Part shown: one piece after another, positions 1-64,000 of the stretch | Layout of the letters: each line of letters begins with the position of its first letter | How positions within the stretch are numbered: the first letter of the stretch is position 1 | NCBI RefSeq assembly: GCF_024198235.1 | Contig: NZ_JAKCFB010000033.1 | Span: 1 to 64,000, forward strand | Source: Myxococcus dinghuensis | Lineage (GTDB): Bacteria; Myxococcota; Myxococcia; Myxococcales; Myxococcaceae | Direction of reading: 5' to 3' | Length of the DNA stretch: 64,000 bases | Translations under genes and position numbers: made by a program | The notes under the pieces: model-generated | Database searches by the model: none | The model's input: only the letters and a program-made list of their open reading frames with translations | Told to the model about the DNA's origin: nothing

Positions 1-684
1 GATGACGCCCAGCCGCGCCCCGTGGCGCCGCCCCCCGCGCCGCCGCCTCCGCCCGTGCACGTGGGCGTCCCCGTTCCCGCCGCGCCCGTGCCCCCGCGCC
101 AGGCGCCGCCGCCCGTGGCCGCGACCTCCGCCCAGGTGCCTCCTCCCGGGGCGGTGCCCCCCGCGCCTCCGGCCCGGCCGCCCGAGCCGCCGCCCACACC
201 GCTGTCCTTCGCGGAGGCGCAGGCGGAGCTGGCGCGCAGCCTGGACCGCGAGGACGTGGCGCGCACGGTGCTGCGCTTCGCGATGGGCAAGTGGAAGCGC
301 AACCTGCTGTTGTCGGTGCAGGGCAGCCTCGTCACTGGCTGGCACGGCATGGGCTCCGGCGTGCGCGAGGCGTCCGTGCGGCGCATCGGCGTGGCGCTTC
401 GCGAGCAGAGCACGTTCCGTCTGGTCCGAGACACGCGCTCGCACTACGTGGGCCCGGTGCGGCGTGACGCGGCGATGGCCGTGTTCTACAAGCTGCTGGG
501 AGGTGGTTTCCCCACGACGGCGGTCATCCTTCCCCTGCTGGTGCGGGGAAAGGTGGTGCACCTGCTGTACGTGGACAACGGGCCGGATCAGCTCACGCCG
601 CCAGATGTCGGGGAGCTGATGATTCTGTCTCAGAGCGTCGGACGCTCGTACGAAGCGATGATGCGCCGCCGCAAGAGCGCATGA
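1..684 (+). CDS. 5'-truncated protein with C-terminal GAF-like domain
   Basis: The reading frame is open from base 1, so the true start lies upstream and this is the C-terminal part (227 residues visible). The first 65 or so residues are a Pro/Ala-rich linker. The rest is a compact alpha/beta region with a typical GAF-like pattern: a helix rich in Ala, Leu and Arg, a strand around RNLLLSVQG, a GWHGMGSG turn, and late strands LPLLVRGKVVHLLYVDNG. Such regions end many myxobacterial regulatory proteins. A perfect hairpin follows the stop. The GAF assignment is by pattern only; the ligand and full-length partner domains are unknown. Confidence 0.6.
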   Translation, partial: DDAQPRPVAPPPAPPPPPVHVGVPVPAAPVPPRQAPPPVAATSAQVPPPGAVPPAPPARPPEPPPTPLSFAEAQAELARSLDREDVARTVLRFAMGKWKRNLLLSVQGSLVTGWHGMGSGVREASVRRIGVALREQSTFRLVRDTRSHYVGPVRRDAAMAVFYKLLGGGFPTTAVILPLLVRGKVVHLLYVDNGPDQLTPPDVGELMILSQSVGRSYEAMMRRRKSA

Positions 685-685
685 G

Positions 686-710
686 CCACGCTCGGGATTC
701 CCGAGCGTGG
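686..710 (+). terminator. Perfect hairpin after the first gene
   Basis: An 11-bp perfect inverted repeat (arms 686-696 and 700-710, 3-nt loop ATT) starts two bases after the stop codon. There is no T-run, so it is a terminator-like stem of the kind common in GC-rich genomes. It makes an ATG at 712 an unlikely start for the next gene. Confidence 0.55.
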
Positions 711-801
711 GATGGCTGTTCGCCGCCGCGCCATCGCGATGGCGTCCGGGCGCGGGGTGCACCTGCTCCGGGCGCGACCAGCGGGTCCGCAGGAGCCTCT
801 C

Positions 802-2757
802 GTGGAAGACTCTCGCAACCAGGGACGTGGAGACGGGGACGCTCAACTCGAGGCGCTGCTCGACGCCATGGAGGCCGTCAACCGCGGAGACTTCTCGCGC
901 CGCGCGGCGGTGCGGGGGCACCATCCGCTCCTGGACCGGCTCGCGGAGACGTTCAACACGGGCGTCTCCCGGCTGGCGGCGTTCACGGAGGACATCTCCC
1001 GCGTGGCGCGGGAGGTGGGGTTGGAGGGCCGGCTCGGCGCGCAGGTCCCCACGCACGACGCGGAGGGCGCCTGGCGGCGGCTCGGAGACGGGGTGAACAT
1101 CCTCGCCTCCAGCCTCACGGCCCAGGTGCGCGACCTCATCGACGTGAGCAGCGCGGTGGCGCGCGGAGACCTGTCGCGCCAGCTCTCGGTGGAGGTGCGG
1201 GGCGAGGGGCTGGAGCTCAAGAACATCGTCAACGCGATGGTGGAGCAGTTGCGCGTGTTCTCCCTCGAGGTGACGCGCGTCGCGCGCAAGGTGGGCGTGG
1301 AGGGCGGCAGCGCGGAGGCCCCCGGCACGGAGAATGCGCCCACGGGCGTGTGGAAGGAGCTCAACGACAACGTCGGCTTCACCGAGAAGCTGGCGCTCGC
1401 GTCGCGAAACAAGAGCGAGTTCCTGGCGAACATCACCCACGAGCTGCGCACCCCGCTCAACAGCCTGCTCATCCTGTCCAAGGCGCTCTCGGACAACGCC
1501 GAGCACCGCCTGGGGCCCCGGGAAGAAGGGTACGCGCGGACCATCCACGCGGCGGGCACGGACCTGCTGTCCCTCATCAACGACATCCTCGACCTGTCCA
1601 AGGTCGAGGCGGGGATGATGCGCGTGGAGCCGGCCGACGTGCCGCTCACCGACATCAAGCTGGCCGTGGAGCGCGAGTTCCAGCACGTGGCGGACCACAA
1701 GGGCCTGGGGTTCGGCGTGGCGCTCTCGGGGGCTCGGCCGTGGACGGTGCACACGGACCCCATGCGCCTGCGGCAGGTGCTCAAGAACCTGCTGTCCAAC
1801 GCCTTCAAGTTCACGGAGCGGGGGCGCGTGGAGCTGCGCATCACCTCCGTGGAGCGGGGCCTCCTGCGCTTCGACAGCGAGGTGCTCAACCACGCCGACG
1901 CGCTCTGGGCCTTCAGCGTCACGGACACCGGCATCGGCATCCCGCAGGAGGCGCTCAACCGCATCTTCGACGCGTTCCAGCAGGCGGAGCCCTCGACGAG
2001 CCACCGCTACGGCGGCACCGGGTTGGGGTTGTCCATCAGCCGTGAGCTGGCGCGGCTGCTCGGTGGCGAGCTGCACGTCATGAGCGAGCAGGGGCGGGGC
2101 AGCACCTTCACGCTCTACCTCCCGGAGGTCTACGTGGGCGCGGTGGGTGGCGAGGGCCTGGCCCACGCGGCGGCCCACACGCGAAGCAACCCGGTGATGC
2201 TGGAGTCCGTGTCGCTGACGACGCACGCGGCCGTGTCCGCGCGCGAGCTGGCGGCGTTCTCGGACGTGGGGCTCGGCGACGCGTCCTCCGGGCAGGACGT
2301 CTCCGTCCTCTCCGCCGCGATGCTCTCGGGTGCGACGTGGGAGGTGCCCTCGGCGCCCGTGGAGTTCCCTCGCTCGAACAAGGGGCTCAGCGGCCGTCGC
2401 ATGCTCGTGGTGGACGACAACATCCGGGAGGTCTTCTCGCTCATCAGCGTGCTGGAGAGTCGGGGACTGGAGCTGCTCCACGCGGAGTCGATGGGCGAGG
2501 CCCTGGTCCTGCTTCGGGACTCACCGGAGCTGGACGCGATGCTGCTGCTCGTCCCGATGACCGACGAGGGCTACGACGTGGTGAGCTCCGTCCGTCGGGA
2601 CGCGCGCTTCGGCGCGCTGCCCATCGTCGTCGTCACCGCGGCGATGACGGAGGACGAGCGGTCGCGGTGCCTGGCCGCGGGGGCCAACGAGTGCCTGGGC
2701 CGGCCGGTGGACCTCGACCGCGTCCTCGCGTTCCTGTCCCGAGAGGGTCGGGAGTAG
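802..2757 (+). CDS. Soluble HAMP-repeat hybrid histidine kinase with degenerate receiver
   Basis: 651 residues. No membrane segment is visible. Residues 1-170 hold HAMP-like repeats (two RGD-type connectors, around NRGDFSRR and ARGDLSRQ), then HisKA with the phospho-acceptor His213 in NITHELRTPLN, then an HATPase_c domain with DTGIGIP and GGTGLGLS. A receiver-like domain follows from about residue 530. It keeps the acidic pair Asp538-Asp539, but the phosphorylation-site Asp is replaced by Leu582 and the conserved Lys by Arg634, so it probably cannot be phosphorylated. This layout resembles poly-HAMP group III (Nik1-like) kinases. I chose GTG 802 because AGGAG lies six bases upstream; ATG 712 abuts a hairpin and has no ribosome binding site. 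The gene converges on the pseudokinase downstream. Confidence 0.88.
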   Translation: MEDSRNQGRGDGDAQLEALLDAMEAVNRGDFSRRAAVRGHHPLLDRLAETFNTGVSRLAAFTEDISRVAREVGLEGRLGAQVPTHDAEGAWRRLGDGVNILASSLTAQVRDLIDVSSAVARGDLSRQLSVEVRGEGLELKNIVNAMVEQLRVFSLEVTRVARKVGVEGGSAEAPGTENAPTGVWKELNDNVGFTEKLALASRNKSEFLANITHELRTPLNSLLILSKALSDNAEHRLGPREEGYARTIHAAGTDLLSLINDILDLSKVEAGMMRVEPADVPLTDIKLAVEREFQHVADHKGLGFGVALSGARPWTVHTDPMRLRQVLKNLLSNAFKFTERGRVELRITSVERGLLRFDSEVLNHADALWAFSVTDTGIGIPQEALNRIFDAFQQAEPSTSHRYGGTGLGLSISRELARLLGGELHVMSEQGRGSTFTLYLPEVYVGAVGGEGLAHAAAHTRSNPVMLESVSLTTHAAVSARELAAFSDVGLGDASSGQDVSVLSAAMLSGATWEVPSAPVEFPRSNKGLSGRRMLVVDDNIREVFSLISVLESRGLELLHAESMGEALVLLRDSPELDAMLLLVPMTDEGYDVVSSVRRDARFGALPIVVVTAAMTEDERSRCLAAGANECLGRPVDLDRVLAFLSREGRE

Positions 2758-2789
2758 CCCGGCCCTCGGGGAAGGCAAGGGGCTACTCC
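2751..2789. terminator. Bidirectional hairpin embracing two stop codons
   Basis: Perfect 10-bp inverted repeat: GGAGTAGCCC at 2751-2760 and its complement at 2780-2789. The left arm contains the TAG stop of the hybrid kinase and the right arm the TAG stop of the convergent pseudokinase gene. Probably a shared terminator for both strands; no T-run. Confidence 0.5.
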
Positions 2790-4897
2790 TCGGACGGCGT
2801 CTCGAAGTCGACGTCGAAGGCGATGCGCTGGCCCGGGTCCACCTTGAAGCTCTTCTGCCAGCGCGCGCCGTTGGCGATGACCAGGAGCTGGTGGTTGCCC
2901 TCGTACACCTCCTGCTCCTCGACGGGGGCCGCGCCGACGAGGCGACCGTCGAGGGTGACGATGGCGTCCTTCGGTGCGCGCACGATGACGTAGCTCTTGT
3001 TCAGGAAGACCTGGAGCGACGCGCGTCCATTGGCGGAGACCGTGACGGTGCGGGTCGTCTGGATGCCCAGCACGGTGTTGCTGAGCGTCACGACGTAGCG
3101 CCCCACGGGGAGGGTCGCGGTGAGGGGCGTCCGTCCGAGGAAGGTGCCGGGAACGGACACGTCCACGCGCGGATCCACGGTGATGTCCAGGAGGCCGGTG
3201 ATCACCTGCGGTCGCTCCGGGGCCGTCCCCGCGTCCGTGCCCGCATCGAGGAGCACGGGCGGCGACACCGCGAGCGAGCCCGCGTCCTCGCCTTCTTGGG
3301 AGATTCCAGCGGGCAGCTTCGACAGGACCACCGCCCCGCCCGCGAGCGTCAGCACGAGCCCCACGCCCGCGATGGGAATCCAGGCGCGGGAGGACTTCGG
3401 AGAAGGCGCCGCGCCCGGCGTGGCGGTCGCAACCGGTGGCACGCCAGCAGCGGCCGGAGGCGTCACCTGCGCGATGACGGGCTGCGGTCCGGCGGGGGTC
3501 GGAGAAGGCGTCGCGCCAGTCGCGCCAGTCGCTGGTGTGGAGGCTTCCGCAGCGCTGTTGTCGGTCGGGAGCTGGGGGCTGGTCGTCGTGTTCGTCGCCT
3601 GCGCGCTGGTACCACCGGCGTCGCCTGCGGGGCCGGTCGTCCCGTTCGCGGCCTGTGTGCCAGCCGACGGAGCGGAGCCACCCTGCGTGCCCGAGGCAGT
3701 CACGGCTCCAGGCGCGGCGCTCGGCGTGCTGGTCGTCGCACCCGCTGGAGCGGACGGACTCGCGGCCTCGGGCGCGCTGGGAGTGCTCGTCGCCTCGGCG
3801 CCGCTGGCGGGCTCGCTGACGACCTGGACGTTGCCCGTGCCACCGGAGACGGCGGCGAGGATGGAGAGCTGGCCCTGCAGCGTGGGCCACACCTTCGGGA
3901 CGATGGTGGCGGGCAGGCTGCCGGTGGCGAGGAACTCGGCGACCGCCGGGGGCGGCACGCCCGTCTTCTGGAGGACGTCCGCGATGCCCGCTTCGATGAC
4001 GCGGCGGCGCGCGGCGCGGGCCTCGCTCTCGGGTGGGAAGAGCTTGGCGAGGAAGTCCGCCAGCGAGGTGTGCGCGGGCAGGGTGCCCACCGCCTCGACG
4101 ATGGCCTCGCGGAACGCGTGGGCGGACGTGTACCGGTCATACGCGCGCTTCGCGGTGGCCTTGCGCACCACGGCGTCCAGCTTGAGCGGCACGTCCTGGG
4201 ACATCGTCGGCAGCGTGCGCGTGAGCGTCGCCTTGTCCGGGTCCGCGTTGTCCTTGAACGGCATCTTCCCGGACAGGCACTCGTGCAGGACGAGCCCCAG
4301 CAGGAACACGTCCGACTGGACGTTGACTGCCTCGCGACCGCCCAGGAGCTGCTCGGGCGCGCTGTATGCGCGGCGGTTCTTCACGCGCTTCCCGTCGCGC
4401 TCGCGCGGCGCCACGCTGAGCGCGCCGTAGCCCGTCACCTTCGTCATGCCGCTGAAGGACACCATCAGCGTCTCGGGGCGCACGTCACCGTGCACCAGGG
4501 GCGAGCCGTCGTCGTTGCCCGCCATGTGCGCGTAGTGCAGGCCCATGGCGGCATCGGAGGCGATCAACGCGGCGAGCGGCGGCGGCAGGCGGGGATGCGC
4601 CTCCAACACCCGCCGCAGTGGCTCGCCGTCCGCGAACTCCGTGACACGCGCGAGCCCGCCGTCCTGCGCGGCGAGGCTGTGCACGCGAAGGATGTGCGGA
4701 TGGTCGAAGACGAGGGCGCGGTTCGTCTCGCGCGTCAGCTTGGCGGTCAGCTCCGGGCTCTGCACCACCTCCTGCGGCGCCCAGATGAGGACGACCGGGC
4801 GAGGAGGCTGACCATCCTCCAGGGCGAGGCCGAGGAAGGCTCGGGAGCCAGCCCCGGCGAGCAGGGGACCAAGAGAGAGGTAGCGCACGGTGCTCAT
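2783..4897 (-). CDS. Ser/Thr kinase-like pseudokinase with two PEGA domains
   Basis: 704 residues. Residues 5-275 have a protein kinase fold, but key catalytic residues are lost: the VAIK lysine position reads VLIW (Trp39), DFG reads GYG (156-158), and HRDLKPEN reads HGDVRPET (136-143). Only the catalytic-loop Asp138 and the APE motif near 180 remain. A long Ala/Thr/Ser/Pro-rich linker (about 370-510) leads to one membrane segment (about WIPIAGVGLVLTLAGGAVVL) and two PEGA-type beta domains at the C-terminus. The predicted topology is a cytoplasmic pseudokinase with an exported PEGA tail, so a scaffold or sensor role is more likely than phosphotransfer. It lies 84 bp downstream of the htrA-like gene on the same strand and may be co-transcribed. 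Confidence 0.88.
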   Translation of the reverse strand: MSTVRYLSLGPLLAGAGSRAFLGLALEDGQPPRPVVLIWAPQEVVQSPELTAKLTRETNRALVFDHPHILRVHSLAAQDGGLARVTEFADGEPLRRVLEAHPRLPPPLAALIASDAAMGLHYAHMAGNDDGSPLVHGDVRPETLMVSFSGMTKVTGYGALSVAPRERDGKRVKNRRAYSAPEQLLGGREAVNVQSDVFLLGLVLHECLSGKMPFKDNADPDKATLTRTLPTMSQDVPLKLDAVVRKATAKRAYDRYTSAHAFREAIVEAVGTLPAHTSLADFLAKLFPPESEARAARRRVIEAGIADVLQKTGVPPPAVAEFLATGSLPATIVPKVWPTLQGQLSILAAVSGGTGNVQVVSEPASGAEATSTPSAPEAASPSAPAGATTSTPSAAPGAVTASGTQGGSAPSAGTQAANGTTGPAGDAGGTSAQATNTTTSPQLPTDNSAAEASTPATGATGATPSPTPAGPQPVIAQVTPPAAAGVPPVATATPGAAPSPKSSRAWIPIAGVGLVLTLAGGAVVLSKLPAGISQEGEDAGSLAVSPPVLLDAGTDAGTAPERPQVITGLLDITVDPRVDVSVPGTFLGRTPLTATLPVGRYVVTLSNTVLGIQTTRTVTVSANGRASLQVFLNKSYVIVRAPKDAIVTLDGRLVGAAPVEEQEVYEGNHQLLVIANGARWQKSFKVDPGQRIAFDVDFETPSEE

Positions 4898-4981
4898 GGG
4901 GCCTGCATGCTAGTGCGATCCGCACGTGCCCCGAAATCCGAGGAAGCCGCTGCTACATCCCTGTCTGGCTGGAGGGCGGCC

Positions 4982-6322
4982 CTACAGGCTCTGGCCCTGG
5001 TCCTGCTCGAAGGGCAGCGTGATGTGGTAGCCGTAACGGCCTCGGCGCACGAGCAGCAGCACGCTGCGTCCGCGCCGCGCGTTGAGCAGCGCCTCCCGGA
5101 AGGCATCCGCCGTCGCGAGGGGCTGGTTGTTCACGCGCAGGATGATGTCCCCGGGCTCCAGGCCGACCTCCGCCGCCACCGACCCCGGCCGGACGCCCGA
5201 TAGCGCGAGCACGCCCTTGTTCTCCTTCACCCGGAGTCCCAGCCTGTCCCACGCGAGGGACTCCACCATGCGCGGGGGGAACTCCGTGGGGGTGAGCTGG
5301 AGGGTGCGTGTCTCGCCGTCACGGAAGAGGACCAGGGCGAAGGTGGAGCGGGCCGGGTAGCCCCGGATGCGCGTGTCGAAGTCCTCGGCGTCCTGCAGGC
5401 GCGAGCCGCCCAACTCGGCCACCACGTCGCCGCGCCGCACGCCGGCCTGCGCCGCCGGGCTGCCGGGCTCCACGGACGTCACCAGCGCGCCATAGGAGCG
5501 GTCCCACCCGAGCTGCCGCGCCACGCGAGGCGGCAGGTCCGCCGCGTCGATGCCCACCCACGCGGGCCGCACCTTCCCGAAGCGCGTCAGCTCGTCGACG
5601 ATGCGCCGCACCTTGTCCGCCGGAATCGCGAAGCCGATGCCCTGCGCGCCGCCGCCGAAGATGGCCGTGTTGATGCCGATGATCTCCCCGTCCACGTTGA
5701 GCAACGGCCCACCCGAGTTGCCCGGGTTGATGGCCGCGTCCGTCTGGACGAAGTCGTTGTAGACGCGGTTGTCCGCCCGGAAAGTTCTTCCAGTGGCGGA
5801 CACGACGCCCGCGGTGACGGTCTTGCTCAGGCCGAACGGGCTGCCGATGGCGATGACGGTCTCGCCAATCATCAGGTCGGAGCTGGTGCCCAGCCGGGCG
5901 ATGGGCAGGGGCTCCTTCGCGTTGACCTTGAGGACGGCCAGGTCGTTGGCGGCGTCGCTGCCGATGACTTCCGCGTCGTAGGAGCGACCGTCCGCGAGCA
6001 CGACGTGGATGGCGGAGGCGCCGCGGATGACGTGGTCGTTGGTGACGATGATGCCGGACGCGTCGATGATGACGCCGCTGCCCAGGCCTTCAATCTTCTG
6101 CCGCTCCTGTCCTCCGCCCATGCCGCCGAAGAACTCCTCCAGGGGCGAACGGCGGCGGAAGCGCGACTCCACCTCCTGCTCGGTGCCGATGTAGACGACG
6201 GCGGGAGAGACCTTCTGGACGACCTCCACGACGGCGTCCCGGCGCCGGGCCATGTCGGCGCTCGCGCCACCCGATGCCAGCAGCGTCGCCACCAGCAGCC
6301 ACCTCATGACTCCTGCCTTCAT
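4982..6322 (-). CDS. HtrA/DegP-type trypsin-like serine protease with two PDZ domains
   Basis: 446 residues. A signal peptide (residues 1-22, ending GGASA) directs it to the envelope. The protease domain has the full catalytic triad: His97 in TNDHV, Asp127 in NDLAVLKV and Ser203 in NPGNSGG. Two PDZ domains follow, around YGALVTSVEPGSPAAQAGV and LSGVRPGSVAAEVGL, each with the usual GD-hydrophobic motif. The family degrades or chaperones misfolded periplasmic proteins. I chose ATG 6322 because GGAGGG lies six bases upstream and the signal peptide begins there; ATG 6307 is a possible alternative, and a start at 6430 adds a non-conserved leader. Between DegP and DegQ/DegS types I cannot decide. 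Confidence 0.93.
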   Translation of the reverse strand: MKAGVMRWLLVATLLASGGASADMARRRDAVVEVVQKVSPAVVYIGTEQEVESRFRRRSPLEEFFGGMGGGQERQKIEGLGSGVIIDASGIIVTNDHVIRGASAIHVVLADGRSYDAEVIGSDAANDLAVLKVNAKEPLPIARLGTSSDLMIGETVIAIGSPFGLSKTVTAGVVSATGRTFRADNRVYNDFVQTDAAINPGNSGGPLLNVDGEIIGINTAIFGGGAQGIGFAIPADKVRRIVDELTRFGKVRPAWVGIDAADLPPRVARQLGWDRSYGALVTSVEPGSPAAQAGVRRGDVVAELGGSRLQDAEDFDTRIRGYPARSTFALVLFRDGETRTLQLTPTEFPPRMVESLAWDRLGLRVKENKGVLALSGVRPGSVAAEVGLEPGDIILRVNNQPLATADAFREALLNARRGRSVLLLVRRGRYGYHITLPFEQDQGQSL

Positions 6323-6567
6323 TTCAACCCTCCATGCGCCTCGGGCGGATTGTCCGCGGAGTGACAAGCGGACTGTCGGGAAGCCAGCGGCATTCCCAGG
6401 ATTCGCTGGAGGCCGTGCGTCGCCTTTCATAGATCAATCCACACGTCCGTGAACGATCGCATCTCCGGGAGGTGGCCGTTCCCCGAGTCATTGCCGGATC
6501 GGTGGGGGCCGGTCGGAGTCCTGGCGTCGTGGCCTTGGGGCGCCGCGGCGGTGTCGAGGAGTGGAGC

Positions 6568-7596
6568 ATGAGTCTCGTCCTGGTCGCGGATGATGAGCCC
6601 GCGGTGCTGGAAGTCCTCAGTCAGGTGGTGGAGGACCTGGGTCACGAGGTCGTGAAGGCCCGGGATGGCGCGGAGGCCCTGGAGCTGGCCCGCGAGCGTC
6701 GCCCCCAGTTGGTGGTGACCGACCACATGATGCCCCGGCTCAGCGGCGTGGAGCTGTGCCGCCGGCTCAAGCGGGACGCGACGCTCGGGGACGTGCCCGT
6801 CATCCTCCTGAGCGCGGTGCTGCCCCAGGGCGCCCCGGAGGCCCACGCCTTCCTGCACAAGCCCTTCGAAATCACCGACTTCGAGTCCCTGGTCCACCGC
6901 TCGCTCGCGCACGCGCCCCGGGCTCCCGCGCCGGAGCCGGAGCCGCCCGTGGTGGCGCTCGGCCACTGGACCGCGCGGGCGCTCCAGGGCGCGCTGGAGG
7001 TGGCGTGGACCCAGCTCAAGCGGTTGGAGGCCGACCCTCGCCTGGAGCGTGACGCGTTGGCGTCGCTGGGCGTGCAGCTCCAGTCCCTGGACGCGTTGGG
7101 CCGGACGCTCCGGGACGCGGCGCGGCTGATGTCGGGGGAGTTGAGCCTCCACGCGGTGGAGGGGGACCTGGCGTGGCACCTGCGCGACGCCGTGTCGCTG
7201 TGGCGCACCCGCGCCGCGGTGTCCTTGTCGGCGCCCGTGGAGCCCGTGTCGGTGACGTTCGACGCGGACCGGGTCCGGCAGATCCTCGACGTGCTCCTGG
7301 CGAACGCGGTGCGCCAGGGGCAGGCGCGCGTGGAGCTCCAGTCCTCGCGCTCGCGGGTGACGGTGAGGGTGCGGGACGGCGGGCCGGGGCTGTCCGAGGA
7401 GACGGCGCGGAGGCTGTTCGCGCCGTTCCAGTTCCAGGACGGGCCCGCCGGGGCCGCGGGCCTGGGGTTCTACGTGGCGGCGGAGCTGGCGCGCCTGCAC
7501 GGCGGCGGGCTGTCCGTGGAGTCGCGCCTGGGGCAGGGCTCCACCTTCAGCCTGCACCTGCCCCGGGGCACCCGCGCCGAGGCTCAGTCGCGCTGA
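6568..7596 (+). CDS. Receiver domain fused to a histidine-kinase-type ATPase domain
   Basis: 342 residues. Residues 1-115 are a complete receiver: acidic pair Asp8-Asp9, phospho-acceptor Asp52 in VTDHMMP and conserved Lys98. A Pro/Glu linker leads to a helical region (about 130-195) without a recognisable H-box (no HExxxP-type motif), then an HATPase_c domain with LLANAV (N-box), RDGGPGL, LFAPFQ and GAAGLGFYV. It may be a receiver-first kinase with a divergent dimerisation domain, or an ATPase that acts on a partner. ATG 6568 has GAGGAG just upstream. The gene overlaps the end of the convergent ureohydrolase gene by 13 bp, so the two transcripts are antisense at their 3' ends. Confidence 0.85.
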   Translation: MSLVLVADDEPAVLEVLSQVVEDLGHEVVKARDGAEALELARERRPQLVVTDHMMPRLSGVELCRRLKRDATLGDVPVILLSAVLPQGAPEAHAFLHKPFEITDFESLVHRSLAHAPRAPAPEPEPPVVALGHWTARALQGALEVAWTQLKRLEADPRLERDALASLGVQLQSLDALGRTLRDAARLMSGELSLHAVEGDLAWHLRDAVSLWRTRAAVSLSAPVEPVSVTFDADRVRQILDVLLANAVRQGQARVELQSSRSRVTVRVRDGGPGLSEETARRLFAPFQFQDGPAGAAGLGFYVAAELARLHGGGLSVESRLGQGSTFSLHLPRGTRAEAQSR

Positions 7597-8621
7597 GACT
7601 TCAGCATCCAGCCGATCATCTTGTAGAGCAGGCGGGCGCCGACGTTGCCGTCCCACTCACCGCCCTCGGGATCCGGCGCGACCTCGGTGAGGTCGAAGCC
7701 GACGATGGTTCGCCCGGAGCGGACGACCCCGGCGAGCAGGGCCACGGCCTCCGGGAAGGAGAGGCCACCGGGGACGGGCGTGCCCGTGTGGGGGCAGAGG
7801 ACGGGGTCGAGCCCGTCGATGTCGAAGGAGAGGTAGACCTGCTGGGGCAGCAGGGCGACGATTTCATCCACCTGGCGGTTCCAGGGGACGCCGTCGAAGC
7901 GGCGGCTCTGGAGGGTGGCGTCGAAGAAGCCGTGGACGCGGCCCTTCGAGTCCTCGATGTAGCGGTGCTCCTCCTGGCTCATGTCGCGCAGGCCCACCTG
8001 GACGAGCGTCTTCACGCCGGGGATGCGCTCGGCGACGTTGTACATGATGGAGGCGTGGGACCAGGTGAAGCCCTCGTAGGCGACGCGCAGGTCGGCGTGG
8101 GCGTCGAGGTGGAGCACGCCCAGGCCCGGGTACTTCTCCGCGTGGGCCTTGATGATGCCGAAGGAGATGGAGTGGTCGCCGCCCACCGCGCCCACGCGCT
8201 TGCCCTGGTCGAGCCAGTGCTTCGCGGTGCGGTAGACGTGGTCGTTCAACTGCTCGCACAGCGCGTTGACGTCCTTGGCGGCGGCGAGCAGCTCCGCGTC
8301 GCCGGAGTGGATGCCGCCGGCCTCGATGACGACCTGGGCGCGCTCCTTGGCGCGGGTGTTCCAGTCGCGCAGCTCCTGGGGCTCCGGGAGCATGGCGATG
8401 CCGCGCTCGTACGGCCGGCCCGTCTCCACGTCGAAGAGGTCCACCTGCCGGCTGGCGTCGAGGACGGCGGCGGGGCCTTCCGAGGTGCCGCCGCCATAGC
8501 TGGTGGTGGCCTCGAAGGGCACGGGGATGAGGACGACGTGCGCCTCGTCGGGCGAGTGGGGCAGTCCGAAGACGCCGGAGTCCGGCTGGGCGGCGGCGCT
8601 GGGGTCGAAGTGGGTGGCCAT
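7584..8621 (-). CDS. speB: Ureohydrolase (agmatinase/arginase family)
   Basis: 345 residues. All binuclear Mn-site motifs of the arginase superfamily are present in order: GGDHS, DAHADLR and DIDGLDP, followed by a glutamate in the DLTEVAPD stretch. The family hydrolyses guanidino compounds to urea plus an amine; agmatinase, giving putrescine, is the most common function for bacterial proteins of this length, but guanidino-acid hydrolases look alike, so the symbol is tentative. ATG 8621 begins MATHFDP and is preferred over an upstream TTG at 8657. It lies 40 bp after the Cys-rich lipoprotein gene on the same strand and could be read through from that operon. Confidence 0.85.
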   Translation of the reverse strand: MATHFDPSAAAQPDSGVFGLPHSPDEAHVVLIPVPFEATTSYGGGTSEGPAAVLDASRQVDLFDVETGRPYERGIAMLPEPQELRDWNTRAKERAQVVIEAGGIHSGDAELLAAAKDVNALCEQLNDHVYRTAKHWLDQGKRVGAVGGDHSISFGIIKAHAEKYPGLGVLHLDAHADLRVAYEGFTWSHASIMYNVAERIPGVKTLVQVGLRDMSQEEHRYIEDSKGRVHGFFDATLQSRRFDGVPWNRQVDEIVALLPQQVYLSFDIDGLDPVLCPHTGTPVPGGLSFPEAVALLAGVVRSGRTIVGFDLTEVAPDPEGGEWDGNVGARLLYKMIGWMLKSQRD

Positions 8622-8661
8622 GGCGGCGGAGGATACGGTCCCGGTTTCGGGGCGCAATGGG

Positions 8662-10431
8662 TCAGTTGCGCGGACGGGGGCCGCAGACGCCCCGCCTCTG
8701 ACCGAGCAGCTTGATGCACCCGACGTCCTGGTCCTTGCCTCGCGTGCAGTCCGCGTCGAGCATGCAGCCCATGGCCAGGGGGCAGTCGTAGCCCTCGCCT
8801 CCGGCCAGGGGCGTCACGGCGAGGCGGTTCTCCGGGACGGACGTGGTGACGGGTTGGTTGCCGGCGGTGCCTGGGTCCAGGTTCTCCAGGAGGATGGCGG
8901 CGGCGCTCAGCCTCGTCGCGGAGAGGCGCAGGCCCGTGGCGCCGTCGGTCCTCGCCCCGTTGATGGCCGAGACGAGCGCGTCGGTCAGCGCCGAGGCGCC
9001 CCCGCTGGGCGGCAGGCGCACGGGCTTGTGGGAGAGCGCGGCGGCGCGTCCGTCCGTCGTGAACTCGAAGAACACCCTCCGCGAGCCGTCGTCGAGGACC
9101 AGGACCTCTCCCGGGCGGGCCAGGTCGCTCATGGACAGCGTCCCTCGCGCGTTCGTGGGCGCGCGCGCCCGCCCGCAGTCGGCGCTGCAGGTGCCGCAGG
9201 CGTTGGCGTTGCCGTCGTCACACACCTCGGGCGGCTCCACGAGGCCATTGCCGCAGTGGGTGGCCAACGTGCAGTCCGCGCTGCATCCATCGTCATTGAC
9301 GTTGTTGCCGTCGTCACAGCTCTCCTTCCTGCTCGCGTCGACGATGCCGTTGCCGCACGTCTCGTCGGACCGGCAGTCGGCGCTGCAGCCGTCGCCGTCG
9401 ACCCGGTTGCCGTCATCGCAGGCCTCGCGGGTCGCCAGGTCGCGAACCCCGTTGCCGCACGTCTCGTCGGAGCGGCAGTTGGCGCTGCAGCCGTCACCGT
9501 CGACGTTGTTGCCGTCGTCGCAGCGCTCGCCCCGGCTCGCGTCGACGATGCCGTTGCCGCACGTCTCGTCGGAGCGGCAGTGGGCGCTGCAGCCGTCACC
9601 GTCGACGTCGTTGCCGTCGTCGCAGGCCTCGCCCGCCGCGAGGTCGCGCACGCCGTTGCCACAGTTCTCACGGGACCGGCAGTCGGCGCTGCAGCCGTCG
9701 CCATCGCGGTTGTTGCCGTCGTCGCAGACCTCGCCCGCCACGCCGTCGAGGATGCCGTTGCCGCAGCGCTCGTTGGAGTGGCAGTCGGCGCTGCAGCCGT
9801 CGCCGTCGAGGGAGTTGCCGTCGTCGCATTGCTCCTCGCGGGTGAGGTCCACGAGGCCGTTGCCGCAGCGCTCCAGGGAGCGACAGTCGGCGCTGCAGCC
9901 ATCGCCGCTCAGGGAGTTGCCGTCGTCGCAGACCTCGCCCGCCGCGCTGTCGAGGATGCCGTTGCCGCAGCGCTCGTTGGACCGGCAGTCCGCGCTGCAG
10001 CCGTCGCCGTCGACCTGGTTGCCGTCGTCGCACAGCTCGCCCCTGGCGGCGTCGAGGACGCCGTTGCCACACGACTCGGCGGACCCACAGTCCGCGCTGC
10101 ACCCATCGCCGTTGACGTGGTTGCCATCGTCGCACGCCTCCCCGAGTTCTGGCTCGACGCGCCCGTTTCCACAGCGCAGCACGAACTTGCAGTCCGAGGT
10201 GCAGATGCTGTCCTCCTGCCTGTCCCCGTCATCACACTGTTCGTGGGCCTGGACGATTCCGTCGCCGCAGGTGTCCGTGCGGTCGATGCACTCCGTCTGG
10301 CGGGCGGTGCACCTGTAGCCAGCGGGGCAGAGGAGGCCTTGTCGGCAGGTGACGGTCTCGGAGTCGGAGCAGGCGAGGAGCGCCCCGCAGAAAAGGAGCG
10401 CGAGGCAGGTGACGACGCGGACGGGCTTCAT
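8662..10431 (-). CDS. Lipoprotein with 11 Myxococcus cysteine-rich repeats
   Basis: 589 residues. A lipoprotein signal peptide ends in LLAC with the lipidated Cys21. From about residue 54 there are 11 tandem repeats of 34 residues or slightly fewer, each of the form CGNGxxD...CDDGN...GDGCSADC with four or five Cys, the TIGR02232/DUF4215-type 'Myxococcus cysteine-rich repeat'. The Asp-Asp-Gly-Asn clusters suggest calcium binding plus disulfides. The last 190 residues are a non-repeated domain containing a late Cys-rich motif ([13 protein letters not shown]). The protein probably sits on the outer surface. It is last in a tight minus-strand run (12 bp after the TPR/PEGA gene) with the STAND kinase, which suggests a membrane-spanning sensory unit. 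Confidence 0.9.
9165..10275 (-). repeat. Tandem 102-bp coding repeats
   Basis: DNA-level tandem array encoding the 11 Cys-rich repeats; successive copies of GCCGTTGCCGCA start at 9753 and 9855, a 102-bp period. Inner copies are more alike than outer ones, so copy number may change by recombination or slippage. Confidence 0.85.
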
Positions 10432-10443
10432 GCGGACCTCACA

Positions 10444-11451
10444 TCAGAAACGGACGAAGCCGAGGACTCCGGGGGCTTCGGTGTCGAGGATGGGGGCGAG
10501 CGCCCAGGGGGCCTCGGGTTCGGGTTGGATGCGGTAGGACTCGCGGCGGTTGAGGTAGGCCATGACGGCGCCGGTCACCAACGTCGCGCCCGCGAGCGAG
10601 TACGCGCCGATGGCCACGCCCTGGAGCCGGGAGCCCCTGCGGCGCAGCGAGGAGAGCGCGGGCGTGAGCGGGGTGCCCTCGGGTGGAATCCGGGAGTCGA
10701 AGTCGTCGAACGCCTGCTTCGACTTCACGTGCAGCAGCGCGCCTGCACCGCCGACGGCGAGCCCCGCGCCGAGCACCGTCCAGGGAACCCACGCGGACCA
10801 GCGCCGGCGATAGCGGATCACCTCGTTGGCGGTATGCAGCGCCAGGCGCAGCTCGGCCGTCTCCCCGGCCTTCAGCGTCTGCCGCGTCTCCGTGGGCAGG
10901 TAGCCTTCCTTCAGCGCCACGACGCTGTGGACGCCGGGGCGGATGAGGCTCCGGTATCGCCCGGGGGCCTTGAACAGGGGCTGTCCGTTCAGCGTGACGA
11001 CGGCGCCCTCCTCGTCGCAGCGGACGTCCACCCAGGCGAGCTGCTTCTCGATGAGGGCCTGATAGGCCCGAGCGTGTTCGAAGCGCGCGGCGTCCAGCGG
11101 CTCGGCGCCGTGGTCCATCGCGGCCCGGAGGTGCTTGTGGACCTCGAGCGGCTGGTCGAGGTTCATCAGCGCGAGGGCCAGGTTGTAGTGGATGGCCGGG
11201 TGGTTCCAGTGGCCCAGGGCCCGCCGGTAGCTGCGGATGGCCTCGACGAAGACGGACTCACGCAGGTAGCCGTTCCCCTCGAGGAACAGCACCTCCGCGG
11301 CCCGCTGGTCCTCGGCGGAGACGCCCTCGGCCCAGGGGCGGTGGGGGCGGGCGTCCAGGGCACCCGCGGCCTGCTGCGCGATGGCCGGCGTCGCGCACAA
11401 CACCAGCGACACGAGGACCCACCGTGTGACACGCGCTCTGCGTTCCGACAT
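10444..11451 (-). CDS. Exported TPR/PEGA membrane protein, STAND-kinase partner
   Basis: 335 residues. An N-terminal signal peptide ends near ATPAIA-QQ (residue 25). Residues 50-120 form TPR-like helices (FLEGNGYLRE, AIHYNLALALMNL). A PEGA-type beta domain spans about 138-205 (VTLNGQPLFKAPGRYRSL). Two hydrophobic segments follow, WVPWTVLGAGLAVGGAGALL and IGAYSLAGATLVTGAVMAYL, flanking a polar loop. TPR plus PEGA proteins are typical envelope partners of myxobacterial kinases. It starts 9 bp after the STAND kinase stop and ends 12 bp before the Cys-rich lipoprotein gene, so the three are almost certainly one operon. Biochemical function is unknown. Confidence 0.8.
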   Translation of the reverse strand: MSERRARVTRWVLVSLVLCATPAIAQQAAGALDARPHRPWAEGVSAEDQRAAEVLFLEGNGYLRESVFVEAIRSYRRALGHWNHPAIHYNLALALMNLDQPLEVHKHLRAAMDHGAEPLDAARFEHARAYQALIEKQLAWVDVRCDEEGAVVTLNGQPLFKAPGRYRSLIRPGVHSVVALKEGYLPTETRQTLKAGETAELRLALHTANEVIRYRRRWSAWVPWTVLGAGLAVGGAGALLHVKSKQAFDDFDSRIPPEGTPLTPALSSLRRRGSRLQGVAIGAYSLAGATLVTGAVMAYLNRRESYRIQPEPEAPWALAPILDTEAPGVLGFVRF

Positions 11452-11460
11452 GGCGGCTCC

Positions 11461-14283
<2,823 letters not shown>

Positions 14284-14561
14284 GTGGGGGCTCGACGAGG
14301 CGGAGCGAATTCCTCGGGGAAGGCACACGCGGCCCTGCACCTCCGCGACGGGTGTGGGCGCGCCATCAACGAATCACGGGCTGGGAGGGGAGGCTGCTCG
14401 CGGAGGCAGGGGTGCCAGCAGGCGGAGACTTCCTGGGGGGCGGTACTTCCTTGGAAGTCCTCTCCTCCCAATCTTGCGATCGAGAGCCTGCTTGCCTATG
14501 TGAACGCGGGGGCAGCGTGCTGTCGTGTGATGGATGGACTTCGTGGGAGCAGGGGAGCGAC

Positions 14562-14945
14562 GTGGCGAACAGGGCCGAGGCCGTCGACCGTTACATGTTG
14601 GAGCTGGAGCACCCGTTGAAGGAAGAGGTCGAGCGGGTGAGGGCCGCCATCCTGGCGTCCGACCGGCGCATCACCGAGCGCATCAAGTGGAACGCCCCGA
14701 GCTTCGGCTACACGGATGACCGGGTGACGTTCAAGCTGCAGCCGAAGCACCAATTCCAGCTCATCTTCCACCGAGGGGCGAAGGTGAAGGACAGCCAGGG
14801 CTTCTCCTTCGAGGATGCCTCCGGGCTGCTGCGCTGGGCCGCGGCGGACCGGGCGGTCGTCACCCTGCGCGATGCCCAGGACGTCCGCGCGAAGCTGGAG
14901 GCGCTCGTGGAGGTCGTGAAGCTGTGGATGGATGCGACGTCCTGA
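14562..14945 (+). CDS. DUF1801 (YdhG-like) domain protein
   Basis: 127 residues. The pattern of a helix LEHPLKEEVERVRAAIL, then WNAPSFGY, then FKLQPKHQFQLIFHRGAK matches the small DUF1801/YdhG family, often annotated as iron-chaperone-like but without a firm biochemical role. The start is GTG 14562, with GGGGAG six bases upstream; the open frame extends far upstream but that part has no protein character. It is divergent from the STAND kinase across 278 bp in which I see no other gene, only a perfect 14-bp palindrome ACTTCCTTGGAAGT near 14448. Confidence 0.75.
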   Translation: MANRAEAVDRYMLELEHPLKEEVERVRAAILASDRRITERIKWNAPSFGYTDDRVTFKLQPKHQFQLIFHRGAKVKDSQGFSFEDASGLLRWAAADRAVVTLRDAQDVRAKLEALVEVVKLWMDATS

Positions 14946-15028
14946 CGCGGCGGGCCTCGCGGAGTCCCAAGGATTGAGACTCGAACGGGGAGAGCGGGGC
15001 TGTCGTGTCGTCCTGCTATCGTGAGGGA

Positions 15029-15571
15029 ATGCGAGAACGTCGACTCAACATCATCGTCGCGGTGGGCACCCTGCTGGGGGTCGGGGCGATGACGCTGATG
15101 GGGCACCTGTCGTTCAACTTCGTCCTGCTGGCGCCGTTCATCGCAGTGGTCTGCGTCCTGCTGTTGCTGGTGATGGTGGTGCTGGGGGTGTTCCCCGTCC
15201 GCAGGCGGATTGCCTTCACGCCGCTGGCCATCCTGCTGGCGGGCATGGCGCTGACGTGTGTGGGGATGGTCCGCGGCATGTACTGGCGCTTCGACCGCGT
15301 GGAGCGGGAGTTCGCGCCGCTCATCGCGAGCCTGGAGGCGTACCGCGCGGAGAAGGGGACCTATCCCGAGACCGTCGAGGAGCTGGTCCCCACGCGCATC
15401 GCGACGCTGCCCACGTGCGACCTCCAAGGCGGGACGAGCGAACCGCCCAGCCATCGCGACAGCGGCTACCACCGCTACTCGGACGGGAAGTACATCATCA
15501 CCTGCTACACCGTCGTCTTCTGGAAGTACTCGTACGACTCCAAGGAGAAGTACTGGTACGGCTGGGATTGA
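15029..15571 (+). CDS. Small membrane protein with C-terminal soluble domain
   Basis: 180 residues. Three hydrophobic segments occupy residues 5-80 (LNIIVAVGTLLGVGAMTLMG, NFVLLAPFIAVVCVLLLLVM, and TPLAILLAGMALTCVGMV). The remainder is a polar domain resembling a type II secretion pseudopilin-like tail, with FAPLIASLEAYRAEKGTYPE and several Tyr-rich strands (YHRYSDGKYIITC). No family is firmly recognised. ATG 15029 gives a natural positively charged N-terminus; an in-frame GTG at 15005 is possible. A perfect hairpin overlaps its stop. Confidence 0.65.
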   Translation: MRERRLNIIVAVGTLLGVGAMTLMGHLSFNFVLLAPFIAVVCVLLLLVMVVLGVFPVRRRIAFTPLAILLAGMALTCVGMVRGMYWRFDRVEREFAPLIASLEAYRAEKGTYPETVEELVPTRIATLPTCDLQGGTSEPPSHRDSGYHRYSDGKYIITCYTVVFWKYSYDSKEKYWYGWD

Positions 15572-15597
15572 GCGCCCGGCGTTCGCGCGGGCGCTCA
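15569..15597. terminator. Hairpin containing a stop codon
   Basis: Perfect 10-bp inverted repeat, TGAGCGCCCG at 15569-15578 and its complement at 15588-15597, with a 9-nt loop. The left arm holds the TGA of the membrane protein gene. It lies between convergent genes. Confidence 0.5.
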
Positions 15598-15619
15598 CGG
15601 GTGGAGTGGGCGCGGTGGT

Positions 15620-16141
15620 TCAGAGGCCCACGCGCGTCATGGTGAACGACTGCACCGGCGTGACGTCGCCCTTCTGGAGGACGATGCCGGTGATCTTCCC
15701 GGTGAAGGCGCTGCGCTGGATCTGCAGGATGGCGTAGACGTCACGGTTCTGCCCGGCCAGGTCCCTGAACACGATGAAGGCGCCCATGGCGGGGTTGTTG
15801 GGCAGCGCGTAGAAGCTCCCCGACTCGCTGTTGCAGCCCAGGATGGGACAGGCGCGGCTGACCGTGCGGACGTAGGTCCCGTCGACGTGGTCGATCTGCT
15901 CCGTGCCGGTGAGCGTCATGGTGAGCAGCTCCTCGGGCGCGGCCAGGGGCCACGTGCGCGAGTACGTCCCCGACAGGCCGATGAGGCTGTCCGGGGATTC
16001 GTAGAGCGCGGACGTCGCGGTGTCGGTGTCCTGCGACGGTGCATCGCCCGTCGGCAGCTCCTGCCCGCCACACCCCGCCAGGAGCAGGAGGCTGGAGAGG
16101 CCGATGACCACACCGTGACGACGCTTCGAAAGGAAGTTCAT
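15620..16141 (-). CDS. Hypothetical lipoprotein
   Basis: 173 residues. Signal peptide with lipobox LAGC (lipidated Cys24), a Thr/Asp-rich spacer, then a beta-rich domain with one Cys pair (CPILGC). No family is recognised. A candidate promoter lies upstream on the same strand, TTGACG (16215-16220) and AATACT (16193-16198) with a 16-bp spacer. It is divergent from the metalloprotease gene, and both products are predicted lipoproteins. Confidence 0.7.
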   Translation of the reverse strand: MNFLSKRRHGVVIGLSSLLLLAGCGGQELPTGDAPSQDTDTATSALYESPDSLIGLSGTYSRTWPLAAPEELLTMTLTGTEQIDHVDGTYVRTVSRACPILGCNSESGSFYALPNNPAMGAFIVFRDLAGQNRDVYAILQIQRSAFTGKITGIVLQKGDVTPVQSFTMTRVGL

Positions 16142-16415
16142 GGGGTTCCCGTGTTGGGGTGAATCCTGAGATGAATGGTGATTCAGGTTTCGAGTATTCC
16201 TTCGCGCGCGGTGCCGTCAAGTCAGGTCGCGTCGGCGCGAGGGTGACTCGGGCGTGACGCGTGTGCTCGCGCGGTTCCAGGGGCCACAGGAAATGACGCT
16301 GGAGGTGGAGTCGGAGTCGCGAGGCTAAGAGGCTTCCGCGATTGCCGCGGGGGGCCCGTCGGATGGGACGCTGCCGGCGCCGTACCCATGCAGCGCACTT
16401 CCTCAGGAGCAGCCC

Positions 16416-17759
16416 ATGATGCGAAGCAGCGGAGTGTCCCCGTGGCGCACGGGGTGGGTCGTCCTCGCGGTTCCCTTGCTGTGGGCCTGTGGCGCGGGTG
16501 AGCCGGACGTGCCACGTGCGGAGCCCGCGCCCTCTGCGCCGTCTTCCCAGGTGATGAGCTGGGAGGACTACCAACGCAGCGCGCGCCGGGTGGTGGATGG
16601 GCGCGAGCTCTTCGTCGTCGAGTGGGACCTGGCGGTGTCCCAGGAGGAGCTGCGCTCGCGCTACGAGCAGTACGTCTCCGAGCAGGCGGCGGGGACGTCC
16701 GGTGGGCTGGGCACGCAGACCTCCGGGCTCATCGTCAACACCGTGGGCGGGGCGGACGACATCTGGCGGTGGGCGGCGCGCTTCAACCTCCGCTACTGCG
16801 TCAGCAACACCTTCGGCGCCAACAAGGCGCGCATCGTCAACGAGATGCAGTACGCGACGGCGAACTGGGAGGCGTTCGCGGACGTGGACTTCATCTACGA
16901 CAGCACCCAGGACGCCAACTGCGTCAACACCAACCCCGCGGTGACGTTCTCCGTCCAGCCCTGGTCCTCGGGCGGCGCGTGTGCGTTCTTCCCCTCGGGC
17001 GGAGGCTGTGTCTCGCGCACGGTCGTCATCGACATCCCCTCGCTCGACCCCGCGCCGCCCAGCTCACCCAACGTGACGACGGCCACCGTCCTCATCCACG
17101 AGCTGGGGCACGTGCTGGGCTTCCGGCACGAGCACACCCGCAACACCATCCCCTGCTACGAGGACAGCAACTGGCGCGCCCTGACGCCCTACGACATCCT
17201 CTCCACGATGCACTACCCGTGGTGCAACGGCGTCACGACGTCCACCCTCAACATCACCTACCCGGACGCCGCGGGGGCCGCGGGCCTGTATGGCTGGCAC
17301 ACCAACGCCAACTCCGTGCGCAACGTCATCCCCACGCACACGCATGACGTGACGTTCACGACGCAGGTCGGCCAGTCGTTCTTCATCCCCATGGACCTGA
17401 CCACCAACTTCGCGGAGGGGTGCTTCCTGTCCAGCACCGCCCCGACGGCGGCCCACATCCGTTCGGGCAACGGCTTCGCGGGCGCGGTGGTGGGCACGGC
17501 GACGAGCGTCGTCAACACCGGCGTGCAGTGCGGCACCACCACCGCGTACACCTGGTTCCGCGCGAACTTCGCCGGCGTACCCATGGCGGCCAACGGCACC
17601 TATACGGTGGTGTTCGGCACGGGCGCCCAGACGCTCCAGACCACCATCAACATCAACAACCCGTACGCCAACGGCACCATGTGGGACTCGACGGGGGGGG
17701 GCACCAACCGCGCGCCGTGGGATGCGCGCTTCCGCGTCGGCCGGCTGGGGCCCCTGTGA
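16416..17759 (+). CDS. Metzincin-type zinc metalloprotease lipoprotein
   Basis: 447 residues. Lipoprotein signal peptide with LLWAC (Cys25). A propeptide-like stretch follows (about 45-110), then a catalytic domain with HELGHVLGFRHEH: His228, Glu229, His232 and His238 form an HExxHxxGxxH zinc site, and a methionine-turn candidate is TMHYPWC downstream. This fits the astacin/M12-like group of secreted peptidases. The C-terminal 150 residues are beta-rich and have two further Cys. A run of nine G residues at 17693-17701 lies in the last 25 codons and could slip. A role in protein degradation outside the cell, for example in predation, is inferred. Confidence 0.85.
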   Translation: MMRSSGVSPWRTGWVVLAVPLLWACGAGEPDVPRAEPAPSAPSSQVMSWEDYQRSARRVVDGRELFVVEWDLAVSQEELRSRYEQYVSEQAAGTSGGLGTQTSGLIVNTVGGADDIWRWAARFNLRYCVSNTFGANKARIVNEMQYATANWEAFADVDFIYDSTQDANCVNTNPAVTFSVQPWSSGGACAFFPSGGGCVSRTVVIDIPSLDPAPPSSPNVTTATVLIHELGHVLGFRHEHTRNTIPCYEDSNWRALTPYDILSTMHYPWCNGVTTSTLNITYPDAAGAAGLYGWHTNANSVRNVIPTHTHDVTFTTQVGQSFFIPMDLTTNFAEGCFLSSTAPTAAHIRSGNGFAGAVVGTATSVVNTGVQCGTTTAYTWFRANFAGVPMAANGTYTVVFGTGAQTLQTTININNPYANGTMWDSTGGGTNRAPWDARFRVGRLGPL

Positions 17760-17775
17760 CGTGAGCGTCCCGCTG

Positions 17776-17804
17776 GCGGGGTGGGGCGCGCGCCTTCACC
17801 CCGC
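17776..17804. terminator. Hairpin between convergent genes
   Basis: Perfect 8-bp inverted repeat, GCGGGGTG at 17776-17783 and its complement at 17797-17804, between the ends of the metalloprotease and quinone oxidoreductase genes. Confidence 0.4.
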
Positions 17805-17834
17805 TGGCGGCGGGCTTCGGGGGCGCGGGGGGCT

Positions 17835-18824
17835 TCAATCCCAGCGCACCACCAGCTTGCCCACCGAGTCGTTGCGCGCCATGCGCTGGAGGCCCTCGCG
17901 CAACTGCTCCCGGGGGAATACGGCGTCGACGACGGGCCGGAGCGCGCCGGAGCGGAACAGCGGGAGCAGGTGGCGCTCCGCGCTCTGCGTCAGGGCCATC
18001 TTCTCCTCGGGCGGACGGCTCCGCAGCACGGTGCCGGTGACGTGCAGCCGCTTGCGCAGGACCAGCCCCAGGTCGACGTCCACGCGGGCGCCGGCCACCA
18101 GGCCCACGAGCATGACGCGGCCGCGTGGCGCGAGGGCCTCGAGCGTCTCCGGGACGTAGTCGCCTCCCACGAGGTCCAGGCACAGGTCGGCGCCCCGTCC
18201 GTTCGTCTCGGCGCGCACGGCGTCGGCGAAGCGGGGTGGGGCGGCGTCGCAGAGCACCGTCCTGGCCACGCCCCAGTCGGAGGCCCGCGCCAGCTTGGCG
18301 GCGTTGCGGCCCGTGCCCACCACGCGCGCGCCGGTGGCCTTGCACAAGAGGGCCGCCGCGGAGCCGACGCCGCTGGCCACCGCGTGGATGAGCACCGTCT
18401 CTCCCGCGCTCACGCCGCCTTGGAGGAAGAGGGCGTCGTACGCGGTGAGATAGGCCTCCGGCAGCGCGGCCGTGTCCGTGAAGTCGAGCCCCTCGGGCAT
18501 GGGCAGGGCCTCGCGCTCGTGCGTGACGAGCAGGTCGGCCCAGGCGCCGCCGCCCACCAGGCCCATGACGCGGTCGCCGACCTGGAAGCGCCGGGCGCGC
18601 GGGCCCACCGCCACCACCTCGCCCGCGTATTCCAGGCCGGGGACGTCCGGCGCGACGTCCGGGGGAGCGGGGTAGTGGCCACGCACCTGGAGCAGGTCCG
18701 CGCGGTTGAGCGCGGTGGCGCGCACCCGGACGAGGAGGTCGGAGGGCCCGGGGACGGGCGCGGGGCGCTCCTCGAAGGCGAGCACCTCCGGGCCGCCGGG
18801 TTGGGTGATGCGCAGGACCTTCAT
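17835..18824 (-). CDS. NAD(P)H quinone oxidoreductase, zeta-crystallin/PIG3-like
   Basis: 329 residues, the usual length. An N-terminal GroES-like domain (VLRITQPGGPEVL, ALNRADLLQVRGHY, PGLEYAGEVVAVG) is followed by a Rossmann domain with ASGVGSAAALLCKATGARVVG. The structural and catalytic zinc ligands of true alcohol dehydrogenases are absent, as expected for quinone oxidoreductases that transfer hydride from NADPH to quinones or enones. Monocistronic, divergent from yacG. Confidence 0.88.
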   Translation of the reverse strand: MKVLRITQPGGPEVLAFEERPAPVPGPSDLLVRVRATALNRADLLQVRGHYPAPPDVAPDVPGLEYAGEVVAVGPRARRFQVGDRVMGLVGGGAWADLLVTHEREALPMPEGLDFTDTAALPEAYLTAYDALFLQGGVSAGETVLIHAVASGVGSAAALLCKATGARVVGTGRNAAKLARASDWGVARTVLCDAAPPRFADAVRAETNGRGADLCLDLVGGDYVPETLEALAPRGRVMLVGLVAGARVDVDLGLVLRKRLHVTGTVLRSRPPEEKMALTQSAERHLLPLFRSGALRPVVDAVFPREQLREGLQRMARNDSVGKLVVRWD

Positions 18825-18907
18825 CTCGGGCTCTCCCTCTGTGGCGAGCGGGCACGAAACGTCCTGGCTCGCGGGAGCGTCAAGGCTTATCTATGGAGGA
18901 AGCCGCC

Positions 18908-19117
18908 ATGAGCACCTCCCCGTGTCCCATCTGTCAGAAGCCGGTGCCTCCTCGCTCCGAGAACACGTCGTTCCCGTTCTGCTCCCGCCGTTGCCGGGCC
19001 GTGGACCTGGGGCGCTGGTTGGGAGAGGAGTACCGGGTGCCCGACCGCCAGGCCGAGGAGACGGAGGATGAGGTGCCGCCCTCCCGCCATCCCGACCGGC
19101 AGGCCGGGGACGCGTGA
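18908..19117 (+). CDS. yacG: YacG-type zinc finger protein (DNA gyrase inhibitor)
   Basis: 69 residues. Four-Cys zinc finger, CPICxK...FCSRRC, followed by DLGRWLGEEYRVP, the diagnostic YacG arrangement. YacG binds GyrB and inhibits DNA gyrase in E. coli. ATG 18908 has GAGGAA upstream. The last bases overlap the GTG of the phosphatase gene (GTGA), so translation is coupled. Confidence 0.9.
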   Translation: MSTSPCPICQKPVPPRSENTSFPFCSRRCRAVDLGRWLGEEYRVPDRQAEETEDEVPPSRHPDRQAGDA

Positions 19118-19845
19118 GCGGCTACGTCGACCTGCATTGCCACCTGATTCCCGGCGTCGACGACGGCGCGCGGAGCCTGGATGACGCGCTGGAGATGGCG
19201 CGGGCGCTGGTGTCGCTGGGCTTCTCCACCGTGGCGCCCAGCCCCCACGCGCGCCCCGAGTACGCCGCGGTGGACGTCGTCGAGCAGCGCCTGGGGGAGC
19301 TGCGGGAAGCGCTGGCGCGCGAGCACCTCCCGCTGACGCTCGGACGCAACGCGGAGAACGTGCTGGACGAGGCCTTCCTGCGCGGCCTGGGCACGCCCGC
19401 CGCGCGCATGCTGGGGGCCGGGCGCTGCGTCCTCGTGGAGCTGCCCTACACCGCGCCGGTGCCCGCGCTGCCGGACATCCTGTTCCGCATCCGGACGAAG
19501 GGAATCCTTCCGCTCATCGCCCACCCCGAGCGCTGCCTGGAGTTCGAGCGCAAGGGTCGCGCGGCGGAGGCGGTGCGCGCGGGGGCGCTCCTCCAACTGG
19601 ACGTGGGGGCGCTGGTGGGCCGCTACGGGGGGACGGCGAAGAAGCTGTCCCGCGCCTTCCTGGACGAGGGGCTCTACGCCGTGGCCGCCACGGACCTGCA
19701 TGGGCCGGTGGGGGCTCGGGATTGGGTGGGCCGGGCGATGGAGGAGCTGGACCGCAGGGCAGGTGGGGAGACGTTCGCCCGCCTGCTCCGGGACAACCCC
19801 GCGAGACTTCTGGCTGGAGAGTCGCTGGAGTCCGACCAGGACTGA
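19114..19845 (+). CDS. PHP-type tyrosine phosphatase (CpsB/YwqE family)
   Basis: 243 residues. The metal-binding motifs of the PHP fold are visible: HCHLIPGVDDG at the N-terminus, a central NAENVLDEAF stretch, LIAHPERC and the late ATDLHG. The family dephosphorylates bacterial tyrosine kinases that control capsule or exopolysaccharide export. It is translationally coupled to yacG (GTGA overlap) and followed 17 bp later by the LPG-synthase-like membrane gene, giving a three-gene operon. The substrate kinase is not in this window. Confidence 0.85.
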   Translation: MSGYVDLHCHLIPGVDDGARSLDDALEMARALVSLGFSTVAPSPHARPEYAAVDVVEQRLGELREALAREHLPLTLGRNAENVLDEAFLRGLGTPAARMLGAGRCVLVELPYTAPVPALPDILFRIRTKGILPLIAHPERCLEFERKGRAAEAVRAGALLQLDVGALVGRYGGTAKKLSRAFLDEGLYAVAATDLHGPVGARDWVGRAMEELDRRAGGETFARLLRDNPARLLAGESLESDQD

Positions 19846-19862
19846 CGGTATACCCGGCCGCC

Positions 19863-20927
19863 GTGAAACGCGCCGTCAAGCTCATCGCCAGCCTCCTGGT
19901 CACCGTCCTCTTCCTCTGGTGGGCCTTCCGGGACACCGACTGGAGCACCCAGCTCGCCAGCCTCCGGTCGGCGAACTATGCGTGGCTCGCGCCGTACCTC
20001 CTGTGCCTGGTGGGCATCCACGTCGCCCGCACCCTGCGCTGGGGCTGCCTGCTGTCGGGGCTGGAGCGGGTGCCCTTCCGCAAGCTCAACGAGGCCTCTG
20101 GCATCGGCTTCATGATGCTGCTGGTGCTGCCCTTCCGCCTGGGGGAGTTCGCCCGGCCCTTCCTCATCGCCCAGCGCAGCTCCATCCGGCGCAGCGCGGC
20201 GATGACGTCGGTGGTGCTCGAGCGCATCGTCGACGGCCTGTTCGTCGCCGCGTCCATGCGCGTGCTGCTCTTCTTCGTCCCCAACGAGACGCCGGAGGTG
20301 CGCTACGTCAAGCTGGGCTCGTGGCTGATGTTCGCCGTGTTCGGCGGCGGACTGGCCTTCCTGCTGTTCGGGCTGTGGCAGCAGGAGCGCACGGTGCGGC
20401 TGGTGCGCTCGACGGTGGGCCGCTTCGCGCCGGCGTTGGCCGACAAGGTCGCCGACGTCGTGGACACCTTCGTGGGGGCCATGCGGCAGTTGCCGGGCGG
20501 CCGACAGGTGGCGCTCTTCTTCGTCTACACGGTGGTGTACTGGGGCGTGAACGGGTTCGGGATGATGCTCCTGGCCAACGCGTTCGACTGCTCCACGGTC
20601 GCCCCGGGCGCCACGTGCCAGCCCATGAACCTGTCGCTGTTCCAGGCCTACGTGGTGCTGTGCGTGCTGGTGGTCGGGGTGATGATTCCCGCGGCGCCGG
20701 GGATGATGGGGACCTTCCAGGCGGCCTGCAAGGTGGGGCTCAGCCTCTTCCTGCCGGCGGCGGTGGTGAACGCCAGCGGGCTGGCCTACGCGAACGTGCT
20801 GTGGTTCGCGCAGACGGCGCAGCAGATCATCTTCGGCCTCGTCCTCATGTCCCTGGGGCACATGTCCTTCCGCGACATCGCGGGCAAGCTGGACAAGGAA
20901 GGGCAGGCCGCGGCTCCCAGCGCGTGA
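19863..20927 (+). CDS. LPG synthase TM-domain (UPF0104) membrane protein
   Basis: 354 residues with about eight hydrophobic segments. Signature stretches match the lysylphosphatidylglycerol synthase transmembrane/UPF0104 family: AWLAPYLLCLVGIHVARTLRW, LVLPFRLGEFARP, TSVVLERIVDGLFV and IPAAPGMMGTFQAA. The family includes flippase-like domains; no soluble aminoacyl-transferase domain is attached, so lipid transport is likelier than synthesis. The start is GTG 19863; the frame is open upstream, but that part overlaps the phosphatase gene. Confidence 0.85.
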   Translation: MKRAVKLIASLLVTVLFLWWAFRDTDWSTQLASLRSANYAWLAPYLLCLVGIHVARTLRWGCLLSGLERVPFRKLNEASGIGFMMLLVLPFRLGEFARPFLIAQRSSIRRSAAMTSVVLERIVDGLFVAASMRVLLFFVPNETPEVRYVKLGSWLMFAVFGGGLAFLLFGLWQQERTVRLVRSTVGRFAPALADKVADVVDTFVGAMRQLPGGRQVALFFVYTVVYWGVNGFGMMLLANAFDCSTVAPGATCQPMNLSLFQAYVVLCVLVVGVMIPAAPGMMGTFQAACKVGLSLFLPAAVVNASGLAYANVLWFAQTAQQIIFGLVLMSLGHMSFRDIAGKLDKEGQAAAPSA

Positions 20928-20935
20928 GGTGTCTT

Positions 20936-20969
20936 CCGGAAGGCCGCGCGTCACGCGGGCGGCCTCCGG
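20936..20969. terminator. Hairpin between convergent genes
   Basis: CCGGAAGGCCGC-type left arm (20936-20947) pairs with GCGGCCTCCGG (20959-20969), leaving a short internal mismatch. It separates the membrane protein gene from the convergent lipoprotein gene. Confidence 0.5.
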
Positions 20970-20984
20970 GACGGGCGCCGAGGA

Positions 20985-21449
20985 CTACGGCGCGGGCGTG
21001 GTGGCCGTCGGCTGCTCCGCGTCGGCCGAGTCGCCCGCCACGGCGTTCTTCACCTTCTTCACCGCGCCGGACGGGTCGATGTTGCCCTTGAAGGTGCCGA
21101 AGGGGGTGTCGATCTCCTGCTCGCTGCGCGCCTCCGCGTCGTAGCCCTCCGGCGCGCACAGCGCCTTGGAGGTGGAGCGGACGGAGACGATGGGCGTGTC
21201 CACCGACGTGCGCTCCTCCGTCGTGGCCTTGGTGACGAGCTTGTCGTCGCGCATGAGCACGCAGCGATCGTCGCCGTAGTACCAGGCGGTGGACTTGTCG
21301 GGGAACTCCTGCGCCCGGCTGGGGCCGGAGCCCATGGCCTCCACGACCTGCTGCGAGGTCATGCCCGGGTAGAGCTTGTGGAAGCCGCCCGAACTCGCGC
21401 AGCCCGTGGCGGCAACGGCGAGCGCGGCGGTGAGGAGGAGGGTTCGCAT
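20985..21449 (-). CDS. Small lipoprotein, SmpA/OmlA-like N-terminal part
   Basis: 154 residues. Lipobox ATGC with Cys17, then LYPGMTSQQVVEAMG, which resembles the start of SmpA/OmlA (BamE-like) domains that fold as small beta-alpha modules. The second half is Ala/Thr-rich. Function unknown; probably an outer-membrane-anchored protein. The BamE relation is suggestive only. Confidence 0.7.
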   Translation of the reverse strand: MRTLLLTAALAVAATGCASSGGFHKLYPGMTSQQVVEAMGSGPSRAQEFPDKSTAWYYGDDRCVLMRDDKLVTKATTEERTSVDTPIVSVRSTSKALCAPEGYDAEARSEQEIDTPFGTFKGNIDPSGAVKKVKNAVAGDSADAEQPTATTPAP

Positions 21450-21533
21450 GGGGTGTGGAACTCCTGGGAAACGAGGAGTCCCGAGCCTACCCCGCGCGGG
21501 TTGCCAGCCTCCAGGTAGGGGCTGGTGAGACGC

Positions 21534-21704
21534 TCAGAGCTCCTGATCCAACCAGCGGACGATGGCGTCGCGGATGGACGTGGGGCGCTCACCCGCGAGC
21601 GGTGTGCGCGGCGGGCGCGGGGCGTCCACATCGCGTACGAGCACGGGGAGCGGTGCCTCGCGCAGGCGCGGCATGAGGCCGCGCACCGGCGTGGACAGCC
21701 TCAC
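21534..21704 (-). CDS. 56-residue ORF translationally coupled to RHH gene
   Basis: 56 residues starting at GTG 21704, which overlaps the TGA of the upstream RHH gene by three bases (GTGA-type coupling). About 50 of its 56 codons end in G or C, as real genes here do. The sequence begins VRLSTPVRGLMPRLREAP and ends IVRWLDQEL; it is basic then acidic, with no known motif. The RHH-first order and overlap recall antitoxin-toxin pairs, but no toxin family is recognised. Confidence 0.5.
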   Translation of the reverse strand: MRLSTPVRGLMPRLREAPLPVLVRDVDAPRPPRTPLAGERPTSIRDAIVRWLDQEL

Positions 21705-21958
21705 GAGTTGCCCTCGGGCTTGGCGGGCGCGCGGCCGTACTTGCCGAGCAGGTCCTCCACGGCCTCGCGCAGGTACTCGCTCTGGTGGATGCGCGTGCGG
21801 CGGGCCAGCTCGCGCAGCTTCTGCACCTGCTCCTCGGGGACGAGGACGTGGGTGGAGACGATATCGGCCTCGGGACCGCGCGCGTCGACGGTCGCCTCGC
21901 TGGCCACCGGCGACGGGGAAAGCTCGGGGCTCAGGGGGCTGGCGTTTCCATCCTGCAT
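21701..21958 (-). CDS. Ribbon-helix-helix DNA-binding protein
   Basis: 85 residues. A disordered 35-residue N-terminus precedes a ribbon-helix-helix domain, STHVLVPEEQVQKLRELARR then IHQSEYLREAVEDLL. RHH proteins dimerise and bind short DNA repeats; many are antitoxins or plasmid and metabolic repressors. A strong AGGAGG lies seven bases before ATG 21958. It is likely autoregulatory with the overlapping 56-residue ORF. Confidence 0.8.
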   Translation of the reverse strand: MQDGNASPLSPELSPSPVASEATVDARGPEADIVSTHVLVPEEQVQKLRELARRTRIHQSEYLREAVEDLLGKYGRAPAKPEGNS

Positions 21959-22188
21959 GGGGGTTCCTCCTGACGTGGCGCTGCTACAGGCCGCTACCGA
22001 CCTGTCCGGGCATTAGGGGGGCGGTCTGCCACTCCGTCAACAAAAGCGCCGGCCGGTGACAGGCCCTCCACGCCCACACACGTCGCGGGTGTGGCCCGTC
22101 CCATGTCACCCGCTTGGCACCTCACTCTGTCCGGGTGCTCAAGCTACTGTGGCTTTTCGCAGTATCCATTCTTGACGGGAGCATCGTG

Positions 22189-23577
22189 ATGAAACTTCGA
22201 GGACTGGCGCTGGCGTGTCTGGGGGCAGTTGCGTTCACGGGCTGTGGTGAATCCGCGGGAGACGTCGCGGTCGACGAGCAGGTCGGGGTATCCGAGGCCG
22301 CGGCGACGGCGACGCGCATCTACGCGACGGAGGCCTCGCTGGAGCTGAGCTTCGAGACGATGGGGACGTTCGAGACGCGCGAAGGCGTCCGTTCGCTCAT
22401 CCTCCACGCGACGGCGAACCGCTATCTGCAGAACGTGTTCAGCTTCGTCCCGGACGACGCGTTCGGGAAGGCGAACATCATCAGCGAGCGCCGCTTCGAG
22501 GTGGTGCTGCCCGAGGGGCACGAGCTGAACAGCATCCTCTCCGGCCTGCCGCTGTTCATCAGCGTCAACACCTTCACGGGTACGCCGACGAGCTACACGG
22601 CGAAGATCGAGGTGTTCCCGCGCTTCTTCGACTTCCGCGGCGCCAGCTCCGTCTACATCGAGGAGGCGGTGGACCCGGTCTACGTGGTGCACGGTGGGGA
22701 CAACCTCATCTACCGTGGCCGGGCGAACGTCCTGGCGGACTCGCTGGCGGTGTCGGCGGAGGACGGGATTCCGCAGGTGTCGCGCGTGGACGCGGACACG
22801 TTCAAGCTGGACTGGACGTACACGGCGGTGAAGCAGGCCATGGACCCGCACACCACGCCGCTGACCTTCACCGCGAGCACCGCGGGTGGGCAGTCGGTGC
22901 AGAAGACGGCGCGGCTGGTGGCGCGCGTGACGTCGCTGGCGCTGACCACGGACGACCCGTACCAGGTCTGGCCGTCGCCGCCGTGCCTGCCGGAGGTCTA
23001 CACCTGCATCCACTCGAAGCCGGCGGGCACGACGGACTTCGGTGACTGTGGGTCGAACCGCCAGGTGTCGCGCTGTATGTACGTGGCGAACCTGTGTGAG
23101 GTGTCGCCGGCCGCGGCCCTGTCGCTGACGCCGGTCGACGCCTCGTCGCTGTCTCCGGCCATCGCGGCGTGGAACGCGGGCTCGAACAACGGCGCGTGGC
23201 ACCACCTGGAGCCCATCGACGCGTACAGCACGCCGGCGTGCACGAACCCGCCCGCGACCATCCAGGCGGTCATGGAGGAGGTCCACGGTGGGCTGTCGCA
23301 GCAGTACCAGGGCTTCCCGGCCATCGAGGACGGCGTCTTCACCAACCGCGCGGGCCTGTCGCAGAGCGTGTTCTTCGAGAACGGCTACTACGGCAACGGC
23401 GTGGCGCTGCTCGCGGCGATCGACGCGTACGCCGGTGGCGGCAACGTCCAGGCGTGGATCGCCGACTACGAGGTGCCGTGCCACAACTGCCACCAGTTCA
23501 ACAAGGTGGCCGTCCTGTTCTACCCGTCGAGCGGCAAGGTGCTCGTGCTCCAGGGGTACACGGGCTACGACTCGTGA
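22189..23577 (+). CDS. Exported lipoprotein with one CxxCH motif
   Basis: 462 residues. Lipobox FTGC (Cys19) after MKLRGLALA. The N-terminal half is beta-rich and may be an immunoglobulin-like domain; the second half carries several Cys (PPCLPEVYTC, CMYVANLC). A single CHNCH heme-c-type motif occurs at 431-435 near the end. No family is recognised. ATG 22189 has GGGAG seven bases upstream; the open frame extends to 22114 but lacks a signal sequence there. A strong hairpin ends the unit. Confidence 0.75.
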   Translation: MKLRGLALACLGAVAFTGCGESAGDVAVDEQVGVSEAAATATRIYATEASLELSFETMGTFETREGVRSLILHATANRYLQNVFSFVPDDAFGKANIISERRFEVVLPEGHELNSILSGLPLFISVNTFTGTPTSYTAKIEVFPRFFDFRGASSVYIEEAVDPVYVVHGGDNLIYRGRANVLADSLAVSAEDGIPQVSRVDADTFKLDWTYTAVKQAMDPHTTPLTFTASTAGGQSVQKTARLVARVTSLALTTDDPYQVWPSPPCLPEVYTCIHSKPAGTTDFGDCGSNRQVSRCMYVANLCEVSPAAALSLTPVDASSLSPAIAAWNAGSNNGAWHHLEPIDAYSTPACTNPPATIQAVMEEVHGGLSQQYQGFPAIEDGVFTNRAGLSQSVFFENGYYGNGVALLAAIDAYAGGGNVQAWIADYEVPCHNCHQFNKVAVLFYPSSGKVLVLQGYTGYDS

Positions 23578-23597
23578 GCTGAGGCGGGTGTGAAGAG

Positions 23598-23632
23598 GAA
23601 GGCTCCGCTTCCCTCGTGGGAGCGGGGCCTTC
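23598..23632. terminator. Bidirectional terminator between lipoprotein gene and pseudogene
   Basis: 15-bp stem with two wobble-compatible positions: left arm 23598-23612 (GAAGGCTCCGCTTCC) and right arm 23618-23632, with a 5-nt loop. It sits between two convergent units. Confidence 0.65.
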
Positions 23633-23637
23633 GTCGT

Positions 23638-24061
23638 TCATGGTGCGCGTGCTGCGGCGCGGGTGAGGGCGCGGAAGGTCAGGGCGGTGGTGGCGCCGTA
23701 GACCCAATGGGCGGCGAGCGCGGCGAGGTGGCCGCTCCCGGTGTCTCCCGCGCGGGCGCGGAGAGCTCGAGGGCGGGGACGGCGAACTCGTCGCCCGCGA
23801 GGAAGAGGGCGGTGCCGAGTCCCAGGCCCGAGCGCCCGGGCGGGCGGCGGCTGCGCGACATGAGGGCGCCGTAGATGGCCCCCCAGAAGGTGCCGTAGCC
23901 GTAGTGGACGAGGTTGCCGAGCTGCTGCTTGCGGCGTCCCTCGACTTCGATGCCCAAGGGGAGGAGGGCCATGCGCGCGGCCTTCTCTGTGGCGGGCGTG
24001 AGCCGAGCAGGCCCGAAGCGGCTCCGAAGGCGATGTCGCGAAGGGGGGACGCGTGCTCCAT
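23638..24061 (-). pseudogene. Frameshifted small membrane-like protein gene
   Basis: Coherent protein sequence is spread over three minus-strand frames in order. ATG 24061 opens MEHASPLRDIAFGAASGLLG. Near 24000 the sense switches to TPATEKAARMALLPLGIEVEG, QQLGNLVHYGYGTFWGAIYG and LGLGTALFLAGDEFAVPALE. Near 23740 it switches again to GHLAALAAHWVYGATTALTF and ends at the stop 23638-23640. Joined, these give a protein of about 140 residues with several hydrophobic helices. At least two indels break it, so it is a pseudogene unless they are sequencing errors. The intact function is not known to me. Confidence 0.7.
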
Positions 24062-24184
24062 GGGGTGAGACCTCCGGGATGGGGCGTCCGAGACGACAGG
24101 ACCTCCCGGTGGAGGTGGGCATGGGCTGAGGTGGCAGCAGGGGGCGGCCGGCGCCTCGCCTGGGGTTGGCGAAGGGGAGGGCGC

Positions 24185-24224
24185 AAAAGAAAACCCCGGA
24201 ATCACTCGAGGAGTGACTCCGGGG
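24185..24224 (-). terminator. Intrinsic terminator of the tRNA gene
   Basis: On the minus strand CCCCGGAGTCACTC pairs with GAGTGATTCCGGGG around a 3-nt loop, followed by TTTTCTTTT. This is a classic Rho-independent terminator just past the tRNA 3' end. Confidence 0.85.
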
Positions 24225-24228
24225 CTTG

Positions 24229-24302
24229 TGGCCAGGGTCGGACTTGAACCGACTACCTGCGGATTATGAGACCGCCGCTCTAACCAGGTGAGCTACCTGG
24301 CC
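24229..24302 (-). tRNA. tRNA-Met (anticodon CAT), tRNA-Ile2 possible
   Basis: A 74-nt cloverleaf including the discriminator base: acceptor GGCCAGG/CCTGGCC, D-stem GCTC/GAGC, anticodon stem GCGGT/TCCGC with loop CTCATAA (anticodon CAT), T-stem GTCGG/CCGAC with loop TTCAAGT, discriminator A. CCA is not encoded (CAA follows). Position 31-39 is a U-U mismatch. The D-stem and loops are elongator type, not initiator; a lysidine-modified Ile tRNA has the same anticodon and cannot be excluded from the gene sequence. Confidence 0.9.
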
Positions 24303-24574
24303 GTAAGTCGTAACCTACGGCTTTTACTACGGAACTTCCAGTACTTCCTGACCACGCCCCCTGGGAGACCGACTTCGTCCAGCAGGGAGGATGACTCAAG
24401 GTGCCGAGTCACGGGGCGGCTCTATACCACATGCGTTTCCGAGGGCAATGGGATCGCGAAGGGAGGCGATGCACATTGTGGCGCTGGCGTGTACTGGGGC
24501 CTGGACGCGCCTCCGTTGGCCCTTTGACAGGGGCTTGTTAGAGCCTGGGACCTCCACCGCCGAAGGGAGCTGCC

Positions 24575-25579
24575 ATGGCGTCGCGCACAGGAACCTCGGG
24601 GAGCGCCTCCGAATCGCGGATGCACCTGCTCGACCGGTTCATCAGCGCCCGCGTGAGCGCCTCGCTGTTCTCCGAGGGCTGGGGGGACGAGGCCGCCCTG
24701 ACGGGCCCCTCGTTGATGTCGCATCTGTGTCCGGAGGTTCGTCCGCTCGAGGTCCGGTGGGCGAGGCCCCTGACGCAGGGGAGGCGCCTGGTGGTGGATG
24801 GGTTCTTCGACTCGCCCTGTCCCTTGCTCCCGCAGGAGGTTCGACAGGGACATCTGCGGCGCATCTCCGCGAAGCCGGGGCCCGTTCGGGGGGCCTGCGT
24901 CATCCTCGCCGCGTCGCGGGACGAGGGATATTTCCTCCGCTCGTGGCTGTTCGCGCCGCTCGCCGAGCAGGGGATCGATGTCTTCCTGCTGGAGAACCCC
25001 TACTACGGCGTCCGGCGCGCGCTGGGCCAGCGGGGGCCGCACGTTCGCACCGTCAGCGACCAGCTCACCATGAACCTGGCCACCATCGAAGAGGCGCGCT
25101 CCTTCGTGGCCTTCGCGAAGGCGCAGGGCTACGAGCGTGTCGCCGTCGCCGGTTACAGCATGGGGGGCTTCATGGCCGCGCTGACCGCCGCGACACTGCC
25201 CATGCCGGTGGGCGTCGCCGCGCTCGCTGCGGGAGCGTCACCCGCGCCCGTGTTCACGCGAGGGGCCCACTCCCGCTCCGTGAACTTCCGCGCGCTGTCA
25301 CTCTCGACGAGCGAAGGTGAGGCCCGCACCCGGTTGGCCAGCATCCTCGATGCCGCGAGTGCCCGCACGCTGCCGCCGCCTCCGCAGCCGGACGCGGCCG
25401 TCATCGTCGCCTGTGCGAAGGACGGCTTCGTGCCCCTCGCCGAGGCGCAGACCCTGCACGCGCACTGGGCGGGCAGCGAGCTGCGCATCCTCGACGCTGG
25501 CCATATCTCCGCCGTCTTCACGGAGGGCCCCGCGTTGCGCAAGGCCATCCGCGATGCCATCGACCGAGTGCGTGTGTAG
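24575..25579 (+). CDS. Alpha/beta hydrolase (ABHD18-like)
   Basis: 334 residues. The alpha/beta hydrolase core is clear: strand CVILAASRDEGYFLRSW, then nucleophile elbow GYSMGG, an acid in ACAKDGFVPL and the catalytic His in LDAGHISAVF. The overall arrangement, with an N-terminal helical region and a long insertion, resembles the ABHD18/DUF2048 group. The substrate is unknown. ATG 24575 follows GGGAGCTGCC. It is divergent from the tRNA gene across 272 bp where I see no other feature. Confidence 0.82.
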   Translation: MASRTGTSGSASESRMHLLDRFISARVSASLFSEGWGDEAALTGPSLMSHLCPEVRPLEVRWARPLTQGRRLVVDGFFDSPCPLLPQEVRQGHLRRISAKPGPVRGACVILAASRDEGYFLRSWLFAPLAEQGIDVFLLENPYYGVRRALGQRGPHVRTVSDQLTMNLATIEEARSFVAFAKAQGYERVAVAGYSMGGFMAALTAATLPMPVGVAALAAGASPAPVFTRGAHSRSVNFRALSLSTSEGEARTRLASILDAASARTLPPPPQPDAAVIVACAKDGFVPLAEAQTLHAHWAGSELRILDAGHISAVFTEGPALRKAIRDAIDRVRV

Positions 25580-25609
25580 CCGGACCGGAGGCGCGGCGTC
25601 CGGCTACAC
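25574..25609. terminator. Strong hairpin between convergent hydrolase and efflux operon
   Basis: Perfect 11-bp inverted repeat, GTGTAGCCGGA at 25574-25584 and its complement at 25599-25609, loop 14 nt. The left arm contains the TAG stop of the hydrolase gene. Confidence 0.6.
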
Positions 25610-25619
25610 GTCCTGACGC

Positions 25620-26888
25620 TCACTGCGCGGTGGGCAGGGCGTCCAGTCCGGAGGCGAACAGGACCGCGGCCTCCGCCTGCTTCACGGCCTCGCACTGCTG
25701 GAGGTGGAGCACGCGCATGTCCTTGAGCGAGCGCAGCGCGTCGAGCAGCTCCAGGATTCCGCCGCGTCCCTCGCGATAGGCGTCCTCGGCCATCTTCCGT
25801 ACCGTGGGCAGTCGCTCGACCACGTCCTTGTCCAGTCGCGCGAGCGCCTCCTTCCGCTTCACGAGCACGGCATGGGCGCGCGTCAGCTCCGCGTGTGCCT
25901 CCGCCAACTCCGCGTCCATCGTGCGGGACTCGGCTTCGACCTCCGCGGAAGCTCGCGCGATGGCGCCCTGGTTGCGGTCGAACAAGGGGAGGGGAAGCCC
26001 GATGCCGACGTAGCCCAGGGTGCTCTTCTCGTGGCGCGTGAACAGGAGTCCGGCGGCGATGGACGGGATGGGCAGCCCCTCCCGACGCGCCACCTTCAGC
26101 CCGCCCCGGGCCACCTCCTGCCGCTCCCTCGCCGCGACGAGCGACGGCCGCTGTTGCTGGCTCGTCTCCCAGAGCGTCTCCAAGGGCGGCGCCTCTCCCG
26201 TCGATCGCAGCGTCCCTTCCGCGTGCGGACTCCAGTTCGGAATCCCCAGCAGTCCGGCGAGCTTCCCCGAGGCGTCGTCCACGCTGGCGCGGGCGTTCAT
26301 CACCTCGACCTCCAGCGTCCGCCCCTCCAGTTCGATGCGCTCCACGTCATAGCGGCTGGAGTCACCCGCGGCGGCCCGCCCCTTCACCACCTTCTCCACG
26401 CGGCCCAGGTCCTGCGACATCTCCTCCAGGACGCGCAGCTCCTCCTGGCTCGCGAGCAGGGACGCGAAGGCCTCTCGGATGGAGAGCGCCCGCTCCGCGA
26501 GCGAGGCCTTCACGCGCGCATGCTCGGCGGCCACGCTCCGGTCGGCGAGATCACGCTTCGCCCCCCGCTGCCCGAAGAGGAGCAGCGGTTGCTCCACCGT
26601 GAACTGGTGGGTGATGGCCGAGCCGGTGTTGACGCCCGTCGCGAGCATCTGGGAGCTGTAGCTGAGCGACGGGTTCGGGAGCAGGCCCGCCGCGACACGG
26701 TCCGCCTCCGTCACGGCCACGCGCGAGCGCTCCGCGGTGGCCCAGGGGCTGCTCGTCGCGAGCAGCTCCAAGGCTTGTTCGAGGGTGACATGGTCCGGAG
26801 GTCGCGAGGCCTGTGTCGCCTCCTGCGCCATCGCACTGCCCGAGGCCAGGGTGAGCCACAGCGTCGTCATCGAGATGAACCGCTTCAT
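25620..26888 (-). CDS. czcC: TolC-family outer membrane channel of a CzcCBA-type pump
   Basis: 422 residues. A signal peptide ends near SGSAMA-QEA (residue 22). The rest is helical with two repeated outer-membrane-efflux-protein units; typical stretches include LEQALELLATSSP, ELRVLEEMSQDLGRVEKVV and GYVGIGLPLPLFDRNQGAIARA. This is the outer membrane component that joins the RND pump and periplasmic adaptor. Its start overlaps the end of czcA by four bases, so the operon is czcB-czcA-czcC in transcription order. Confidence 0.9.
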   Translation of the reverse strand: MKRFISMTTLWLTLASGSAMAQEATQASRPPDHVTLEQALELLATSSPWATAERSRVAVTEADRVAAGLLPNPSLSYSSQMLATGVNTGSAITHQFTVEQPLLLFGQRGAKRDLADRSVAAEHARVKASLAERALSIREAFASLLASQEELRVLEEMSQDLGRVEKVVKGRAAAGDSSRYDVERIELEGRTLEVEVMNARASVDDASGKLAGLLGIPNWSPHAEGTLRSTGEAPPLETLWETSQQQRPSLVAARERQEVARGGLKVARREGLPIPSIAAGLLFTRHEKSTLGYVGIGLPLPLFDRNQGAIARASAEVEAESRTMDAELAEAHAELTRAHAVLVKRKEALARLDKDVVERLPTVRKMAEDAYREGRGGILELLDALRSLKDMRVLHLQQCEAVKQAEAAVLFASGLDALPTAQ

Positions 26889-29800
26889 GCCGCAACCGCT
26901 CCCACCTTGCCCGCTTCCGCGGTGTTGTTGTCACCCAGCGACTTCACGTCCGCATCCAGCTCGTCGTCGTCCGGCGTCTCGTCCGAGGCGGAGTGCTTGC
27001 CCACGATGACCGAGTAGAAGGCCGGCAGCGCGAACAGCGACACGAGCACCGCCGTCACCAGCCCTCCGATGATGACGATGGCGAACGGCCGCTGCGTCTC
27101 ACTCCCGGCGCCCGTCGACAGCGCGGCGGGGAACAAGCCGAGCATCGCGAGCATCGCCGTCATCAACACGGCGCGGAAGCGACTCGCCGCACCCTGGGGC
27201 AGCGCGATCTCCAGCGGCTCTCCCGCGCGTCGGCGTTCGTCCACCGCGCTCACCACCAGCAGCGAGGCGAGGCACACCTGTCCCAGCAGCGTGATGAAGC
27301 CCACCGCCGCGCTGACGGACAGGGGGACGCCGGTGATCGCCAGCGCGAGCACTCCGCCGCACATGGCGAAGGGCGCACCCGCCAGCACGGTGCCCGCGCT
27401 GCGCACCGAGCCCAGGGCCGCGTAGAGCAGGGCGAACACCACGAGGAAGGACACCGGAACGATGACCGCGAGGCGACCGAGGGCGCGCTGCTGGTTCTCG
27501 AACTCGCCGCCCCACTTGATGAACGTCCCCTCGGGAATCTTCACCTCCTTCTCCACCGTGGCCATGGCCTCCTGGATGGTGGAGCCCATGTCGCGGCCCT
27601 CGACGTTGAACTTCAGCGCCAGGGTGCGGCTGTTGGCCTCGCGGTTGATGCTCGCCCGTCCCAGGGCCTTCTCCAGCTTCGCCACCTCGCGCAGCGGCAC
27701 GTGGCCGCCGCTGGCGGTGGGCACGAGGATGTCGCCGATGCGGGCCTCGTCCTCGCGCTCCGTGCCGGCGAGGATGGCGCGCACCGCGACGGGACGCTCC
27801 TGCTCCCACAGCTCGGTCACCACCTTGCCGCTGAGCGCCGTCTCCACCAGGTCCTGCGCGGTGGAGACATCGATGCCCGCGCGGGCCAGGGCCGGACGGT
27901 CCAGCACCACCTGGAGCTGCGGGACGCTGGAGTCACGGTAGAGCCCCAGGTCCACCACGCCCTCGACCTTCTGGAGCGAGACGACCGCCTGCTCCAGCGT
28001 GGAGCGCATGGCCGCCAGGTCCGTGCCGAAGATCTTGAGCACCACCTTGCCGCGCACGCCGCTGATGGCCTCCTCCACGCTGTCCTTGATGGGCTGCGAG
28101 AAGTTGAAGCTCACGCCAGGAATCTCCAGCAGCGACGCGCGCATCTCCCGGATGATGCGCTCCTTGTCCCAGCCCTTGCGCCACTGGTCATCGGGGATGA
28201 AGCGCACGAACGTCTTGCCCATGTTGACGGACTCGTTGTCCGTGCCGTCCTCGGGACGTCCCTGCTCGACGAGCACCTCCTTCACCTCGGGGAACGCCAG
28301 GATGCGCCTGCGCACCTCCAGCAGCACCTCCGCGCCCCGCGACAGCGAGATGCTTGCGGGCATCTCCACGAAGATGTTGATGTCGCCCTCGTCCAGCTCG
28401 GGGAGGAACTCGCTACCCACCCGCGAGCCGATGACGCCCGTGAGGAGCACCAGCGCCGCCATGCCGCCGAACACCAGCGCCTTGCGCGGCAGCAGCCACG
28501 TCACCGCGCGCGTGTAGCTGGTCCGCAGCGCGCCGAGCAGCCTGGGCTCCTTCACCTCCGCGTCCTTGGGGCGCAGGAACAGCGCGCACAGCGCGGGAAT
28601 CACCGTCAGCGCGAACACCAGCGCGCCCACGAGCGCGAAGCTGTAGGTCAGCGACAGGGGGCGGAAGATGCGGCCCTCCACGCGCTCCAGGGTGAACACG
28701 GGGATGAGCGCGGCGATGATGATGGCCATGGCGAAGAACGTGGGCCGGGCCACGTCGAGCGCCGAGTGGAGGATGAGGCCGAGCATCTCCTTGCGCCGCT
28801 TGGGCCGCCGCATCGCGGCCTCGTGCAGCACGTTCTCCACCAGCACCACCGCGCCGTCGACGAGGATGCCGAAGTCGATGGCGCCCATGGAGATGAGGTT
28901 GGCGGGCAGCCCCACCATCCGCAGTCCGATGAAGGCCGTGAGCAATGCCAGCGGGATGACCGACGCGACGATGAGCGAGCAGCGCAGGCTCCGCAGGAAC
29001 AGCCACGCCACGGCGACCACCAGGATGGCTCCGTGCAACAGGTTGTGGTGCACGGTGCCCAGCGCGTGCTGCACCAGCGTGTTCCGGTCATAGAACGGCT
29101 CGATGCGCATGCCCTGGGGGAGCACGCGCTCGTTCAGCTCCTTCACCTTGGCGTGGACACCCTCCAGCACGGCGCTCGGATTCTCACCTCGACGCAGGAG
29201 GACGACGCCCTCGGTGACGTCCATGTCCAGGTCGTGGCTCACGGAGCCGCGCCGGGGCGTGTGGGACGCCACCACGCGCGCGACGTCACCCACCGTCACG
29301 GGCGTGCCGTCCTCGCTCTTGAGGACGATGTCCTGCACGTCGCGGGCGCCACGCAGGTAGCCCACGCCGCGGATGAGCAGCTCCTGGTCTCCCTGCTTCA
29401 GGAACCCGCCGCCGACGTTGCGGTTGGAGCGCTCCAGGGCCTGGGTGACGTCGGCGAGCGTCAACCCGTGGGCGAGCAGTCGCGAGGGGTCGACCTGGAC
29501 GTGGAACTCCTTCAGGAATCCGCCCAGGCTGAGCACGTCCGCGACGCCGGGGACCTGCCGGAGGTGGCGCGCGATGCTCCACTCCATCTCCGAGCGCGTC
29601 TCCGTCAGCGTGTGCCGGTCGCTCAGCACGCGGAACTGGTAGACCTTGCCCAGGGGCGTGGCCTCGGGCGCCAGACGCGCGTCCGCGTCGTCGGGCAGGT
29701 CCGCGCTGGCCAGTCGCTCGGAGACGGTGGTGCGGGCCTTGAACGGGTCCACGTCGTCATCGAAGGTGAGGAAGATGAGCGAGAGGCCGAAGAGGCTCTC

Positions 29801-30052
29801 GCTGCGCATCTGGACCATGCCCGGCGTGCCGTTGAGCACGCGCTCGAGGGGCACCGTCACCTGGCGCTCGATCTCCTCGGGGGCGAGCCCCGGCATCTGC
29901 GCGATGACGTTGACCTGGAGGTTGGTGACGTCGGGGAACGCCTCGACAGGCGTGTCCAGGTAGGCCTTCACGCCGAACAGGCCGATGCCCAGCGTCAGCG
30001 CGAGGACGGGCAGGCGACTGCGGACACAGAATGCGATGAGTGCTTTCAACAT
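26885..30052 (-). CDS. czcA: CzcA-type heavy-metal RND efflux transporter
   Basis: 1055 residues, with twelve membrane segments in two halves and two large periplasmic loops. The proton-relay helix 4 carries DFGILVDG (393-400) followed by AVVLVEN, the signature of the HME-RND1 group (Zn, Co, Cd), as opposed to the Cu/Ag or Ni groups. The N-terminus, PVLALTLGIGLFGVKAYLDTPVEAFPDVTNLQVNVI region, is typical CzcA/CusA. A short acidic tail of about 35 residues at the C-terminus is unusual. It pumps metal cations from the cytoplasm or periplasm out of the cell. Metal specificity is inferred from the motif. Confidence 0.94.
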   Translation of the reverse strand: MLKALIAFCVRSRLPVLALTLGIGLFGVKAYLDTPVEAFPDVTNLQVNVIAQMPGLAPEEIERQVTVPLERVLNGTPGMVQMRSESLFGLSLIFLTFDDDVDPFKARTTVSERLASADLPDDADARLAPEATPLGKVYQFRVLSDRHTLTETRSEMEWSIARHLRQVPGVADVLSLGGFLKEFHVQVDPSRLLAHGLTLADVTQALERSNRNVGGGFLKQGDQELLIRGVGYLRGARDVQDIVLKSEDGTPVTVGDVARVVASHTPRRGSVSHDLDMDVTEGVVLLRRGENPSAVLEGVHAKVKELNERVLPQGMRIEPFYDRNTLVQHALGTVHHNLLHGAILVVAVAWLFLRSLRCSLIVASVIPLALLTAFIGLRMVGLPANLISMGAIDFGILVDGAVVLVENVLHEAAMRRPKRRKEMLGLILHSALDVARPTFFAMAIIIAALIPVFTLERVEGRIFRPLSLTYSFALVGALVFALTVIPALCALFLRPKDAEVKEPRLLGALRTSYTRAVTWLLPRKALVFGGMAALVLLTGVIGSRVGSEFLPELDEGDINIFVEMPASISLSRGAEVLLEVRRRILAFPEVKEVLVEQGRPEDGTDNESVNMGKTFVRFIPDDQWRKGWDKERIIREMRASLLEIPGVSFNFSQPIKDSVEEAISGVRGKVVLKIFGTDLAAMRSTLEQAVVSLQKVEGVVDLGLYRDSSVPQLQVVLDRPALARAGIDVSTAQDLVETALSGKVVTELWEQERPVAVRAILAGTEREDEARIGDILVPTASGGHVPLREVAKLEKALGRASINREANSRTLALKFNVEGRDMGSTIQEAMATVEKEVKIPEGTFIKWGGEFENQQRALGRLAVIVPVSFLVVFALLYAALGSVRSAGTVLAGAPFAMCGGVLALAITGVPLSVSAAVGFITLLGQVCLASLLVVSAVDERRRAGEPLEIALPQGAASRFRAVLMTAMLAMLGLFPAALSTGAGSETQRPFAIVIIGGLVTAVLVSLFALPAFYSVIVGKHSASDETPDDDELDADVKSLGDNNTAEAGKVGAVAA

Positions 30053-30071
30053 GGGGACGTCCTCGTGGCGC

Positions 30072-31178
30072 TCAGAGCAACTGGTCCGCCGCTCCGTCGA
30101 GCAGCAGCGCGCCCTTGGTGACGACCTGCTCGCCCTGCGTCAGGCCCGCGATGACCTGCACGCGGCCGTCCACCGGCGGAGCGATGACGACGGAGCGCCG
30201 CACGAACGTGCGCTCGTCCTGCTTCACGTAGACCACCGACTCCTTGCCGTTGCGCAGCAGCACCGCCTCCACCGGCAGCGTCAGGCTCGCCTCCGCCGCG
30301 TCGATGCGGACGCGACCGAACATCCCCGGCCGCAGCCCCGCGGGTGTCTCCGCCAGCGCGACGCGCACCGGCGCCGTGCGCGAGCCCGTCGTGACGACGG
30401 CGCCCACCGACGTGACCGTGCCCTCCAGCGGCGCGTGCACGGAGGGAAGGGTGACCTTGACGCGCGCGCCTTCGCGCACCTGCGGCAAATCTCGCTCGAA
30501 CACCTCGGCCACGACCCACAGCGCGGACGGGTCCCCGACCTCCACCAGCGGCTCGCCGCCCGGCTGCACCGCGCTGCCCACCGCCGCGCTCCGCGACAAC
30601 ACCGTGCCCGCCAGCGGCGCGCGCAGCACCACCGTGGTGCCACCGCCAGCGCCCACGAAGCCCACGGACGCCTGGGCGCGCGCCAGCTCGGCCTGCGCCT
30701 CGGTCAGCCGCGTCTCGGCGGCCAGCCGCTCCCGCTCCGTGCTCACGCCCTGGTCGAACATGCGCCGCTCGCGCTCGAACGCGGACTGGGCCTCGCGCAA
30801 CGCCGCCCCGGACGTGGCCACCGCCGTGCGCGCCGCCGCGGCCTCCGGGCAATCGAGCGTCACGAGCGCGTCACCCTGCTTCACCGTGTCGCCCGTGCGC
30901 ACATGGACGGTGACCACGCGGCCGGCCAGCGGGGCCGCCAGGCGCGAGACGGCTTCATCCCGGAACGCCACCCGCGCCGGGGCCTGGAGCAGCGCTCCGC
31001 TCGGGTCCGGCTGGACGGGGGTGACGGCGACGAAGGCCTGCGAGGCCTCGGCGAGCTGGATGACGCCGTCCTTCTGGGGACTGGCTGCGGTGCGCTCCGG
31101 GGTGGGCGAGGGGGCGGCCGCGCTCGTGCAGCCGGCGGCGGAGAGGGCCAGGAGGCCCATCAACAGGGTCCGTGTCAT
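30072..31178 (-). CDS. czcB: CzcB-type periplasmic adaptor lipoprotein
   Basis: 368 residues. ATG 31178 opens a lipoprotein signal with AAGC (Cys17). The membrane-fusion pattern is clear: a lipoyl half-motif PLAGRVVTVHVRTGDTVKQGD, a helical hairpin (about 130-190), the second half LRAPLAGTVLSRSAAVGSAV, beta-barrel GVGDPSALWVVAEVFE-like strands and a C-terminal membrane-proximal domain. It starts 19 bp before czcA. A sigma54-like element lies directly upstream; if it is used, the mRNA would have almost no leader. Confidence 0.9.
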   Translation of the reverse strand: MTRTLLMGLLALSAAGCTSAAAPSPTPERTAASPQKDGVIQLAEASQAFVAVTPVQPDPSGALLQAPARVAFRDEAVSRLAAPLAGRVVTVHVRTGDTVKQGDALVTLDCPEAAAARTAVATSGAALREAQSAFERERRMFDQGVSTERERLAAETRLTEAQAELARAQASVGFVGAGGGTTVVLRAPLAGTVLSRSAAVGSAVQPGGEPLVEVGDPSALWVVAEVFERDLPQVREGARVKVTLPSVHAPLEGTVTSVGAVVTTGSRTAPVRVALAETPAGLRPGMFGRVRIDAAEASLTLPVEAVLLRNGKESVVYVKQDERTFVRRSVVIAPPVDGRVQVIAGLTQGEQVVTKGALLLDGAADQLL

Positions 31179-31190
31179 GCCCCAGCCCTG

Positions 31191-31207
31191 GGCAAGTCCT
31201 GGTCCAA
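31191..31207 (-). promoter_or_regulatory. Sigma54-like -24/-12 element for czcBAC
   Basis: On the minus strand TTGGACCAGGACTTGCC has the invariant GG (31205-31204) and GC (31193-31192) at the canonical 12-bp distance and matches 8 of 11 consensus bases of TGGCACG-N4-TTGC. The regulator encoded divergently is a sigma54 activator. The predicted transcript start is near 31180, two bases before the ATG. Confidence 0.4.
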
Positions 31208-31292
31208 CCGCGTCATTCGCCAACCTCTTGGAATTACAGGAGTGGATGACGCTCGGGGAGCAGGCGTGGCTGAGGCGGATTGAATCACCTGT

Positions 31293-31310
31293 GCACTTTC
31301 GCCACAGTGC
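31293..31310. promoter_or_regulatory. Inverted repeat, candidate enhancer for the NtrC-type regulator
   Basis: GCACT-N8-AGTGC, about 115-130 bp upstream of the predicted sigma54 transcript start, which is the usual distance for NtrC-family enhancer sites. It lies just before the histidine kinase start. Confidence 0.35.
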
Positions 31311-31314
31311 GGCC

Positions 31315-32814
31315 GTGCGAATCTCCACGAAGCTGGGCCTGGGCCTCACCCTCACGAGCGCCGTCATCCTGGGCTCCTACGGGTACAGCCAACTCCAGAA
31401 GGAGGAGATGGAGCTGCGGACGGCCACGGAGCAGGCGTCTCGGCTGTTGGCGACGGCGCTCCAGGTGGCCATGGAGAACGCGGTCCGGGACGGGCAGTCC
31501 GGGGACGTGGGGAAGATGCTGGAGTCGCTCGAGCTGAAGGACCCCACGGTGGACGTGCTCGTCTTCGACGCGAAGGGGGCGCTGGTGGCGCGCTCCCTGG
31601 GCAGCTCCCGCTCGCTCCCGCTCGTCGAGGCGGAGGCCGTCCAGGTGATGAAGGCCCATGGAGTCGTGACCCGGTTCGGAGGGGAGGGTGGACTCGATCA
31701 CCTGTCCATCGTCCTGCCCCTGCACAACGACACGGGCGGCAGCCTGGGGGCGGTGGGCGTCGTCAAACCCCTCGACGGTCTGCGCCTGGACCTGGAGTCC
31801 ACGCGGTTCTCCACGCTCCTGTCGACGCTGACGCTCATCGTCGGCATCTCCGCGGTGGGGTGGCTCCTCATGCTGCTCTACATCCAGCGGCCCCTGGAGC
31901 GGATGGTCGGCGCGATGCGCGCGGTGCGTGGGGGCGACTTCACCACGTCGGTCGTCGCCGAGCGCGACGACGAGGTGGGCGAGGTCGCGCACGCCTTCAA
32001 CGCGATGGTGAAGGAGCTGGGGGAGGCGCGAGGGAGGCTCACCGAGGAGGTGGAGGCGCGCATCGCCCTGGAGGCGGGACTCCAGCGTGTCGACAAGCTC
32101 GTCACGCTCGGACAACTGTCGGCGGGGCTCGCGCATGAGATCGGCTCGCCGCTGCTCATCCTCGGGGGTCGGGCCCAGGCGCTCGCCGCGCGCACCGAGC
32201 TGCCGGAGGACGTCCGCCGCAACGCGAACATCCTCGTCGAGCAGTCCGAGCGCATCGCGCGCACGGTGCGCCAACTGCTCGACCTCTCCCGCCGCAAGCC
32301 GACGCGGCGGGACGTGCTCGACGTCGCCGCGCCGGTGCGCGCCGTGGTGGACCTCCTGGAGCACGAGGCGCGCAAGCGTGACGTGCGGTTGGTGTCCGAA
32401 CTGGCGCCATCCCTGCCGCGCGTGTTCGCGGACGGAGACGGAGTGCAGCAGGTCGCGTTGAACCTGCTGACCAATGCGCTCCGTGCCACCTCGCGTGGCG
32501 GGACGGTGCGCCTGGCGCTCGCGCCCGCGAACTTCCGCATCGCGCCCAGCCTGCCGGAGCGCGCCGGCATCTGCCTGTCGGTGGAGGACACCGGCGTGGG
32601 CATCGACGCGGAGCGGGTGGAGCACATCTTCGAGCCCTTCTTCAGCACATGGTCCGAGCAGGGCGGGACGGGGCTGGGGCTCGCGGTGGTGAAGTCCATC
32701 GTCAACGAGCACGGGGGGACGATGGCGGTGTCCTCGCGTCCAGGGGAGGGCAGCCTCTTCCAGGTGTTCCTGCCGGTGGCTGGAGAAGCGGAGTCGAAGG
32801 AGGTGGTGGCATGA
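31315..32814 (+). CDS. Membrane sensor histidine kinase of the efflux locus
   Basis: 499 residues from GTG 31315. Membrane segment 1 near residues 6-22 and segment 2 near 165-190 flank a periplasmic sensor region. A HAMP domain follows (RPLERMVGAMRAVRGGDF), then HisKA with His274 in LAHEIGSP, and HATPase_c with NLLTNALRA, DTGVGID and GGTGLGLAVV. The kinase is of the NtrB/ZraS-like group that partners NtrC-type regulators. ATG 31246, with AGGAG just upstream, is an alternative start adding 23 residues. It is divergent from czcBAC and overlaps the regulator gene by four bases (ATGA), so it likely senses the metal exported by the pump. Confidence 0.9.
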   Translation: MRISTKLGLGLTLTSAVILGSYGYSQLQKEEMELRTATEQASRLLATALQVAMENAVRDGQSGDVGKMLESLELKDPTVDVLVFDAKGALVARSLGSSRSLPLVEAEAVQVMKAHGVVTRFGGEGGLDHLSIVLPLHNDTGGSLGAVGVVKPLDGLRLDLESTRFSTLLSTLTLIVGISAVGWLLMLLYIQRPLERMVGAMRAVRGGDFTTSVVAERDDEVGEVAHAFNAMVKELGEARGRLTEEVEARIALEAGLQRVDKLVTLGQLSAGLAHEIGSPLLILGGRAQALAARTELPEDVRRNANILVEQSERIARTVRQLLDLSRRKPTRRDVLDVAAPVRAVVDLLEHEARKRDVRLVSELAPSLPRVFADGDGVQQVALNLLTNALRATSRGGTVRLALAPANFRIAPSLPERAGICLSVEDTGVGIDAERVEHIFEPFFSTWSEQGGTGLGLAVVKSIVNEHGGTMAVSSRPGEGSLFQVFLPVAGEAESKEVVA

Positions 32815-34160
32815 GCGGGCGTGGAGAGCGGTTGCTCGTCCTGGATGACGACGCCGGGGTGGTGGACTTCCTGTGCGAGAGCCTGGGCGCTCGGGGCTAC
32901 CAGACGACGGGGCTCACCTCGCCCGAGGAGGCGGTGGCCCGCTTCGGCAAGGAGTCCTTCGACCTCGTCATCTCCGACGTGGAGATGCCGCGCATGCGTG
33001 GCACGGAGCTGCTGGAGGTGCTGCTCGCGGAGAAGCCGGGGCAGCTCGTCCTGCTCATCACCGCGTTCGGCAGCATCGAGCTGGCGGTGGCGGCCGTGAA
33101 GGCGGGGGCCTGCGACTTCGTCACCAAGCCCTTCAACATCGACCAGCTGGTGCTCGCCATCGAGCGGGCGTTCCGCGAGCGTCAGCTGCGACGGGAGATC
33201 GTCCGCCTGCGCGCGGCGGTGCCCACCGAGTCGCCCGGGGGGCTCGTGGCGCGCAGCCCCGCCATGCGCAAGGTGCTGGACATGGCGCGCAAGGCGGCGC
33301 GCACGGACTCCACGGTGTTGCTCACGGGCGAGACGGGGACGGGGAAGAGCGCGCTCGCCTCACTCATCCACGAGTCGAGTGCCCGGCGCGGCGAGCCCTT
33401 CCTCCAGCTCAACTGCGCGACCCTCCCCCCGAGCCTCGCGGAGAGCGAGCTGTTCGGCGTGCGGCGGGGGGCCTTCACCGACGCGCGCGAGGACCGGGCA
33501 GGTGTCTTCGCCGCGGCGGCGGGCGGCACCCTCTTCCTCGACGAGGTGGGCGAGCTGTCGCTGGAGGTCCAGGCCAAGCTGCTCCAGGCGCTCGAGACGG
33601 GGCGGGTGCGCCCGTTGGGGGCGAACTCGGAGGTGACGGTGCGCGCCCGCGTCCTCGCCGCGACCAATCGCCCCTTGGAGGTGCTCCTGCGCGAGGGCCG
33701 CTTCCGACCCGACCTCTACTACCGCCTCAACGTCATCCGCCTCGAGGTCCCCCCGCTGCGCGAGCGGCGCGACGACATCGTCCCGCTGGTGGACTTCTTC
33801 CTCGGACGGCTGGGCGGCCCGCGCGCGAGGGAGGTGGTCGGCGTGTCCGCGTCCGCGATGCGGCGCCTCATGAGTCATGCCTGGCCCGGCAACGTCCGCG
33901 AGCTGGCCAACCTGCTCGAGCGCGCGGTGGCCATGTCGGACCACGACACGCTGTTGCCGGAGGACTTCGAGCTGCCTGGGGGCGAGGGGGGCAGGCCGGC
34001 GCTCTTCCAGCAGACCTCCGGAGACGCGCTGCCGCTGGAGGAGGTCGAGCGCGAGTACGTGCGCCGCGTGGTGGATGCCCAGGGCGGCAACAAGGCCGCC
34101 GCCGCGCGCATCCTGGGCATCAACCGCCGGACGCTCTACCGCAAGCTCGACGAGTCGTGA
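32811..34160 (+). CDS. Sigma54-dependent NtrC-family response regulator
   Basis: 449 residues. Receiver at 1-125 with Asp12-Asp13, phospho-acceptor Asp56 in ISDVEMP and Lys106. Then an AAA+ domain with Walker A GETGTGKS (173-180), the sigma54-contact loop GAFTDA (220-225, a variant of GAFTGA), Walker B LFLDE (241-245) and arginine-finger region FRPDLYYRLNV. A Fis-type HTH ends the protein (NKAAAARILGINRRTLYRKL). It activates sigma54 promoters on phosphorylation; its ATG overlaps the kinase stop. The likely target is czcBAC. Confidence 0.94.
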   Translation: MSGRGERLLVLDDDAGVVDFLCESLGARGYQTTGLTSPEEAVARFGKESFDLVISDVEMPRMRGTELLEVLLAEKPGQLVLLITAFGSIELAVAAVKAGACDFVTKPFNIDQLVLAIERAFRERQLRREIVRLRAAVPTESPGGLVARSPAMRKVLDMARKAARTDSTVLLTGETGTGKSALASLIHESSARRGEPFLQLNCATLPPSLAESELFGVRRGAFTDAREDRAGVFAAAAGGTLFLDEVGELSLEVQAKLLQALETGRVRPLGANSEVTVRARVLAATNRPLEVLLREGRFRPDLYYRLNVIRLEVPPLRERRDDIVPLVDFFLGRLGGPRAREVVGVSASAMRRLMSHAWPGNVRELANLLERAVAMSDHDTLLPEDFELPGGEGGRPALFQQTSGDALPLEEVEREYVRRVVDAQGGNKAAAARILGINRRTLYRKLDES

Positions 34161-34169
34161 GCCCGGGCG

Positions 34170-34814
34170 TCAGTCCCAGACGAACAGCCACTTGACGGCC
34201 TTGCCCAGGCCATAGAACACCCAGCCCACCGGGCCCGGACGGGTGGGGCGGTCGAAGACGAGCGTCACGGAGGCGAGCGCGGCCTGGCCTTCCAACCGCT
34301 CCAACTGCGTCTTGAGCGACTCGTACTCCGCCGTCACGCGCTCCAGCTCCTTCTCCACCTTGATGGTGTCCTCGACCGTGACGGCCCGCTGGAGCAGCTC
34401 CAGGTAGCGCTCGCGGACGCGCTTGAGGTTCTCCAGTCGCACCTGCATGTCCAGGTGCGTCTCCGTCACGTCCTCGGCGTAGACGGACTTGTCCTCCACC
34501 TCGCCCAGGGTCGGCAGGGCGTCGAGGAAGGCGTCGAGCCGCGCGGCGGGGATGCGCACCGTGACGGACTCGCTGGACGCGCGCTGCGCGTAGCCTCCAT
34601 GGGCCTGCGCCAGCTTCGTGGCCTCCACCGGACCCTGCTCGGGCTCTGAGCGCTCCAGTCGGATGTGGGCGTTGCGGAGGATGGTGCGGCCCGTTTGGAT
34701 CGACCCAGGCGCCGAGCCCGTGGCGGGGAGCTCCGGCGCGAGCGACGCCGCGGTGGGCCGGGCGGTGCTGCAGCCGACGAGGGCGAGCAGGGAGGCGACG
34801 AGGATCAGGCGCAC
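34170..34814 (-). CDS. DUF4349 lipoprotein
   Basis: 214 residues. Lipobox LVGC (Cys15), then a beta-alpha domain with ILRNAHIRLERS, GYAQRASSESVTVRIP and DVTETHLDMQVRLENLKR, a coiled-coil helix (LLQRAVTVEDTIKVEKELERV) and a hydrophobic C-terminus (VGWVFYGLGKAVKWLF). This arrangement matches DUF4349 proteins, envelope proteins of unknown function. It converges on the sigma54 regulator gene with only 9 bp between. Confidence 0.82.
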   Translation of the reverse strand: MRLILVASLLALVGCSTARPTAASLAPELPATGSAPGSIQTGRTILRNAHIRLERSEPEQGPVEATKLAQAHGGYAQRASSESVTVRIPAARLDAFLDALPTLGEVEDKSVYAEDVTETHLDMQVRLENLKRVRERYLELLQRAVTVEDTIKVEKELERVTAEYESLKTQLERLEGQAALASVTLVFDRPTRPGPVGWVFYGLGKAVKWLFVWD

Positions 34815-34931
34815 GGAGATGTTCCTTCGCTGAAGGCGGGCTGGGTCCCTCCTGGACGCACGTCGCGCCGCGGGGGTTCCGCCTGGAAACGCGAGGAAGG
34901 TCGGGGAGACCGCCGGGCGTGTCGGCCCGGC

Positions 34932-35135
34932 TCAGGAGACGCGGGGCGCGGGAGCGCGGAGGGGCTCCTGGCCCTCTCCCTCGTAATAGATGCTCGCGCT
35001 TCCCTTCTCGTACACCACGAGCACCCGACCACTCTGCTCCAGCAGGTCGGAGGCCTTCTCCGTGGCCCTGCGAACCAGGGTGTCGAACCTTCCCGAGCCC
35101 TGCTTGTTCCCGGCCCGGACTGTCACGACTGGCAT
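34932..35135 (-). CDS. Small hypothetical basic protein
   Basis: 67 residues from ATG 35135, with AGGAGCGGG seven bases upstream. The middle, DTLVRRATEKASDLLEQSGRV, is a helix, followed by strands VLVVYEKGSASIYYEG. No family recognised. It is separated from the DUF4349 gene by 117 bp and divergent from the outer-membrane protein gene. Confidence 0.6.
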   Translation of the reverse strand: MPVVTVRAGNKQGSGRFDTLVRRATEKASDLLEQSGRVLVVYEKGSASIYYEGEGQEPLRAPAPRVS

Positions 35136-35276
35136 GCGGTGTCCCGCTCCTTGTGCCTCGCGGCGGGTGGCTCCAGGCATGGCCCGGCCCCTTGCCCATC
35201 CGCAAGTAACGAACGCGTCATAGCCAACCCAACACTTCGTTGACAAGCGGTCCGCGCCGTGGCGGGTAAGGGAACC

Positions 35277-35879
35277 ATGCTCCGCAAGCTCCTTGTTTTG
35301 CTGGTTTTGTCGCTTGGGCTGACCTCCGCGGCCCAGGCGCAGACGCTCACCCGCCGCGAGCACACCTCGCCGTCGCCCGCCTGGCTGCCTCGAGGCGTCT
35401 TCCTGGGGGCGTCGTTCCGGGACGACACCATCACCCCCCGGCTGAAGGTGCAGTGGCAGTTCACCTTCTTCCAGGATCGGAAGGACGCGTTCGTGTTCCT
35501 GGTGGAGGGCGGGCTGGGCTGGGGAGCCTCCATGCCGACCCAGGACAAGAGTGAACCGCACACGCTGCTCGGCTCCTACTACGAGCACACGGCCCAGGTG
35601 GGCGTCGGTTACCGCAACCACCTGAAGGAGGGCGCCCACTGGGGGTTCCAGGTCACCGGCGGCCCCGTCTTCTATGGCGCGCACTTCGATGGTGGCAACG
35701 CCGCCGACAAGCGCACCGCGGGCATCATCGATGGCCGCATCCAGATTGGCTACCAGTTCGACCAGGTCGCCTTCGGCGTCGCGGCCGGCTACGCGGAGCC
35801 CTTCGGCCTCAAGCGCCGGAGCCTCGGCCGGACCTTCGTGGGTGGCCCGATGTTCGGCTTGTTCGCGGATTGGCGCTGA
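35277..35879 (+). CDS. Small exported beta-barrel-like protein
   Basis: 200 residues. A signal peptide ends TSAAQA-QTL (residue 21). The mature part alternates polar and hydrophobic residues with many aromatic girdle positions (VQWQFTFFQDRKDAFVFLVE, GVGYRNHLKEGAHWGFQVTG) and ends with FADWR, as expected for an 8-stranded outer membrane barrel. ATG 35277 follows AAGGGAACC. Function unknown. Confidence 0.65.
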   Translation: MLRKLLVLLVLSLGLTSAAQAQTLTRREHTSPSPAWLPRGVFLGASFRDDTITPRLKVQWQFTFFQDRKDAFVFLVEGGLGWGASMPTQDKSEPHTLLGSYYEHTAQVGVGYRNHLKEGAHWGFQVTGGPVFYGAHFDGGNAADKRTAGIIDGRIQIGYQFDQVAFGVAAGYAEPFGLKRRSLGRTFVGGPMFGLFADWR

Positions 35880-35930
35880 AGTCGGTGTAGACTGGAGTCG
35901 CGGCCCGTTCCCCCCACCGCGACTCTTCCT

Positions 35931-36443
35931 ATGCCCGAGCTGCTCAGCGCCCACGTCTCGCGATACCTGCGCAATCGGGGTGACCTCGAGCGGCACCTGC
36001 CGCCCGGGTTGCTCGTCTTCCTGCCCTTACCCGTCCCGGAGCTGACGGTGGAGCAGGAGGAGTACCGGCTGAAGACGGTGACGAACGCGGGGCCCCCGAC
36101 GCTGGGGGCGAGCGAGGCGGTGGTGTTCCCGGTGGTGAAGTCCCGGACGAACGCCTTCGGCCGGGGCATCACCGTGGGGCGGACGGGTAACAACGACGTG
36201 GTGCTGGATGACGGGAGTGTGTCCCGGTTCCACGCGTGGTTTGCCCGGGACGAGGCGCAGGCGGGCTTCCTGCTGACGGATGCGGGCTCGAAGAACGGCT
36301 CGTTCCTCGGAGGGGTTCGGCTCACCCCCCGCAAGCCCGTGCCCCTGGAGGATGGGGCGCGATTGCGCTTCGGGCAGGTGGAGCTGGCGTTCTATACGCC
36401 GGGTGGCTTCGTCCGGATGCTGGCGGCGCGGATGGCTCCCTGA
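35931..36443 (+). CDS. FHA domain protein
   Basis: 170 residues. An N-terminal helical region is followed by a forkhead-associated domain (about 75-150) with the key motifs GRTGNNDVVL, SVSRFHAWF and GSKNGSFLGG. FHA domains bind phosphothreonine, so this is a reader for Ser/Thr kinases such as those in this window. The next gene, 70 bp downstream on the same strand, is a PP2C phosphatase fused to a cyclic nucleotide-binding domain, suggesting a phospho-signalling pair. Confidence 0.88.
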   Translation: MPELLSAHVSRYLRNRGDLERHLPPGLLVFLPLPVPELTVEQEEYRLKTVTNAGPPTLGASEAVVFPVVKSRTNAFGRGITVGRTGNNDVVLDDGSVSRFHAWFARDEAQAGFLLTDAGSKNGSFLGGVRLTPRKPVPLEDGARLRFGQVELAFYTPGGFVRMLAARMAP

Positions 36444-36513
36444 GCCTTGCCACGTCTCAAGTGGCCTGCGTAACGTGCGAAGTCGCCCACAGTCACACAC
36501 GGGAGTGTTCGCG

Positions 36514-37791
36514 GTGGCCTTGACCACAGAAGCCTTCGGACTGACCGACGTCGGCCGCAAGCGGCAGCACAACGAAGACGCGATGCTGGTGGATGTGGGG
36601 CTCGGCCTCTACGTGGTCGCCGACGGCATGGGCGGGCACGCGGCGGGCGAGGTGGCCAGCGCTCGGGCGACGGAGGTCGTCAAGCAGCACATCACGGCCA
36701 ACCGCCACCTGCTCAAGGACCTGGGGAACAACCCCACGGCGGACAGTCGCTCGGCGGCGGCGGCGCTGGTGGAGGTCTCCGTCCAGCGGGCCTGCTCGGA
36801 CATCTACCGCACGGCGATGACGGACTCCACGAAGCGCGGCATGGGCACGACGTTCGTGTGCCTCGCGGTGGGGGGCAACAAGGGCGTCATCGGCCACGTC
36901 GGCGACAGCCGCGTGTACCTGGTCCGCCACGGCCAGTGTCACCGCCTGACGGAGGACCACACGCTGGTGGCCGCGCAGCTCAAGGCCGGCACCATCACGA
37001 AGGAGCAGGCGGCCACGTCACAGTACCGCAACGTGATTACACGGGCGGTGGGCATCCAGGACTCCGTGCAGGTCGACACGCTCATCGTGGACCTGATGCC
37101 GGGCGACATGTTCGTGCTGTGCTCGGACGGTCTGCACGGCTACCTCGAGGACGAGGAACTGCTACCGCTGGTGGCGGGGCTTTCGCCGGGAGATCTGCCC
37201 AAGCGGCTCATCGACCTGGCCAACGAGCGCGGTGGCAAGGACAACATCACCGCGGTGGTGGTGAAGGTGGCGGGCGACAGCGCCACCATGTCCAGCGAGG
37301 AGACGAGCGAGGCGCAGTCGCGCATGGAGGCGCTGCGCAAGATCCCGCTCTTCCGTCACCTCACGTACAAGGAACAGACGGCGGTGCTGTCCATCGCGAC
37401 CACGCGCACCTATCCGGCGGGCCGTGAAATCGTGGTGGAGGGACAGCCGGGCGAGGAGCTGTTCGTCGTCATCCGAGGGCGCGTGGCCATCGAGAAGAAC
37501 GGCGTGGAGATCGCGGAGCTGCGCTCGGGGGGGCACTTCGGCGAGATGGGGCTCATCGACAACGCGCCGCGCTCGGCGACGGTGCGCGCGACGGAGCCCA
37601 CGCGGACCATGGTGATCTCCCGCCCGGACCTGATGGGGCTGATGAAGCGCGAGTCCATCCTCGCGGTGAAGATGCTGTGGAGCTTCGTGCAGGTGCTCAG
37701 CGACCGGCTGCGCGCCACCAACTCGGAGCTGAGCGAGGCGCGGCAGGAGCTCGCCGTGGCCCAGGCCATCCAGCCGTTCGCCGAGGAGTGA
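36514..37791 (+). CDS. PP2C Ser/Thr phosphatase fused to a cyclic nucleotide-binding domain
   Basis: 425 residues from GTG 36514 (GGGAG eight bases upstream). Residues 1-240 are a complete PPM/PP2C domain: DVGRKRQHNEDA, VADGMGGHAAGE, HVGDSRVYLV, CSDGLHGYL and ERGGKDNITAVVV supply the metal-binding Asp residues. Residues 270-385 are a cNMP-binding domain with IPLFRHLTYKEQTA, GEELFVVIRGRVAI, GGHFGEMGLI (the phosphate-binding GE) and RSATVRA. A C-terminal helix may dimerise. Such a fusion would place dephosphorylation of Ser/Thr kinases under cyclic nucleotide control. Confidence 0.9.
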   Translation: MALTTEAFGLTDVGRKRQHNEDAMLVDVGLGLYVVADGMGGHAAGEVASARATEVVKQHITANRHLLKDLGNNPTADSRSAAAALVEVSVQRACSDIYRTAMTDSTKRGMGTTFVCLAVGGNKGVIGHVGDSRVYLVRHGQCHRLTEDHTLVAAQLKAGTITKEQAATSQYRNVITRAVGIQDSVQVDTLIVDLMPGDMFVLCSDGLHGYLEDEELLPLVAGLSPGDLPKRLIDLANERGGKDNITAVVVKVAGDSATMSSEETSEAQSRMEALRKIPLFRHLTYKEQTAVLSIATTRTYPAGREIVVEGQPGEELFVVIRGRVAIEKNGVEIAELRSGGHFGEMGLIDNAPRSATVRATEPTRTMVISRPDLMGLMKRESILAVKMLWSFVQVLSDRLRATNSELSEARQELAVAQAIQPFAEE

Positions 37792-37895
37792 GGCCTCCCG
37801 CCATGCGCTCGCGACGAACTCGTTCGACGGGACACGAAACCGCCGCGCGTCAGACCTCCCGCGTACGTTCCCTGGGGAACGGACGTGGAGGGCGG

Positions 37896-38234
37896 ATGGC
37901 GAGGGCGGTCGGCGGGGACGTGATGGTCCGGTTGCTGGGCGAGGTGACCGAGCTCCGGCAGGAGCTGCAGGACACGCGGATGGACGTGCGCATCCTGGGG
38001 GCGGGGATGGGCGCGATGCGTATCAGCATTGAGTCGATGCGCTCCAACATGGACTCCATGCTCGACACCCTCGACGCGATGACGGGCACCGTGGATTCGC
38101 TCTCCGGGCGCCTCCAGCGCATGGAGACGCACGCGGGACGCATGGCCCGGTTGTTGGGGACGCTGGCGGACTCGACGAACGAGCGGTTCGAGCAGGTGGA
38201 GCGGCGCCTGGACGCGCTCGAGGGCAAGTCCTAA
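37896..38234 (+). CDS. Small coiled-coil protein
   Basis: 112 residues, nearly all helical with heptads: EVTELRQELQDTRMDVRIL, MRISIESMRSNMDSMLDTL and FEQVERRLDALEGK. ATG 37896 has GTGGAGGG just upstream. No enzymatic domain; probably a structural or adaptor protein. Function unknown. Confidence 0.6.
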   Translation: MARAVGGDVMVRLLGEVTELRQELQDTRMDVRILGAGMGAMRISIESMRSNMDSMLDTLDAMTGTVDSLSGRLQRMETHAGRMARLLGTLADSTNERFEQVERRLDALEGKS

Positions 38235-38390
38235 CACCCGAAGCGCCGCGGTGTTCCCGAGCCGCGCTCCGTCGGGCACGCGACAGCGAGCCCCCCTGTC
38301 GGAGCGTCCTGAGGCGGACGAGCCCGGAATTTCAGGTCGGAATCGTCCGTTCGGGGGCCGGCCGCGGGCTATGGTCCCGCCGACGTGCGC

Positions 38391-41372
38391 ATGCGCAAGT
38401 GGATCCTCATAGGGGTGACGCTGGCCCTGGTGGCGCTCGGAGCGACGTGGCTCTGGAGTCGCCCCGGGGCGGACACGCGGGAGTCGGGGGCCCCGCGTGG
38501 ACCCCTCACCGCGTCCAAGGGGTTGCCCGAGTTCTCCGCCGTGGAGGTCTCTTCCGGTGGCCAGGAGGGGCTGGCGCTCACCGGGCGCGTCCTGGACCCC
38601 TCGGGGCGTCCGGTCCCCGACGCGGAGGTCTTCCTCGCCGCGAGCGCCGAGCGGACCCTGGTCGACGTGCGGTGTGACGAGTGCGGTCTGGCCCTGTTGT
38701 CCTGCCAGGCGCACGAGACGGCGCTGCACGCGCTCGCCTTCTTCGAGCAGCAGCGGGGCTTCCTCACGCCGCGCGCGACCGCGCGCACCGACGCGCAGGG
38801 GCGCTTCCGCTTCGAGCACCTGGTGGGCGTGTCCTTCTCCGTCTGGGCGAAGGCCGCGGGGTTGGGCGTCGCGTTGAGGGACCGGGCGGCGCCCGGGGAT
38901 CCCGTGGAGCTCTTCCTCCCGCCCCTGCGGAGCCTGCGGGGCCAGGTGGTGGACGAGGCGGGGCAGCCGGTGCGGACGGCGCGCGTGCACGCGGTGTCCC
39001 GCAAGGTGCCGCTGGCGTTCGAGGCGGAGACCCAGGGGGATGGCAGCTTCGCGCTCGAGGGCCTGGGCGAGGGGCCGTTCTACGTGCTCGCGATGGCGGA
39101 GGGATACGTGCCCGCCGTGGAGTCCCAGGTCGAGGCGGGCTCGCAGCCCGTGCGCCTGCGGCTCACGCCAGCCAGGACGCTGGAGGTCCGCGTCGTGCGC
39201 GAGGGCAAGCCCGCGGCGGCCACGGTGCGCCTGCGCGCGGACCACCTCTCCCGCGAGCTGCGCACGGAGGGCGAGGTGGTGCGCTTCACCGGCCTCTATC
39301 CCGACGAGCTGGTGGTGACGGCGGAGGCGCCGGGGCTGGGTTCGATTCCGCGCACGCTGACGCTCGACGCGCGCGTCACGCAGGTGACGCTGGAGCTGGA
39401 GGTGGCCGGCAAGCTGCTCGTCACGGTGGTGGACGAGGAGGGACAGCCGGTCCCCAACCCGCAGCTCGTGCTCCGCACCGCGCATGGAGACCTGGTGCGC
39501 AGCGAACGCGGGAGCACCGGGACGCTCGTCGAGCTGGGGCCGCTGGCCACCGGGGACTACGTGTTGGAGGGCAAGGCGGAGGGGTTCCAGGACGCGCAGC
39601 TCCCGGCCCGTGTGGGGCGGGGGGAGACGTCGGTGGAGCTGGAGCTCCAGCGGGCGACGCTCATCACCGGGCGGGTGATGGACCAGTACGGCCGTCCCGC
39701 GCCCCGTGTGTCCGTGCTCGTCCAGCCCACGGGCGAGGCCATCCTCGCGGACGGCGATGGCAACTTCGTCGCGCAGGTGCCCACGGCGGGGCTCTACGAG
39801 CTGCACGCGCACCATTCGGAGTGGGGCGGTGGCCAGTTGAAGGTGACGGCGCCCGCGTCCGGAGTGGAGCTCTCGTTGGAGCCCCATGCCGCGGTCGAGG
39901 TCACGGTGTCGTCCGAGGGCCGGCGCGTGGAGGGGGCGGACGTGGTGCTGTGGGTGGACCAGGAGGGCATCTTCCGCAGCGACCGCTCGTCCGGACCGGA
40001 CGGCGTGGTGCCCATGCGCGGCCTGCCCGAGGGCACGTATACGATGGTGGCCTCGCACCCGGACTACCAGCCCTCCGAGCGGCGGCAGGTGACGGTGATG
40101 GACGGGCAGACGCTGAAGCTCGAGGCCGAGCTGAAGCCGGGGGCGCCGCTCGTGGGGGACGTGGTCGACACGGAGGGCGCGCCGGTCGCGGGCGCGTCCT
40201 TGATGGTGGTCCCACGCGGCGCCGAGCCGGTGCAGAGCGACGCGCGAGGGCACTTCGAGTTCCGCTCGCTCCGGCCGGATCGCGGCTATCGCATCGAGGC
40301 GAAGCACTCGGGCTACGACCAGGTGGAGCGCGCCGAGGGCAAGGCGGGCGGTCCTCCCGTGAAGGTCGTGGTGAAGAAGCGCGCCGTCTTCCGGGGCCGT
40401 GTCGTGGGCAGTGACGGGGCCGTCGTCCGCCGGTTCCGGATCGACGACAACCACGTGGACCACCCCGAGGGCCAGTTCGAGCTGCCGTTGCCCACGGCGG
40501 GCGAGCGCGTCATCGCCTCGGTGGACGCGGCGGGCTACGAGCCGTTGATGGTGGATCGTCCGGCGACGCAGTCCGACCTCGGCGAGCTGGTGCTGGACAA
40601 GCTGCCCAGCATCTCCGGCCAGGTGAAGGACGCGGGCGGCGCCCCCGTCGCGGATGCCGTCATCACCTGCGAGGTCTGCGAGGAGTCGGTGTTGTCGGGC
40701 CCGGACGGGCGCTTCTCGTTGGGAAGTCCGCCCTATGTCGCGCGCTACTCGGTGACCGCGCGGAAGGGCCGGTTGAGCGCGACGCAGCTCGTGGAGCGGG
40801 GGGACCGGAGCGCGCTGGTGCTGTCGCTGCGGCAGGCGACGCGGCTCAGCGGTCGCGTCTTCCTCCCCGGAGGACAGCCCGCGGCGGGCGTCGAGGTGGC
40901 GGCGGTCAACGGGGACCGGGGTGAGCCGCTGACGCTCGTCACCGGACCGGATGGCTCCTACTCCGTGGAGGCCGCGCCGGGGAGCTACCGCTTCGTGCTG
41001 GGCGTGGGGCGCGAGTTCTCCGGGGAGCCCGCCATCATCGCCCAGGTGAGCGGGGAGCAGATGCGCCTGGACCTGGGCCCCGCTCCAGGAACGGCCTCCC
41101 TCACCGTGCAGCTCAAGCCCGAGCGGGGCATGGCGCTCTGGGTCGTCGCGGGCGACGTGTCGTCCCCAGGGGCGCCCGCCTCGCAGGAGCTGCTGCGCTC
41201 GCGTTGGGCGTATCTCGTCTACCAGCCTCGCTCCGAGCAGGTGGTGGTCAACGGGCTGCCGCCCGGGCGCTACACGGTGGTGTGGGGTGCCTTCCACACG
41301 GGGACGCCGGGGGGGCCGGAGGTCCGCGTGGTGGACGTCCCGTCGCGTGGGGAGCTGTCCCTGGGCCGGTAG
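38391..41372 (+). CDS. Exported CarboxypepD-reg-like repeat protein
   Basis: 993 residues. A short positively charged N-terminus and one hydrophobic helix (WILIGVTLALVALGATWLW) form a signal anchor. The rest is about nine tandem beta-sandwich repeats of the CarboxypepD_regulatory-like type, recognised by openings such as LTGRVLDPSGRPVPDAEV, LRGQVVDEAGQPVRTARV, ITGRVMDQYGRPAPRVSV, LVGDVVDTEGAPVAGASL and LSGRVFLPGGQPAAGVEV. These domains mediate carbohydrate or protein contacts outside the cell. ATG 38391 is preferred; GTG 38385 is two codons earlier. Length and repeats suggest an adhesin or envelope scaffold, not an enzyme. Confidence 0.8.
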   Translation: MRKWILIGVTLALVALGATWLWSRPGADTRESGAPRGPLTASKGLPEFSAVEVSSGGQEGLALTGRVLDPSGRPVPDAEVFLAASAERTLVDVRCDECGLALLSCQAHETALHALAFFEQQRGFLTPRATARTDAQGRFRFEHLVGVSFSVWAKAAGLGVALRDRAAPGDPVELFLPPLRSLRGQVVDEAGQPVRTARVHAVSRKVPLAFEAETQGDGSFALEGLGEGPFYVLAMAEGYVPAVESQVEAGSQPVRLRLTPARTLEVRVVREGKPAAATVRLRADHLSRELRTEGEVVRFTGLYPDELVVTAEAPGLGSIPRTLTLDARVTQVTLELEVAGKLLVTVVDEEGQPVPNPQLVLRTAHGDLVRSERGSTGTLVELGPLATGDYVLEGKAEGFQDAQLPARVGRGETSVELELQRATLITGRVMDQYGRPAPRVSVLVQPTGEAILADGDGNFVAQVPTAGLYELHAHHSEWGGGQLKVTAPASGVELSLEPHAAVEVTVSSEGRRVEGADVVLWVDQEGIFRSDRSSGPDGVVPMRGLPEGTYTMVASHPDYQPSERRQVTVMDGQTLKLEAELKPGAPLVGDVVDTEGAPVAGASLMVVPRGAEPVQSDARGHFEFRSLRPDRGYRIEAKHSGYDQVERAEGKAGGPPVKVVVKKRAVFRGRVVGSDGAVVRRFRIDDNHVDHPEGQFELPLPTAGERVIASVDAAGYEPLMVDRPATQSDLGELVLDKLPSISGQVKDAGGAPVADAVITCEVCEESVLSGPDGRFSLGSPPYVARYSVTARKGRLSATQLVERGDRSALVLSLRQATRLSGRVFLPGGQPAAGVEVAAVNGDRGEPLTLVTGPDGSYSVEAAPGSYRFVLGVGREFSGEPAIIAQVSGEQMRLDLGPAPGTASLTVQLKPERGMALWVVAGDVSSPGAPASQELLRSRWAYLVYQPRSEQVVVNGLPPGRYTVVWGAFHTGTPGGPEVRVVDVPSRGELSLGR

Positions 41373-41436
41373 CGGCGGGACGACGTGCCGGTGCGCGCGG
41401 GTTGCGATTCGACGGGCGAGCGCATTAGGTAGCCGC

Positions 41437-42681
41437 ATGGACGCATCGGCACTGAAGGGCCGTCGCATCATCGTGGGGGTCGGGGGCGGAATCGCCGCCT
41501 ACAAGGCGTGTGAGCTCGTCCGCGAGCTGGGCCGCGCCGGGGCGGAGGTTCGCGTGGCCATGACGGAGGCGGCGCGGCAGTTCGTCACCCCGCTGACCTT
41601 CCAGGCGCTCAGCGGCCACCCCGTCCTCACCGACTACTTCGACCCCTCGCAGGAGGGGAACTTCGGGCACCTGGACCTGGCGCGCTGGGCGGAGGCCTTC
41701 GTCGTCGTCCCCGCGACGGCGGACCTGCTGGCGAGATTGAGGGCGGGGATGGCGAACGACGCGGTGACGACGTCGCTGATCGCCTTCCGAGGGCCCGTCG
41801 TGCTGGCGCCGGCGATGAACGTCGCCATGTGGGACAACGCGCAGACGCAGGAGAACGTGGCGGCCCTGTTGTCGCACAAGCGCTTCACGATGGTGGGACC
41901 GGGGGCGGGGCTGCTGGCGTGTGGCGACGTGGGGGAGGGGCGCCTGGCGGACGTGCCGAACATCGTCGCCGCGGTGGCGGCGCGTTTCTCGCCCGGGCCC
42001 CTGGCGGGCAAGCGGGTGTTGCTGACGGCGGGCCCCACGCGCGAGTTCCTGGACCCGGTGCGCTTCATCTCCAACCCGTCCACGGGGAAGATGGGCATGG
42101 CCCTGGCGCACGTGGCGCGGACCCAGGGGGCCTCGGTGACGGTGGTCCTGGGGCCCGTCGGGGCCGTGGACCGCTCCGGCCTCGAGGTGGTGGACGTCGT
42201 GTCCGCGGAGGACATGGCGCGCGAGGTGCTGTCGCGAGTCGAGGCGGTGGACCTCTTCATCGCCACGGCGGCGGTGAGTGACTGGCGCCCGGAGACGCGC
42301 TCGCCGCAGAAGGTGAAGAAGGGCGCGACCGCCACGCCGGAGAACCTGCGGCTGGTCCGGACGCCGGACGTCCTCGCGGAGGCGTCCCGGAAGGTGGCGG
42401 GGCAGGGGAAGAGACCGCTGCTGGTGGGCTTCGCCGCGGAGACGGAGCGGGTGGAGGAGCACGCGCGCGAGAAGCTGGAGCGCAAGGGCCTGGACGCCAT
42501 CGTCGCCAACGACGTCACGGCCCCGGGCGCGGGGTTTGGCACGGACACCAACCACGTGACGGTGTTGACCCGCTCGGGCTCGCGACAGGAGCTCCAGGGG
42601 AGCAAGGAGGGCGTGGCCCGGGGCATCCTCGACCTCCTGCGCTCCCTGCCGCGTCCCGGCTCCAGTGGAGGCCAGGGCTGA
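41437..42681 (+). CDS. coaBC: Bifunctional CoaBC (4'-phosphopantothenoylcysteine synthetase/decarboxylase)
   Basis: 414 residues. The N-terminal half is the FMN-dependent decarboxylase CoaC ([43 protein letters not shown]). The C-terminal half is the CTP-dependent synthetase CoaB ([40 protein letters not shown]). Together they convert phosphopantothenate and Cys to phosphopantetheine in CoA synthesis. ATG 41437 is the best start. The gene stands alone, 64 bp after the repeat protein. Confidence 0.95.
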
Positions 42682-42868
42682 ATCGAGGGGCGCCCCAGTG
42701 TGGGCCCGGTCGGACGCCCCGGGCGTGTGACGCGATGTGCGAGACCGAGGCGTCCGTGGGGCCGAGCGCTGGTGCATGGCGGCCCGTCCGCCCCGGCGCG
42801 GGGAACGTGGAGGCGAAGATGACCGCTTCCTTGCGCCCGGGCGCTGCGTCCGATACCGATCCAGAACC

Positions 42869-43924
42869 GTGAACGACGACTCGCCCGAAGCCTCGCTGGA
42901 CATGAGCGCCGTGCTCGAGGACGTCCGCCGCCACCTGCTCTGGCAGGAGGACGCGGCGGGCCGGGTGCTGATGATCGACGCGAAGGCCGCGGCCGAGCTC
43001 CAGCGCCTGACCCCGTCCCTGCGCTCGCGCTTCGCGAGGCCCGCGTCGGAGTCCCCGCAGTCCCCCGCGCCGGTCGAGCCGCGCCCCGCGGCCGTCGCCG
43101 AACCAGCGGCGGACAGGGGCGTGGCGCAGGCCCCGACGAGACCCATGGAGGCCCCTGCTGGGGCGCCCGTGGCCGCGGCGGCTCCCACGCAGAGGCCCCC
43201 CGCGCCGCCGCCCGCCGCGCGCCCGGGCTTCTCGTCCCCTCCGGCCTCCGCCTCCCGGGCGCCCTCGGCACGCCCCGCCGCGCCGGGCATGTTGCTGGAT
43301 GTTCCACCCCAGCCCTCCCCTGGGGCCGCGCCGCTGCCCGGAGCCGTGGACGGCGAGCGGCCGACGCTGGACCAGGTTCGCCGGGAGCTGGGGGATTGCC
43401 GCCGCTGCAAGCTGTGCACGGGGCGCAAGAACATCGTGTTCGGTTCGGGCAACCCGCGGGCGCAACTGGTCTTCGTGGGCGAGGGGCCGGGCGAGAACGA
43501 GGACCTGCAGGGCGTACCGTTCGTGGGCGCGGCGGGTGAGCTGCTGACGAAGATGATCGAGGCGATGGGGTTCCGCCGCGACGACGTCTACATCTGCAAC
43601 GTGGTGAAGTGCCGCCCGCCGGGCAACCGCAATCCGGAGCCGGACGAGATCCAGGCGTGCGAGCCGTTCCTGCGCGCGCAACTGGCGGCCATCCAGCCCA
43701 AGGTGGTGGTGGCGCTGGGCAAGTTCGCGGCGCAGACGCTGCTCCGCGACTCGACGCCCATCACCCGCATGCGTGGCAACTGGCGGGTCTACGAGGGCAT
43801 CCAGCTCATGCCCACGTTCCACCCTGCGTACCTGCTCCGCAACCCGGCGGAGAAGCGCAACGCGTGGGCGGACCTGCAAGCGGTGATGAAGGTATTCGGC
43901 AAGAACCCGGGCTCGCGCGCTTAG
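42869..43924 (+). CDS. Family 4 uracil-DNA glycosylase with N-terminal extension
   Basis: 351 residues from GTG 42869. The first 150 residues are a Pro/Ala-rich extension with one short helix (SLDMSAVLEDVRRHLLW). The C-terminal 200 residues are a family 4 UDG: Fe-S ligands in CRRCKLC and later Cys residues (CNVVKCRPP and CEPF), motif A GEGPGENEDLQGVPFVG and motif B HPAYLLR. The enzyme removes uracil from DNA. Motif A reads GEGPG where many family members have GEAPG. The extension is probably disordered. The open frame extends back to 42737, but that part has no protein character. Confidence 0.88.
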   Translation: MNDDSPEASLDMSAVLEDVRRHLLWQEDAAGRVLMIDAKAAAELQRLTPSLRSRFARPASESPQSPAPVEPRPAAVAEPAADRGVAQAPTRPMEAPAGAPVAAAAPTQRPPAPPPAARPGFSSPPASASRAPSARPAAPGMLLDVPPQPSPGAAPLPGAVDGERPTLDQVRRELGDCRRCKLCTGRKNIVFGSGNPRAQLVFVGEGPGENEDLQGVPFVGAAGELLTKMIEAMGFRRDDVYICNVVKCRPPGNRNPEPDEIQACEPFLRAQLAAIQPKVVVALGKFAAQTLLRDSTPITRMRGNWRVYEGIQLMPTFHPAYLLRNPAEKRNAWADLQAVMKVFGKNPGSRA

Positions 43925-43949
43925 CGTGGGCGGCCGGGGGGGAGGCACG

Positions 43950-44957
43950 ATGAAGGGATTGCTGGAGACGCGCGAGCTGCAGTCACCCGCGCTGGAGTCC
44001 AACCCGCTGGGCGACCCGGCGCGGCGGCGGCTCACGGTGTACCTGCCGCCGGGCTATGCCGAGAGCGACCGGCGCTACCCGGCCGTCTACTTCCTGCACG
44101 CGTTCGGGAACAGCGGCGGGACGTGGACCAACGCGTCCGGCTTCGGCCTGACGGTGCCGGAGCGGCTCGACGCGCTCATCGAGTCCGGCGCGGTCCCTCC
44201 GGTGGTCGGCATCTTCCCGGACGGCTGGACGTCGCTGGGCGGGAGCCAGTGGATCAACAGCGACGCCATCGGCCGCTATCGCGACTACCTGGCCAAGGAC
44301 GTGGTGGGCTTCGTGGACCGCACGTTCCGCACGCTGCCCAAGGCGGCGTCGCGCGCGGTGCTGGGGCACAGCTCGGGTGGCTATGGGGCGCTGGTGATGG
44401 GGCGCTACCACCCGGAGCTCTTCTCGCACCTGGGGGCGCACTCGGCGGATGCGTACTTCGAATACTGCTACCTGCCGGACCTGCCGAAGGCGGCGGGTTC
44501 GCTCCTGAAGTCCGGGGGCGTGGAGGCGTGGCAGACGGAGTTCCGCAAGCGCGTGCGGGAGACGAAGATGCGCGGCGACGACTTCCCGGTGGTGAACACG
44601 CTGGCGATGGCCGCCGCGTACTCGCCGAAGAAGGGCGAGCCGCTCAACCTGGAGCTGCCCTTCGACCCGCAGACGGGGCGGTTGAAGCTGGACGTGTGGA
44701 ACCGGTGGCTGGTGCACGACCCGGTGCGCTTCGTGCCCAAGTTCCTGGACTCCTACAAGAAGCTCAAGACGCTCTTCCTCGACTGTGGGACGCGCGACGA
44801 GTTCAACATCCGCTGGGGCACGCGCATGCTCGCCGACGACCTCAAGAACGCGGGCGTGGAGTTGGTGCACGAGGAGTTCGAGGACGGCCACTCCGGCGTG
44901 TCGTACCGCTTCGAGCGCTCGCTCGCGGTGCTGCTGCCGCGGCTCGCGCTGGAATAG
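43950..44957 (+). CDS. Esterase-type alpha/beta hydrolase
   Basis: 335 residues. Nucleophile elbow GHSSGGYGALV, oxyanion strand YPAVYFLHAFGNSG, an acid in LDCGTRDEFNI and catalytic His in EDGHSGVSYRF. The pattern fits the putative-esterase (Fes/FrmB-like) family that hydrolyses acyl esters. ATG 43950 has GGAGG six bases upstream. It lies 25 bp after the UDG gene and may share its transcript. The substrate is unknown. Confidence 0.85.
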   Translation: MKGLLETRELQSPALESNPLGDPARRRLTVYLPPGYAESDRRYPAVYFLHAFGNSGGTWTNASGFGLTVPERLDALIESGAVPPVVGIFPDGWTSLGGSQWINSDAIGRYRDYLAKDVVGFVDRTFRTLPKAASRAVLGHSSGGYGALVMGRYHPELFSHLGAHSADAYFEYCYLPDLPKAAGSLLKSGGVEAWQTEFRKRVRETKMRGDDFPVVNTLAMAAAYSPKKGEPLNLELPFDPQTGRLKLDVWNRWLVHDPVRFVPKFLDSYKKLKTLFLDCGTRDEFNIRWGTRMLADDLKNAGVELVHEEFEDGHSGVSYRFERSLAVLLPRLALE

Positions 44958-45130
44958 CGCGGCGCGTCCACGCGTGGACACGGGGGCCTGGGATGGCGTT
45001 TTCGCGACGTCCCGGGCCCGTGGAGGCGACGTGGTGCTGGCCAATCCCCTCCCGGAGCGGATAGACGCAGGTCGCAACGCGCGCCGCGCGGTGAGGCGGA
45101 GGGCGCGATGACCTTCAGGGAGACGGGAAC

Positions 45131-46162
45131 ATGAGCAACGACCTCTATGGGCTGTCTCGCGTGGTCGGCGAGAAGGGCGTGCTGCCGCAGCGCGCGAAGA
45201 AGCTGGACCCTTCGCTGCCGTGCCGCGAGTCCGAAGTGCTCATCGACGTGGAGAGCCTCAACATCGACGCCGCGTCCTTCAAGCAGATCAAGGGCGAGGT
45301 GGGTGGCGACGCCACGCGCATCGGCGAGCGCATCCAGGAGATCGTCCGTGAGCGGGGGAAGATGCAGAACCCCGTGACTGGCTCCGGCGGCATGCTCATC
45401 GGCCGGGTGAAGGAGATTGGCGCGAAGCATCCGGCGCGCGAGCAACTGCGCGTGGGGGACCGCATCGCCACGCTGGTGAGCCTGACCCTGACGCCGCTGG
45501 TCATCGAGGAGGTGAAGTCGGTCCACGTCGACATCGACCGCGTGGACATCCGCGGGCACGCGCTGCTGTTCGCCAGCGGCATCTACGCGAAGCTCCCATC
45601 GGACATCCCGGACACGCTGGCGTTGGCGGCGCTGGATGTCTGTGGTGCTCCCGCGCTGGTGGCCCGCCACGTGCGCCCCGGGATGACGGTCGCGGTGCTG
45701 GGCTCGGGCAAGAGCGGGGCGCTGTGCCTGGCGCAGGCGCGTCGCAACCTGGAGAGCCGGGGCAAGCTCATCGCGCTGGACGTGTCCCAGGCCGCGCTCG
45801 ACACGTTGTCCTCCATCGGGCTGTGTGACGTGGCGCTGAAGGTGGACGCGACGCAGGGCGTGGACGTGATGGAGGCGGTGAGCCAGGCGACGGGCGGCCA
45901 ACTGTGTGACCTGGTCGTCAACTGCGCCAGCGTGGGCAACACGGAGATGGCCACCATCCTGTCCGTGAAGGACGGGGGCACGGCCATCTTCTTCTCCATG
46001 GCCACCAGCTTCACCGCGGCGGCGCTCGGCGCGGAGGGCGTGGGCAAGGACGTCACGATGGTCGTGGGTAACGGCTACGTGCCCGGCCATGCCTCGCTGA
46101 CGCTCGCCCTGCTGCGCACGGAGCCCGCGCTCCTCCAGCTCTTCGCCACCCGCTACGTCTGA
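45131..46162 (+). CDS. kdd: L-erythro-3,5-diaminohexanoate dehydrogenase
   Basis: 343 residues. The MDR-fold Rossmann core (PGMTVAVLGSGKSGALCLAQ) and the distinctive N-terminal half (LPCRESEVLIDVESLNIDAASFKQIKGE) match Kdd, which oxidises 3,5-diaminohexanoate to 5-amino-3-oxohexanoate in the lysine fermentation route. The kamD, kamE, kal and kce genes 2.8 kb downstream supply the neighbouring steps, which strongly supports this call. It lacks the usual alcohol dehydrogenase zinc motif. It is separated from kamD by the oppositely oriented katB-ankB pair. Confidence 0.88.
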   Translation: MSNDLYGLSRVVGEKGVLPQRAKKLDPSLPCRESEVLIDVESLNIDAASFKQIKGEVGGDATRIGERIQEIVRERGKMQNPVTGSGGMLIGRVKEIGAKHPAREQLRVGDRIATLVSLTLTPLVIEEVKSVHVDIDRVDIRGHALLFASGIYAKLPSDIPDTLALAALDVCGAPALVARHVRPGMTVAVLGSGKSGALCLAQARRNLESRGKLIALDVSQAALDTLSSIGLCDVALKVDATQGVDVMEAVSQATGGQLCDLVVNCASVGNTEMATILSVKDGGTAIFFSMATSFTAAALGAEGVGKDVTMVVGNGYVPGHASLTLALLRTEPALLQLFATRYV

Positions 46163-46236
46163 GCGGGACGCGGGAACCCGCGGTTGCTACGCGCCCCCAT
46201 GTCCGACGGTGGGGAACAGGCGGCGCGGGCAGCCCG

Positions 46237-46346
46237 GTGGCCTGGAGTGGTCGCGTCCAGGCCCGCCGGTGGCGCCGGATGCGCGTCGCGCGCAGGGCGC
46301 CCCCGTGGCCTGGCGCTGTCGTGTCCAGGCCCGTCGCCGGCGCGGT
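46237..46346. repeat. Duplicated hairpin-forming repeat
   Basis: Two imperfect direct copies of about 41 bp begin at 46237 and 46305 (68-bp period). Each contains a small hairpin: CCTGGA...TCCAGG at 46241-46261 and CCTGG...CCAGG at 46309-46329. A further perfect hairpin (CGCGGGAACCCGCG, 46169-46182) follows the kdd stop. The stretch lies between the convergent kdd and ankB genes. Confidence 0.45.
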
Positions 46347-46371
46347 GTCGCATCATGCTCACGCCGCTCGC

Positions 46372-46977
46372 TCAGCGCGTGGCGGCGGCGTCCGGCGCGG
46401 GCGCGACGGGGGCCTGGGGCTGCTGTGTCTGAGCCCAGTCACTGGCGCTGCGTCCGCTCGCGTCGCGGGTCTCTGGGGACGCCCCCTTCTGGCGCAACTG
46501 GTCGACCACCTCCTGTCGACCGAAGAGGGAGGCGAACATCAGCGCCGTCTGACCGAAGCCGTTGGTCTGGTCCACGGCGCACGTCTGCTGGTTGAGCAAC
46601 CCGACGATGTCGGCGTAGCCCTTGAACGCCGCGCCCATCAGCGCGGTGTTGCCGTGATTGTCGCCCGCGCACGCGTCAGCGCCCGCGGCGAGCAGCGCGC
46701 GCACCGTGTCGAGGTGACCGTGGTACGCGGCGAGGATGAGCGGCGAGAACCCGCGCTTGTCGCGGGCTTCTACTGGAGTCCCGGCGCGGAGCAGCCCGGT
46801 GACGATCTCCGTGTCGCCGACACGCGCGGCGGCGAGCAGGTACCGCTCCGCCTCGCTCGTGGCCAGCATGCGCCCCTCGGGCGCCGGCTCCGAGCGCAGG
46901 GAGAACCACGCGGCGGTGAGCACACCACAGACGAGCACCAACAGGCCCACGGCTCCCATCAACAGCTTGCGAAACAT
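46372..46977 (-). CDS. ankB: Ankyrin-repeat protein adjacent to catalase (AnkB-like)
   Basis: 201 residues. An N-terminal hydrophobic helix (LLMGAVGLLVLVCGVLTAAWF) anchors or exports the protein. Four ankyrin repeats follow, for example GFSPLILAAYHGHLDTVRALL and GQTALMFASLFGRQEVVDQL. The position directly downstream of katB matches Pseudomonas katB-ankB, where AnkB is needed for full catalase activity. Ends in a Pro/Ala tail. Confidence 0.85.
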   Translation of the reverse strand: MFRKLLMGAVGLLVLVCGVLTAAWFSLRSEPAPEGRMLATSEAERYLLAAARVGDTEIVTGLLRAGTPVEARDKRGFSPLILAAYHGHLDTVRALLAAGADACAGDNHGNTALMGAAFKGYADIVGLLNQQTCAVDQTNGFGQTALMFASLFGRQEVVDQLRQKGASPETRDASGRSASDWAQTQQPQAPVAPAPDAAATR

Positions 46978-47079
46978 GACGTCCTCCGGACGCGAACAGG
47001 GGAGGGGCGAGGTGGCCGCGGACTCCCGCGTGGCCGGTCCAATCAGCCCCTCGAGGACTAGGGGGGAAACAGGACTGCG

Positions 47080-47110
47080 GGCCCGGGAGCCGACGCGCGT
47101 CTCCCGGGCC
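47080..47110 (-). terminator. Hairpin between katB and ankB
   Basis: Perfect 10-bp stem, GGCCCGGGAG at 47080-47089 and its complement at 47101-47110, 11-nt loop, followed on the minus strand by a T/C-rich stretch with a TTT run. Probably a partial terminator that reduces ankB expression relative to katB. Confidence 0.5.
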
Positions 47111-47129
47111 TGGACCGCGGACGGCTTCT

Positions 47130-48662
47130 TCAGCGAGCGGCGAGCGGGGCCACGGCGGCCTTGGCGTCGTCGACCTTCACGCCCACGGCCTTGGCCAGCT
47201 TGGTGCCGTACTCCGGGTTGGCCATGAAGAAGTGGCCCACCATGCGGGCCTTCACCTTGGCGTCGCGCACCTGGCCCAGGTCGGCGGCCAGGTTCTTCAC
47301 CAGGCGCTCACGCCCGGCCGCGTCCAGCGCCGTGTAGAACACGCCCGCCTGCGCGAAGTTGTCCGTCTTGTCGATGGGGCGCTGCTGTGTCGTGCCGGTC
47401 AGCGGCGCGCTCGACAGCAGGTAGGCCGGGACCTCCTGCGTCTCGCGGACGATGCTCGGCTCGTAGTTCACGTCCGACTTCGTGTTGGCGAAGTTCATGC
47501 TGCCGCCCTGGTTGTTGTTGTTCACCGACGCCTTGGCGCGGTTGACGGGCAGCGACTGGTAGTTGGCGCCCACGCGGTAGCGCTGGGTGTCCGCGTACGA
47601 GAAGAGGCGACCCTGGAGGAGGCGGTCCTCGGAGGGCTCGATGCCGGAGGGCTGCACGCCCGGAGAGAAGGCGGACTGCTCGGTCTCCTCGAAGAAGTTG
47701 TCCGGCAGCTTGTTGAGCGTGAACTTGCCCAGCTTGATGGACGGGACCTTGTCCTCCGGCCAGATCTTCGTCGGGTCCAACGGGTCGAAGGAGAACCCGT
47801 CCAGGTCCTTGGGGTCCAGCACCTGGGCCGTCAGCTCCCACGCGGGGAACTTGCCCGAGCCGATGGACGCATACAGGTCCGACGTGGCGTTCTGGTGGTC
47901 CTCACCCGCGACGCGCGCGGCCTCCTCGGAGGTGAGGCTCTTGATGCCCTGCTGCGAGTTCCAGTTGAACTTGACGTAGCGGTAGTCGCCCTTGGCGTTG
48001 ACGAACTTGAACGCGTGGACGCCGTGCCCGTTCATCTGGCGGTAGTTCGCCGGGATGCCGATGTCCGAGTACAGCTGCGTCAGCATGTGCGTGGACTCGG
48101 GGATGTGGGAGAAGAAGTCGAAGAAGCGGTTCGGGTCCTGCTTGTTCGTGATCGGCGACGGCTTGAGCGAGTGCACCATGTCCGGGAACTTGATGGCGTC
48201 CCGGATGAAGAAGACCGGCAGGTTGTTGCCCACCAGGTCCCAGTTGCCCTCGTCCGTGTAGAACTTCAGCGCGAAGCCGCGCGGGTCCCTCAGCGTCTCC
48301 GGCGAGCCGGACGGATGGATGACGGTGGAGAAGCGCACGAACATCGGCGTCTTCTTCCCCTTGGTGGCGAAGATGGACGCGCGCGTCAGGTTGGAGAAGT
48401 CGCCATAGCTCTCGAACACGCCGTAGGCGCCCGCGCCACGCGCGTGCACCACGCGCTCCGGGATGCGCTCACGGTCGAACCGGGCCAGCTTCTCGATGAG
48501 GTGGAAGTCCTCCAGCAGGATGCCGCCGCGCGGCCCCGCCGTCTTCGAGCTCTGGTTGGTTCCGACCTGGGCGCCCGTGTCGGTAGTGAGGGGAGGTGGG
48601 TTGGCCGCGAACGCCGAGCCACTGAACAGGACAGTCGTCAGGATGAGGGAGCGGGTCTTCAC
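47130..48662 (-). CDS. katB: Exported monofunctional catalase
   Basis: 510 residues. GTG 48662 (AGGAG eight bases upstream) opens a signal peptide ending SGSAFA-ANP. The catalase core is intact: active-site His in VVHARGAGAYG, GNNLPVFFIRDAIKFPD containing the conserved Asn, and the heme-ligand Tyr in RLFSYADTQRYRVG. Length and the VNNNNQGGSMNF stretch match small-subunit clade 3-like catalases with export signals such as KatB. It breaks down peroxide in the periplasm. Divergent from kamD, with a repeat-rich control region between them. Confidence 0.95.
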   Translation of the reverse strand: MKTRSLILTTVLFSGSAFAANPPPLTTDTGAQVGTNQSSKTAGPRGGILLEDFHLIEKLARFDRERIPERVVHARGAGAYGVFESYGDFSNLTRASIFATKGKKTPMFVRFSTVIHPSGSPETLRDPRGFALKFYTDEGNWDLVGNNLPVFFIRDAIKFPDMVHSLKPSPITNKQDPNRFFDFFSHIPESTHMLTQLYSDIGIPANYRQMNGHGVHAFKFVNAKGDYRYVKFNWNSQQGIKSLTSEEAARVAGEDHQNATSDLYASIGSGKFPAWELTAQVLDPKDLDGFSFDPLDPTKIWPEDKVPSIKLGKFTLNKLPDNFFEETEQSAFSPGVQPSGIEPSEDRLLQGRLFSYADTQRYRVGANYQSLPVNRAKASVNNNNQGGSMNFANTKSDVNYEPSIVRETQEVPAYLLSSAPLTGTTQQRPIDKTDNFAQAGVFYTALDAAGRERLVKNLAADLGQVRDAKVKARMVGHFFMANPEYGTKLAKAVGVKVDDAKAAVAPLAAR

Positions 48663-48770
48663 GTCGAGTCTCCTCTTGGGGGGTGAGGCGTGCGCTCCTT
48701 GAGCACGGACCGTGCCGTGAGCCGGTGCTCAATGAATTCAAGGGGTTGACGAGAACGGCTGACCTGTCGA

Positions 48771-48830
48771 CACCGAAATGTCGGTTGAATCACCGTCTTT
48801 TCGGTGGGGGTGATCATCGTATTTTCGGTG
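48771..48830. promoter_or_regulatory. Candidate operator in the katB-kamD divergent region
   Basis: The octamer CACCGAAA (48771-48778) and two direct copies of TTTTCGGTG (48798-48806 and 48822-48830, 24 bp apart) share one consensus in opposite orientations; CACCG-N6-CGGTG at 48791-48806 is itself palindromic. The second copy overlaps the -35 position of a GATAAT -10 box at 48848-48853 facing kamD. Sites for one transcription factor are likely. Confidence 0.45.
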
Positions 48831-48923
48831 TTGGTGGAGCGAGAACCGATAATGCGGTGCGGCAGCGCTATCTCGGTGTGCTTCCACGCTTCCGGTAGGC
48901 GGTTTGGCGGGTAAGGTGCGCCC

Positions 48924-50474
48924 ATGCCAGGCCCGTTCATCGAAGACGCGCAGATTGCACACGCGCGCAAGCTGGCGGAGGAGATCGTCAACCCGATCTT
49001 CGACCTCATCCGCCGCAACACCACTGTTTCCATCGAGCGCACCGTGTTGCGCTTCTTCGGCATTTCCGGGGCGGGGGCCCGAGGAGTGCCGCTCGCCAAC
49101 CTGATGGTCGACAAGCTGAAGGCCGCCGGGGTGCTCAACCGGGGCGCGGCCTATTGGTACGGCCGGGCGCTACAACTGGGGGCGAAGAGTCCGCTGGAGG
49201 CCGTCGAGCGGTTGACGGCGCTGCCCACGGACAAGCTGGGTCCGCTGCCTGCGGAGCAGGAGCAACGGCTGCGCGCCGAGGTCCGCGAGGAGGCTCGCGC
49301 GGCGTTGGAGGACATGAAGGCCCGCCTCGCGCAGCGCGACGCGCTCCGCCAGCAGTTCCCCATGTCGCCCGCGCCGCACAAGTACGTCATCGTCGCCACG
49401 GGCAACATCTACGACGACGTGGATCAGGCCCGGGCGGCGGCCCAGGCGGGCGCGGACGTCATCGCGGTCATCCGGTCCACGGCCCAGTCGCTCCTGGACT
49501 ACGTGCCCCACGGCGCCACCACGGAGGGCTACGGCGGCACGTACGCGACCCAGGAGAACTTCCGCATCATGCGCGAGGCCCTGGACGAGGAGAGCCGCAA
49601 GCTCAAGCGCTACATCCAGTTGACCAACTACTCGTCCGGCCTGTGCATGTCGGAGATCGCCTTCTGCGCGGCCTACGAGCGGCTGGACATGCTCCTCAAC
49701 GACGCGATGTACGGAATCCTCTTCCGCGACATCAACATGCGTCGCACCTTCATCGACCAGTACTTCAGCCGCCGCATCTGCGCCCTGGCGGGCATCATCA
49801 TCAACACGGGCGAGGACAACTACATCACCACGGCGGACGCGTACGACGCGGCCCACACGGTCATCGCCAGCCAGTTCATCAACGAGTGCTTCGCCAAGCG
49901 GGCGGGCCTGAAGGACTGGCAGTTGGGCATCGGGCACTCGTACGAGATCGACCCGTACCGCGACGACACGCTCCTGTTGGAGCTGTCGCAGGCGATGCTC
50001 GTGCGCCGCTGCTTCCCGGACGCGCCGCTGAAGTACATGCCGCCCACCAAGCACAAGGAGACGGACATCTTCTTCAGCCACGCGTACGACGTGATGGCGG
50101 ACCTGGTGGCCATCTGGACGCGGCAGGGCATCCAGCTGCTGGGCATGATGACGGAGGCCATGCACACGCCGCTCCTGGCGGACCGCTTCGTGGCGCTCAA
50201 GTCCGCCAACTACATCCACCGCGCGGCGCGGGGCATCGACGAGGAGTTCACCGTCCGGGAGGACGGGAAGATCGCCAACCGGGCCCGCGAGGTGTTCGCC
50301 CAGGCGATGAAGCTGCTCCAGGAGTGCCGCGACGAGGGCATGGTGGCCGCCATCGGCAAGGGGCACTTCGGCGACGTGAAGCGCGAGGAGACCGGCGGCA
50401 AGGGGCTCGACGGCGTGCTGGAGAAGTCGCCCGACTACTTCAATCCGTTCCTGGAAATCCTGGAGGCAGCATGA
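48924..50474 (+). CDS. kamD: Lysine 5,6-aminomutase alpha subunit
   Basis: 516 residues, the family length. Characteristic stretches are MPGPFIEDAQIAHARKLAEE, NTTVSIERTVLRFFGISGAG and YIQLTNYSSGLCMSEIAFCA. The alpha subunit carries the PLP- and adenosyl-B12-binding barrel; together with KamE it converts beta-lysine to 3,5-diaminohexanoate. A GTAAGG ribosome binding site lies upstream of ATG 48924. It overlaps the next small gene by four bases (ATGA). Confidence 0.93.
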   Translation: MPGPFIEDAQIAHARKLAEEIVNPIFDLIRRNTTVSIERTVLRFFGISGAGARGVPLANLMVDKLKAAGVLNRGAAYWYGRALQLGAKSPLEAVERLTALPTDKLGPLPAEQEQRLRAEVREEARAALEDMKARLAQRDALRQQFPMSPAPHKYVIVATGNIYDDVDQARAAAQAGADVIAVIRSTAQSLLDYVPHGATTEGYGGTYATQENFRIMREALDEESRKLKRYIQLTNYSSGLCMSEIAFCAAYERLDMLLNDAMYGILFRDINMRRTFIDQYFSRRICALAGIIINTGEDNYITTADAYDAAHTVIASQFINECFAKRAGLKDWQLGIGHSYEIDPYRDDTLLLELSQAMLVRRCFPDAPLKYMPPTKHKETDIFFSHAYDVMADLVAIWTRQGIQLLGMMTEAMHTPLLADRFVALKSANYIHRAARGIDEEFTVREDGKIANRAREVFAQAMKLLQECRDEGMVAAIGKGHFGDVKREETGGKGLDGVLEKSPDYFNPFLEILEAA

Positions 50475-50944
50475 TGCTCGGTACGCTTCTGACGATGGTG
50501 GTGGCCGCGGGCGGTTCGGCGGACGCGCTGGCGAACTTCCAGGTGAAGAACGTCGCGGTGCAGGTGCCGGCCGCGTGGCAGCGCTCGGTGGAGGACGGGT
50601 CGACGAAGTTCCTCGCCCCCAGCGGTGACGCCTACTTCCTGGTGGACGTGGGCACGGTGCAGACGGCGGGCATGAAGGCCCAGGTCTGCGTGGACAAGAT
50701 CACCGCCGGCATCGGCGGCACGGGTTGGGAGAAGCTCAAGGTGGGCGGACAGCCCGCGGCGAAGCGGCTGGACTCCGACGCGTCCACCAACGGCGGCGTG
50801 GTCGACACCGTGACGTACGTGGGCTGTGACGGACGCACCACGTGGTCCATCGTCTTCTTCATGGAGCAGGCGAAGAAGGCGCGGTTCTCGACGCTGGCCG
50901 ACAAGGTGGGCACCAGCGTGAAGATCCAGCGGGCGGGGAAATAG
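50471..50944 (+). CDS. Small exported protein inserted between kamD and kamE
   Basis: 157 residues from ATG 50471, sharing ATGA with the kamD stop. An N-terminal hydrophobic stretch (MLGTLLTMVVAAGGSADA) looks like a signal peptide. The mature part has beta strands (NFQVKNVAVQVPAAWQRSVE, TKFLAPSGDAYFLVDV) and a Cys pair (QVCVDK and VGCDGR). No family recognised. In anaerobic lysine fermenters kamD and kamE are adjacent; a secreted protein between them, with tight coupling on both sides (4 bp gap to kamE), is unexpected. Confidence 0.75.
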   Translation: MMLGTLLTMVVAAGGSADALANFQVKNVAVQVPAAWQRSVEDGSTKFLAPSGDAYFLVDVGTVQTAGMKAQVCVDKITAGIGGTGWEKLKVGGQPAAKRLDSDASTNGGVVDTVTYVGCDGRTTWSIVFFMEQAKKARFSTLADKVGTSVKIQRAGK

Positions 50945-50948
50945 AGCG

Positions 50949-51734
50949 ATGGTGAAGCCGAGCAAGCAGATCATCCGTCCCTACGGAGACCGTCGGGACG
51001 ACGGGGTCGTGCAGCTGTCGTTCACGCTGCCGGTGCCCCTGTCGGAGAAGGCCAAGGAGGCCGCCGCCGTCTTCACTCGGAAGATGGGGTTCTCCGACGT
51101 GAAGGTGGCCGCCGCGGAGCGCGCCGCGGACAACTACACCTTCTTCATCGTGTACGCCCGCTCGGGCATGTACCTGGACTACGCCGAAATCGACGTGCCC
51201 GAGGTCGTCGTCAAGAAGATGTCGTTCGACGACCTCAACGCCTTCATCAAGGAGAAGGTGGGCCGGCGCATCGTCGTGTTCGGCGCGTGCACCGGCACGG
51301 ACACGCACACGGTGGGCATCGACGCCATCCTGAACATGAAGGGCTACGCGGGCGACTACGGCCTGGAGCGCTATCCCGGGTTCGAGGCGTTCAACCTGGG
51401 CAGCCAGGTCCCCAACGAGGACCTCATCAAGAAGGCCCTGGCGAAGAACGCCGACGCCATCCTGGTGAGCCAGGTCGTCACCCAGCGCGACGTGCACAAG
51501 GACAACTCGCGCCACTTCATCGAGGCGGCGAAGGCGGCGGGCATCCACGGCAAGGTGCAACTGCTCTTGGGCGGCCCCCGCGTGGACCACAAGCTGGCGC
51601 TGGAGCTGGGCTTCGACGCGGGCTTCGGGCCGGGCACCAAGCCCTCGGACGTGGCCAACTACATCGTCCACGCGCTCCTCAAGAAGGAGGGCAAGGAGCC
51701 CCAGGACATGCACTTCCAGGGAGAGCCCACGTGA
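50949..51734 (+). CDS. kamE: Lysine 5,6-aminomutase beta subunit
   Basis: 261 residues. The B12-binding motif DTHTVG (118-123, DxHxxG) with cobalt-ligand His120 is intact, and Lys131 eleven residues later matches the PLP-Schiff-base lysine spacing of the known enzyme. An N-terminal helical domain precedes the Rossmann-like B12 domain ([46 protein letters not shown]). It pairs with KamD. Its stop overlaps the kal start (GTGA). Confidence 0.94.
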
Positions 51735-52129
51735 GCACGGGAACCAAGGCCATCATCCGGCTGCGCATGAGCAGCCATGACGCGCACTACGGCGGCAACC
51801 TCGTCGACGGCGCGCGCATGCTGGGCCTGTTCGGCGACGTGGCCACGGAGCTGTGCATCCGGGCCGACGGCGACGAGGGGCTGTTCCGCGCCTACGACTC
51901 CGTGGAGTTCCTGGCGCCGGTGTACGCCGGGGACTTCATCGAGGCGGAAGGGGAGATCGTCAGCGCGGGCAACACGTCGCGCAAGATGCGCTTCGAGGCC
52001 CGCAAGGTCATCCGCCCGCGCCCGGATGTGAACGATTCGGCGGCGGACGTGCTGACGGAGCCCGTGGTGGTGTGCCGTGCTTCGGGGACCTGCGTGGTTC
52101 CCAAGGACAAGCAGCGAGGTCAGCGATGA
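51731..52129 (+). CDS. kal: 3-aminobutyryl-CoA ammonia-lyase
   Basis: 132 residues from GTG 51731, overlapping the kamE stop. A hotdog-fold protein with [18 protein letters not shown], the Kal signature, and [20 protein letters not shown]. Kal eliminates ammonia from 3-aminobutyryl-CoA to give crotonyl-CoA. Its ATGA overlap with kce and its place between kamE and kce support the call. Confidence 0.9.
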
Positions 52130-52953
52130 GTCCTCCCATGGTCCTCACCGCGGCGATGGTGGGCGCGGAGACGACGCGCGCCCAGACGCCGCACCTGCCC
52201 ATCACCGCCGAGGAGATCGCCGAGGACGCCGCGCGCTGTCGCGAGGCGGGCGCGGCCATGGTGCACCTGCACGTGCGCACCCCGGACGGCAAGCCGTCGC
52301 AGGACGCGGAGCTGTTCCGGGCCGCCATCCGCGCCATCCGCGCGCGCACCGACGTGCTCATCCAGACGTCCACCGGTGGCGCGGTGGGCATGACGGTGGA
52401 CGAGCGCTGCGGTCCGCTGACGCTGACGGGGGCGGACCGGCCGGACATGGCCACGCTCACCACGGGCACGGTGAACTTCGGGGAAGAGGTCTTCTGGAAT
52501 CCCCGCCCGCTCGTGCGCGACATCGCCAGGCGCATCCGCGCCCTGGGCCTGCGCCCGGAGCTGGAGTGCTTCGACGTGGGGATGATCGACGAGGCCCGCT
52601 ACCTGGCGAAGGAGGGGCTGGTGGAGCTGCCCGCGCACTTCGACTTCGTGCTGGGCGTGCCGGGCACGCTCCAGGCGCGGCCGGAGGTGCTGGACTTCAT
52701 GATCGCCTCGTTGCCGGAGGCCTCCACCTGGACCGTGGCCGGCGTGGGCCGCTTCCAGCTCCCGTTCGTGGAGGAGGCGGCGAAGCGCGGCGGCAACGCG
52801 CGGGTGGGCCTGGAGGACAACATCTACGTGTCCAAGGGCGTGCTCGCGAAGGGCAACTGGGAGCTCGTGGCGGACGCCGCGAAGCGTGCCCGGGCCCACG
52901 GCCGCGAGCCGGCCACGCCCCAGCAGGCGCGCGAGCTGTTGCGGCTGGGCTGA
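52126..52953 (+). CDS. kce: 3-keto-5-aminohexanoate cleavage enzyme
   Basis: 275 residues. A BKACE-family TIM barrel: zinc-ligand histidines in [26 protein letters not shown], a catalytic Glu in [13 protein letters not shown] and [16 protein letters not shown]. Kce reacts 5-amino-3-oxohexanoate with acetyl-CoA to form acetoacetate and 3-aminobutyryl-CoA, the substrate of Kal. ATG 52126 overlaps the kal stop (ATGA), so kamD to kce form one operon. Confidence 0.92.
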
Positions 52954-53118
52954 GGGCGGGGAGGTCGTGCCCGCCGGAGTCCCACTGGGGCGGCGGCGGG
53001 CATTCGTCTGTCTGGGGCTGTCAGGACTCGAGGGCCCTGCGCGTCGGGCGTCGCCGGACGCCACCCGTTCGCTCGTGTTGCCGGACGGAAGGGCCCTGTC
53101 ACCCGAGGGACCATTCGC

Positions 53119-53895
53119 ATGGACACGGAGCTGAAGGGCAGGGGCGTCCTCGTCACGGGCGGCGCGGGCGGTATCGGTACGGCGCTGGTGCGCGCGTTCT
53201 CCGAGGAGGGCGCGAGGGTGGCGGTGCACTACCGCTCCAGCGAGGACAAGGCGCTGCGCCTGTCCCGGGACGTGGGCGGCGTGGCGCTGCGCGCGGACCT
53301 GACGGTGGAGGCGGAGGTGGACGCGCTCGTGCCCGCGGCGGTCGCCGCGCTGGGCCGCCTGGACGTGCTCGTGTGCAACGCGGGCCGGTACCCCGCACCG
53401 GACGAGTCACTCTGGGACATGTCGCTGGCGCGCTGGCGGCAGACGCTGGCGGAGAACCTGGACAGCGTCTTCCTGTGCTGCCGTGCCTTCCTGCGGCACA
53501 TGGCGACCACGGGTACGGGCAACATCGTCATCATCAGCTCCACCGCGGGGCTGTTCGGCGAGGCCGGCCACACCGACTACGCGGCGGCGAAGGGCGCGCT
53601 GGCGAGCGGGTTCGTCAAGAGCTTGAAGAACGAGCTGGGGCGCGTCGCGCCGCTCGGGCGGGTCAACGTGGTGTGCCCCGGATGGACGGAGGTGGACCGC
53701 AATCGCGCGAAGGTGGCCGACGCGGAGTTCGTGAAGCGGGTGACCCGGACGATGCCCCTGCGCAAGGTGGGGCAGCCGGAGGACGTCGCGCGCGTGGTGG
53801 TGACGTTGGCGTCGGATCGCATCTCCGGCCACGTGACGGGCGAGGTCGTCACCGTGGCGGGGGGCATGGAAGGACGGGTGTTGCATGACGTTTGA
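53119..53895 (+). CDS. Short-chain dehydrogenase/reductase
   Basis: 258 residues. Classical SDR: cofactor motif [15 protein letters not shown], catalytic Ser in IISSTAG and YxxxK in [12 protein letters not shown] 53119 follows GAGGGACC. It is 165 bp after kce on the same strand; acetoacetate from Kce would be a plausible substrate for a 3-hydroxybutyrate-type enzyme, but the substrate cannot be read from sequence. Confidence 0.85.
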
Positions 53896-54676
53896 CGTGG
53901 ATGTGCGGAAGTACAACCGCGAGGCATGGGACCGGCAGGTGGCGGCGGGGGACCGGTGGACCATCCCGGTGGGGCCGGAGGTCATCGCGGCGGCGCGGCG
54001 CGGCGAGTGGAGCATCGTCCTCACCCCGACGAAGCCGGTGCCGCGCGAGTGGTTCGGCGACATCGCGGGCAAGCAGGTGCTGTGTCTGGCGGGGGCGGGG
54101 GGCCAGCAGGCGCCCGTGCTGGCGGCGGCCGGGGCCCACGTGACGGTGCTGGACAACTCGCCCGGGCAGCTCGGCCAGGACCGGAAGGTGGCCGAGCGCG
54201 AGGGGCTGACCCTGCGGCTCGTGGAGGGGGACATGCGCGACCTCTCCGTCTTCGCGGATGGCAGCTTCGACCTCGTCTTCCACCCGTGCTCGAACTGCTT
54301 CGTGGACACCGTGCGGCCCGTGTGGCGCGAGGCGTTCCGCGTGCTGCGGCCCGGTGGGGCGCTCCTGTCGGGCTTCAGCAACCCGGTCATCTTCCTCTTC
54401 GACCCGGAGCTCCAGGAGCAGGGCGTGCTGCAGCTCAAGTACAAGATGCCCTATTCGGACTTCACCAGCCTGACGGACGAGGAGCGTCGACGGTACACCG
54501 ACAAGGGCGAGCCCCTGTGTGTCGGCCACTCGCTCCAGGACCAACTGGGCGGGCAACTGGACGCGGGCTTCGTCCTCGCGGGCCTCTTCGAGGACCGGCA
54601 CGTGTCGGGTGACGCGGTGTCCGAGTATTTCGACGGGTTCATCGCCACGCGCGCCGTCAAGCCGACGGGGCGGTGA
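53885..54676 (+). CDS. Class I SAM-dependent methyltransferase
   Basis: 263 residues. SAM-binding motif [21 protein letters not shown], motif [13 protein letters not shown], post-motif [19 protein letters not shown] and [13 protein letters not shown]. Starts 11 bp inside the SDR gene, so the two are translationally coupled. The acceptor is unknown; small-molecule methyltransferases and protein methyltransferases look alike here. Confidence 0.85.
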
Positions 54677-54808
54677 GGTGGGGAGGAGTCCCTCCCGGGC
54701 CCCATGCGGGGCGGGATTTAACCTTCCGGGTCGCGCGGGGTTTTTCCTGGCATCGGGGGACGCGAGCGGGAGTGCCCGCGTCCCTCGGAACCACTGGAGA
54801 AACGAAAC

Positions 54809-55213
54809 ATGCGTCTGACGACCCTGCTGACCTCCTTCGCCGCCGCCTCCTTGCTGCTCGCCACGCCGGTGCTCGCTGGTGACGGCGACAAGGCCGCTGA
54901 CGGACAGTGCTCGCAGCCCCACGCCCACGGTCACCGGGGCATGAAGGGCGGCAGGCACGGCGGCATGCACCTGGCGCGGATGGAGCACCGGCTCGACCGC
55001 GCCGTGGAGAGCGGCCGCCTCTCCCAGGCCCAGGCCGACCAGTTCAAGGGCGAGATGCGCCAGCTCCGCGACGAGACGAAGGCCCAGCGCGACGCCGCGG
55101 GGGGCCAGCTCACCGAGGAGCAGCGCACCCAGTTCAAGGAGCGCGCCCGCGCCCTGCGCGAGAAGGTGAAGGCCGCCCTGAAGGAGACGGCGCCCGCGAA
55201 GCAGGAGACCTGA
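54809..55213 (+). CDS. Small exported Spy/CpxP-like protein
   Basis: 134 residues. Signal peptide (LLLATPVLA-GDG). A His-rich segment HAHGHRGMKGGRHGGMH may bind metal. The rest is helical with two LTxxQ-like motifs (RLSQAQADQFKGEM, QLTEEQRTQFKERA), typical of the Spy/CpxP family of periplasmic chaperones and metal-response proteins. The presence of a metal pump in this window is suggestive but unlinked. Function inferred from pattern. Confidence 0.7.
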   Translation: MRLTTLLTSFAAASLLLATPVLAGDGDKAADGQCSQPHAHGHRGMKGGRHGGMHLARMEHRLDRAVESGRLSQAQADQFKGEMRQLRDETKAQRDAAGGQLTEEQRTQFKERARALREKVKAALKETAPAKQET

Positions 55214-55320
55214 CGGGCGGAAGGGGAGGGGAACTTGCCGCGTGAGTGGTGACGCGTGCGAGGGAGTCGGGACGTCGGGCAGACTCACGGGAGCCGTTCC
55301 TCCTTCGCGTGAGGTCGCGT

Positions 55321-56250
55321 GTGCGCCTGCTTCGATTCGCCGTGCTGATGTTCTGGGGCGCCGGGTGCGGCGCGCATTCGCGGCGCCAGCCCGAGCCCCT
55401 TCCGGGCCCGGACAAGGCCGAGCCCGTGCAGCCGTCCGTGGATGACGCGGAGCTGCTCCGAGTCCAGCGCAGCGCGCTCTACATCGTCGAGGCGGAGCGG
55501 GCGGCCATCCGCGCCACCGACATCCTCCTGGCGGACGAGACGTTGGACCGCTCCCGGCTGCAGTGGTTCTTCACCCTCCCCTTCGGTGGCGCCTGGTACG
55601 GGCTCTTCGGGAAGGTGGATGACGCGGGGACGTTCAACCCGTCCTATGCGCTGAAGGCGCCGTTCGAGGCACCGGAGTGGATGGAGCGCATCCCCGTGGA
55701 GGGCCTTCCCACGGACTTCAGCCACGTGGCGCGCGCGGTGCGGACCGCGGTGCAGACCGCGCACGAGGCGTTCGGCTCCCGGCGGGTGAACCTGGTCGTC
55801 CGGCTGGAGGCGTCGGGCGAGCTGACCGTCTACGTGCTCCAGGGCAGCCACCATCCCGGGCGCGTGAACCTGGGCGGCGACTTCCGGTTCCGCTTCGGTC
55901 CGGACGGGCGGACGCTCCTGGAGAAGACGCAGCTCCACCAGGGCGTCTTCGAGGCGCGGGCGCCGAGCGGGGACACGTCCGAGGGCGCCGAGGTGGCCCT
56001 CCATACCCACGTGCTGTTCCCCGGGCCGCTCGAGACGGAGCTCGCGCTGGTGATGCTCTACCCGGAGCTGGGCATGCTCGTGGTCGCTCCGCAGGAGGCG
56101 GGCACCGTGTACGTCCTGCTCCCGGATGGAGCCATCTGGATCCGCACGGACGCGCCGGCGCAGCGGCGCGTCCTGAAGCCGGATGGGACGTTCGAGTTCA
56201 GCGACCTGGAGGCGCCCGAGCCGGCGCCGTCCCAGGCGGAGTCCCCCTGA
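55321..56250 (+). CDS. Hypothetical lipoprotein
   Basis: 309 residues from GTG 55321, with GAGG six bases upstream; the open frame extends to 55246 but has no signal sequence there. Lipobox GAGC with Cys16. The mature protein has a helical region then beta strands (FTLPFGGAWYGLFGKVDD, VNLVVRLEASGELTVYVL, VALHTHVLFPGPLETEL). No family recognised. It converges on the ChaN-like gene with a 6-bp gap. Confidence 0.65.
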   Translation: MRLLRFAVLMFWGAGCGAHSRRQPEPLPGPDKAEPVQPSVDDAELLRVQRSALYIVEAERAAIRATDILLADETLDRSRLQWFFTLPFGGAWYGLFGKVDDAGTFNPSYALKAPFEAPEWMERIPVEGLPTDFSHVARAVRTAVQTAHEAFGSRRVNLVVRLEASGELTVYVLQGSHHPGRVNLGGDFRFRFGPDGRTLLEKTQLHQGVFEARAPSGDTSEGAEVALHTHVLFPGPLETELALVMLYPELGMLVVAPQEAGTVYVLLPDGAIWIRTDAPAQRRVLKPDGTFEFSDLEAPEPAPSQAESP

Positions 56251-56256
56251 CGCCGC

Positions 56257-57813
56257 TCAATCGCGCAGGCGCTCGGCCCAGGTGAAGTACGAGGCGCGGG
56301 CGTCCGCGAAGGGGTCCCGGAACAGGGCCCGCACCGCGGCCTTGTCCACGTCGCCCGCGTCGAAGGCGCGGTAGAGCCGGTCTCCCAGCAGGTAGCCCAG
56401 CGCGTGGCTGACGCCGTGGAACAGGCGGTCCTTGCGCAGGGGGAGCAGCTTCACGGCCTCCTCCGGCGCCTCCACCTCGGTGGCCTTGTGGGCCAGGACG
56501 AAGGCGGCGATCTGCCGGTCCACGCCCCGGCTCTCGCCGAAGCGTCCCGCCCACTCGGCGAGCCCCAGGCAGGTGCGGCGCGGATTGACGAGCCGCGAGC
56601 CGAAGAAGCCGAGCGCCTCCTCCATGCACCGCGCATAGAACGCCTCGGAGGCGGAGCGGGGGGCCTCCATCGCGTCGCCCACCGCGCAGTGCCGCACGAA
56701 GTGCGCGGCCTCCTCCGCCGCGTGGTTCAGCGACAGGGACGCGAGGTACGCGGTGCGGGCGCGCGGGATGTAGCTGCTCTCGCGCGACAGGATGTGGCGG
56801 CGCAGTTGCGACAGCTCCGCCTGGGTGAAGCGCCCCCGGCGCTGGATGCGCGCCAGCACGTCCCCATCCGCCACCGTGGCGACCTCCACGGACTCCAGCG
56901 CGCGCACCACCGGCACGCCCGCGAGCCGGCCGATCAGCGCCGCCATCTCCCGGAAGCGCTCCGTCGCGCCCCGGTCCAGCAGGGGCGAGTCACCAGCCTC
57001 CGCCTCCAGGTAGTCCAGGAAGCTCTGCTGGCACACGACGGGAGAGGCGTTGAGGAGGCACACGGCGTCGTCGGACAGCTCCACCGCCTCGGCCACGCCC
57101 ATGTGGCCCTCGCGGGCCAGCCGCCACCAGACCCCCTCCGCGTTCTGGTACACCACCAGTCCGCGACGCACGATGTCACCGAGCGCCTGCTCCACCTGCG
57201 CCGGGAGGTGACAGGGGGCGATGTGGTACTGGCCCACCAGGACGAGCACGAGGGGACGGTCCTCGGCGCGGGCGACCCGGGCGATGCGCTCGGCCGCGTA
57301 CGCGTCCCGCAGTGCGAGCGAACGTTCACCCTGCGCGCGGCGGTCGATGCCCACGACCTCCAGGCGATGCCGGCGCGCGAAGGCGAGCAGGGTGCGCACC
57401 GTGCCGCCGGGGCCGAAGCCGGTGTCCTGCGTGCCGTGGCCCAGTCGGGCCAGCAACGAGCGCTCGGACAGGCGACCCGTGTTCCACGCGTCGAGCGCGG
57501 CCTGGTGCCGGCCCTCGATGCACTCGAGGGCGAGGACGACGCGACGCCCCGCGCCCAGCGCGCGCTCGGCGAGCTCCAGGTAGGTCTGCTGCGCGAGCGG
57601 CAGCGTGTGGTAGTCGCCGACGTAGACCACGTCCGCGGCGCGCACCCGCTGGTGCACGTCCGTCAGCGGCAGGACGCGCCGGTAGCTGGACGTGCGCCGC
57701 CGGTAGCGGGCCTCGTAGGTTCGGAATGCATTCGTGTGCCCGTCCACCACGCGGGCGATTTGCGCCCGCTGACGACGAAAGAGGGCGAGGTGCAGGGCGA
57801 GCGAGTCGCGCAT
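56257..57813 (-). CDS. ChaN/Tiki-type protein
   Basis: 518 residues from ATG 57813. The N-terminal half is a ChaN-like domain, recognised by VVYVGDYHTLPLAQQTYLEL, VVLALECIEGRHQAAL and VLVGQYHIAP, a fold known from heme-binding ChaN and Tiki proteases. The C-terminal half is unrecognised and helical. No signal peptide is seen, so it may be cytoplasmic or use another export route. It is divergent from the TonB-dependent receptor across 115 bp, which suggests linked function, possibly iron or heme related. Confidence 0.7.
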   Translation of the reverse strand: MRDSLALHLALFRRQRAQIARVVDGHTNAFRTYEARYRRRTSSYRRVLPLTDVHQRVRAADVVYVGDYHTLPLAQQTYLELAERALGAGRRVVLALECIEGRHQAALDAWNTGRLSERSLLARLGHGTQDTGFGPGGTVRTLLAFARRHRLEVVGIDRRAQGERSLALRDAYAAERIARVARAEDRPLVLVLVGQYHIAPCHLPAQVEQALGDIVRRGLVVYQNAEGVWWRLAREGHMGVAEAVELSDDAVCLLNASPVVCQQSFLDYLEAEAGDSPLLDRGATERFREMAALIGRLAGVPVVRALESVEVATVADGDVLARIQRRGRFTQAELSQLRRHILSRESSYIPRARTAYLASLSLNHAAEEAAHFVRHCAVGDAMEAPRSASEAFYARCMEEALGFFGSRLVNPRRTCLGLAEWAGRFGESRGVDRQIAAFVLAHKATEVEAPEEAVKLLPLRKDRLFHGVSHALGYLLGDRLYRAFDAGDVDKAAVRALFRDPFADARASYFTWAERLRD

Positions 57814-57928
57814 GGAGTGCGGCGATCCCTCGCATGGCCTCGGAGACCCGGCAAAAAATCGGCGCGCGTGGTTGGCGTGGAGGCCCCTTCCTTGACTCGG
57901 GAATCGGAGCAAAGGACCATCGCCCTGC

Positions 57929-60922
57929 TTGAAGACCGCACTCGCTCGCGCGACCCTCCTCAGCCTCGTGCTCTTCGTGGCGGTACCCGTCCGCGCCGAG
58001 GAACCTTCGCTTCTCCACTCCGCGCCCGCGCGCGCCCAGGCCGGCCTGCCGCTGAAGCTGGATGGGACGCTCGTGGACGGCGCACGCATCCTCGAGATGT
58101 TCGTGCGCTACCGAGGTCCGGGGGAGCCCTACGCCCGCGTGCAGATGGAGCGCCAGTACGGCGACCTCTACCGCGGCATCATCCCCGCCGAGCACATGGC
58201 GGCGCCCGGCGTCGAGTACTACGTCGAGGGCGTCACCGCCGACGGCGAGCGCGTGGCGATCTTCCAGACGGCGGCCCGCCCCGCGCGGGTGCTGGTGGCG
58301 GGGGACTCGCCCGCGTCCACGTCCACGGCGAGCCGGCCCACGACGGGCCCCGAGTCGCGGCCGTCGATCTCCGCCGACACCGACGAGCGCCCCCCGGCGC
58401 GCCTGCCGATGCCGCCGCCCCCGTCCGACAAGCCGAAGGCGGGGACCGCGTCCTCGCGCCCGCCTCCGCCTGCGGCGAGCAGCGACGACTCGATGGCCGC
58501 GCTCACGGCGGAGCTGCCCGAGGAGGCTCCGCCGGCGCCCAAGACTCCGGCGCGCGCGACGCCTCCTCCTCGCGAGTCCACGTCGACGCCCACGCGCGAG
58601 CCCACCGCGTCGCCTCGCGCGTCGACCTCCGGCCGCGAGGTCGCGTCGTCCACGCGCGAGGGCGGGACGGGAGGCCGTGAGTCGGCTTCCTCCGGCCGTG
58701 GGGCGGGGGCCTCACACGATTCCCCATCCCACCGGGAGCCTCCGGCGGGCTCCAGCCGCGACGCCTTCGCGCCCATGGACGCGGAGCCGGGGCGCTCGGC
58801 GCTGGAGGACGACCTGGCCCTCTACAGCGCGGAGGACACGCTGGCGCTGGCGACGCGGCACGAGGAGAAGGTCCAGAAGGTGCCGGCCATCGGCGCGTCG
58901 TTCAACCGCGATCAGATCAGCGCGCTCGGGGCCCGCACGGTCGCGGACGTGCTGGACGTGGTGCCGGGGCTCACCGTCAGCCGGGACGTGCAGGGCTTCC
59001 ATCGCACCGCCATCCGCGGCCTGCGCAACGACGCGGAGGTGCTGTTCCTGCTCAACGGCCACCGCCTCAACAACTTCTTCGACGGCAAGGCCCTGATGAA
59101 CCTCCCGGTGGAGAACCTGGAGCGCATCGAGGTCATCCGTGGACCGGGTTCCGCGCTCTATGGCGCGGGCGCGTTCCTGGGCGTGGTCAACATCGTCACG
59201 GACACCTCGGATGGCCTGCGCACCGCGGTGTCCGCGGGAGGCTTCCCGGAGAAGGACGACCGGCTCGCCGTCACGGTGAACGGCCACGTCTCCGCGGGCC
59301 AGACGTTCGGCGACCTGCGGCTCTTCGCGGACGTGGACCTCTGGAGCCAGAAGGGGGACTCCAACATCATCACCCACGACAGCCTCGACGACGAGGCCAT
59401 CTCCCAGGGCCTGCGCGCCGTGGAGGACCCCGCCGGGAGGACGCAGGACGACCGCTTCCTGCTCAACCTCGGCGGCGGCGCCACGTACGCCATGGGCGAC
59501 GCGGGGAAGCTGGGCGCCTCCGTCCGCTTCCTCACGGAGAACCGCACCGCCCTGCTGGGCCTCTTCGACGCGGTGGCCGAGGACTCGGAGCTGAAGTGGA
59601 ACGTCCTCATGGCCGACCTCTCGTGGGAGAAGAACGTGGGCGCCTCGGTGCTGCTGCGCGCCCGCGCGGGCTTCGACCAGCAGTCCACGGACCGGCGCTT
59701 CCAGCTGACGCCCAGCGGCTTCCGCACGGGCTCGGACGCGAACCAGCTCTTCGAGAACGGCATGCAGGAGCAGTCGCGCGTCTCCGTGCGCACGCTGACC
59801 GGCGGCCTGGACGCCGACGTCGCGCTGGCCCCCACCAATCGCCTGTCGCTGGGCGTCGTGGTGGAGCAGCAGTCGCTGGGGGATTACGAGTACGAGACGA
59901 ACTACACGCTCGACACGCGCGTGCGCCCGGGGGGCTTCGCCCGGCCGGAGGGGCTCGCGGATCTGCTGGAGCTGGCGGACGGCGCCGCGTCCCGGCGCCT
60001 CAGCGTGGGCCTGTTCGCCCAGGACCAGTGGACGGTGGTCGATGCGCTGACGCTGACCTTCGGGGTGCGGCTGGACGCCACCCAACTGCCGGAGGTGGAC
60101 GGCAGCGGCACCATCACCGGCACGAGCTTCGTGTCGCGCATCAACCCGCGCGTGGGCCTGGTGTTCTCCGCCACGGACTCACTGGTGCTCAAGGCCCTCT
60201 ACGGCCGCGCCTTCCGCGCGCCCACGCTCCAGGAGCTGGCGGAGCGCATCCCGGACACCGACTACAGCCAGGGCCGCTTCGAGGGGAATCCCCGCCTGCA
60301 GCCCGCCACCGTGGACACCTTCGAGCTGGGCGCCGACCTCATCCAGTCCGCGGGTGACGCGCGCGTGCGCCTGCGCGCCAACGCGTTCCTGGAGCTGTTC
60401 TCCTCGCCCATCGTCCCCGTGGACACGTCCGGCAACATCGTGCCCCTGCGCAACCGCGAGCTGGGCGTGCGCGTGTACGGCGTCGAGGGCGAGGCGCGCC
60501 TGGAGGCCTCCAAGCGCGCGAGCGCGTGGTTCAACGCGAGCATCTCCCGCGCGCAGGACATGGAGCTGCCGCCGCAGTCCCGCCTGCTCACGGACACGCC
60601 CCAGGCCCGCTTCAACGCGGGCGTGTCGATGCCCATCGGCGCCTGGGTGAACTTCGATCTCGTGGTGCGCGCCGGCGCCGAGCGGCGCAACAACAGCCGC
60701 TCCGTGCTGGAGCTCATCCGCCGGTACAAGATTCCCGCCTACAGCCTCATCACCGCGCAGATCCGCAGCGAGCCCATCCTCGACATCTGGGAGGTGTCGC
60801 TGGTGGCGCACAACGTCTTCGACCACGACATGCGTGACGACGTCCCCCGCCCGGACCGCGTCACGGACAACCTCCCGCGCGAGGGCATGTCCGGCTACCT
60901 CACCGTGAGGGCCCACTTCTGA
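57929..60922 (+). CDS. TonB-dependent receptor with long N-terminal extension
   Basis: 997 residues. TTG 57929 is the only possible start for the signal peptide (LKTALARATLLSLVLFVAVPVRA). Residues 25-125 form an extra beta domain (LHSAPARAQAGLPLKL, VEYYVEGVTADGER); 126-290 are a Ser/Thr/Arg-rich low-complexity linker. The plug (about 300-420) has SALGARTVADVLDVVPGLTV and the barrel follows, ending GMSGYLTVRAHF with terminal Phe. Outer-membrane receptors of this kind import siderophores, vitamins or sugars. The stop overlaps the next start (TGATG). Confidence 0.9.
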   Translation: MKTALARATLLSLVLFVAVPVRAEEPSLLHSAPARAQAGLPLKLDGTLVDGARILEMFVRYRGPGEPYARVQMERQYGDLYRGIIPAEHMAAPGVEYYVEGVTADGERVAIFQTAARPARVLVAGDSPASTSTASRPTTGPESRPSISADTDERPPARLPMPPPPSDKPKAGTASSRPPPPAASSDDSMAALTAELPEEAPPAPKTPARATPPPRESTSTPTREPTASPRASTSGREVASSTREGGTGGRESASSGRGAGASHDSPSHREPPAGSSRDAFAPMDAEPGRSALEDDLALYSAEDTLALATRHEEKVQKVPAIGASFNRDQISALGARTVADVLDVVPGLTVSRDVQGFHRTAIRGLRNDAEVLFLLNGHRLNNFFDGKALMNLPVENLERIEVIRGPGSALYGAGAFLGVVNIVTDTSDGLRTAVSAGGFPEKDDRLAVTVNGHVSAGQTFGDLRLFADVDLWSQKGDSNIITHDSLDDEAISQGLRAVEDPAGRTQDDRFLLNLGGGATYAMGDAGKLGASVRFLTENRTALLGLFDAVAEDSELKWNVLMADLSWEKNVGASVLLRARAGFDQQSTDRRFQLTPSGFRTGSDANQLFENGMQEQSRVSVRTLTGGLDADVALAPTNRLSLGVVVEQQSLGDYEYETNYTLDTRVRPGGFARPEGLADLLELADGAASRRLSVGLFAQDQWTVVDALTLTFGVRLDATQLPEVDGSGTITGTSFVSRINPRVGLVFSATDSLVLKALYGRAFRAPTLQELAERIPDTDYSQGRFEGNPRLQPATVDTFELGADLIQSAGDARVRLRANAFLELFSSPIVPVDTSGNIVPLRNRELGVRVYGVEGEARLEASKRASAWFNASISRAQDMELPPQSRLLTDTPQARFNAGVSMPIGAWVNFDLVVRAGAERRNNSRSVLELIRRYKIPAYSLITAQIRSEPILDIWEVSLVAHNVFDHDMRDDVPRPDRVTDNLPREGMSGYLTVRAHF

Positions 60923-61755
60923 TGCGTCCTTCCCGCTTCCTGCTCACCGCCGTCGCCCTGGCCTCGCCGCTGGCCGGGTGCATCTCGTACAACGATTCCT
61001 GCCAGCCGCTCGTGGCCGACCCGGAGGCCGTCGTCGGCTACCTGGGCGAGGACGTGCAGCTCGACAAGCCCTACACCCGCCACGCCAACAACGCGCTCGG
61101 CCAGCTCGTCGCGGACGCGTTCATGCACGCCGAGGACGGCTCGGCGCGCCCGGCGAAGCTGGGCATCGTCAACGGCGGCTCGCTGCGCGCCGAGGGCCTC
61201 TGCTACACGCGCATGTCCCTGAAGAAGGGGCCGCTCACCGACGGCGTGCTCCACGAGGTCATCCTCTTCGAGAACCTCGTGGTGACGGTGGACCTCACCG
61301 AGGACGAGCTCGTGCGGATGCTGGAGGCGAGCGTGGCCAGCCTCTACGGGGCGGGGCAGTCCATCACCTCGCCGTCCGGCGCCTTCCTGCAGGTCTCCGA
61401 AGGCACCAAGGTGCGCGTGGACTGCGAGCGGCCGGCCGGCTCGCGCGTGGTCGCCCTGGAGGTCGATGGCGCCACGGTGGCCCTGCCGCCGCGCCAGGAC
61501 GCGAGCATCCGCTACCGCGTGGCCATGCCCAGCTTCCTGCTCGAGGGCGGCGATGGCTACGGCGCCGTGTTCGGCAACGCGGGCCAGGACCCGAACCGCA
61601 ACCCCGTCCAGGCGCGGAAGCTGGGCGGGACGGACGCCAACATCGCGTCGGCGTACATGCGAGAGAAATACCCCACGACCGTCCAGGCGCTCACCGTGCA
61701 TCCGCGCGTGGAGTTCGTGAACTGCGCGCTGCCCGCGGGGCCCTCCGGCGGGTGA
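60922..61755 (+). CDS. Lipoprotein made of a lone 5'-nucleotidase C-terminal domain
   Basis: 277 residues. Lipobox LAGC (Cys20). The whole mature protein matches the 5'-nucleotidase C-terminal (5_nucleotid_C) substrate-binding domain (NNALGQLVADAFMHAEDG, LGIVNGGSLRAEG, LTDGVLHEVILFENLVVTVD), but the catalytic metallophosphoesterase domain is absent. It is translationally coupled to the TonB-dependent receptor, suggesting a surface ligand-binding partner rather than a nucleotidase. Confidence 0.85.
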   Translation: MRPSRFLLTAVALASPLAGCISYNDSCQPLVADPEAVVGYLGEDVQLDKPYTRHANNALGQLVADAFMHAEDGSARPAKLGIVNGGSLRAEGLCYTRMSLKKGPLTDGVLHEVILFENLVVTVDLTEDELVRMLEASVASLYGAGQSITSPSGAFLQVSEGTKVRVDCERPAGSRVVALEVDGATVALPPRQDASIRYRVAMPSFLLEGGDGYGAVFGNAGQDPNRNPVQARKLGGTDANIASAYMREKYPTTVQALTVHPRVEFVNCALPAGPSGG

Positions 61756-61777
61756 GCGCCGGGGGCCGCGGGGTGAA

Positions 61778-62056
61778 TCAGGACTTGGGCTCGTCCGAGT
61801 TCGGCGCGGCCGCCACCAGGGGCGTGGCGGTCGTGGCCGCCACCGCGGAGCCCGTCGCCGAGGCGGCGGGACGCGGAGGCGCGCTCAGCACGTCGTTGAC
61901 CGACGGCATCTTCCGAATGTCGGCTCGGGCCACCTTCCACGCCTGCTGGACGATCCACGACAGCGAGCGGTCCTGCCGGTTCGCCTCGCGCTGGATCTCC
62001 TGCAGCATGTCCTCGGGGAAGTAGAGGCTTTGCTTGCGGTGGTCGGTGGTGGCCAT
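61778..62056 (-). CDS. Small ribbon-helix-helix protein (TIGR04563-like)
   Basis: 92 residues. The core TTDHRKQSLYFPEDMLQEIQ, QDRSLSWIVQQAWKVAR matches TIGR04563-like small RHH proteins of myxobacteria; a Pro/Ala/Thr-rich tail follows. It lies 7 bp after its paralogue and probably in one operon. Target DNA unknown. Confidence 0.82.
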   Translation of the reverse strand: MATTDHRKQSLYFPEDMLQEIQREANRQDRSLSWIVQQAWKVARADIRKMPSVNDVLSAPPRPAASATGSAVAATTATPLVAAAPNSDEPKS

Positions 62057-62063
62057 GCCTGCG

Positions 62064-62267
62064 CTACTCCTCGCGCGGGTCCTGGCGCTCGTCGCCAGTC
62101 ACGTCATTGACGGCGGGGAACGACTTGATGCGCTCGCGGGCGATCTTCCATGCCTGCTGCACGACCCACGACAGGGAGCGGTCCTGGCGGTTCGCTTCCT
62201 CCTGGATCTCCTTCAGCATCTCCTCGGGGAAGTACAGCGACTGCTTGCGCTTGTCGGTGCCTGCCAT
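62064..62267 (-). CDS. Small ribbon-helix-helix protein, tandem paralogue
   Basis: 67 residues from ATG 62267 (GGAGACTCAGG upstream). The core KRKQSLYFPEEMLKEIQ, QDRSLSWVVQQAWKIAR is over 80 percent identical by eye to the next gene; it lacks the long tail. The pair could form homo- or heterodimers. Upstream is a 469-bp stretch without protein genes, holding the predicted small RNA. Confidence 0.82.
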   Translation of the reverse strand: MAGTDKRKQSLYFPEEMLKEIQEEANRQDRSLSWVVQQAWKIARERIKSFPAVNDVTGDERQDPREE

Positions 62268-62429
62268 ACCTGAGTCTCCGGGGCGGATTCGAGGTGACGA
62301 CCTGAACACACCGGGGCCGTTATCCGACAGACGCCCAAGAGGGTCAACGGTTTCGGAGGACTCGTTCCGCGCTCGCCGGGCCCACACGCGGGCACGTTCA
62401 GCCGTACCTGACGTATCCAGCCGGGCGCG

Positions 62430-62470
62430 AAAAGGAAACGCCCCGGACCTCGCGAAGAGGGCCGGGGCGT
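62430..62470 (-). terminator. Intrinsic terminator of the predicted small RNA
   Basis: 14-bp stem with one mismatch (arms 62457-62470 and 62438-62451), followed on the minus strand by TTTCCTTTT (62438-62430). No protein gene ends here, so it must serve an RNA transcript from the minus strand. Confidence 0.75.
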
Positions 62471-62630
62471 CTCGGAAAGAGGGACCGCGGGGAGTGATTC
62501 TCCCAGCGGACCCGTGGGCCCAGAGGGGGAGGGGGGGGACCCCTAGGCCCAACAGCTTGAAAAGTCGACCGTTGCCTCAACAACGCCCTGGGTCGCGCAT
62601 ATTTCCGCTCCGCGACCGCGCCCGCCCGGT
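62430..62630 (-). ncRNA. Predicted structured small RNA, about 200 nt
   Basis: Bounded by a near-consensus promoter (62637-62665) and an intrinsic terminator (62430-62470), with no credible ORF between. Several stems are visible in the minus-strand RNA: GGGCCTAGGGG...GGGCCC-type pairing (around 62510-62552), CCGC-GGGAG-AATCA-CTCCC-GCGG (62489-62513), and CAACGG...CTGTTG (62551-62577). Length and promoter type would suit a 6S-like or trans-acting RNA, but I could not match it to a known family. Confidence 0.5.
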
Positions 62631-62636
62631 GTGACG

Positions 62637-62665
62637 ATCATAAGAACCGACCCCCTTGCCTTCAA
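62637..62665 (-). promoter_or_regulatory. Sigma70-type promoter of the small RNA
   Basis: On the minus strand, TTGAAG (62665-62660) and TATGAT (62642-62637) with a 17-bp spacer: four of six and five of six consensus matches. Predicted transcript start near 62630. It points away from tilS. Confidence 0.55.
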
Positions 62666-62736
62666 CCGCACGCGCCTCTGCAACCTCGTCACCCGACATT
62701 CCATTCCGCGCCTGTCCGATGGCACTCACTGGCCCC

Positions 62737-64000
62737 ATGACCTCCTTGCTCACCAGGACGCTGGTGGACGCGTACGTCCGCCTCGGACTCGAGGGCCGCT
62801 CCGTGTTGCTGGCCGTCTCCGGAGGGGCGGACTCCGTCGCGCTGCTGGTGGGCACGGCGCTCGTGCGCGAGCGGCTGCGGCTGCGCGTGGAGGTCGCCAC
62901 GTTGGACCACGGCCTGCGGGTCGAGTCCCGAGCGGAGGTGCGAGCCGTGGTCGCGTCCGCCGGGCAGCGGGGGCTCGTGTGTCACGCGCGCGAGCTCCAC
63001 CTGCTGGGTGGGGCCGGCGTCGAGGCGCGGGCGAGGACGGCGCGCTACGCGGCGCTGGAGGCCGTGCGCGTGGCACGTGGGCTGGACGTGGTGGCGACCG
63101 CGCATACGGCGGATGACCAGGCGGAGACGCTGCTGATGCGGCTGGCGCGGGGCTCCGCGCTGCGCGGGGCGGCCAGCATCCAGGAATCCCGCCCCGGGCT
63201 CGTCCGGCCGCTGCTCGGGCGGACGCGCGAGGAGCTGGTGGCGTTCCTGGCGGAGCAGGGTGTCGACTACTCGACAGACCCGATGAACGCCGACCCCTCG
63301 TTCTTCCGGGCGCGGGTCCGCGGGGACGCGTTGCCGGCCCTGTCGCGCGCCGCGGGCTTCCCGGTGCAGGCGCACCTGGCCGCGTTCGCGCGGCTGGCGG
63401 CGGAGGACGACGCGCTGCTGTCGAGCATGGCGGACGCGGCGTGGCGCAGGCTCCGCATGGAGGACGGCGCGCTGGAGGCGGTGGGCGTGCGCGCGCTGGA
63501 GTCGCCCTTGCGCCGCCGTGTCCTCGCCCGCCTGTTGACCGAGCACGCGGTCGAGGCCGACGACGCGACGCTCTCGCGCGTGCTGCGCGCGGTGGAGGAG
63601 GGTGGCAGCGCCACGGTGGGGCGTGGCCTGCGGCTCCGGGCCACCGGCGGGCGCGTGCGCTGCGTGGCGCCGGAGGGGCGCGCGCGGGGGGGGCCCGGGC
63701 CGGAGCTCCGCCTGCGGGACGAGGGCGCCTCGGGCGAGCTGGAGGGCACGGGCTGGGGCTTCCGCGTGGCGCGAGGGGCGCCGCCGGCGGGCGTCCACGG
63801 CCTGGCGCTCGGGGCGAGCACGCGCTGGCCGCTGACCGTGCGGACGCGCAAGCCCGGAGACCGGATTCGCACCGCCGCGGGACAACGCAGGCTCCAGGAC
63901 CTGTTGGTGGATCTTCGAGTGCCCGCGGAGTCGAGAGATGCGCGGCCGGTGGTGCTGGACGCCGCGGGCACGGTGGTGTGGCTCCCAGGCCTCTGGTCAC
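62737..64000 (+). CDS. tilS: tRNA(Ile)-lysidine synthetase, truncated by window end
   Basis: 421 residues visible; the 3' end lies outside the window. PP-loop ATPase motif VSGGADSVAL near residue 30, VATLDHGLRVESRAEV, and HTADDQAETLLMRLARGS, then the TilS substrate-binding and C-terminal domains (TVRTRKPGDRIRTAAG). TilS converts C34 of CAT-anticodon tRNA-Ile to lysidine so it reads AUA. ATG 62737 or an in-frame ATG at 62719 is the start; neither has a clear ribosome binding site. Confidence 0.92.
   Translation, partial: MTSLLTRTLVDAYVRLGLEGRSVLLAVSGGADSVALLVGTALVRERLRLRVEVATLDHGLRVESRAEVRAVVASAGQRGLVCHARELHLLGGAGVEARARTARYAALEAVRVARGLDVVATAHTADDQAETLLMRLARGSALRGAASIQESRPGLVRPLLGRTREELVAFLAEQGVDYSTDPMNADPSFFRARVRGDALPALSRAAGFPVQAHLAAFARLAAEDDALLSSMADAAWRRLRMEDGALEAVGVRALESPLRRRVLARLLTEHAVEADDATLSRVLRAVEEGGSATVGRGLRLRATGGRVRCVAPEGRARGGPGPELRLRDEGASGELEGTGWGFRVARGAPPAGVHGLALGASTRWPLTVRTRKPGDRIRTAAGQRRLQDLLVDLRVPAESRDARPVVLDAAGTVVWLPGLWS

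Follow-up and report, generated by a model that had tools for sequence, protein, structure and literature searches.

Does the stretch between tilS and a pair of TIGR04563 genes in the window (the whole 64,000-nt piece of DNA analysed here) hold a small RNA gene of its own, and if so, of what kind? A preliminary description of positions 62430–62665 had proposed an unannotated structured RNA of about 200 nt, read from the minus strand between its own promoter and terminator, and had raised the possibility of a 6S-like function. The locus is flanked by the divergent neighbour tilS on the plus strand (62719–63999; TIGR02432, 140.2 bits), which extends beyond the window end and has an uncertain start codon, and, downstream of the RNA and on its own (minus) strand, by a tandem pair of TIGR04563 genes (62267–62064, 123.1 bits versus a cut-off of 65, and 62056–61778). 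A similar tandem pair lies 3′ of the RNA in many relatives.

Structure and covariation of the RNA

We find that the minus strand carries a sigma70-like promoter, TTGAAG-N17-TATGAT (62665–62637), identified by consensus scan and conservation, and that this is the sole promoter-like site picked up by the scan between 62000 and 63000, where 0.1 would be expected from shuffled sequences. The terminator hairpin is present as proposed: on inspection, hairpin 3 (62470–62438) is followed by TTCCTTTT on the minus strand, and its stem is paired in 99.6% of cells in an alignment of 29 sequences. The stems in between are borne out by folding, as the 212-nt stretch reaches −110.5 kcal/mol compared to −95.6 ± 5.4 kcal/mol for shuffled sequences (z = −2.8), with 2 of 200 shuffles folding as well and 198 worse. 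Promoter, hairpins and terminator do span 62665–62430, in keeping with an RNA of about 200 nt, but the conserved unit is smaller, an 85–90-nt core that consists of hairpin 1, with its 13-nt C-rich loop, and then hairpin 2, an earlier terminator-like element.

Hairpin 1 (12 bp, 62551–62515, minus strand) is defined by pairing and covariation in 51 sequences. Its pairs are formed in 99.3% of cells, a fraction that falls to at most 70.4% when the partner is slid; both-side changes occur at 4 pairs (34 of 500 shuffles reach 4) and in 28 cells, against a shuffled mean of 5.7 (0 of 500 shuffles reach this), and these shuffle counts are not probabilities, since the sequences are related and the structure was taken from the fold of one of them. 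This is the covariance that the preliminary description had named as a check, with a stem that varies by compensated pairs in aligned myxobacterial sequences and a loop that is nearly constant. The loop, UCCCCCCCCUCCC (62539–62527), is our proposed seed. Among the genomes recovered through DNA similarity, 47 of the 47 inspected keep it; so do all 30 of the 30 best loci found with a covariance model, R1, and 7 of ten further R1 matches (altered in L188, L189 and L194). Its first C-run varies in length from 6 to 8 C. This constancy is partly built in, as L051–L111 were found by a loop-demanding pattern and the training set of R1 consisted of sequences that bear this pattern.

Hairpin 2 (62513–62481) and its UCUUU tail form the terminator-like element T1 (62513–62471, minus strand). 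Across 70 distinct sequences its stem spans 10–18 bp (mean 12.4), and at least 5 T within 10 nt follow it in 39 of the 70; the window's own tail has 4 T. Outside the window's family hairpin 2 mostly resembles a textbook intrinsic terminator, and the tail in the window's genus is just UCUUUCC. Members of the window's family have an additional hairpin, hairpin 3, followed by a T-rich tail of its own; hairpin 3 and UUCCUUUU together form terminator T2 (62470–62430, minus strand). Here 4 of 9 pairs have both partners changed (a count of four is reached in 11 of 500 shuffles) and 13 cells show both-side changes (0 of 500 shuffles reach this), in an alignment that holds 29 of 40 filtered sequences and leaves out five that lack a third hairpin and six near-duplicates.

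The region had also been described as free of open reading frames, and this stands in part only: some frames are open across the stretch (e.g., 62552–62064), but the spacing of the conserved blocks shifts by 1–2 nt among relatives, which argues against a protein-coding reading. In sequence, the locus has the features of an intergenic, intrinsically terminated sRNA, namely a promoter, a structured body, a Rho-independent terminator and no conserved ORF.

Distribution and genomic context

A DNA similarity search matches the locus in 48 of 61 genomes, among them all 27 of the window's genus, and in other families of the order the match is limited to the core (approximately 62553–62512), at 82–100% identity. 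Scanning 84,980 species genomes with a pattern of the core returns 61 stretches, the titles of which denote myxobacteria or deltaproteobacterial or proteobacterial MAGs, bar one labelled Comamonas. That stretch (L062, BNCN01000007.1, titled Comamonas sp. KCTC 72670) carries a myxobacterial RNA locus, and its label looks wrong. The covariance model R1, built from 51 sequences, matches 126 of the 195 genomes searched in the phylum, 108 of its 149 good-quality genomes, and is found in 39 of 90 genera. All but one of the 126 positive genomes (125) belong to the window's order; the remaining one, G163, comes from another order of the class and also has a divergent tilS. At least 20 genomes of the window's order, some of them at least 95% complete, have no R1 match, and these misses are real.

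Synteny was followed in 123 entries, 116 of which have at least 600 nt of upstream sequence (7 are too short), and tilS is divergent and within 700 nt of the RNA in 115 of the 116, although these are not independent events, as many represent one genome fetched twice or close relatives. The only entry without a divergent tilS is L197, a weak R1 match. This second match in genome G033 scores 24 bits, is not beside tilS, and was treated as a chance match. In one genome of another family the RNA is present as two tandem copies approximately 98 nt apart (L040, G037:C55:28290-28471).

Of 111 entries, 80 have a TIGR04563 gene downstream on the strand of the RNA and within 1 kb, an arrangement that would suit a cis-acting leader or attenuator of that gene, in which hairpins 2 and 3 would terminate transcription conditionally. 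The other 31 entries, however, have no such gene within 1 kb; it lies about 2–3 kb away or is unseen in the fetched stretch, and the RNA is present nonetheless. In three entries of one family (L035–L037) approximately 3 kb hold no visible TIGR04563 gene; the RNA there is nevertheless complete and has U-tract ends. Because the RNA persists where TIGR04563 is absent or more than 2 kb away, it is not simply a TIGR04563 leader, and these entries lead us to disfavour that reading, which we regard as very unlikely. The RNA is most likely its own transcription unit.

Promoter motifs and a candidate stress regulon

The sigma70-like promoter is well kept in the genus, where TATGAT is present in 27 of 27 loci and TTGAAG in 25 (TTGATG in 2). 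In a set of 80 upstream regions, obtained from 122 entries by reduction by length and 90% identity, a sigma70-like site scoring at least 9/12 occurs in 31, compared to a mean of 1.0 and a maximum of 3 in shuffles and 0 on the opposite strand. A second motif, GGAAT-N16-19-GTT, is present on the RNA strand in 62 of these 80 upstreams (shuffles, mean 1.5, maximum 5; opposite strand, 2), and an earlier count had found it in 73 of 87 upstreams (opposite strand, 2; shuffles, mean 1.8). Copies of this ECF-type motif lie near −160 and −60 relative to the GGGGUC of hairpin 1. The window carries P1, GGAATG-N17-GTT (equivalent to GGAAT-N18-GTT; 62707–62682, minus strand), and a proximal motif, P3, GGAAAT-N16-GTT (62606–62582, minus strand), with a predicted start at approximately 62575. 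P3 departs from consensus in the window, with GGAAAT rather than GGAAT, and does so throughout the genus; many other genera have GGAATG. SigR/SigH-type ECF promoters are given as GGAAt-N18-19-GTT, and some SigH-specific promoters of Corynebacterium glutamicum have the form GGAATG-N17-GTT (PMC10012870); P1 agrees in sequence with the SigR/SigH-type pattern. A rough consensus scan for sigma54-like sites reveals no enrichment upstream of the RNA, as the strand of the RNA scores at least 7/10 in 10 of 80 upstreams and the other strand in 12 of 80, and the best such site in the window scores 6/10.

The same motif is found before other genes. An RpoH-like sigma gene (G000:C32:140855-141583; also L310-L311, L324-L357 and L359) has a conserved GGAATG-N16-GTT upstream, both in the genus and in some genera close to it. 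The ECF-type motif lies 103–106 nt before its start in 25 of 25 genus loci, and of 5 loci in other families, 2 have it at a greater distance; in a wider set of 24 sigma loci, three of them second matches in a genome, it precedes five, all in the window's family (shuffles, mean 0.86, maximum 3; opposite strand, 2). This sigma gene is a possible regulon partner of the RNA. The motif also precedes prkA in 9 of 23 genomes (shuffles, mean 0.47, maximum 3; opposite strand, 0), and 8 of these 9 motifs are 86–92 nt before the start, with diverged spacers and both ends kept. The prkA-like kinase gene G000:C31:40856-42600 (L314, L378-L385) has GGAAT-N18-GTT upstream in eight genomes of seven genera. In the wider set the motif is missing before 19 of 24 sigma loci and 14 of 23 prkA orthologues.

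GGAATG-N16/17-GTT is further seen 80–130 nt before TolQ/ExbB-like genes in two families (L312, G000:C77; L321, G046); these two loci might hint at an envelope-related regulon. An autoregulated ECF gene was sought among the best 40 of 62 PF08281 matches, and GGAAT-N16-19-GTT is absent from approximately 1 kb before the domain in these (one has a GGAAA form); autoregulation of ECF sigma factors is reported as rare in corynebacteria as well (PMC10012870). Genome-wide counts of GGAATG-N16-18-GTT are 47, 49 and 17 in three genomes versus 7, 19 and 1 for reversed-pattern controls, and we do not take them as proof of a regulon, because a reversed pattern does not control for codon effects. Neighbouring genes were viewed for 14 of the genome-wide sites, either sites with similar spacers in two genomes or sites of G046.

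Proposed mechanism and candidate targets

We consider it probable, on the strength of the sequence and of analogy with characterized RNAs, that the locus encodes a stress-induced, Hfq-independent, trans-acting sRNA whose C-rich loop pairs with G-rich ribosome-binding sites to lower translation. Comparison establishes the structure, conservation, synteny and promoter-motif enrichment and finds no Hfq; we infer the transcript itself, its ends, the sigma factor, the Shine-Dalgarno pairing, the targets and the role in stress. Transcription would start at the housekeeping promoter (approximately 62630), at the ECF-sigma-type promoters P1 and P3 (the latter at approximately 62575), or at both kinds, and would end at hairpin 2 (T1) or hairpin 3 (T2), yielding species of roughly 95–200 nt, or longer from P1. 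Hairpin 1 would then present the 13-nt loop for pairing with G-rich Shine-Dalgarno regions, and this pairing would reduce translation of the targets without Hfq. Under an ECF-type promoter, the RNA may act as the repressor branch of a stress regulon; in near relatives this regulon could also take in the kinase PrkA and an alternative sigma factor.

Four points lead us to regard the loop as the seed that would pair with G-rich ribosome-binding sites. In Mycobacterium abscessus, the sRNA B11 represses by pairing its C-rich loops with ribosome-binding sites, and mutations in loop and target compensate one another (PMC10470900); in the Myxococcus xanthus sRNA Pxr, a single C-to-A change in the SL1 loop is reported to inactivate the RNA (PMC5684412); the Pxr SL1 loop is identical to part of ours, as set out below; and an Hfq search of 4 genomes finds none, where the same search detects Hfq in 5 of 14 control genomes. 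Counting against this view, the contact of Pxr with pxrA that is predicted in PMC11928866 involves SL3 for the most part and not the C-rich loop of SL1.

We then find that a strict pattern for ribosome-binding sites complementary to the loop, GGGAGGGGG-N3-10-ATG, gives 16 matches and 16 reversed-pattern controls in the window's own genome, and 22 versus 3, 27 versus 8 and 15 versus 6 in three other genomes. These are 80 matches in 4 genomes, 51 of them with an ORF of at least 60 aa; no orthologous gene is hit in two genomes, and the only related pair (BLAST E = 1e-4) lies inside genome G034. That this pattern search finds no conserved ribosome-binding-site targets, and that the 13-nt loop is nearly constant over much of an order, would also be consistent with a loop that is a protein binding site, for a cold-shock or KH-type single-strand binder, in an RNA that acts as a sponge or scaffold and does not pair with mRNAs. 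We judge this unlikely, as B11, the C-rich-loop sRNA put to the test in PMC10470900, works by pairing.

Comparison with known RNAs

The window was searched with Rfam release 15 at gathering scores, and the RNA region also at E-values up to 10, a search that the preliminary description had itself suggested. At gathering scores only a single tRNA is found in the whole window, and no family reaches its cut-off for the RNA region. The best weak matches are sX13 (RF02232; 24 bits versus 50, E = 0.017) and alpha-r14 (RF02344; 23 bits versus 58.8, E = 0.028), both of which, like our RNA, have C-rich loops in their consensus and were described from other bacteria.

The 6S-like function raised earlier is not supported. 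A length of approximately 200 nt and an intergenic position would suit 6S RNA itself, but we take this identity to be almost certainly wrong: the region has no match to 6S (RF00013) even at E = 10, its layout is a row of hairpins, and the genome has its own 6S gene elsewhere (G000:C32:110868-111063; 56.8 bits versus a cut-off of 46.4). The actinobacterial 6C family (RF01066) gives 0 matches in the window's own genome at E = 0.001, in a search that does give a signal, below cut-off, in C. glutamicum, and none in the region at E = 10.

Pxr (RF01812) is closer in kind, as it too is myxobacterial and consists of hairpins ending in a terminator; its SL1 loop, in the fold UCCCCCCC, has the same sequence as the initial 8 nt of our C-rich loop, such that the RNA might be a Pxr paralogue, a member of the Pxr family with the same targets. 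We hold this to be highly improbable. The Pxr model scores 19.8 bits on the RNA against a cut-off of 80, and aligns to hairpins 2–3; conversely, R1 reaches at most 10.1 bits (E = 0.051) on four Pxr loci, with broken pairs and a 35-nt insertion. Pxr is a separate gene with other stems and a predicted sigma54 promoter (PMC5684412), and no ECF-like motif is present in 260 nt upstream at the 4 loci examined. It is located between pxrR and MXAN_1079 (PMC5684412), and in this genome the 119-bit Pxr lies on another contig (G000:C74:13422-13529), whereas our RNA adjoins tilS; the RNA is thus not at the Pxr location. Of 61 genomes, 37 match the Pxr model, 29 of them above cut-off, and all 37 belong to the window's family, whereas the RNA reaches other families of the order.

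We conclude, as far as sequence comparison allows, that the locus probably encodes a C-rich-loop sRNA outside every Rfam family tested. The earlier designation as a regulatory RNA gains support from conservation, covariation and synteny; its designation as undescribed is unproven. The core sequence strings are not found in the literature searched, and the main texts of three structured-RNA surveys contain none of the myxobacterial terms searched. The RNA may already be on the list of Whitworth and Swain (2020), whose RNA-seq of M. xanthus yielded tens of ncRNAs according to the review PMC8538405, and which is also cited in PMC7694542.

A close parallel is 6C/B11, which share with our RNA a hairpin with a long C-rich loop, and for which pairing with G-rich ribosome-binding sites is demonstrated in the case of B11 (PMC10470900). 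They differ in having two C-rich loops (PMC10470900), where the RNA has one, in hairpin 1 only, and in belonging to another phylum; the RNA has tilS synteny. The 6C RNA of Mycobacterium tuberculosis acts without RNA chaperones, according to the title of a cited paper. The sigmaE-dependent enterobacterial sRNAs RybB and MicA share with the proposed circuit the logic of an ECF sigma factor that drives a repressing sRNA. RybB and MicA use Hfq and 5′ seeds.

Within the literature searched, Pxr is the only myxobacterial sRNA with a described function. Our RNA occurs in more families than Pxr, and its nearly constant loop and stress-type promoter, in hosts where no Hfq is found, suggest a second and perhaps more general post-transcriptional handle in these multicellular predators. 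It is conceivable, though we think it distinctly doubtful, that among the C-loop sRNAs of the order this RNA is the older one, and that Pxr, the gatekeeper of development, either descends from its kind or has the poly-C seed and targets in common with it. In that case an ECF sigma factor would carry stress signals, and sigma54 with Pxr nutrient signals, to one set of G-rich ribosome-binding sites, by which multicellular development would be gated. The RNA offers a clean test of the origin of the Pxr seed and of chaperone-free C-loop regulation outside actinobacteria.
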